Of a stretch of 27,192 nt of DNA, positions 1 through 27,192 are shown piece by piece. The notes beneath the pieces were generated by a model that was not told where the DNA came from, made no database searches, and saw only the letters and a program-made list of their open reading frames with translations. Made by a program: the position numbers and the translations under genes. Position 1 is the first letter of the stretch. The number at the start of each line of letters is the position of its first letter. Source of the DNA: Lachnospiraceae bacterium (lineage in GTDB: Bacteria; Bacillota_A; Clostridia; Lachnospirales; Lachnospiraceae); NCBI GenBank assembly GCA_016291475.1, contig JAEEXJ010000039.1, forward strand, positions 1-27,192. The letters run 5' to 3'.

Positions 1-1558
1 TATTACCTGAGTTGAATACTCTCTTCTGATAAATACCTGCATCAAAGTGATAAGTATATTTATTGAAGTTACCTTCAAAGTTTTCAGCACTGGTGAGCAC
101 ACCGCCGTTTGCTGCGGTTGCTGCGATGCTTCTTGCGTCCATAAGTGCAACGGATGCAACCTGACCGTTCTGAACCTTGGAACCTTCTCTGTTGGGGAAG
201 TTTCTGGTTGAGTGACGGATTGAAAATGCATTATTGGAAGGAGTATCTCCCGCGCCGAAGCAGGGACCGCAGAATGCAGTCTTAAGAACCGCACCGGTCT
301 CAAGGATTGTAGCAGCACATCCGTTCTTAATGATCTCCATATATACCGGCATTGATGCAGGATATACGCTGAGGGTGAATTCTCCGTCTCCGATGGAAGC
401 ACCCTTGAGGATATCCGCAGCAGCACAGATATTTTCAAATCCGCCGCCGGCACATCCTGCGATAATACCCTGATCTACATAGAACTTACCGCCCCTGAGC
501 TTACTCATGAGCTCGAACTCTACTTTATCGCCGAATGAAACCTTTGCTCTCTCCTCAGCCTCATGGATGATATCCTCGGGATTAGCGTTAAACTCATCAA
601 TGGTAAATGCATTGCTGGGATGGAAAGGCATTGCGATCATAGGCTTGATCTCGGAAAGATCTACAATGACCGCACCGTCATAATATGCTACGGCACCGGG
701 ATCCATCTTGTAATAATCCTCTCCTCTTCCGTGAATCTCAAGGAATTCCTTGGTCTTATCATCGGTAACCCAAATAGATGACAGGCATGTCGTTTCTGTG
801 GTCATTACATCGACACCGATCCTGAAATCTTCGGAAAGATTTGCCACGCCGGGTCCCACAAACTCCATTACCTTATTCTTAACATATCCGTTCTTAAATA
901 CAGCTCCGATGATCGCGATGGCTACGTCCTGAGGTCCTACTCCCTTTCTGGGTGAACCGGTGAGGTAGATCGCTACAATACCGGGCATTGCTACATCATA
1001 GGTCTGTCCGAGAAGCTGCTTAACAAGCTCGGGGCCGCCCTCTCCCATAGCCATTGTTCCGAGAGCACCGTATCTGGTGTGGGAGTCGGAGCCGAGGATC
1101 ATCTTTCCGCATCCTGCCATCATTTCACGCTCGAACTGATGGATGACTGCCTGGTGAGGAGGTACATAGATTCCGCCGTACTTTCTGGCAGCGGAAAGTC
1201 CGAATACGTGATCGTCCTCATTGATGGTTCCGCCTACCGCACAAAGGGAATTGTGGCAGTTGGTAAGAACGTAGGGGATGGGGAACTTATCAAGTCCCGA
1301 TGCTCTTGCAGTCTGGATGATACCTACGAAAGTGATATCGTGGCTTGCAAGCGAATCGTACTTGATCTTGAGGTTCTCCATATTTCCGGATGTATTGTGC
1401 TTCTCCAGAATGGAATAAGCCATGGTTGAGCGCTTAGCTTCAGCCTTATCGGGAGCACTTCCCGTAAGCGATGTGATCTTAGCGCTTGCCTGCGCATCAT
1501 CCTCGACAAGCTCCGTGCCGTTTACAAGATATGCGCCGCCGTCTGTAAGTCTGATCAT
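1..1558 (-). CDS. Aconitase-family hydratase (YbhJ-like), 3' end cut by window edge
   Basis: This is a 4Fe-4S hydro-lyase of the aconitase/isopropylmalate dehydratase superfamily, probably cytosolic. The visible part is 519 complete codons and the C-terminus lies beyond the left edge. The N-terminus [18 protein letters not shown] and the layout resemble the uncharacterised YbhJ-type hydratases (about 750 residues) more than true aconitase; that family assignment is from memory. Visible superfamily motifs are [25 protein letters not shown], and three cysteines placed like the cluster ligands: Cys369 (AGCAGGG) and Cys430/Cys433 (CGPC). The 61-residue gap between Cys369 and the CxxC pair fits the spacing in aconitase. 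The ATG at 1558 has a GAGGAG ribosome site just upstream. It lies 52 bases after glgP and a perfect hairpin sits between them, so it may be the third gene of the ileS operon or partly uncoupled from it. The substrate cannot be told from sequence; citrate, isocitrate or another hydroxy-di/tricarboxylate are all possible. Confidence 0.85.
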
Positions 1559-1579
1559 AAATATATCTCCTCATAAATG

Positions 1580-1603
1580 GTACCGGAGCCGGAGCTCCGG
1601 TAC
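1580..1603. other. Perfect 10-bp inverted repeat (hairpin) between glgP and the hydratase
   Basis: The arms at 1580-1589 and 1594-1603 (GTACCGGAGC / GCTCCGGTAC) pair perfectly around a 4-base loop. On the minus strand the hairpin starts 7 bases after the glgP stop and ends about 8 bases before the hydratase ribosome site. No clear U-tract follows on the minus strand, so it does not look like an efficient intrinsic terminator. It could act as an mRNA stabiliser, a processing site or a partial terminator that lowers hydratase expression. Confidence 0.7.
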
Positions 1604-1610
1604 ATTTTAA

Positions 1611-4121
1611 TTACTTCTCCGTCTTTGATGCTTTTCTTCTAAGAACCACCTTATCCAGCTTCCAGATATCATCAACATACTGCTGAATGGTTCTGTCGGA
1701 AGTGAACTTTCCGGAACATGCCACATTGAGTATCGCACTCTTTGCCCACGCTGCCTGGTTCTCATAATATTCAACGATCTTAGCTCTTGCATCCGAGTAA
1801 GACTTAAAATCCTTAAGGATAAAATATGTATCGGCCTTGGATGTGGACTGAGTGTTCAGAAGACTGTTGTAAAGAGGTCTGAACAGCTCCGTATCGGATG
1901 AATAAGTTCCGTTGATCAGCTGCATGAGTACGCGTCTGATATCGGGATCGTTATTGAAGATCTGCATGGGATCGTAGCCGCCGTTATTTTCGAAGCTGAT
2001 TACCTCATCGGAACTCATACCGAAGATGAAAGCATTCTCTTCACCGACTTCCTTTACGATCTCAACGTTCGCTCCGTCCATGGTTCCGAGAGTGAGTGCT
2101 CCGTTAAGCATGAACTTCATGTTACCGGTTCCGGATGCCTCCTTGGAAGCGGTTGAGATCTGCTCGGAAATATCCGATGCCGCAAAGATAAGCTCTGCAT
2201 TCGATACATTATAGTTCTCGATGAACACGATCTTCATAAGATCCTTAACATCGGGATCGTTATTTACGACATCAGCTACCGAATTGATAAGCTTGATCGT
2301 AAGCTTCGCGTTCTTATATCCTGCAGCTGCCTTCGCTCCGAAGATAAATGTTCTCGGAGTAAATTCCATATCGGGATGATCCTTAAGTTCATTGTACAGA
2401 TACATGATATGGAGAATGTTCATAAGCTGTCTCTTATATTCATGGAGACGCTTTACCTGAACATCGAAGATGGATCTGGGATCCACTTCTATTCCGTTAT
2501 GCTCGGAAATGTACTTTGCAAGGCGAACCTTATTGCGGTACTTAATATTCATGAACTCCTTCTGTGCCTTCTTATCATCGGCATAGATAGCGAGCTCGTG
2601 GATATGAGGGAGATCGGTGATCCACTCATTTCCTATATGTTCGGTGATCCAGTCCGCAAGAAGAGGATTTCCGTGAAGGAGGAATCTTCTCTGGGTGATA
2701 CCGTTTGTCTTATTGTTGAATTTCTCGGGGAACATCTCATAGAAGTCCCTGAGTTCCTGTTTCTTAAGGATCTCGGTGTGAAGCTCGGCAACACCGTTTA
2801 CGGAATATCCGGATACGATAGCCATATGTGCCATCTTGACCTGACCGTCATAAATGACTGCCATCTTGCGGATCTTCTCGTTTACATCCACGCCGGGAAC
2901 ATTCGAATATTTCTCTTTAACCTGCTCGATGAATCTTCTGTTAATCTCTTCTACAATCTGGTAGATCCTGGGAAGGAGACGGCTGAAGAGTTCGATGGGC
3001 CACTTCTCGAGAGCTTCGCTCATGATGGTGTGGTTGGTATAAGCACAGGTCTTTGTGGTGACATCCCATGCTTCGTCCCATGAAAGCCCGTGGTCATCCA
3101 TAAGAACTCTCATAAGTTCTGCGATGGCAACGGTAGGATGGGTATCGTTGAGCTGGAACGTTACTTTCTCGTGGAACTTCCTGATATCCTTATGGGCACG
3201 CATGTACTTCTCGACGGCTTCCTGAACCGATGCGGAGATAAAGAAGTACTGCTGCTTAAGTCTGAGTTCCTTGCCCGCATAGTGATTGTCGTTGGGATAG
3301 AGAACCTCAACGATATTCTTGGCAAGATTTGCCTGTTCAACGGATCTCTGATAATCACCCTTATCGAATGCATCGAGCTGGAAGCATTCAACCGGCTCCG
3401 CATCCCATATTCTGAGTGTGTTAACGATTCCGTTTCCGTAACCGACGATGGGAATATCAAAAGGAATTGCCCTTACGGACTGATAGTCCTTCTGGGTGAA
3501 GATTCCCCTTCCGTTCTCGTCGGTATGAAAATCAACATATCCGCCGAACTTGATCTCCTTGGCATATTCGGGACGGCGGAGTTCGAAAGGATTTCCGTTT
3601 GCAAGCCAGTTATCGGGAACTTCAACCTGATATCCGTCCTCGATCTTCTGCTTGAACATTCCGTAACGATATCGGATTCCGCATCCGTATGCGGGATATC
3701 CGAGAGTTGCAAGTGAATCCAGGAAACATGCGGCAAGCCTTCCGAGACCACCGTTTCCGAGAGCTGCATCGGGTTCCTGATCTTCGACCACATTCAGGTC
3801 GAGTCCCATTTCCTCACATGCTTCTTGTACAGGCTTATAAGCCTCCATGTTAATAAGGCTGTTGCCGAGGGCTCTTCCCATAAGGAATTCCATCGACATG
3901 TAGTAAACCATCTTGGGATCTTCTTTTTCATATGCTTCCTGGGTCTCGATCCACATATCCATGATCTGATCCTTGATGGCATATGATACTGCCTGGAAGA
4001 TCTGCTGGGGAGTTGCCTCCTCCATCGATTTCCTGAAAAGTGTCTTTACATTGTAGTTGACGCTTCTCTTAAAAAGTTCCTTATCAAACTTATCTCTCTT
4101 GGTAGCACCCGAATTCTTCAA
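1611..4121 (-). CDS. glgP: Glycogen/starch/maltodextrin phosphorylase
   Basis: Cytosolic PLP-dependent GT35 phosphorylase that releases glucose-1-phosphate from alpha-1,4-glucans using phosphate. The family is clear from GNGGLGRLAACFLDSLATLG near the N-terminus, from FQLNDTHPT, and from the PLP signature EASGTGNMKFMLNGA, in which Lys669 would form the Schiff base. Predicted length is 836 residues, typical for bacterial GlgP. The chosen start is TTG at 4121, because AAAGGAG at 4130-4136 sits 8 bases upstream. A reading frame extending to 4202 would add 27 residues unlike the family and would overlap the end of ileS. The gene begins 32 bases after the ileS stop with no visible promoter between, so it is probably co-transcribed with ileS. 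The preferred glucan (glycogen or maltodextrin) cannot be decided from sequence. Confidence 0.96.
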   Translation of the reverse strand: MKNSGATKRDKFDKELFKRSVNYNVKTLFRKSMEEATPQQIFQAVSYAIKDQIMDMWIETQEAYEKEDPKMVYYMSMEFLMGRALGNSLINMEAYKPVQEACEEMGLDLNVVEDQEPDAALGNGGLGRLAACFLDSLATLGYPAYGCGIRYRYGMFKQKIEDGYQVEVPDNWLANGNPFELRRPEYAKEIKFGGYVDFHTDENGRGIFTQKDYQSVRAIPFDIPIVGYGNGIVNTLRIWDAEPVECFQLDAFDKGDYQRSVEQANLAKNIVEVLYPNDNHYAGKELRLKQQYFFISASVQEAVEKYMRAHKDIRKFHEKVTFQLNDTHPTVAIAELMRVLMDDHGLSWDEAWDVTTKTCAYTNHTIMSEALEKWPIELFSRLLPRIYQIVEEINRRFIEQVKEKYSNVPGVDVNEKIRKMAVIYDGQVKMAHMAIVSGYSVNGVAELHTEILKKQELRDFYEMFPEKFNNKTNGITQRRFLLHGNPLLADWITEHIGNEWITDLPHIHELAIYADDKKAQKEFMNIKYRNKVRLAKYISEHNGIEVDPRSIFDVQVKRLHEYKRQLMNILHIMYLYNELKDHPDMEFTPRTFIFGAKAAAGYKNAKLTIKLINSVADVVNNDPDVKDLMKIVFIENYNVSNAELIFAASDISEQISTASKEASGTGNMKFMLNGALTLGTMDGANVEIVKEVGEENAFIFGMSSDEVISFENNGGYDPMQIFNNDPDIRRVLMQLINGTYSSDTELFRPLYNSLLNTQSTSKADTYFILKDFKSYSDARAKIVEYYENQAAWAKSAILNVACSGKFTSDRTIQQYVDDIWKLDKVVLRRKASKTEK

Positions 4122-4129
4122 TATCGTAT

Positions 4130-4136
4130 CTCCTTT
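4130..4136 (-). promoter_or_regulatory. Ribosome binding site that fixes the TTG start of glgP
   Basis: AAAGGAG on the minus strand lies 8 bases before TTG at 4121. No ATG or GTG in frame is better placed, so this site decides the non-ATG start. Confidence 0.75.
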
Positions 4137-4153
4137 CAAAGAAATATGATTTG

Positions 4154-7100
4154 TCAGATCTTTTCGAGACTGATAGTAACTTTTTCGCCGTTGATATCCC
4201 ATTCTTTGGAGAATGCGAAATCCTTGCCTGATGTAATTTCATCTGCGAGAAGCTTAGTGGAGATCTGCTCCTCATTCTTTTTGACAATACCGAGAAGTTT
4301 TTCGTTTCCGTTCAGTGAGATGCGGATGTGATCCATAACTTCGAATCCGGAATCCTTACGCATGGTCTGAACCTTGGAAACAAGCTCGGCTGCGAATCCC
4401 TCTTCAATGAGTTCATCGGTGAGATTAAGATCGAGAACTACGGTCATGCCGTGATCCTCGGATGCTTCGTAACCTTCCTTCTTGGTCATCTCGATAAGAA
4501 GGTCTTCCTTGGTAAGCTCTACGGTATCTCCGTTTACATCAAATGAGAGCGATCCCTTGGATTCGAGTTCATCCATAGCCGCATTTCCGTCGATCTCCTT
4601 AAGGTACTTCTGGATTCCTCCGAGAAGCTTGCCGTACTTGGGACCTACGGTCTTAAGCTGGGGCTTGAAGATATATGTGGTGAAGTCTCTTACGTCCTCG
4701 GCAAAAACAACTTCCTTGACGTTGAGCTCTTCTCTGATGATATCGATGTAGAACTCATCCAGCTTCTCATCACTCTTGATGTACATCTTGGAGATGGGCT
4801 GACGGTTCTTTACCGCACCTTCGTTTCTGCAAGCTCGTCCGAGAACAACCGCATCGAGAACGGTCTCCATCTTCTCCTCAAGCTCTGTATCGATGAGTTT
4901 CTCATCAGCTACGGGGTAATCGCAGAGATGGATACTCTCGGGAGCGTTCGCATCGGAATTTCTTACGATGTTCTGATAGATGCTCTCTGTCATGAAGGGG
5001 ATCATGGGAGCTGCTACCTTGGAGATGGTAACAAGTGCGGTGTAAAGGGTCATGTAAGCATTGATCTTGTCCTGCTCCATTCCCTTAGCCCAGAATCTCT
5101 CACGGCTGCGGCGTACATACCAGTTACTCATCTCATCGACGAATTTCTCAAGTGCTGCGCCTGCCTCGGGGATCTTGTACTGATCAAGGTCTCCGTCGAC
5201 TTCCTTTACGCAGGTATTAAGTCTGGAAAGAAGCCACTTATCCATAACAGGAAGCTTGTCGTACTCAAGGCTGTACTTGCCTGCATCGAAACCATCGATG
5301 TTTGCATAGAGTACGAAAAATGCATATGTGTTCCAAAGAGTACCGAGGAACTTTCTCTGTCCTTCGATAACAGCGGTCTCGGAGAATCTCTTGGGAAGCC
5401 AGGGAGCCGCGCTGGTATAGAAATACCATCTGATGGCGTCCGCACCGAACTTGCCGAGTGCTTCCATGGGATCTACTACGTTTCCGAGATGCTTACTCAT
5501 CTTTCTTCCCTGTTCATCCTGAACAAGGCCGAGAACGATGACATTCTCATAAGGGGACTTGTTGAACAGAAGCGTTCCTTCAGCCATGAGGGAGTAGAAC
5601 CATCCTCTGGTCTGGTCTACAGCTTCGGAAATGAATGCTGCGGGGAACTGCTTTTCAAAAACCTCTTTATTTTCGAACGGATAATGGTGCTGAGCAAAAG
5701 GCATCGCACCGGAGTCAAACCAGCAGTCGATAACTTCGGGAACTCTCTTCATCTCTTTGCCACAGTCGGGACACTTGCAGGTTATCTCGTCGATATAAGG
5801 TCTGTGAAGTTCGACGGTCTTAGCCTTCTCGTCTCCGCTTGCCGCATAGAGTTCTTCTCTGGATCCGATACAGATCCTCTTTCCGCACTCGCACTCCCAG
5901 ATGTTGAGCGGGGTGCCCCAGTAACGGTTTCTTGAAAGAGCCCAATCCTGAATGTTCTCGAGCCAGTTTCCGAATCTTCCGGTTCCGATGGACTCGGGCA
6001 TCCAGTGAACGGTTTTGTTATTTCTTACAAGGTCATCCTTAACGGCGGTAACCTTTACATACCATGACTCGCGTGCATAGTAGAGAAGCGGAGTGTCGCA
6101 TCTCCAGCAGAAAGGATAATCGTGCTCGAACTTGGGAGCATCGAAGAGCTTTCCGTCAGCATCGAGATCTTTAAGTACAAGGGGATCGGCGTCCTTAACG
6201 AACTTTCCTTCGTAAGGAGTATCTGCTGTCATGTTACCCTTGCTGTCTACGAACTGTACGAAAGGAAGGTCATATTCACGTCCTACACGGGAGTCGTCCT
6301 CACCGAATGCGGGAGCGATATGAACAATACCGGTACCGTCGGTCATTGTTACATAATCATCTTTAACGATGAAATGCGCTTTCTTATGCTGTTTGTCAGC
6401 TGCCTTAGCCGCACCTTCAAAGAGAGGCTCATACTCCATTCTCTCGAGGTCGCTTCCGACATATTTCTCGATAACTTCATATGCGGGAGCATCATCTGTC
6501 TTAAACTTGCCGAGAACAGTATCGCAAAGTGCCTCTGCAAGGATATAGGTATATCCGTCTGCTGCCTTAACCTTTACATAGCTCTCGGAAGGGTTAACGC
6601 AGAGTGCAACGTTTGAAGGAAGGGTCCAGGGAGTTGTGGTCCATGCAAGGAAATAGAAATCCCCGTCCTTAGCCTTGAAACGAACGATAGCGGAACGCTC
6701 CTTTACGGTCTTATATCCCTGAGCTACCTCGTGTGATGAAAGAGGAGTTCCGCATCTGGGGCAGTAAGGAACGATCTTGAAGCCCTTGTAGAGCAGTCCC
6801 TTATCCCAGATTGTTTTAAGAGCCCACCACTCGGACTCGATATAGTTGTCATCATAAGTGATGTAGGGATTGTCCATATCAGCCCAGAAGCCGATCTTGC
6901 CGGAGAAATCCTCCCACATTCCCTTATATTTCCATACAGACTCCTTACATTTGCCGATGAAAGGCTCAAGTCCGTATCCTTCGATCTGTTCCTTGCCGTT
7001 GATACCGAGAAGCTTCTCGACCTCAAGTTCTACGGGAAGACCGTGAGTGTCCCATCCCGCCTTTCTGGGAACCTGATATCCCTTCATGGTGCGATATCTG

Positions 7101-7306
7101 GGGATCATGTCCTTGATGGTACGGGTCTCTACATGACCGATATGGGGCTTTCCGTTGGCAGTGGGAGGTCCGTCGTAAAAGGTATAAATAGGGCCTTCCT
7201 TGCGGGAATCGATGCTTTTTCTGAATATGTCGTTCTCCGCCCAGAATTTTTCTACTTCTGCCTCTCTCTGCGTAAAGGAGAGATCGGAATTCACCTGCTT
7301 ATACAT
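4154..7306 (-). CDS. ileS: Isoleucyl-tRNA synthetase, class-2 (eukaryote-like) type
   Basis: Charges tRNA-Ile with isoleucine in the cytosol. Class I synthetase motifs are intact: HIGH at residues 55-58 (GKPHIGH) and KMSKH at 602-606. The editing/connective region and the anticodon-binding domain follow the Rossmann fold. WDTHGLPVELEVEKLLGI and the total of 1050 residues place it in the long IleS2 lineage, which lacks the C-terminal zinc finger of E. coli-type IleS. Internal cysteine pairs (CPRCGT, CWRCDT, CKCPDC) are visible in the connective regions. Start: ATG at 7306 is preceded by GGAGGAAGTT; an upstream ATG at 7330 lacks a ribosome site and falls in the leader. IleS2 enzymes are generally less sensitive to mupirocin (established for the lineage); resistance here is inference. 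It heads an operon with glgP 32 bases downstream. Confidence 0.97.
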   Translation of the reverse strand: MYKQVNSDLSFTQREAEVEKFWAENDIFRKSIDSRKEGPIYTFYDGPPTANGKPHIGHVETRTIKDMIPRYRTMKGYQVPRKAGWDTHGLPVELEVEKLLGINGKEQIEGYGLEPFIGKCKESVWKYKGMWEDFSGKIGFWADMDNPYITYDDNYIESEWWALKTIWDKGLLYKGFKIVPYCPRCGTPLSSHEVAQGYKTVKERSAIVRFKAKDGDFYFLAWTTTPWTLPSNVALCVNPSESYVKVKAADGYTYILAEALCDTVLGKFKTDDAPAYEVIEKYVGSDLERMEYEPLFEGAAKAADKQHKKAHFIVKDDYVTMTDGTGIVHIAPAFGEDDSRVGREYDLPFVQFVDSKGNMTADTPYEGKFVKDADPLVLKDLDADGKLFDAPKFEHDYPFCWRCDTPLLYYARESWYVKVTAVKDDLVRNNKTVHWMPESIGTGRFGNWLENIQDWALSRNRYWGTPLNIWECECGKRICIGSREELYAASGDEKAKTVELHRPYIDEITCKCPDCGKEMKRVPEVIDCWFDSGAMPFAQHHYPFENKEVFEKQFPAAFISEAVDQTRGWFYSLMAEGTLLFNKSPYENVIVLGLVQDEQGRKMSKHLGNVVDPMEALGKFGADAIRWYFYTSAAPWLPKRFSETAVIEGQRKFLGTLWNTYAFFVLYANIDGFDAGKYSLEYDKLPVMDKWLLSRLNTCVKEVDGDLDQYKIPEAGAALEKFVDEMSNWYVRRSRERFWAKGMEQDKINAYMTLYTALVTISKVAAPMIPFMTESIYQNIVRNSDANAPESIHLCDYPVADEKLIDTELEEKMETVLDAVVLGRACRNEGAVKNRQPISKMYIKSDEKLDEFYIDIIREELNVKEVVFAEDVRDFTTYIFKPQLKTVGPKYGKLLGGIQKYLKEIDGNAAMDELESKGSLSFDVNGDTVELTKEDLLIEMTKKEGYEASEDHGMTVVLDLNLTDELIEEGFAAELVSKVQTMRKDSGFEVMDHIRISLNGNEKLLGIVKKNEEQISTKLLADEITSGKDFAFSKEWDINGEKVTISLEKI

Positions 7307-7320
7307 AACTTCCTCCTGTA

Positions 7321-7354
7321 ATAAAAACAAACCTCACCCTGGCAATGAGCGAGG
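7321..7354 (-). terminator. Terminator-like hairpin in the ileS leader (possible attenuator)
   Basis: On the minus strand CCTCGCTC (7354-7347) can pair with GGGTGAGG (7339-7332) around a 7-base loop, with two G-U pairs. It is followed at once by TTTGTTTTTAT. The structure lies between the promoter and the ileS ribosome site, so it could terminate transcription early. A T-box is not evident: the predicted leader is only about 80 bases, with no room for a specifier stem I and no full antiterminator consensus. Confidence 0.5.
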
Positions 7355-7387
7355 CGTCTTTGCTTCTCTACTATAAAAATGTATCAT
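7334..7387 (-). CDS. Possible 17-codon leader ORF upstream of ileS
   Basis: The short frame MIHFYSREAKTPRSLPG starts at ATG 7387, essentially at the predicted transcription start, so it would be leaderless. It stops at TGA inside the 3' arm of the leader hairpin. Its second codon is the Ile codon ATA. Its position is suggestive of translation-coupled control, but a 17-codon frame is easily found by chance and no ribosome site is present. It is listed because of where the stop falls, with low confidence. Confidence 0.2.
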   Translation of the reverse strand: MIHFYSREAKTPRSLPG

Positions 7388-7392
7388 CCGCA

Positions 7393-7421
7393 ATTTTAGT
7401 GTAAAATGCCGATATTGTCAA
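7393..7421 (-). promoter_or_regulatory. Sigma-A promoter of ileS operon
   Basis: On the minus strand TTGACA (7421-7416), a 17-base spacer and TAAAAT (7398-7393) form a near-consensus promoter. Transcription would begin near 7386, leaving a leader of about 80 bases before the ileS ATG. Confidence 0.8.
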
Positions 7422-7440
7422 TATTATCGCGGGTTTTGCA

Positions 7441-7469
7441 TTGTTTTTTGATAACGCGAAATATATAAT
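7441..7469 (+). promoter_or_regulatory. Probable promoter of the diguanylate cyclase gene
   Basis: A consensus TATAAT lies at 7464-7469. Only a weak -35 (TTGTTT at 7441-7446, 17-base spacer) is visible. The expected start near 7476 lies downstream of the first in-frame ATG (7472), which argues against that ATG as start. It is divergent from the ileS promoter, about 20 bases away. Confidence 0.55.
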
Positions 7470-7486
7470 ATATGGGTAGTTATTTT

Positions 7487-9082
7487 ATGAGGATCACAAA
7501 AGTGGCTGATAAAAAAACTGAGACAACAAAAAAGAAATATAAACGAGCCAGAAAAGGGTCTCTAAGCGGGCAGATGTACACGATTGCCATCCTGCCGGTA
7601 ATGCTCTTTGCACTGGTCATCACCATAGCGGGAATCCCTTTCCTCTCCGGCATAATGCATGATATGGCCGAAAAGGAGCTGAGAAATGCCTGTATGAGCA
7701 CTGCTCTTCTCATGGATGCCACCTATTCCGGCGACTACAGGCTCACAGGCAGCGATTCTCTCTATTTCTACAAGGGTGATACCGACATCACCATGAACTA
7801 CTCTGTCGTAGACTCCATCAAGGAATCCACGAATCTCGATATCTCCATTTTCTACAAAGATACCCGCATCCTGACGACCCTGACGGATGAAAACGGCGTC
7901 AGAATGGTAGGGACCGGCATTGCATCCCAGATATACAAAACCGTATACGAAGACGGTGAAGAAGCCTTTTACAACAACACAATGATCTTCGGAACGCCCT
8001 ACTATACCTATTACATGCCGCTTGTATCAAGCCACGGAAACATCCAGGGAATGATCGCGGCTGCCCGTCCTTCCGCCAACGTCAACAAAACCATCAGAAG
8101 TTACATTCTGATCCTGGCCGGAATAGCACTTATCCTTACCGGTCTGATGATATTTATAGTCATAAGCATCTCAAGACCCATGACAAGAGCCATCGAAAGT
8201 ATCTTTTCATTCGTAAGGGAAGCATCCGGAGGAAACGAAACGGTTACTCTGGATGAAAACTTACTGAGAAGACACGACGAGATCGGTGAGATCGGTGAAA
8301 GCGTGCTCATGATGCAAAGGTCCATGAGATCCATGATGGAATCGGATCCTCTCACCGGACTGTTTAACCGCCGCTCTGCCCACAGAAAGCTGGCTCCCAT
8401 CATAGCAAAAGCCAAGAATTCCCCCGAGTCTTTCTGCGTAAGTATCGGAGATATAGACTACTTCAAGCATGTAAACGACACCTACGGACATGACGCGGGT
8501 GACGAAGTGCTGATAAAGGTTGCGGATATCATCAGGGAACATATGAAAAATTACGGATTCGTCGCAAGATGGGGCGGAGAAGAATTTCTCATGGTATTTG
8601 ACAGAACAAGCCTGCTCATGGCGGAAAACAGCCTGTGGGGACTTCTGGATAAGATCAGAGCCGCGGAGATCAGATACGATAACTATGTGATCAAGGTTAC
8701 CATGAGCTACGGTGTAAGCGAATGGGACAGAGAAAAAAGCGTCGACGACCTTATCAGGGACGCCGACGACAAACTCTACTATGCTAAAAACAGCGGCAGG
8801 AACAGGGTTATAAGCAAACTTGAAAACGAAAAAGACGATAATGCCGAAGATAACGAACTGGAGCAGTTCTTAAGATCCATAGGCGGCGGTCAGGCCAATA
8901 CTTCTTCCGACGGTTCCGGTCATTTCGAAAACCTTTCTGCCAAAGAACTTGAAGACATACTGAGCGGTAAAGCGGATGAAGAAGCTGAGGCTAACCCGGC
9001 AGAAGGTCCGTCGGCACCAATCACTTTTTCCGAGGATTCCTACACGGACAGTGCTTTGATAGGGATAAATCCGTCAAAATAA
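7487..9082 (+). CDS. Membrane-bound diguanylate cyclase (Cache-like sensor, HAMP, GGDEF)
   Basis: Predicted to make c-di-GMP from two GTP at the inner face of the membrane in response to an extracellular signal. A basic N-terminus precedes a first membrane segment (LPVMLFALVITIAGIPFL), then an outside region of about 150 residues ending in Cache-like YYTYYMPLVSSHGNIQG, a second membrane segment (YILILAGIALILTGLMIF), a HAMP linker with EIGEIGESV, and a GGDEF domain starting at DPLTGLFNRR. The active site is GGEEF, about residue 363 from ATG 7487. The inhibitory I-site RxxD is missing: KNYG occupies that position. An acidic, probably disordered tail of about 85 residues follows. ATG 7487 is used here; GTG 7502, with GAGG 9 bases upstream, is equally possible, and ATG 7472 is unlikely. 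The gene stands alone on the plus strand. Confidence 0.93.
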   Translation: MRITKVADKKTETTKKKYKRARKGSLSGQMYTIAILPVMLFALVITIAGIPFLSGIMHDMAEKELRNACMSTALLMDATYSGDYRLTGSDSLYFYKGDTDITMNYSVVDSIKESTNLDISIFYKDTRILTTLTDENGVRMVGTGIASQIYKTVYEDGEEAFYNNTMIFGTPYYTYYMPLVSSHGNIQGMIAAARPSANVNKTIRSYILILAGIALILTGLMIFIVISISRPMTRAIESIFSFVREASGGNETVTLDENLLRRHDEIGEIGESVLMMQRSMRSMMESDPLTGLFNRRSAHRKLAPIIAKAKNSPESFCVSIGDIDYFKHVNDTYGHDAGDEVLIKVADIIREHMKNYGFVARWGGEEFLMVFDRTSLLMAENSLWGLLDKIRAAEIRYDNYVIKVTMSYGVSEWDREKSVDDLIRDADDKLYYAKNSGRNRVISKLENEKDDNAEDNELEQFLRSIGGGQANTSSDGSGHFENLSAKELEDILSGKADEEAEANPAEGPSAPITFSEDSYTDSALIGINPSK

Positions 9083-9198
9083 AACTATTTTCCGTATCCG
9101 TCCCATTCACCGAAACCTTCAGTGAGGCGGGACGTAGCTTTCGGAAGTAAATGTCTTATCTTTGATCTTTATATCGGCTTTAAACGCCGGTAACTTAA
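9083..9198. other. Intergenic stretch with a possible decayed coding tail
   Basis: This lies between the cyclase stop and the shared terminator. On the minus strand one frame reads AFKADIKIKDKTFTSESYVP and stops. A single-base shift continues it as TEGFGEWDGYGK and a stop near 9083. The composition looks protein-like, but I do not recognise the family. It may be the tail of a lost gene, or chance. Confidence 0.2.
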
Positions 9199-9222
9199 CA
9201 GGGCGGGGATTACCCCGCCCTG
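9199..9222. terminator. Shared terminator of convergent cyclase and EamA genes
   Basis: A perfect 10-bp stem CAGGGCGGGG / CCCCGCCCTG surrounds an ATTA loop. On the plus strand it is followed by CTTTTATTATTT, so it ends the cyclase message about 117 bases after its stop. On the minus strand it starts 6 bases after the EamA stop, with a weaker T-tail. It probably works in both directions. Confidence 0.85.
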
Positions 9223-9228
9223 CTTTTA

Positions 9229-10134
9229 TTATTTCTCTTTGTACTTGTCCGGAACTATCTGCACGATCATTATCGCCGCAAACATCAGAATGCTTCCGGT
9301 CAGTTCCCTGGAAGTGAGCTTTTGATGAAGGATCAGAAATCCTCCCAGAACGGAAAACAAAGCTTCCGCACTCATGAGGATCGATGCCACATAAGGCTCT
9401 ATCCTGGACTGGCATATGATCTGTATCGTATACGCGATCCCGCCTGATAAAACGCCGGCATACAAAAGAGGTATCATCGCTGCCATTATGGAGGACATCT
9501 TTACATCCTCGAGAGCAAACATAAAAACAGCGCTGGTTACCGTTACGGTCAAGAACTCGATGAAAGCCAGCTTTACGCTGTCATACTCTCCCGAGAACGA
9601 ATCAATTGCCAGGATCTGAAGCGCAAATACCACCGCACATCCTATCAGATAAAGATCTCCGGGCGTTACGGTAAGGCTTCCGCTCATGGTCAGGAAATAC
9701 AGCCCTATCACGGCAAGAACAATTCCGATCCATACATTTATCCCTATCTTTTTTTTCAGGAAAAGCCCCATGACGGGAACGATAACTATGTACATGGCAG
9801 TTATGAAGCCGGCTTTCCCCACCGAATCGGTTTTCAGGATACCTATCTGTTGCAGATTAGATGCAAGGGATAAGAGTATTCCTATGGTTATTCCGGCTCT
9901 CCACAGCCTTTTGTTTTTCCAGGAACAGGCCTCAGGATCCTTCCCCGCGTTACCGTATCTGTCGTGCACAAAAGAAAACGCAAAGACCACTGCCGCGGCC
10001 ATGGCAAATCTTACTGCCGAAAAAGTAAAGGGGCCCACCTTCTCCATTCCGATGCTCTGAAATGCAAAGGCCAGTCCCCATATAAGCGCTCCCACAAGCT
10101 GGAGCAGCGCAAACAGGAAACGATTCTTTTTCAT
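9229..10134 (-). CDS. EamA/DMT-superfamily transporter
   Basis: An integral membrane carrier of the drug/metabolite transporter superfamily, 301 residues with about ten hydrophobic segments in two repeated EamA halves. GALIWGLAFAFQSIG opens the first half and VGKAGFITAMYIVIVPVMGLFL is a typical family stretch. A charged hydrophilic loop (HDRYGNAGKDPEACSWKNKR) separates early helices. It is the last gene of the five-gene operon: its ATG shares one base with the stop of the short Enzyme I gene (TAATG), a sign of translational coupling. The substrate is unknown. The context (pentulose-phosphate and polyol genes) hints at export or import of a sugar, polyol or related metabolite, which is inference only. 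A terminator follows directly. Confidence 0.93.
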   Translation of the reverse strand: MKKNRFLFALLQLVGALIWGLAFAFQSIGMEKVGPFTFSAVRFAMAAAVVFAFSFVHDRYGNAGKDPEACSWKNKRLWRAGITIGILLSLASNLQQIGILKTDSVGKAGFITAMYIVIVPVMGLFLKKKIGINVWIGIVLAVIGLYFLTMSGSLTVTPGDLYLIGCAVVFALQILAIDSFSGEYDSVKLAFIEFLTVTVTSAVFMFALEDVKMSSIMAAMIPLLYAGVLSGGIAYTIQIICQSRIEPYVASILMSAEALFSVLGGFLILHQKLTSRELTGSILMFAAIMIVQIVPDKYKEK

Positions 10135-11519
10135 TATGACTTTCTTTCCTTGTAGACTTTATGAATATGATCCCTGATCTCCTGATCTACCGGGATCTTA
10201 AGGATGTCGGATGAAAGCTTCCTCGCATCCTCTTCACTCCACTCCGAAAGAGTTCTTCTGACCTCTGAAACAGAGAGAGGATTTACGCTGAACTTTCTGC
10301 ACCCGAAACCCGCAAGTATCGGAATGACTTCAGGATCGGAAGCAGCTTCTCCGCAGACCGAAACCTCTATACCTGCCGATTTTGCGGAATCGAAAATATG
10401 CTTCAAAAGGCGCAGGATCGAAGGCTGGGTTACAGACTGAAGGTAAGCCACTCTGCTGTTCCCTCTGTCTGCGCTCATTACATACTGTACAAGATCGTTG
10501 GTCCCGATGGAAAAGAAATCGCATTCACCCGCAAGCTTATCCGCCATGATGGCGGCCGAGGGCGTTTCTATGGTTGCTCCTACTTTGATGTCATCGTTAA
10601 AATCAAATCCCTCATCACGAAGATCGCTCTTAATCTCGTGTATCAATGATTTGATATTTCTCATCTCCTCAATGCATGTGATCATGGGGATCATGATGGA
10701 CAGATTGCCCCCCGCACTGGCACGTAAAATTGCACGGAGCTGCGTGGTAAATATATCCCTGTGACCGAGGCTGTATCTGACTCCTCTGTATCCCAGAAAA
10801 GGGTTGTCTTCTTTTTCAAGGTCCAGAAAAGGAATGCTTTTGTCTCCGCCGATATCCAGAGTTCTGACGGTAACTTCTTTGCCTTTCATAGCGGATACGA
10901 TCCTGGAGTAGACTCTGGTCTGTTCGTCCTCATCAGGTATCCTGCCCTCACCGGAGAGAAGATTTTCCGTTCTGAAAAGTCCTATTCCTTCTCCGCCCTC
11001 ATCGATCGCATGCATGACACTTAAGATATCCGAAGCATTACACAAAACAGAGGCTTCTGTACCATCAGCCATGACTGTCTTCAGATTGCGATAGCCTTTC
11101 AGTTCCTCGAGATCCGCGAGGTTTTTTTTTCTTTTGGCGGAATATGAGGCGACTATCTGAGGATCCGGTCTTTCGTATACATATCCGCTGCTGCCGTCCA
11201 CGATCACCGTATCTCCGTCGGCAATCTCTTCGGTTGCACGCACCACATCATAAACCGCAGGAATACCCATGGACTTTGCAACAAGTGCGGAGTGTGAAGC
11301 CATTCCGCCGTTCTCGCAAACAAGTCCCGCAATGCTGTAATCCTTGAGCAGTCCCACCATATAGGGAGTAAGCCGGGATGCCACAAGAACCGCTCCCGGT
11401 TTCATATCGGATATCGCTGCGATATATTCCTCATTACTCATCACTTCATTTCCCTGAGATGAGATAACCTTTGCGATCCCGATTCCTATTCCTTTAGATA
11501 CTACAGATCCGTTTAACAT
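10134..11519 (-). CDS. PTS Enzyme I-like PEP phosphotransferase lacking the HPr-docking domain
   Basis: A cytosolic PEP-dependent His-autokinase related to Enzyme I (PtsI), 461 residues against about 570 usual. The first 20 residues match the beginning of Enzyme I (VSKGIGIGIAKV). After a short linker it enters the swivelling phospho-His domain: GGMASHSALVAKSMGIP with His76, equivalent to His189 of E. coli. The C-terminal PEP-binding barrel is intact: FRTENLL, RTLDIGGDK, NPFLGYRGVRY, SIGTNDLVQY, and active Cys389 in VCGEAASDP. Both His76 and Cys389 are offset by 113 residues from E. coli numbering, which pinpoints one missing block corresponding to the HPr-binding helical subdomain. Start ATG 11519 has AGGATGG upstream and lies 9 bases after the dehydrogenase stop, so the short form looks genuine. 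Transfer to normal HPr is unlikely; the acceptor is unknown. Confidence 0.9.
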   Translation of the reverse strand: MLNGSVVSKGIGIGIAKVISSQGNEVMSNEEYIAAISDMKPGAVLVASRLTPYMVGLLKDYSIAGLVCENGGMASHSALVAKSMGIPAVYDVVRATEEIADGDTVIVDGSSGYVYERPDPQIVASYSAKRKKNLADLEELKGYRNLKTVMADGTEASVLCNASDILSVMHAIDEGGEGIGLFRTENLLSGEGRIPDEDEQTRVYSRIVSAMKGKEVTVRTLDIGGDKSIPFLDLEKEDNPFLGYRGVRYSLGHRDIFTTQLRAILRASAGGNLSIMIPMITCIEEMRNIKSLIHEIKSDLRDEGFDFNDDIKVGATIETPSAAIMADKLAGECDFFSIGTNDLVQYVMSADRGNSRVAYLQSVTQPSILRLLKHIFDSAKSAGIEVSVCGEAASDPEVIPILAGFGCRKFSVNPLSVSEVRRTLSEWSEEDARKLSSDILKIPVDQEIRDHIHKVYKERKS

Positions 11520-11528
11520 ATATCCATC

Positions 11529-12641
11529 CTACAGAAGGGTCATGACTTTGACATAGTCTTCCGTCTTATCCCTCATTATCTCAAAACCTTTTATAAGATC
11601 TTCAAATCCCAGCCTGTGTGAAATGAGTTTTTCCGGAGAGATCCTGCCTTCTTCAAGCGCCTTCAAAACCATATGCCAGTCGTCATTCTCTTCTCCGGTA
11701 AATGATGAATTCCAAGTACCGGTTACTTTAAGCTGCTTTCTAAGGATTTTCCAGTATTCATCCTTTGCAAAACTCATATCGGATGCCGGATTTCCGACAA
11801 GCTGAAGCTTTCCGCCTCCGCCAAGAACATTTAATCCGAGGCTTACGGATTCATTTCGTCCGACGCATTCCAAATATACGTCTGCGCCATCTCCTCCCGT
11901 AACCTCGTTTACAAAAGTGACAGGATCGCTACTTTTGATATTGCAGAATCTGTCCTCGGCAATCCCGAATGCCTTTGCATATTCAGCCTGACATTCCTTA
12001 TTGCCTATGCAAAAAATGCTTTTATAACCCATACCTTTCAGGAGCATAAGAGCAAACAACCCGATGGTTCCCATTCCGGATATCACTATTCTTAGATTTC
12101 TTTCATTTTCATCCGGTTCAAGGGATAGTCCGCACTGCCTCAGGGAATGCATAGATACGGAAATGGGTTCAAGCATGGCTGCCTGTTCGAAAGTTACATT
12201 ATCAGGAAGTTCTATAAGATTTGATGCGGGGACCTTAACATACTCGGCAAATCCGCCGTCGCATCTGGAACCAAGATAATTATAGTTCTTACACATCTCA
12301 TACAGTTTCTTTTTACAGGAAGAGCATTTCCTGCAGGGAATAAGAGGAAAGATCCCAACCCTCTTTCCGATAAGGCTTTTCAGCGCTTCGCTTCCCGCTG
12401 AAATAACTTCGCCGCTGAATTCATGTCCCGGAATCAAAGGATGGTAATAGGCACCCGTTTTATATATTCTGGGAATATCTGAGCCGCAGACTCCCGCAGC
12501 TCGCACCTTCACAACGACACACTCTTGTTCCGGAACCGAAGTCTGTCCGTTTCTTCCGCATATTCCGCTTCCATCATGTGCAGGTGCTTTGGCTTCCCTA
12601 TATGCGATATCGGAAATTCCGTTTAATATGTATGCTTTCAT
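11529..12641 (-). CDS. Zinc-dependent polyol-phosphate dehydrogenase (GatD-like)
   Basis: A medium-chain NAD(P)-dependent dehydrogenase, 370 residues, interconverting a polyol (phosphate) and its ketose. The catalytic zinc site is visible as Cys52 (VCGSD), His73 and Glu74 (GHEFSG). The structural zinc site is Cys103, 106, 109 and 117 (CX2CX2CX7C). The cofactor fold has GMGTIGLFAL. CGSDIPRIYKTGAYYHPLIPGHEFSG and YLGSRCDGGFAEY closely resemble galactitol-1-phosphate 5-dehydrogenase GatD. No galactitol PTS genes accompany it. An upstream overlap (ATGA) with an IspD/TarI-type cytidylyltransferase suggests a ribulose-5-phosphate reductase role (TarJ-like) making ribitol-5-phosphate. Compared with GatD there is an extra segment of about 20 residues at roughly 21-40. 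Enzyme class is secure; the substrate is inferred from context. Confidence 0.9.
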   Translation of the reverse strand: MKAYILNGISDIAYREAKAPAHDGSGICGRNGQTSVPEQECVVVKVRAAGVCGSDIPRIYKTGAYYHPLIPGHEFSGEVISAGSEALKSLIGKRVGIFPLIPCRKCSSCKKKLYEMCKNYNYLGSRCDGGFAEYVKVPASNLIELPDNVTFEQAAMLEPISVSMHSLRQCGLSLEPDENERNLRIVISGMGTIGLFALMLLKGMGYKSIFCIGNKECQAEYAKAFGIAEDRFCNIKSSDPVTFVNEVTGGDGADVYLECVGRNESVSLGLNVLGGGGKLQLVGNPASDMSFAKDEYWKILRKQLKVTGTWNSSFTGEENDDWHMVLKALEEGRISPEKLISHRLGFEDLIKGFEIMRDKTEDYVKVMTLL

Positions 12642-13318
12642 CTGCAGGTTACCTCTTCAAATTTGGCCATATCCGCAGGAGTTGTTATCTTGAAATTGTT
12701 CTCGTCACCCGGGATGGTTTTGATCTTCAATCCGGCCATTACCGCAGGTTGCATGGAACCGCTTATATTCATGATCACATCGGGAAGAAGATCCTCGTTG
12801 GCTTTAAGATAAGGACCGAATCTGAATCCCTCCGGAGTCTGCCCCGCAGCAATTCTGCTTCTGTCGAGATTGGAAACAACCATTCCGTTTTCAACTTCAT
12901 ATACGGTATCTTTCATCGGAAGGATGGGAAGAACCGCATCACAGGATTTTAATTCCTCTGAGATCTTTCTTATCGTTTCTGCCGATACAAGAGGTCGCGC
13001 CGCATCATGGATGATAACTCCGTCTCCATCACCCAAAGTTTCCTTCAGCGCATTCAATCCCGATAAAACAGAGAGCTGTCTGGTCTCTCCGGGAAGTGCA
13101 AAGCCCACAAACTTAGAACTGCCTGCAATGCTTTTTCCAATCAACTCCCTGTACTCTTTGGCACATACGATCAATATCCTATCAATGTCAGGGGACTTTT
13201 CGAAGGTCTCTATACTGTATGCAATTATCGGTTTACCGGATACTTCAAGGTACTGTTTGGGAACATCGCTTCCCATCCTCGTACCCGTTCCTCCGGATAA
13301 AATAATCGCCGCTACCAT
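12638..13318 (-). CDS. IspD/TarI-family CTP:sugar-alcohol-phosphate cytidylyltransferase
   Basis: Transfers CMP from CTP to a polyol phosphate, in the cytosol. 226 residues, normal for the family. The CTP-binding loop LSGGTGTRMGSDVPKQYL contains Arg14 and Lys21. IHDAARPLVS, AAGQTPEGFRF and KITTPADM are the other family blocks. IspD (methylerythritol phosphate pathway, isoprenoids) and TarI (ribitol-5-phosphate, CDP-ribitol) cannot be separated by these motifs; HDAARP leans slightly to IspD. Context leans to TarI or another CDP-polyol enzyme: it sits between a pentulose-phosphate epimerase and a polyol-phosphate dehydrogenase, overlapping the first by one base (TGATG) and the second by four (ATGA). 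Whether the genome carries another IspD elsewhere would decide. Confidence 0.88.
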   Translation of the reverse strand: MVAAIILSGGTGTRMGSDVPKQYLEVSGKPIIAYSIETFEKSPDIDRILIVCAKEYRELIGKSIAGSSKFVGFALPGETRQLSVLSGLNALKETLGDGDGVIIHDAARPLVSAETIRKISEELKSCDAVLPILPMKDTVYEVENGMVVSNLDRSRIAAGQTPEGFRFGPYLKANEDLLPDVIMNISGSMQPAVMAGLKIKTIPGDENNFKITTPADMAKFEEVTCR

Positions 13319-13980
13319 CAGAATTCCATGCTCCTGATCCCGCTTATGATTTCTTTATAAGATGCCTTATGTCCGAAAAGGACCGAAGTGCCCAGTACAA
13401 ATCCGCCCATTCCCATGGGAGCGTATGTCTGTATCTTATCCATGGTGCATGCTCCGTCCCATATCAGATCAAAGTGCATGGTCTTCTGAAGTTCCAGGAG
13501 ATACCTGATCTTCTCACCGACATATGGCAGGAACATCTGGCCTGCATTTCCCGGATTTACCGACATGACCAGAACCTTGTCCACAATTCTGAGAAGCTCC
13601 AATATAGATTCGACACTGGTTCCGGGGTTTATTGCTATACCGGGAGTTATGCCGGCGTTTATGATCTTTTGCAGGGTTGTGGAAGGATGATACTCCGCTT
13701 CCGGATGAATATAGACAATGTCGCCCGGTCTCAGAAGATGCAGGAACATCTCGATATTATTGTTCGGATGCTCGATCATCAGATGTACATCAAGAGGCTT
13801 ATCAGTAGCCTGTGCGATGTACTTCATGTCATAAAGACTCATGGCAAAGTTCGGAACATATCTTCCGTCCATGATATCAATGTGAAAATAATCCACCCCG
13901 GCTTCTTCGAGTTTTTTCACTTCCTCATTGAGATTTCCGAAGTTCGCACACATCATAGAAGCATGAATATTAAATCTCAT
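13318..13980 (-). CDS. Ribulose/allulose-phosphate 3-epimerase family protein
   Basis: A TIM-barrel epimerase, 220 residues, that inverts C3 of a ketose phosphate. The metal and acid-base ligands are all present: His33 and Asp35 (FHIDIMDG), His66 (DVHLM) and Asp175 (IWDGACT). MSVNPGNAGQMF is the phosphate-side loop, equivalent to VxPGFxGQ. IWDGACT, in place of the VDGG of housekeeping Rpe, and the overall look place it nearer AlsE-type D-allulose-6-phosphate 3-epimerases or an Rpe paralogue. It is the first gene of a five-gene operon, with GGAGGGTAAT before the ATG and its own promoter at 14013-14042. In this setting a plausible role is to supply ribulose-5-phosphate (from xylulose-5-phosphate) to the dehydrogenase and cytidylyltransferase; this is inference. 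Confidence 0.9.
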   Translation of the reverse strand: MRFNIHASMMCANFGNLNEEVKKLEEAGVDYFHIDIMDGRYVPNFAMSLYDMKYIAQATDKPLDVHLMIEHPNNNIEMFLHLLRPGDIVYIHPEAEYHPSTTLQKIINAGITPGIAINPGTSVESILELLRIVDKVLVMSVNPGNAGQMFLPYVGEKIRYLLELQKTMHFDLIWDGACTMDKIQTYAPMGMGGFVLGTSVLFGHKASYKEIISGIRSMEF

Positions 13981-14012
13981 ATTACCCTCCGTTTGTGCAG
14001 ATCATTTTTTTC

Positions 14013-14042
14013 AATATACAACCCGACACTCTTAAGTGGCAA
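14013..14042 (-). promoter_or_regulatory. Promoter of the epimerase-cytidylyltransferase-dehydrogenase-EI operon
   Basis: On the minus strand TTGCCA (14042-14037), an 18-base spacer and TATATT (14018-14013) lie in the 76-base gap after the HAD phosphatase gene. Transcription would start near 14006, leaving a leader of about 25 bases before the epimerase ATG. Confidence 0.55.
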
Positions 14043-14056
14043 GCAATGCGGGAATG

Positions 14057-14839
14057 TCATATAAGCCCGTAATACTTAAATGCTTTATATATTCCGTCCT
14101 CATAGATCGAGTCGGTAACATAATCGGATGCCATCAAAAGCTCGGGATTACCCTGTCCCATTGCTATTCCGTGGGCTGCGGCTTTGATCATCTCCATATC
14201 GTTCATTCCGTCTCCGACAGCATATATATTCTCTGCAGGAACGTCGTAATATTTTCTGACAAACTCCATTCCGGTTGCCTTGGAGTGACCCTTCGGGACA
14301 AATTCAACCACGATATTATTATGATTGATCTCATACAGGAAATCATCGAGTTTTTCGCATACAAGATCGTAGTCCGTTTCATCGGTGATATCCGCGCTGA
14401 ACTTATTAATGGGATCGTCGCAGGTGACGGTATCAAGTTTTTTAGCTCTTTCTCCGAGAGATTCCCAAAGCGTTTTGGCAAAAGGATCATCAGGAAAATC
14501 CTCAGGATCGAAGAAACAGTTCCTGCTCCCTTCAAGCACAAGAGGCATGTGCTCATCGTGCAATACTTTTAGCGAGGTCTGAACCTGGTCCCATGTAAGA
14601 AGCTTTTGGTAAAGTATCTCTCCACCTATCTCGACATGGCATCCGCAAGCTGCCACCACACCGTCCATGCCAAGTTCATCAAGTGCCTTGTACATCGTAT
14701 TGGATCTGGAACGTCCTGTGTTGATGAATACCTTATTGCCCATCAATCTTGCAAGGCGTATGGCATCCTTGGTGCTTTCCGGGATGCGAAGTGTTTCATC
14801 CCAGATGGTCATATCTATATCAAGAAATATCAGATTCAT
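14057..14839 (-). CDS. Cof-type HAD phosphatase
   Basis: A haloacid-dehalogenase superfamily hydrolase of the Cof (type IIB cap) group, 260 residues, cytosolic. The nucleophile motif is DIDMT with Asp7 and Asp9. Motif II is INTGRS, the motif III lysine lies in PKGHSKATGM, and motif IV is GDGMNDMEM. These proteins dephosphorylate sugar phosphates, PLP or FMN, and sequence alone does not give the substrate. Its ATG overlaps the stop of the upstream DUF6020-like gene by four bases (ATGA), so the two are translationally coupled. Placement after three membrane proteins suggests a substrate in the same envelope-sugar pathway, as inference. Confidence 0.92.
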   Translation of the reverse strand: MNLIFLDIDMTIWDETLRIPESTKDAIRLARLMGNKVFINTGRSRSNTMYKALDELGMDGVVAACGCHVEIGGEILYQKLLTWDQVQTSLKVLHDEHMPLVLEGSRNCFFDPEDFPDDPFAKTLWESLGERAKKLDTVTCDDPINKFSADITDETDYDLVCEKLDDFLYEINHNNIVVEFVPKGHSKATGMEFVRKYYDVPAENIYAVGDGMNDMEMIKAAAHGIAMGQGNPELLMASDYVTDSIYEDGIYKAFKYYGLI

Positions 14840-16668
14840 TCTTTTTCTCCGTTCATAATCAGTCCCTCATACCCGGCCATGAACGGGATCGTAAACATTA
14901 TAGGGAAAGCATACCTTGCATGCTTCATAAAACACGGTCCCGCCATACATACCAGAAGTGATATGAGTTGCACGGCATAAAGCCTCGAAGAGCCTTTGCG
15001 TCTTCGGATCAGAATAAACATTATCCAGGTCCAAAGTCCCGGACTCTGGAGCATTCCGAAAAATGAAATCCTGTCTATATATCTGTAAGCGAAAATAATG
15101 ATCTCGTCCGCGCCTTCAAACAATCCGGTTCTGGTAAACAGTTCGCTGTCGCCCTCGTATCTGACGGATGTGTCGGTTTCAGGATTGAACCATCCGTAAA
15201 CGCTTAGGAAAAAAGACTCGAAATACGTGCCCGGATGTTTAAAGAACATTCCGGTCCAGGTTTCCAAATAGTCGAAAACCACATCATTTCCCGCCCCCGT
15301 ATCGTAGTATTGCTTAACCGGATCGGAGATGGTGGGGTCATAGCTTTCGATCATATCCCTATAATTCCCGAAAAGCGCATTAATGCTTTCAATCTCTTCA
15401 GGAGTAAGTTCATCCTCATACCGCGTCATATAGAGTGCGGTCTGTTGCATAGGAATTGAGAGCATCTCTTTAAGCCCGTCACTCTGTGCACCGGTGTATG
15501 CCTTGATACCTGATGACAAAGCGGTATAGATGCCCAGGGGGAGTATGATCAGAACAATTGCCTTTTTAATAACATGTTTACTTACGGAATCCTTCAGCGC
15601 ATAAACACTCATAACAAGTCCGCTTACGAAGATGATTATGCTTCCGTTGTTCCTGCACATGCATGTCAAAAAAGCGGCAAGGATTATCTTACATACCGAC
15701 TTTCTATCCTCAAGAAACTTTTTCTCATCGTCGTAGAAAGAGATTGTAAGGAGTACATACCATATTACCGCGGCAATAAAGAAAACATCCTTGATCGCAG
15801 TGGTAACAATGTTCGAATAAATGGGGGACAGAACATACACTCCGAATACAAGCGTAAGAAGCGGTGTTTTTGCTCCCCTTTTCTTCAATTCCTTTACCGT
15901 CAGAGAAAGTGCGGATGCAAGTGCGATCTCCTGGAAAATGATCCATATAAACAATCCGAGATCATAATTTCCGAATACCGCCTTAAAAAGCTTAAACCAT
16001 GCACCGATCACTGCGGTAAGTACTATCGGATGATGACCCGACCAGGGCATCTCCCCGGTTGTCTGCATCATCTGGCCTATGAAATCCGCATTGTAATTCC
16101 CCGGGAAATTTAAAATAGTAACGGGCAGCCACAAAAGTATAAGTATCCAAAATACATTCCTGAAAATATGCTCATCGAAAACTCTGTCCAAAAACTCCGG
16201 ACCGTTCTCAAGGGATGAAGCCTTCTTTAATCCCGCTTCAAAGAGTGCAAAGAGAAGTCTGAATATCACTCCGAATCCCAGCGATGCAAGTGCACCTCTT
16301 ACAATAAACGGAAAAGTATCAAACACTCCCGAAAGATTTCCGAATTCGGACGCAGATCTTCCGAATACCACTATGAAACCAAGTGTCGTCGGCAGGATAA
16401 ACCCGCGCAAATGCTTTCCGAATTTCTCCCGGACAAAATAAATCGCAGCTCCGCACAAAAGGGAGGAGACGATCATGTCAAACTGATAGTCCCCAAGTCC
16501 CGAATAGATCCTTGCCTTTATCAGATCAAGACTTACTCTTCCGTATGCCCAGAAAGGCAGCCCTTCGGTAAACTTAAAAGTCAGCGCAAACCCTGCCAAA
16601 AGAGCGGACAGGATAAATCCTGCCGCATCCCGGGGTTTATTCTTTTGTCTCAAGACATTTTTATCCAA
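14836..16668 (-). CDS. DUF6020-like polytopic membrane protein, probable GT-C glycosyltransferase
   Basis: 610 residues with about 13 hydrophobic segments and a C-terminal soluble-looking stretch between the last helices. The block NYNADFIGQMMQTTGE (Asp195), followed by PWSGHHPIVLTAV (His212-His213), and a later RNNG are the landmarks I associate with the DUF6020 family in Clostridia. The acidic residue in an outside loop followed by a HHP element is GT-C-like, meaning enzymes that take sugars from lipid-phosphate donors. The start is TTG 16668, 4 bases after the preceding stop; the ribosome site is weak (GGGG, 8 bases upstream), so the exact start is uncertain. It overlaps the HAD gene by four bases. 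Function in glycan or polymer assembly is inferred. Confidence 0.85.
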   Translation of the reverse strand: MDKNVLRQKNKPRDAAGFILSALLAGFALTFKFTEGLPFWAYGRVSLDLIKARIYSGLGDYQFDMIVSSLLCGAAIYFVREKFGKHLRGFILPTTLGFIVVFGRSASEFGNLSGVFDTFPFIVRGALASLGFGVIFRLLFALFEAGLKKASSLENGPEFLDRVFDEHIFRNVFWILILLWLPVTILNFPGNYNADFIGQMMQTTGEMPWSGHHPIVLTAVIGAWFKLFKAVFGNYDLGLFIWIIFQEIALASALSLTVKELKKRGAKTPLLTLVFGVYVLSPIYSNIVTTAIKDVFFIAAVIWYVLLTISFYDDEKKFLEDRKSVCKIILAAFLTCMCRNNGSIIIFVSGLVMSVYALKDSVSKHVIKKAIVLIILPLGIYTALSSGIKAYTGAQSDGLKEMLSIPMQQTALYMTRYEDELTPEEIESINALFGNYRDMIESYDPTISDPVKQYYDTGAGNDVVFDYLETWTGMFFKHPGTYFESFFLSVYGWFNPETDTSVRYEGDSELFTRTGLFEGADEIIIFAYRYIDRISFFGMLQSPGLWTWIMFILIRRRKGSSRLYAVQLISLLVCMAGPCFMKHARYAFPIMFTIPFMAGYEGLIMNGEKE

Positions 16669-16672
16669 TACC

Positions 16673-17854
16673 TTAACCCCACATCATATATGAGACACCC
16701 ATGCACAGCCTTGTGAAGAATAAAAGGCCGCACCAGGTATGATATGCAAGAACAGCTCCGCATCCCGCAAGGTATGCTTTCTTAATTATGTTCTTATCGG
16801 TTTTGAAAATCTTAAGATCGTTTATCCAGGTGATAAGTGCGATACCGAAGATTAGGATAATGGTAAACGCATATCCCCAGCTGAAATTTGCATCCATATT
16901 TCTGGCTCCTTTTTCACTGAAAAGGAAATACTCCATATAGCCCGTTCCGGCACAGATCCATGCAAAAAGAAGGTATCTGTTTTTAAAGATATCTTTTATG
17001 TGCAAAAGAAGCATCATAAGAGGAAAAGCTATGGACAGGATGCTTACGATGGGCAGGTAACCGGTATGAGCACTCATGGCCACTCCCGGCGCTATCATAA
17101 TTCCGTTTCCGCCCGCACCCGCTTTAAAGAGTGCATTGTTCTGAAGTGTCATCACCGCCAAAGAAGGAACCACGGAGGAACCGAAAAAGACTAGTCTTCC
17201 GAATGGAGCTTTATGCCTTACAAGATCTGCAATCAGAAAGATCAGCATTGCAGGGGTGACCGCAAGAAAGAAATTAGGCTTGGCTGCGGTTGTAATTGTC
17301 AAAAGAAATGTGAAAAATAAATATGACTTAACTGTCAGTTTCTGAGTGATATTCTTCTCGATCCGCATATAATCCAGAATAGTCCATAGTCCGAGCCACT
17401 TCATCATCAGATAGGTGGAATTATGCCAGATGGAGGCGGCATGCATTCCCATATATCTTCCGTCGGAAAGCCCCTTTATATAGCAAGGCATGACTATGTT
17501 CAGAAGCAGCGCCAGTATAATGGCAATATTCGAATCCATCTTTTTATCCGAAACTTCCATTATCAGCTCTGCAGTAAAGAAAACCGAAAGAGCCGCAAAC
17601 AGTCCGAGAAGAACGGGAAGAAGTTCCAGGGTTCCGCTCTTTGCAAGTCCGATTATGATAAAAGATATGAGCGAATAGATAAGCCCGTCATCCACTGCAA
17701 GGCTGATATGTGCCGGAAGATCAGACTCATAAACCGATCCTTCGGTCCAGCCCATAAACTTGTAATACAGAAAAACACACAGCACGCAGTATACCGTAAG
17801 CAGTACCGCGGCCGTAACCTTATAAACTCCGGATGATCTTTTCTTATCAGACAT
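16673..17854 (-). CDS. Polytopic membrane protein, GT-C-like (tandem paralogue 2)
   Basis: 393 residues with about 10 hydrophobic segments. I do not recognise a named family. After the first membrane segment comes YESDLPAHI with Asp45, an acidic loop like those in GT-C glycosyltransferases. KPNFF, FSEKGARN and NFSWGY match KPSFT, YEKGERL and NFAWGY in the preceding gene in the same order, so the two are tandem paralogues. The ATG at 17854 has GGAGG 8 bases upstream and overlaps the end of the preceding gene by 8 bases. The next gene starts 4 bases after this one stops. Likely a membrane transferase acting on a lipid-linked sugar, but no catalytic assignment is possible from sequence. Confidence 0.82.
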   Translation of the reverse strand: MSDKKRSSGVYKVTAAVLLTVYCVLCVFLYYKFMGWTEGSVYESDLPAHISLAVDDGLIYSLISFIIIGLAKSGTLELLPVLLGLFAALSVFFTAELIMEVSDKKMDSNIAIILALLLNIVMPCYIKGLSDGRYMGMHAASIWHNSTYLMMKWLGLWTILDYMRIEKNITQKLTVKSYLFFTFLLTITTAAKPNFFLAVTPAMLIFLIADLVRHKAPFGRLVFFGSSVVPSLAVMTLQNNALFKAGAGGNGIMIAPGVAMSAHTGYLPIVSILSIAFPLMMLLLHIKDIFKNRYLLFAWICAGTGYMEYFLFSEKGARNMDANFSWGYAFTIILIFGIALITWINDLKIFKTDKNIIKKAYLAGCGAVLAYHTWCGLLFFTRLCMGVSYMMWG

Positions 17855-19058
17855 AGAAATATCCTCCGCCGTAGAGCATCACAAAGAAAGCAACTCCGCA
17901 GCCCAGATGCCATACAAACACCGCCCATTCAAAGACCAGCATCCATACCGGCTGCTTTTTCTTAACGGTATTTTCGATAAGGAGCATGAGTCCGGATACA
18001 AATACGAAGAATATTCCGTACATATATCCCCAGGCAAAATTACAATGCTGAAGTCTTTCTCCCTTTTCGTACAGACATAAGAATTCCAGAAATCCCGCCA
18101 TCATTACTTCCCAGGACAGAAGAAAGATCTTATTGTCTTTAAATCTCTTCAGATTCAAAAGCATCACCACTCCGGGAAATGCATTTGCAAGCATCACCGC
18201 AAGAACGATGTTGTCAGTATAAACACCCCATGCCTTTCCTATGGCAAATCCGATTCCGCCCTCATCTCCGGCATGTGAGTTCGAACCGAATACTCCGCCG
18301 AACTGGATCAGCAGCGTTATGAATGTGGGGATGGCGGTTGCAAGCAGACAGAAGAATTCCCTGGTCTTTTTTCCCTTTGACATGATCAGTCTGACGATCA
18401 TGTGCACCGCTGCAGCTGATACAAGTATAAATGTGAAGCTGGGCTTTGTCAGAGTCGCAAGCAGGAGAAAAACACCGAAGGTCACATATTCCTTAACATC
18501 AACATGGTCTTCGTAATATGTCAGGATATGAGCAAAGAGGAAAAAAGCCACGATAGCAAAACCTCTTGCCGCAAGATAGGTCTGATTATAGTAAGGGTTT
18601 GGGCTGTAAACCCCGAGATTTCTGAGAGTTATTCCCGGAAGGTAGATGCCCTTGGGAGGATAGAGCATCGATACGAAAAACAGAGCATAAGTAACAAGGA
18701 TTATGAATTCCTCATATGCCGTTTTGTTTTTATCTTTATCCGAAACAAGAGGTCCCAGATTCTTAAGCATGAAATATGAAAGAACGGCCGGGGATATGGA
18801 ATTGAGGATGGTAGCGGAAACGGCTGCCCCCATCTCCACTCCTCCGAACAGAGCAAAGAATTTGCCGAGCAGAAAATAAACCGGATAAGGGAAATCAAAT
18901 CCGCTGTCGATCCCCTGCATTTCCAGCAGGTATGCATCTACGTCAGAGCCGTAGACCAGATATTCCGTATGATAAGCCTGATTCCTGAAGAGCACAAAAA
19001 GAAGGTATGTGTACGACACAAGCATCAGGATATAAACAATCTTCGTTACCTTTCTCAA
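17847..19058 (-). CDS. Polytopic membrane protein, GT-C-like (tandem paralogue 1)
   Basis: 403 residues with about 10 hydrophobic segments and no named family that I recognise. The first outside loop carries YGSDVDAYL (Asp39, Asp41), and later landmarks KPSFT, YEKGERLQHCNFAWGY are shared with the next gene. The start chosen is TTG 19058, with GGAGG at 19068-19072 nine bases upstream. A longer frame from ATG 19085 is rejected because the predicted transcript begins near 19082. It is the first gene of a four-gene operon (two paralogues, DUF6020-like protein, HAD phosphatase). Acidic residues after the first membrane segment fit a GT-C enzyme, as inference. Confidence 0.82.
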   Translation of the reverse strand: MRKVTKIVYILMLVSYTYLLFVLFRNQAYHTEYLVYGSDVDAYLLEMQGIDSGFDFPYPVYFLLGKFFALFGGVEMGAAVSATILNSISPAVLSYFMLKNLGPLVSDKDKNKTAYEEFIILVTYALFFVSMLYPPKGIYLPGITLRNLGVYSPNPYYNQTYLAARGFAIVAFFLFAHILTYYEDHVDVKEYVTFGVFLLLATLTKPSFTFILVSAAAVHMIVRLIMSKGKKTREFFCLLATAIPTFITLLIQFGGVFGSNSHAGDEGGIGFAIGKAWGVYTDNIVLAVMLANAFPGVVMLLNLKRFKDNKIFLLSWEVMMAGFLEFLCLYEKGERLQHCNFAWGYMYGIFFVFVSGLMLLIENTVKKKQPVWMLVFEWAVFVWHLGCGVAFFVMLYGGGYFYV

Positions 19059-19067
19059 ATCCTTGAT

Positions 19068-19072
19068 CCTCC
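19068..19072 (-). promoter_or_regulatory. Ribosome site that decides the TTG start at 19058
   Basis: GGAGG on the minus strand lies 9 bases before TTG 19058. It is inside the longer frame that starts at ATG 19085, which has no ribosome site. Confidence 0.65.
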
Positions 19073-19088
19073 AAAAACATATCAAAAT

Positions 19089-19097
19089 ATTATAACA
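19089..19097 (-). promoter_or_regulatory. Extended -10 promoter of the membrane-protein operon
   Basis: TGTTATAAT on the minus strand is a consensus extended -10 element; start expected near 19082. The -35 position falls on the T-run of the MATE-operon terminator and matches consensus poorly, as is common for extended -10 promoters. Confidence 0.6.
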
Positions 19098-19111
19098 TAC
19101 ACGAAATCATT

Positions 19112-19137
19112 AAAAAAGCGGAGCCAAGCGGCCCCGC
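19112..19137 (-). terminator. Intrinsic terminator after the MATE gene
   Basis: On the minus strand GCGGGGCC (19137-19130) pairs with GGCTCCGC (19125-19118) around a GCTT loop, with one G-U pair, and is followed by six T. It lies 8 bases after the MATE stop and closes the trkA-trkH-kinase-ptsI-MATE transcript. Confidence 0.85.
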
Positions 19138-19145
19138 ACGTATTT

Positions 19146-20576
19146 TCAGGATGTCCGGATACCGATATCCGGTTCGTTTTTCGAATACTCTTCATATTTA
19201 TCATCCTGTTCCGTGTGCATATCTTCCCCGGGAAGACCCTTGAAGAAACCGATCAGAAACGGAACGGATATAAGTGCGGAGAGGATATCGGCACACATCT
19301 GTGAACACTGGATCCCCAAAAATCCCAAAAAAAGCGGCAATATAACAAGAAGCGGAATATAGCAAAGTCCCGACCTGAGCATGGATAGTATCGATGCCTT
19401 CCTTGCTTCCCCTATACTCTGGAAAAGCATGTTTCCCACAACGGATATGGGCTGGACCACAACTGCTATACACATGAACCTGAGTGCCGGAATTCCGTAA
19501 TAGACCACCATGTCATCATCCCTGAACACCCTTATTATCTCCGCAGAGAAAATAAAACCGAGAACGGCAAGTCCGGTCATAAGAATAGTTCCCGCTCTCC
19601 AGGTTGCAAAGCAGGCTTCCCTTACTCTCTTGTACTTACGGGATCCGTAATTAAATGCAGAGACCGGCTGAAATCCCTGCCCGATACCGATCATGGTGCT
19701 TCCTATGAACATAAGCACTCTTCCGTCGATGGTCATGGCCGCGATCGCCGCATCACCGTACGGCTTGGAGCAGACATTGAGGACCATGGTCGAAAGAGTT
19801 GCGCAAAGCTGCCTGAGGAGCGAGGGAAAACCCGTCTTCACGATCTCAAAGATCCTGCCAAATATCTCCGATGCGGGCAGTTTCAGATACGATAGATTAA
19901 TGGAGCTTATGGCTCTGTGTGAGAGGAACATATAAAGAAGTATCCCCAGACTCACTATCTGGGACACCATGGTGGCAATCGCCGCACCTTTTATCCCAAG
20001 GCCATAGTTAAACATAAGTATGGGGTCGAGCGCCATATTCAGTATGCCGCCGGATACAAGACCGAACATTGCAAAAAATGCCCTGCCCTCATATCTGAGG
20101 ACATTGTTCAAAACACAGCTCACCGCAAGAACGGGGCCTGATATCAATATGTACGTTGCATATGTTTTGGCATATGGGAATATGGTGGCGGTCGCCATAG
20201 AATTTATAAGAGCATCCAGGAAGACGAATCCCATCAGAGTAAGAAATACCCCGGACAAAAGCGATGCACTTACTCCCAGAGTCAGTGTCTTATCCGCTTC
20301 TTCCTTTTTGCCTGCAGCAAGAAGTCTTGCCACCTTAGAACCGCTCCCCTGACCGTACATAAATCCGAAGGCCTGGAAAACGGACTGAACACTCATTACT
20401 ATTCCGATGGCCGCGCTGGCACTTGTGTTGATCTTCCCGACGAAATACGCATCAACCAGGTTATATACCATGGTTATCAGCATACTTATGACAGTAGGAA
20501 CCGCAAGTGTAAACACCAGCCTTCCCGGAGGCGTCAGGATCATTTTTTTATACTGCCTTGCTTCGTCCTCGTTCAC
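19146..20576 (-). CDS. MATE-family efflux transporter
   Basis: A cation-coupled multidrug/metabolite exporter in the cytoplasmic membrane, 476 residues, about 12 helices in two homologous halves. The N-terminal stretch LAVPTVISMLITMVYNLVDAYFVGKI is characteristic of the family, and GMIGIGQGFQPVSAFNYGS-type sequence opens the second half (seen here as IGIGQGFQPVSAFNYGSRK). The start is GTG 20576 with AAGGA 4-5 bases upstream. The gap to the ptsI stop is 34 bases with no evident promoter, so it is probably the last gene of the trk operon. The substrate is unknown. Confidence 0.93.
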   Translation of the reverse strand: MNEDEARQYKKMILTPPGRLVFTLAVPTVISMLITMVYNLVDAYFVGKINTSASAAIGIVMSVQSVFQAFGFMYGQGSGSKVARLLAAGKKEEADKTLTLGVSASLLSGVFLTLMGFVFLDALINSMATATIFPYAKTYATYILISGPVLAVSCVLNNVLRYEGRAFFAMFGLVSGGILNMALDPILMFNYGLGIKGAAIATMVSQIVSLGILLYMFLSHRAISSINLSYLKLPASEIFGRIFEIVKTGFPSLLRQLCATLSTMVLNVCSKPYGDAAIAAMTIDGRVLMFIGSTMIGIGQGFQPVSAFNYGSRKYKRVREACFATWRAGTILMTGLAVLGFIFSAEIIRVFRDDDMVVYYGIPALRFMCIAVVVQPISVVGNMLFQSIGEARKASILSMLRSGLCYIPLLVILPLFLGFLGIQCSQMCADILSALISVPFLIGFFKGLPGEDMHTEQDDKYEEYSKNEPDIGIRTS

Positions 20577-20610
20577 TTGATCCTTCCGCCTTTCATATTA
20601 TTGATCATGA

Positions 20611-22302
20611 TCATTTCAATATTTCTTTTATACGCTCTACGGTCTCCGCTTCGAGCACAAGGGATGCAAGGCTCCTGCAGCTGGACATGGTAAGTCCGCG
20701 GACCGTCTTTTTGATCTCGGCTATTTTATACGGTGACACACTCAGATTTCTGACTCCCAGCCCCAAAAATACCGGTATTATACAGGGATCAGACGCTGCT
20801 TCGCCGCATACGGTAACAGGTATTCCCACACTGAGGGCCGCATCACAGATCTGCCTGACCGCTCTTAAGACAGCAGGCTGATATATGGTTACATATCCCG
20901 ACAATGCAGGATTTCCCCTGTCGGCACACATAATGTATTGTGACAGATCATTGGTTCCTATGGAAAAGAAATCGACTTCTCTGGCAAGTTCCTTTGCACA
21001 CATCACCGCAGCGGGTGTTTCCATCATGCACCCGAGCTTTATATCCTCACGATATGATATGCCGTGTTTTCCGAGTTCATACCTGCATCCCTCTATAAGA
21101 TGCCTTGCCTCTATGACCTCGGAAAGCGACGTTACCATAGGGAGCATTATATCGATATTTCTTCCTTTTGACGCTTTAAGGATTGCCTTAACCTGGATCA
21201 TAAAACCGTCCGGATCCAGAAGGCTTCTTCTGATACCGCGCAATCCGAGAGCAGGATTATCCGCATGGCTCTCGCTTTCAAGAAGAGAATCCGGACCTTT
21301 GTCCCCACCCACATCCATGGTTCTGATAACCGTATTCTTTCCCGCAAAAGAATCCGCTATCCGGGCATAGATCTCCTCCTGCTCATTCTCGGGATAATTG
21401 AGATCTCCGGTCATGAACAAAAATTCCGTTCTGACAAGTCCCGCTCCGTCTGCCAAAGCAGCTTCATCGGGAACATCACCGGAGCTTATATTACACAGCA
21501 CGCCTATCTCTGTTCCGTCCTTGGTCTTTACAGGCTCCGCAGCTGCAGGCTTTACACTTGCCACCGGCTTAACCTCAGGGATATATTTTCCTGAGTACTT
21601 ATTCTTTTCTTCCGCAGTGGGATCGATTATTACTACTCCGGATTTACCGTCTACAATACATTCTTTGTTACCCGATACATCATCAGGTGCATAAGGAACT
21701 CCGAATACTGAGGTGATCCCCATTGACCTGAGTATTACCGCGGCATGGGACGCTTCGCTTCCGCCGCGCATCACAATAGCCCTTACTTTTTCCGCCTTAC
21801 AGCTTACTATCTGTGCGGCAGAAAGCCTGTCTGCAAAAATGACATCTCCGTCATCTTGGGGATCACTGTTTTGGAGAGTGCCGCTTTCGCCTCCCATAAG
21901 AGACATAATACCGTTCTTTACTTCTTCAAGATCTTCGTTTCTTGCGATCAAAGTCTCATCGCCCGAAGTGTTGAGAATATCAGCATATTTCCGGCACGCT
22001 TCTTCAATCGCATCTTCCGCGAACATTCCGGAATCTATCAGTTCGAGAACCTCATCCGAAAGCACAGGGTCTCTGGATATCATGATCTGGGCTGAAATAA
22101 TATCCTTGCCTTCCTTGGTGGAGCTTTCCGATGCGATAGTTTTCATGGAACTTTCGTATTCCAAAAGAGCATCAAAAAAACGCATCCTTTCGAAGTCAGC
22201 GTCAGCCTTCTCCCGCTTTGTCTCGCCGGAGCCTGACGCAAACCTCGCACGGATACGTCCTATTACGATTCCATCTTTAATGGGTAATCCTTTATACTTC
22301 AT
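20611..22302 (-). CDS. ptsI: PTS Enzyme I, full length (PEP-protein phosphotransferase)
   Basis: A cytosolic kinase that takes phosphate from PEP and passes it to HPr, 563 residues, close to the usual 570. The HPr-binding helical region is present (about residues 25-145, including IISAQIMISRDPVLSDEV). The phospho-His is His186 in GGSEASHAAVILRSMG. The PEP-binding barrel has VRTEFLFM, RTMDVGGDK, NPALGLRGIRRSL, SIGTNDLSQY and active Cys in VCGEAASDP. An Ala/Pro-rich linker (KPAAAEPVK) joins the halves. The ATG overlaps the end of the phosphofructokinase-like gene by 11 bases, with GAAGG as ribosome site. No HPr or EII gene is visible in the window, so partners are elsewhere. It is the normal counterpart of the short Enzyme I at 10134-11519. 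Confidence 0.95.
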   Translation of the reverse strand: MKYKGLPIKDGIVIGRIRARFASGSGETKREKADADFERMRFFDALLEYESSMKTIASESSTKEGKDIISAQIMISRDPVLSDEVLELIDSGMFAEDAIEEACRKYADILNTSGDETLIARNEDLEEVKNGIMSLMGGESGTLQNSDPQDDGDVIFADRLSAAQIVSCKAEKVRAIVMRGGSEASHAAVILRSMGITSVFGVPYAPDDVSGNKECIVDGKSGVVIIDPTAEEKNKYSGKYIPEVKPVASVKPAAAEPVKTKDGTEIGVLCNISSGDVPDEAALADGAGLVRTEFLFMTGDLNYPENEQEEIYARIADSFAGKNTVIRTMDVGGDKGPDSLLESESHADNPALGLRGIRRSLLDPDGFMIQVKAILKASKGRNIDIMLPMVTSLSEVIEARHLIEGCRYELGKHGISYREDIKLGCMMETPAAVMCAKELAREVDFFSIGTNDLSQYIMCADRGNPALSGYVTIYQPAVLRAVRQICDAALSVGIPVTVCGEAASDPCIIPVFLGLGVRNLSVSPYKIAEIKKTVRGLTMSSCRSLASLVLEAETVERIKEILK

Positions 22303-23227
22303 CGAATACCTTCATTATGTCTTCATACCCGGGAAGCTTGCCTTCAAATACGGCTGCGCTTCCTGCAGCAACTCCGAGTTTAAGCGCATAACCCGGATCA
22401 TGTTCATCGAGGAATCCCTTGATAAATCCGGCAGTCATCGAATCACCCGCACCGAATGCACCCAGTGCTTTTCCGGCAGGAGCCTTGCACTTATGAACAT
22501 CACCGTTCTTATCAAGAAGCAGAGCACCGTCTGCCCCCATAGATACTATAACATTCTCAGCGCCTTCTTTGTGAAGTTTTTCTGCCTCTTTTATGATATC
22601 TTCGACAGATTTTAATTCCTTTCCCGAAGCCTGGCAGAGTTCTTCGAGATTAGGCTTGATGAGGAAGGGCTTAAACTTCAGAGCCTTCTTAAGTCTGTCG
22701 CCCGTCATATCCACTACGATCTTAACGCCTTCGGGCACGGATCTTAAGATCCTCTCAAGAGTATCCTCAGGTGCCTTGGCAGGCATACTGCCCGCAATAA
22801 CAAGGAAATCCTCGTCGGTCAGTTTCTCTATTTTCTCGCAGAGTTCTTCAACCGACTCGTCCTCAACCAAAGGTCCCGCAGCATTAAGTTCGGTCTCTTC
22901 GTATCCGCGCTCAGCCTCATCTTCAAAAGGGGTTCTGATCTTAACATTGATACGGCTTATTCCGTTCTTGTAAGGAAGCATGATAAAACCGGTACGGATT
23001 CCGATGCTTCTTAATGTTCCTTCGATCTCATCTCCGGTGGCGCCTGCTATAAATCCGAGAGCCCTTGAGGGAACATCCAGATTCTTCAGCACAACGGAAA
23101 CATTGATTCCCTTACCGCCCGCACGAAGTTCTTCCCTGCCGGATCTGTTTGTGCCGCCCTTTTTAAGGTAAGCAGAAGGATACATTACATAGTCAAGGGA
23201 CGGGTTCAATGTAAGAGTGTAGACCAT
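22292..23227 (-). CDS. fruK: PfkB-family hexose-phosphate kinase, probable 1-phosphofructokinase
   Basis: Phosphorylates fructose-1-phosphate (or tagatose-6-phosphate in LacC relatives) with ATP in the cytosol. 311 residues, normal for the family. The sugar-binding block AGGKGINVSVVLKNL (GGKG at 37-40) and the anion-hole/catalytic motif GAFGAGDSMTAGF with Asp262 are intact. The N-terminal MVYTLTLNPSLDYVMY is typical of FruK/LacC. The ATG at 23227 has GGAGG upstream and lies 2 bases after the trkH stop; its end overlaps ptsI by 11 bases. Pairing with ptsI supports a role in PTS sugar metabolism, and FruK is the likeliest identity, but LacC-like specificity is not excluded. Confidence 0.88.
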   Translation of the reverse strand: MVYTLTLNPSLDYVMYPSAYLKKGGTNRSGREELRAGGKGINVSVVLKNLDVPSRALGFIAGATGDEIEGTLRSIGIRTGFIMLPYKNGISRINVKIRTPFEDEAERGYEETELNAAGPLVEDESVEELCEKIEKLTDEDFLVIAGSMPAKAPEDTLERILRSVPEGVKIVVDMTGDRLKKALKFKPFLIKPNLEELCQASGKELKSVEDIIKEAEKLHKEGAENVIVSMGADGALLLDKNGDVHKCKAPAGKALGAFGAGDSMTAGFIKGFLDEHDPGYALKLGVAAGSAAVFEGKLPGYEDIMKVFDEV

Positions 23228-23229
23228 TT

Positions 23230-24675
23230 TTATTTCCTCCTTGGTTTCAACATGCTGAAGAAAAGCAGCATAGGGAACAGTTCGAGTCTTCCCGCAAGCA
23301 TGTCGAAGATCAGTATTATTTTCGAATACGCGGAAAAGAAACCGTAGTTACATGTGGGTCCGACAAGAGAAAGGCCGGGGCCGATGTTATTGATGGTTGC
23401 GGCAACCGCGGTAAATCCCGTTGTGAAATCATAGTTCTCGATACTTACGAACAAAAGCGAAATGAAGAATATCACAAAATAGATCGAGATAAATACGTTG
23501 GTAGACCTTATGACAGGCTCTTTAACAATGTTCCCGTCCATTCTAAGAAGTTTGACCTCCCTGGGATGACGGAGTACGGACAGTTCCTTGGCAAACTGCT
23601 TCATAAGAAGGACTATCCTGTATACCTTGACGCCGCCCGCGGTAGAGCCTGAGCATCCGCCTATCATCATGAGCATAAGAAGTATGGTCCTTGAAAGTTC
23701 CGGCCACATATCAAAGTCCGCAGTCGAATATCCGGTGGTTGTCATGATCGAAGCCACCTGGAAGAACGCATGGCGAAGCGAATCCCCCGTACTCTGATAC
23801 AGGTGACTGATATTGAACGCGATAATGGCGGTCGAAGCAAGTACGATCGCAAGGTAATATTTTACTTCCTCGATATGGAAAGCTTCTTTTATCTTGCGGG
23901 ATATTATAAAGAAGTAAAAGGTATAGTTGATCCCGCTGGCAGCCATAAATACCGCGATTATCATCTGCTGTACGGCAGTGTATGTTCCGCAGGATTCATT
24001 GACAAGTCCGAAACCGCCGGTTCCGACCGTACCAAATGTCAGAAGCGCGGATGAATAAAGATCCATTCCCGAGATAAGAAGTGCGGCCATTTCAGCTATG
24101 GTGATACCGAAATACATGCTGTACATAAGCCTTGCCGTATCGCGCACATGGGGAACGATCCTCTCTACGGAAGGTCCGGTGGACTCAGCTCTCATCAGGT
24201 TCATATCGGAAGTGCCGAGCATGGGAAGAACCGCCATCATGAACATGAAGATTCCCATACCGCCGATCCAGTGCATAAAGCTCCTCCAGAACATTCCGGA
24301 TCTGCTGAGCACGGTTACATCGGAAAGGATACTTGCTCCGGTAGTGGTAAATCCGGAAACGGTTTCAAACAGAGCGTCGATGTAATCCGGGATATCACCG
24401 CTGAGCATAAGTGGGATCGCACCGAATACGGAAAGTACGACCCAGCACAGAGCAACTATTATATATCCTTCTTTGAGGGAAAGATTTTTTCCCGGCTTTA
24501 TCCTTGCAAGGGGAATTCCGGGAACAAGACATATAAAGACGGTGAGAAGATACCACATCCAGTTACCGTCCCTATATATTAATGAGATAATCATGGGAAG
24601 GAGCAGAAAAGCACTCTCAAACAATAAAAGTATTCCCACGATATAAAGGATTATCGAATTCTTTTTCATGATCAC
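23230..24675 (-). CDS. trkH: Potassium uptake channel subunit TrkH/KtrB family
   Basis: A K+-translocating membrane protein of the superfamily of K+ transporters, 481 residues. Four pore-loop repeats with their filter glycines are recognisable: FTTTGASI, TVGTGGFG, IMTTTGYST and TINNIGPG. Length and HWIGGMGIFMFMMAVLPMLG look TrkH-like rather than the shorter KtrB. The start is GTG 24675, in a GTGA overlap with the trkA stop; AAGGAG lies 8 bases upstream. An alternative ATG two codons later would have a spacing of 14 bases. It works with the TrkA regulator encoded just before it. Transcription continues into the fruK-like gene after only 2 bases. Confidence 0.95.
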   Translation of the reverse strand: MIMKKNSIILYIVGILLLFESAFLLLPMIISLIYRDGNWMWYLLTVFICLVPGIPLARIKPGKNLSLKEGYIIVALCWVVLSVFGAIPLMLSGDIPDYIDALFETVSGFTTTGASILSDVTVLSRSGMFWRSFMHWIGGMGIFMFMMAVLPMLGTSDMNLMRAESTGPSVERIVPHVRDTARLMYSMYFGITIAEMAALLISGMDLYSSALLTFGTVGTGGFGLVNESCGTYTAVQQMIIAVFMAASGINYTFYFFIISRKIKEAFHIEEVKYYLAIVLASTAIIAFNISHLYQSTGDSLRHAFFQVASIMTTTGYSTADFDMWPELSRTILLMLMMIGGCSGSTAGGVKVYRIVLLMKQFAKELSVLRHPREVKLLRMDGNIVKEPVIRSTNVFISIYFVIFFISLLFVSIENYDFTTGFTAVAATINNIGPGLSLVGPTCNYGFFSAYSKIILIFDMLAGRLELFPMLLFFSMLKPRRK

Positions 24676-26027
24676 TCGAGAATCTCCTTGATATTGGCGA
24701 TCCTTCCGCCGCTCATGACTATAATGACTCTGTCTCCCACCATCAGTTTATCCTGACCTGTGGGAATAATATTCCTGCCGTTTCTGAAAACGCTGCAGAC
24801 AATGGCATCCTTTCTGATCTTAAGGTCTTTAAGCATTACACCCGTAACGGCAGATTCCTCTTTGATCTTAAACTCTATCGCCTCAGCCTTTCCGTCTTCA
24901 AGCTTATAAAGCGATTCAACGTCGTTGGAAGGATCCGTGGAGAGCGAACGGGCGAATTTAACGATATAATCCGCTGTGATCGCCGAGGGATTGATTATCG
25001 TATCGAGATTCAGCGCATCTATTACGGAACCGAAGTTAAGTCTTCCGATCTTGGTTACGACCTTGGCCTTGGAATGCTTTCCGGCATAAAGGGACAGAAG
25101 TATGTTCTCTTCATCAAGTCCCGTAAGTGCTGCAAACCCCTGAAATGAGGACAGTTCCTCCTGATCAAGAAGGTCTCTGTTTGTTCCGTCTCCGTGAATG
25201 ATCCTCGCTTGGGGAAGTCCTTCGGAGAGCTCCTCGCATCTCTTGTAATCCATCTCAACGATGGTGGTTTCGATACCGGATTTTATGAGTCTTTCGGCTA
25301 GATAGTAAGACAGAGTTCCGCCGCCTACGATCATGGCATTTCTTACCCTGCCCTTTACAACACCAAGCTTTTTAAAGAATGCCAGGGCATCCTTTCTGGT
25401 AGTGGCGATGCTTACGTCATCATCTGCGGCAAAAGAGAAATTACCTTTGGGTATGATGACCTCCTTGCCTCTTCTGATAGTGCAGACGATTATTCCCTTT
25501 AATATGTCTTCTCTGAGAATCGAAAGAGCCTGTCCGCAAATGGGCATTTCTTCGGTTACATGGAAATGGAAAAGCTCCACTCTTCCGCCCGAAAAGGTAT
25601 CGATCTTAAAGACCTGAGGGAAGAGAAATACTCTGGATATCTCCATTGCGGCGGTATCTTCCGGATTGATGACCATCGCAAGGTTAAATTCTCTCTTGAG
25701 GAAATCTATCTCATGTGAGTAGATAGGATTCCTGACTCTTGCTATGGTCTTGCATCTTCCGGCTCTTCCGGCGATAAGACACGCAAGAAGGTTCTTCTCA
25801 TCGGAATCCGTGACCGCTATAAAGAGGTCGCATTCCTTAATGCCGGCCTCAAGAAGTGATTGGTAACTGACACCGTTACCTATTACTCCCATGGCATCGT
25901 AATGATTGGTTACCGCTGCTATTGCCTCACTGTCCTCATCGACAAGTGTTATATTATGATCTTCGCTGGACAGCAGCTTGGTGATAACCATACCTACCTT
26001 ACCGCATCCGACAATGACTATGTTCAT
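24672..26027 (-). CDS. trkA: Trk system potassium uptake regulator TrkA (two RCK halves)
   Basis: A peripheral membrane regulator that gates TrkH in response to NAD(H)/ATP-type ligands. 451 residues in two tandem RCK units. The first Rossmann motif is VGCGKVG (Gly7, Gly9, Gly12), followed by an acidic VDED strand end. A second, less canonical one, IVGGGTLSYYLAERL, lies near residue 230, each followed by a TrkA-C-like region. ATG 26027 is preferred because CCGGAGGATTT precedes it; an upstream in-frame start at 26066 has no ribosome site and adds residues unlike the family. First gene of the operon; the stop overlaps the trkH start. Confidence 0.95.
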   Translation of the reverse strand: MNIVIVGCGKVGMVITKLLSSEDHNITLVDEDSEAIAAVTNHYDAMGVIGNGVSYQSLLEAGIKECDLFIAVTDSDEKNLLACLIAGRAGRCKTIARVRNPIYSHEIDFLKREFNLAMVINPEDTAAMEISRVFLFPQVFKIDTFSGGRVELFHFHVTEEMPICGQALSILREDILKGIIVCTIRRGKEVIIPKGNFSFAADDDVSIATTRKDALAFFKKLGVVKGRVRNAMIVGGGTLSYYLAERLIKSGIETTIVEMDYKRCEELSEGLPQARIIHGDGTNRDLLDQEELSSFQGFAALTGLDEENILLSLYAGKHSKAKVVTKIGRLNFGSVIDALNLDTIINPSAITADYIVKFARSLSTDPSNDVESLYKLEDGKAEAIEFKIKEESAVTGVMLKDLKIRKDAIVCSVFRNGRNIIPTGQDKLMVGDRVIIVMSGGRIANIKEILE

Positions 26028-26038
26028 AAATCCTCCGG

Positions 26039-26050
26039 GGCATATATGCC
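26039..26050. repeat. 12-bp perfect palindrome in the trkA leader
   Basis: GGCATATATGCC is self-complementary and sits directly before the trkA ribosome site, in the predicted 5' untranslated region. It could be a protein-binding operator or a small stem limiting ribosome access; it could also be chance. Confidence 0.35.
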
Positions 26051-26081
26051 ACCTTTTTACGCCCAAAACACTACATGATGT

Positions 26082-26110
26082 ATAATACTATTTTAAAAGG
26101 GATATTTCAA
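26082..26110 (-). promoter_or_regulatory. Promoter of the trkA operon
   Basis: On the minus strand TTGAAA (26110-26105), a 17-base spacer and TATTAT (26087-26082). The start near 26075 gives a leader of about 48 bases, too short for a c-di-AMP (ydaO-type) riboswitch. Confidence 0.65.
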
Positions 26111-26130
26111 TCAAAGCCCTGCGTAACCGT

Positions 26131-26159
26131 TTGACCAAAAACAGGCACTGATATATTAT
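26131..26159 (+). promoter_or_regulatory. Promoter of the DUF6056-like gene, leaderless architecture
   Basis: TTGACC (26131-26136), a 17-base spacer and TATTAT (26154-26159). Six T follow and then the ATG, so the A of the start codon falls on the expected +1. It is divergent from the trkA promoter with 20 bases between the two -35 boxes. Confidence 0.65.
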
Positions 26160-26165
26160 TTTTTT

Positions 26166-27192
26166 ATGGAAAATTCTCGTAAAAAACTGACTTACATCAC
26201 ACTTGCGATCCTTGTAATAACCGCAGTTATTGTTTTCTATGCCAACCGTATCATCCCATTTATGATGGATGATATATGGTACTCGACACTTTTGGATTCC
26301 GATAAACCCATTACATCCCTCGGTGACATTATTCATGCGCAGACCTGGCACTGGCATAACTGGGGCGGAAGAAGCATAGCTCACGGTCTTCTCCAGCTCA
26401 TCATCCTGGCCGGCGAAGGTTTTGCGGATATCTTAAATACCCTCTGGCTCTTTGTTCTATCATTTACGATAATCCTCTGTTCAGGGACTTCCTCTGCGAA
26501 TCTTAAGAATAAGCTCGCTGTAATAACCCTCACTTCCGGGCTGATCGTCGGGCTTTCCGCCAATTGGAAGATGAGCATGTTCTGGGAAGCCGGAGCAGCC
26601 AATTATCTCTACATCACTGCTTTTCTTCTTTTCTACATGTTCTGCTATTTAAGAGAGGTCGAAGGTGTGGTTAAGCCCCTCCCCGGGATCGTGTTCTGGA
26701 TGATCCCCCTTGCCCTCATCGCAGGATGGAGCAACGAAAACATGGGGCCCACCTGTTTTATCGTCTCCCTGATCGTTATGTTCCTTACCAAAAAGAGAAC
26801 AAGCAGGATCCCCTTCTGGATGATCGAAGGAAGTATCATCTGCTTCATCGGATGTATTTTATGCATCGCAGCTCCCGGTAATTTCGTAAGAGCGGCTGAA
26901 GCCGAAAAAGAATACGGCATTCTCTGGAAACTCTTCCTCAGATGCTACGGAGAGTGCAAAGCTCTCTTCTCATTCCAGATCCTGACACTGCTTACACTTG
27001 CTGCCGTTTTGGTCATCAGCATATCCGTCCTTGGAATAAAGCTTAAGAAGACGGAGATCATAATACTTGTTGCCGCCCTTCTTTCCTGGGGCGCAATGAT
27101 ACTTTCTCCCCACTATCCCGACAGGGCAACCTTCGGCACAATGTGCCTTATGATCAGTGTGATAGTATCCCGCAGCATTTTTATCATTGAAA
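26166..27192 (+). CDS. DUF6056-like polytopic membrane protein, 3' end cut by window edge
   Basis: 342 complete codons are visible; the protein continues past the right edge. A short basic N-terminus (MENSRKKL) leads into a membrane segment, then PFMMDDIWYS with Asp35-Asp36, then WHWHNWGGRSIAHGLLQLI, then many helices, with NWKMSMFWEAGAANYLY and AGWSNENMGPT between. This order matches what I know of the DUF6056 group, GT-C-like proteins often found near glycan genes. The acidic pair after the first helix is the expected catalytic position of GT-C enzymes (inference). No Shine-Dalgarno lies before ATG 26166; the promoter places the transcript start at the ATG itself. Confidence 0.85.
   Translation, partial: MENSRKKLTYITLAILVITAVIVFYANRIIPFMMDDIWYSTLLDSDKPITSLGDIIHAQTWHWHNWGGRSIAHGLLQLIILAGEGFADILNTLWLFVLSFTIILCSGTSSANLKNKLAVITLTSGLIVGLSANWKMSMFWEAGAANYLYITAFLLFYMFCYLREVEGVVKPLPGIVFWMIPLALIAGWSNENMGPTCFIVSLIVMFLTKKRTSRIPFWMIEGSIICFIGCILCIAAPGNFVRAAEAEKEYGILWKLFLRCYGECKALFSFQILTLLTLAAVLVISISVLGIKLKKTEIIILVAALLSWGAMILSPHYPDRATFGTMCLMISVIVSRSIFIIE

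What the first reader, a model, noticed from the sequence alone, without database searches (positions are those of the whole stretch)
10134..11519. Enzyme I variant with the HPr-docking domain cleanly missing but all catalytic elements kept
Seen: His76 and Cys389 are both displaced by 113 residues from the E. coli positions (189 and 502), so the loss is one block between the first beta segment and the swivel domain. The gene has its own ribosome site and start, tight operon spacing and no frameshift debris. Known: that block in Enzyme I is the helical subdomain that binds HPr. Inference: the protein should still autophosphorylate from PEP but must deliver phosphate to another protein or a small molecule, perhaps a pathway intermediate in its operon. 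It could be an undescribed PEP-driven phosphotransferase class.
Basis: partly seen in the sequence, partly recalled or inferred. Interest (0 to 1): 0.72.

Follow-up and report, generated by a model that had tools for sequence, protein, structure and literature searches.

The report
Enzyme I lacking its HPr-docking domain
A group of gut bacteria, several of them from the rumen, keeps a working-looking copy of Enzyme I, the protein that starts a well-known sugar-uptake relay, with the part that grips the next relay protein (HPr) removed, so it probably passes its phosphate to some other, still unknown partner.

Summary
The minus-strand gene 11519..10134 encodes a 461-aa Enzyme I (EI) without the helical HPr-docking subdomain. 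Sixteen conserved active-site positions keep one offset of 113 from E. coli numbering. An AlphaFold model (pLDDT 88) shows a complete phosphohistidine swivel domain plus the PEP barrel. It is not debris: 29 protein clusters (28 of them 456-465 aa) and 14 Lachnospiraceae genomes share it; it is one clade (100/100), under purifying selection (dN/dS 0.025-0.068), with all 16 positions invariant in 19 of 19 proteins. It is the natural counterpart of a laboratory construct, E. coli EI(1-21,146-575), whose H189A form binds PEP about 12-fold tighter than H189A full-length EI.

Two points change the picture. Each of the 14 genomes also has a divergent full-length EI ("EI2"; window 22302..20611) with the docking domain. 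And the neighbours proposed as substrates are not tied to it: the Rpe/IspD/ADH cassette is missing at this place in 7 of 14 loci. The genomes have HPr with His15, but no EIIA of two families tested and no ordinary EIIC of the one family tested.

Most likely it is a PEP-driven histidine phosphodonor cut off from HPr, feeding an unidentified acceptor. The acceptor is inference. New variant of a known kind.

The parts
10134..11519 (-). EIs: short Enzyme I of 461 aa without the HPr-docking subdomain (strand 1-19, linker about 20-40, swivel 41-118 with His76, hinge helix 120-143, PEP barrel 146-425 with Cys389)
20611..22302 (-). EI2: divergent full-length Enzyme I (563 aa) that kept the docking subdomain; paralogue of EIs
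22292..23227 (-). PfkB-family kinase, adjacent to EI2; a PfkB-EI pair also occurs in relatives in which no EIs was found
9229..10134 (-). EamA/DMT-family transporter overlapping the EIs stop; present in 12 of 14 covered loci
14057..14839 (-). Cof-type HAD phosphatase upstream of EIs or of the cassette, present in all 14 covered loci
11529..13980 (-). Patchy cassette: Rpe-like epimerase (13980-13318), IspD/TarI-like cytidylyltransferase (13318-12638), zinc alcohol dehydrogenase (12641-11529); absent at this place in 7 of 14 loci, so not needed there for EIs

Best explanation
EIs is a natural Enzyme I core that binds PEP, dimerises and phosphorylates its own His76, but is cut off from HPr because it has no docking subdomain. 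It works as a PEP-driven histidine phosphodonor to an acceptor other than HPr (a protein or small molecule not yet identified, not tied to the adjacent cassette). The HPr relay is left to EI2. SHOWN by sequence: architecture, intact catalytic set, purifying selection, single origin, coexistence with EI2 and His15-HPr. INFERRED: PEP autophosphorylation (from invariant residues, and from the engineered E. coli EI lacking EIN-alpha, which closes on PEP more tightly), dimerisation, loss of HPr transfer, and existence of another acceptor.
For: All 16 active-site positions are invariant in 19 of 19 EIs, including the His and the Cys; that the Cys serves PEP/pyruvate chemistry is recalled. For comparison, 3 of the 16 vary in 56 ordinary EIs and 1 in 16 EI2. 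dN/dS is 0.025-0.068 against four relatives. The model is confident, with a complete swivel and barrel, and aligns to phosphorylated EI 2hwg at TM 0.84 by query length. No free-standing PF05524 domain was found that could dock HPr in trans: one match per genome in 14 of 14, in EI2. EI2 keeps the docking subdomain, including the conserved Arg at its position 121 (R in 15 of 16, K in 1). A genome without EIs (G021) still has EI2 and an HPr with His15, in otherwise intact synteny, so the HPr relay does not need EIs there. Lee et al. 2017 (PMC5537066; I read sections 4, 11, 12 and 15 and passages) made EI(1-21,146-575), the same cut. Its H189A form bound PEP with KD 0.037 against 0.43 for H189A full-length EI, because the hinge penalty is gone.
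Against: No acceptor was found; no neighbour is both constant and an evident phosphoacceptor. EIs was lost without trace in G021, so it is dispensable there. The same data fit a PEP sensor or a helper of EI2. No activity was measured here, and I found no autophosphorylation data for the E. coli deletion construct: the protein measured was H189A, and the 2013 paper cited for the approach was not held.
Confidence: 0.5

Rival explanations
1. EIs is a partner of EI2: the two paralogues form heterodimers (or EIs phosphorylates the swivel of EI2), so EIs supplies a strong PEP-closing barrel while EI2 supplies the HPr-docking arm.
For: EI2 co-occurs with EIs in 14 of 14 EIs-bearing genomes, within the fetched stretch of the same locus in 10 of 15 loci, and no other EI was found in those assemblies. 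EI is active as a dimer (PMC5537066). [quoted passage not shown]
Against: EI2 occurs without EIs in G021 with the locus otherwise intact, and in G015 as far as assembled. EI2 keeps the active-site positions in 16 of 16 rows, but for one G-to-A at one position. The two dimer-interface loops differ between EIs (canonical-like) and EI2.
Confidence: 0.2
2. EIs is a PEP/pyruvate sensor or slow PEP hydrolase: the closed-biased core reads the PEP level and acts by binding, with no dedicated phosphoacceptor.
For: The E. coli construct lacking EIN-alpha binds PEP about 12 times tighter than full-length EI, both H189A, as a sensor would need. No acceptor is evident in the locus.
Against: The phosphoryl-accepting His76 and the other active-site residues are invariant, including Cys389, which a pure sensor would not need.
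Confidence: 0.15
3. EIs still phosphorylates HPr-A, through weak docking on the swivel domain alone, and is simply a second, poorer Enzyme I.
For: HPr-A was found in 13 of 14 genomes, with His15 in the 12 sequences printed, and EIs scores above the NCBIfam Enzyme I cut-off (439.7 against 341.7).
Against: The whole subdomain described as the HPr-binding one (PMC5537066) is missing, and with it (recalled) Arg126, named in a cited title on phosphoryl transfer.
Confidence: 0.1
4. EIs is a decaying ptsI copy.
For: It was lost cleanly in at least one lineage, G021.
Against: The architecture is uniform across 29 clusters, dN/dS is 0.025-0.068, and the active-site positions are invariant.
Confidence: 0.03

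Closest known systems
Enzyme I of the PTS (PtsI, TIGR01417; PDB 2hwg, 2hro, 2wqd)
   Same: Swivel phosphohistidine domain and PEP barrel in the same order, 28-40% identity to full-length EI structures in the Foldseek rows, and the same active-site positions
   Different: The helical HPr-docking subdomain (PF05524) is missing; a linker of about 20 residues replaces it
Engineered E. coli EI lacking EIN-alpha, EI(1-21,146-575) (Lee et al. 2017, PMC5537066)
   Same: Practically the same cut: strand 1 joined to the swivel, no helical subdomain
   Different: A laboratory construct (H189A) for thermodynamics; EIs is a natural, conserved gene family with the histidine kept
Pyruvate phosphate dikinase and PEP synthase
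   Same: Swivel histidine domain plus PEP barrel without the HPr-docking helices (structural match TM 0.50-0.67 by query length)
   Different: They carry an ATP-grasp domain as the other end of the transfer; EIs has none. EIs is nested among EIs in the EI tree (no dikinase was in that tree)
Regulatory PTS without permeases (group R EI of PMC2405797; Brucella incomplete PTS, PMC2937029)
   Same: EI, HPr and HprK present without ordinary sugar EIIC of the family tested
   Different: Brucella's has EIIA proteins, per the abstract start of PMC2937029; here two EIIA families gave 0 hits, and there are two EIs of which one lacks the HPr-docking part

Membership tests
Enzyme I (PtsI) | PEP-binding barrel with PEP/Mg ligands and catalytic Cys | tested here: met
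   PF02896 336 bits; residues invariant 19 of 19
Enzyme I (PtsI) | Phosphohistidine swivel domain | tested here: met
   PF00391 77 bits; His76 invariant in 19 of 19; complete swivel in the model
Enzyme I (PtsI) | Helical HPr-docking subdomain (PEP-utilisers_N) | tested here: not met
   No PF05524 match; alignment gap over the subdomain
Enzyme I (PtsI) | Descent from Enzyme I | tested here: met
   Nested among EIs mostly of Clostridia, full support for its own clade; TIGR01417 above cut-off
Enzyme I (PtsI) | Phosphorylates HPr | not testable with these tools
   Needs an assay
PPDK / PEP synthase | ATP-grasp (PPDK_N, PF01326) domain in the protein | tested here: not met
   Not found in the protein; genome matches lie mostly in other ORFs of 600-900 aa, the rest being short partial ORFs of 96-202 aa
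Split EI with docking domain supplied in trans | A free-standing PF05524 protein | tested here: not met
   Only one PF05524 match per genome, in EI2, 14 of 14 genomes (in G013 the EI2 frame is split)

The most novel reading that the evidence does not exclude
These bacteria have split Enzyme I into two services: EI2 drives HPr, and EIs is a second PEP-to-histidine donor wired to a different, unknown acceptor. That would be, as far as my searches show, the first naturally HPr-independent branch starting from an Enzyme I.
Probability: 0.42. Interest if true: 0.8.

Novelty: new variant of a known kind. Interest (0 to 1): 0.6.

Why it matters
Enzyme I is usually taken to mean 'phosphorylates HPr', and where a source names these proteins it calls them PtsI or PEP-protein phosphotransferase (P0014 and P0027). 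A natural EI with the docking part removed and the chemistry kept either reveals a phosphotransfer branch with a new acceptor or shows how EI becomes a PEP sensor. Because the same cut was studied in E. coli by calorimetry, the prediction (tight PEP binding, closed state, no HPr transfer) can be tested directly.

Tried and rejected
Pathway-intermediate acceptor from the operon: rejected as stated, because the Rpe/IspD/ADH cassette is absent at this place in 7 of 14 loci and EamA in 2 of 14 (whether they lie elsewhere in those genomes was not searched). Docking domain relocated to another gene: not found. A standalone ATP-grasp half making a split dikinase: not evident; most PF01326 matches lie in ORFs of 600-900 aa, and the few short ORFs (96-202 aa) with partial matches were not followed up. 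A DhaM or EIIA-man acceptor: 0 of 16 genomes; EIIA_2: 0 of 14. EIIA-glc (PF00358) and EIIC families other than PF02378 were not tested. Matched loss of His15 in the Crh-like HPr-B: rejected, because relatives with full EI also lack it in the sequences printed.

Another family of the same architecture elsewhere: a 300-residue query restricted candidates to 165-525 aa; of 2320 hits the best 120 were listed. Of the 89 new short proteins among them, only two (P0123, P0124, partial EIs relatives) join strand 1 to the swivel; a third that passed the motif filter (P0154) begins inside the docking domain. Ten others read in full, several on contigs of 8-300 kb, also begin inside or just after the docking domain. 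Hits below the 120 were not seen.

Structure: the single-sequence AlphaFold job gave pLDDT 38 and was not used. Paper searches for a natural EI without the docking domain listed none. PMC2405797 was seen as passages and section 5 only; PMC8295985 as passages; PMC2937029 only as the start of its abstract in a listing. Names of active-site residues other than His189, Arg358, Gly356, Asn352 and Glu350 are recalled, as is the place of Arg126 in the docking subdomain. Control note: the HprK family search did not ring in the B. subtilis control genome, so that control is imperfect. The genomes are mostly MAG drafts without stated completeness, so absences are of what is assembled.

Rows dropped: three EI2 rows that duplicate other loci and the split EI2 of G013 were left out; L107 was labelled EI2 by hand at 49.3% identity; EIs of L007 and L015, cut by contig ends, were not used there.

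Full report
WHAT IS THERE. The gene lies on the minus strand, 11519..10134, 461 codons before the stop. The protein has the PEP-utiliser mobile domain and the PEP-binding barrel and no PEP-utilisers N-terminal domain. Against E. coli EI in the PDB, residues 36-459 match 149-572, an offset of 113. Sixteen active-site positions, His76 and Cys389 among them, keep that offset by recalled numbering. Residues 1-19 still align with the first strand of EI. A linker of about 20 variable residues follows, then the rest of the swivel domain. The AlphaFold model from 44 sequences (pLDDT 88.3, pTM 0.86) has a complete swivel domain with one short helix where the docking helices would be, a hinge helix and a full barrel. 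Foldseek puts EI structures first, with TM 0.84 by query length to phosphorylated EI 2hwg. I call the protein EIs.

IT IS A FAMILY, NOT A BROKEN COPY. In a search of 5.8 billion proteins (7969 candidates scored, best 120 listed) the first 29 clusters (P0002-P0030) all lack the N-terminal domain; one is 435 aa and 28 are 456-465 aa, at 56-100% identity. Below them the hits change abruptly to ordinary EI (about 46-50%), apart from one odd duplicated protein and one partial. A genome scan gave 15 loci in 14 Lachnospiraceae genomes; the titles of 6 of the 15 loci name a rumen or omasum sample. All 16 active-site positions are the same in 19 of 19 EIs compared; in 56 ordinary EIs, 13 of the 16 are. 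dN/dS against four relatives is 0.025-0.068, with synonymous sites near saturation in three of the four. In the tree of 91 rows EIs are one clade at 100/100. Among 143 relatives searched with the barrel family, the short architecture was listed only in the same 14 genomes; the list of matches was cut at its lower end. Among the 89 further short proteins listed by a length-restricted search, only two partial EIs relatives join strand 1 to the swivel.

NEIGHBOURHOOD. The order PfkB, EI2, MATE, two unknown proteins, DUF6020, HAD phosphatase, [Rpe, IspD, ADH], EIs, EamA, GGDEF (opposite strand), IleS, GlgP recurs, with single genes missing or inserted in some loci. The bracketed cassette is present in 7 and absent in 7 of the 14 loci that cover it; the window has it. 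EamA is present in 12 of 14. So the pathway next door cannot be the general reason for EIs. The cytidylyltransferase resembles IspD and ribitol-5-phosphate cytidylyltransferases, and the dehydrogenase galactitol-1-phosphate dehydrogenase.

THE SECOND ENZYME I. The window also encodes a full-length but divergent EI, EI2, at 22302..20611. In the 14 genomes the barrel family occurs in EIs, in EI2, and in a dikinase-like ORF of about 890-900 aa in 7 genomes, the same in split frames in 1, and pieces at contig ends in 3; no other EI was found. The docking family occurs once per genome, in EI2 (in G013 its frame is split). EI2 keeps the active-site positions in 16 of 16 rows except one G-to-A at one site, and most conserved docking residues; changes include His to Gln at EI2 position 72 and Phe to Leu at 110, each in 16 of 16. 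In 9 of 20 relative loci fetched, a full-length EI of the ordinary kind, the only barrel match in its genome, sits next to a PfkB gene. The tree places EI2 with 7 of those 9 PfkB-linked EIs (97/80), and EIs as sister to that group (99/96); the other two fall elsewhere. EIs and EI2 are therefore paralogues, and EI2 keeps the older position. One genome, G021, has the syntenic locus with EIs and EamA missing without remnant and EI2 present. Its EI2 is sister to that of G012, which has EIs, so this is most simply a loss.

REST OF THE RELAY. Thirteen of 14 genomes have an HPr of 91-101 bits; the 12 sequences I could print keep His15. Two further HPr-like proteins lack it in the sequences printed. 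HprK is present in 16 of 16 genomes. PTS_EIIC (PF02378) occurs in 1 of 14 genomes, there fused to an EAL domain. EIIA_2 is found in 0 of 14 and EIIA-man in 0 of 16. EIIA-glc and other EIIC families were not tested.

MECHANISM. Lee et al. 2017 (PMC5537066; sections 4, 11, 12, 15 and passages read) describe EIN-alpha (25-143) as the HPr-binding subdomain. They built EI(1-21,146-575), which removes it. The H189A form of that protein bound PEP at KD 0.037 (unit garbled in the held text; -10.1 kcal/mol) against 0.43 (-8.7) for H189A full-length EI, because closing no longer costs the hinge motion. EIs is the natural version of that construct with the histidine kept. I infer that it closes readily on PEP and phosphorylates itself, and that it does not serve HPr. 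With all active-site residues retained, a phosphoacceptor other than HPr is the best reading (0.5). A heterodimer or helper role with EI2 (0.2) is weakened by EI2 living alone in G021 and by the different dimer loops. A PEP sensor (0.15) and weak HPr transfer (0.1) are not excluded.

NOVELTY. By descent it is an Enzyme I; by the tested docking feature it is not a complete one. Literature searches listed no natural EI of this form, within an open-licence library that misses most subscription papers. I rate it a new variant of a known kind.

Noticed in passing
window 20611-26066: A divergent full-length Enzyme I (EI2) sits beside PfkB and TrkH/TrkA potassium-uptake genes; in the 9 ordinary PfkB-EI pairs of relatives no Trk match was seen in the fetched stretches.
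   Followed up: partly
L185 8325-12211 (genome G003); L186: The His15-bearing HPr gene lies directly behind a DAC (cdaA-like), a YbbR and a phosphoglucomutase/GlmM-like gene (in G009 the gene sizes and order match). Together with EI2 beside Trk this hints at a regulatory PTS linked to potassium and c-di-AMP.
   Followed up: no
L187 5189-7282: A PTS_EIIC domain fused to an EAL domain, the only PF02378 match in 14 genomes.
   Followed up: no
11 of 16 genomes searched (e.g. G003:C3 185-193 kb): Nearby ORFs of about 840 and 760 aa with PPDK_N and the PEP-utiliser mobile domain but no match to the PEP-binding barrel family.
   Followed up: no
window 11529-13980: The Rpe/IspD/ADH cassette is patchy within one clade (7 of 14 loci), suggesting repeated gain or loss at a fixed site.
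   Followed up: partly
L184 15556-18105 (genome G021); L190 11846-12817 (genome G006): A heavy-metal P-type ATPase gene (cut by the contig end in L190) follows MATE in this locus in two genomes.
   Followed up: no
L181 6180-9906 (genome G036): Two Enzyme I genes flank an HPr gene in one relative.
   Followed up: no
L106/L141 (genome G013): The EI2 reading frame is split into two ORFs; assembly error or real break not resolved.
   Followed up: no
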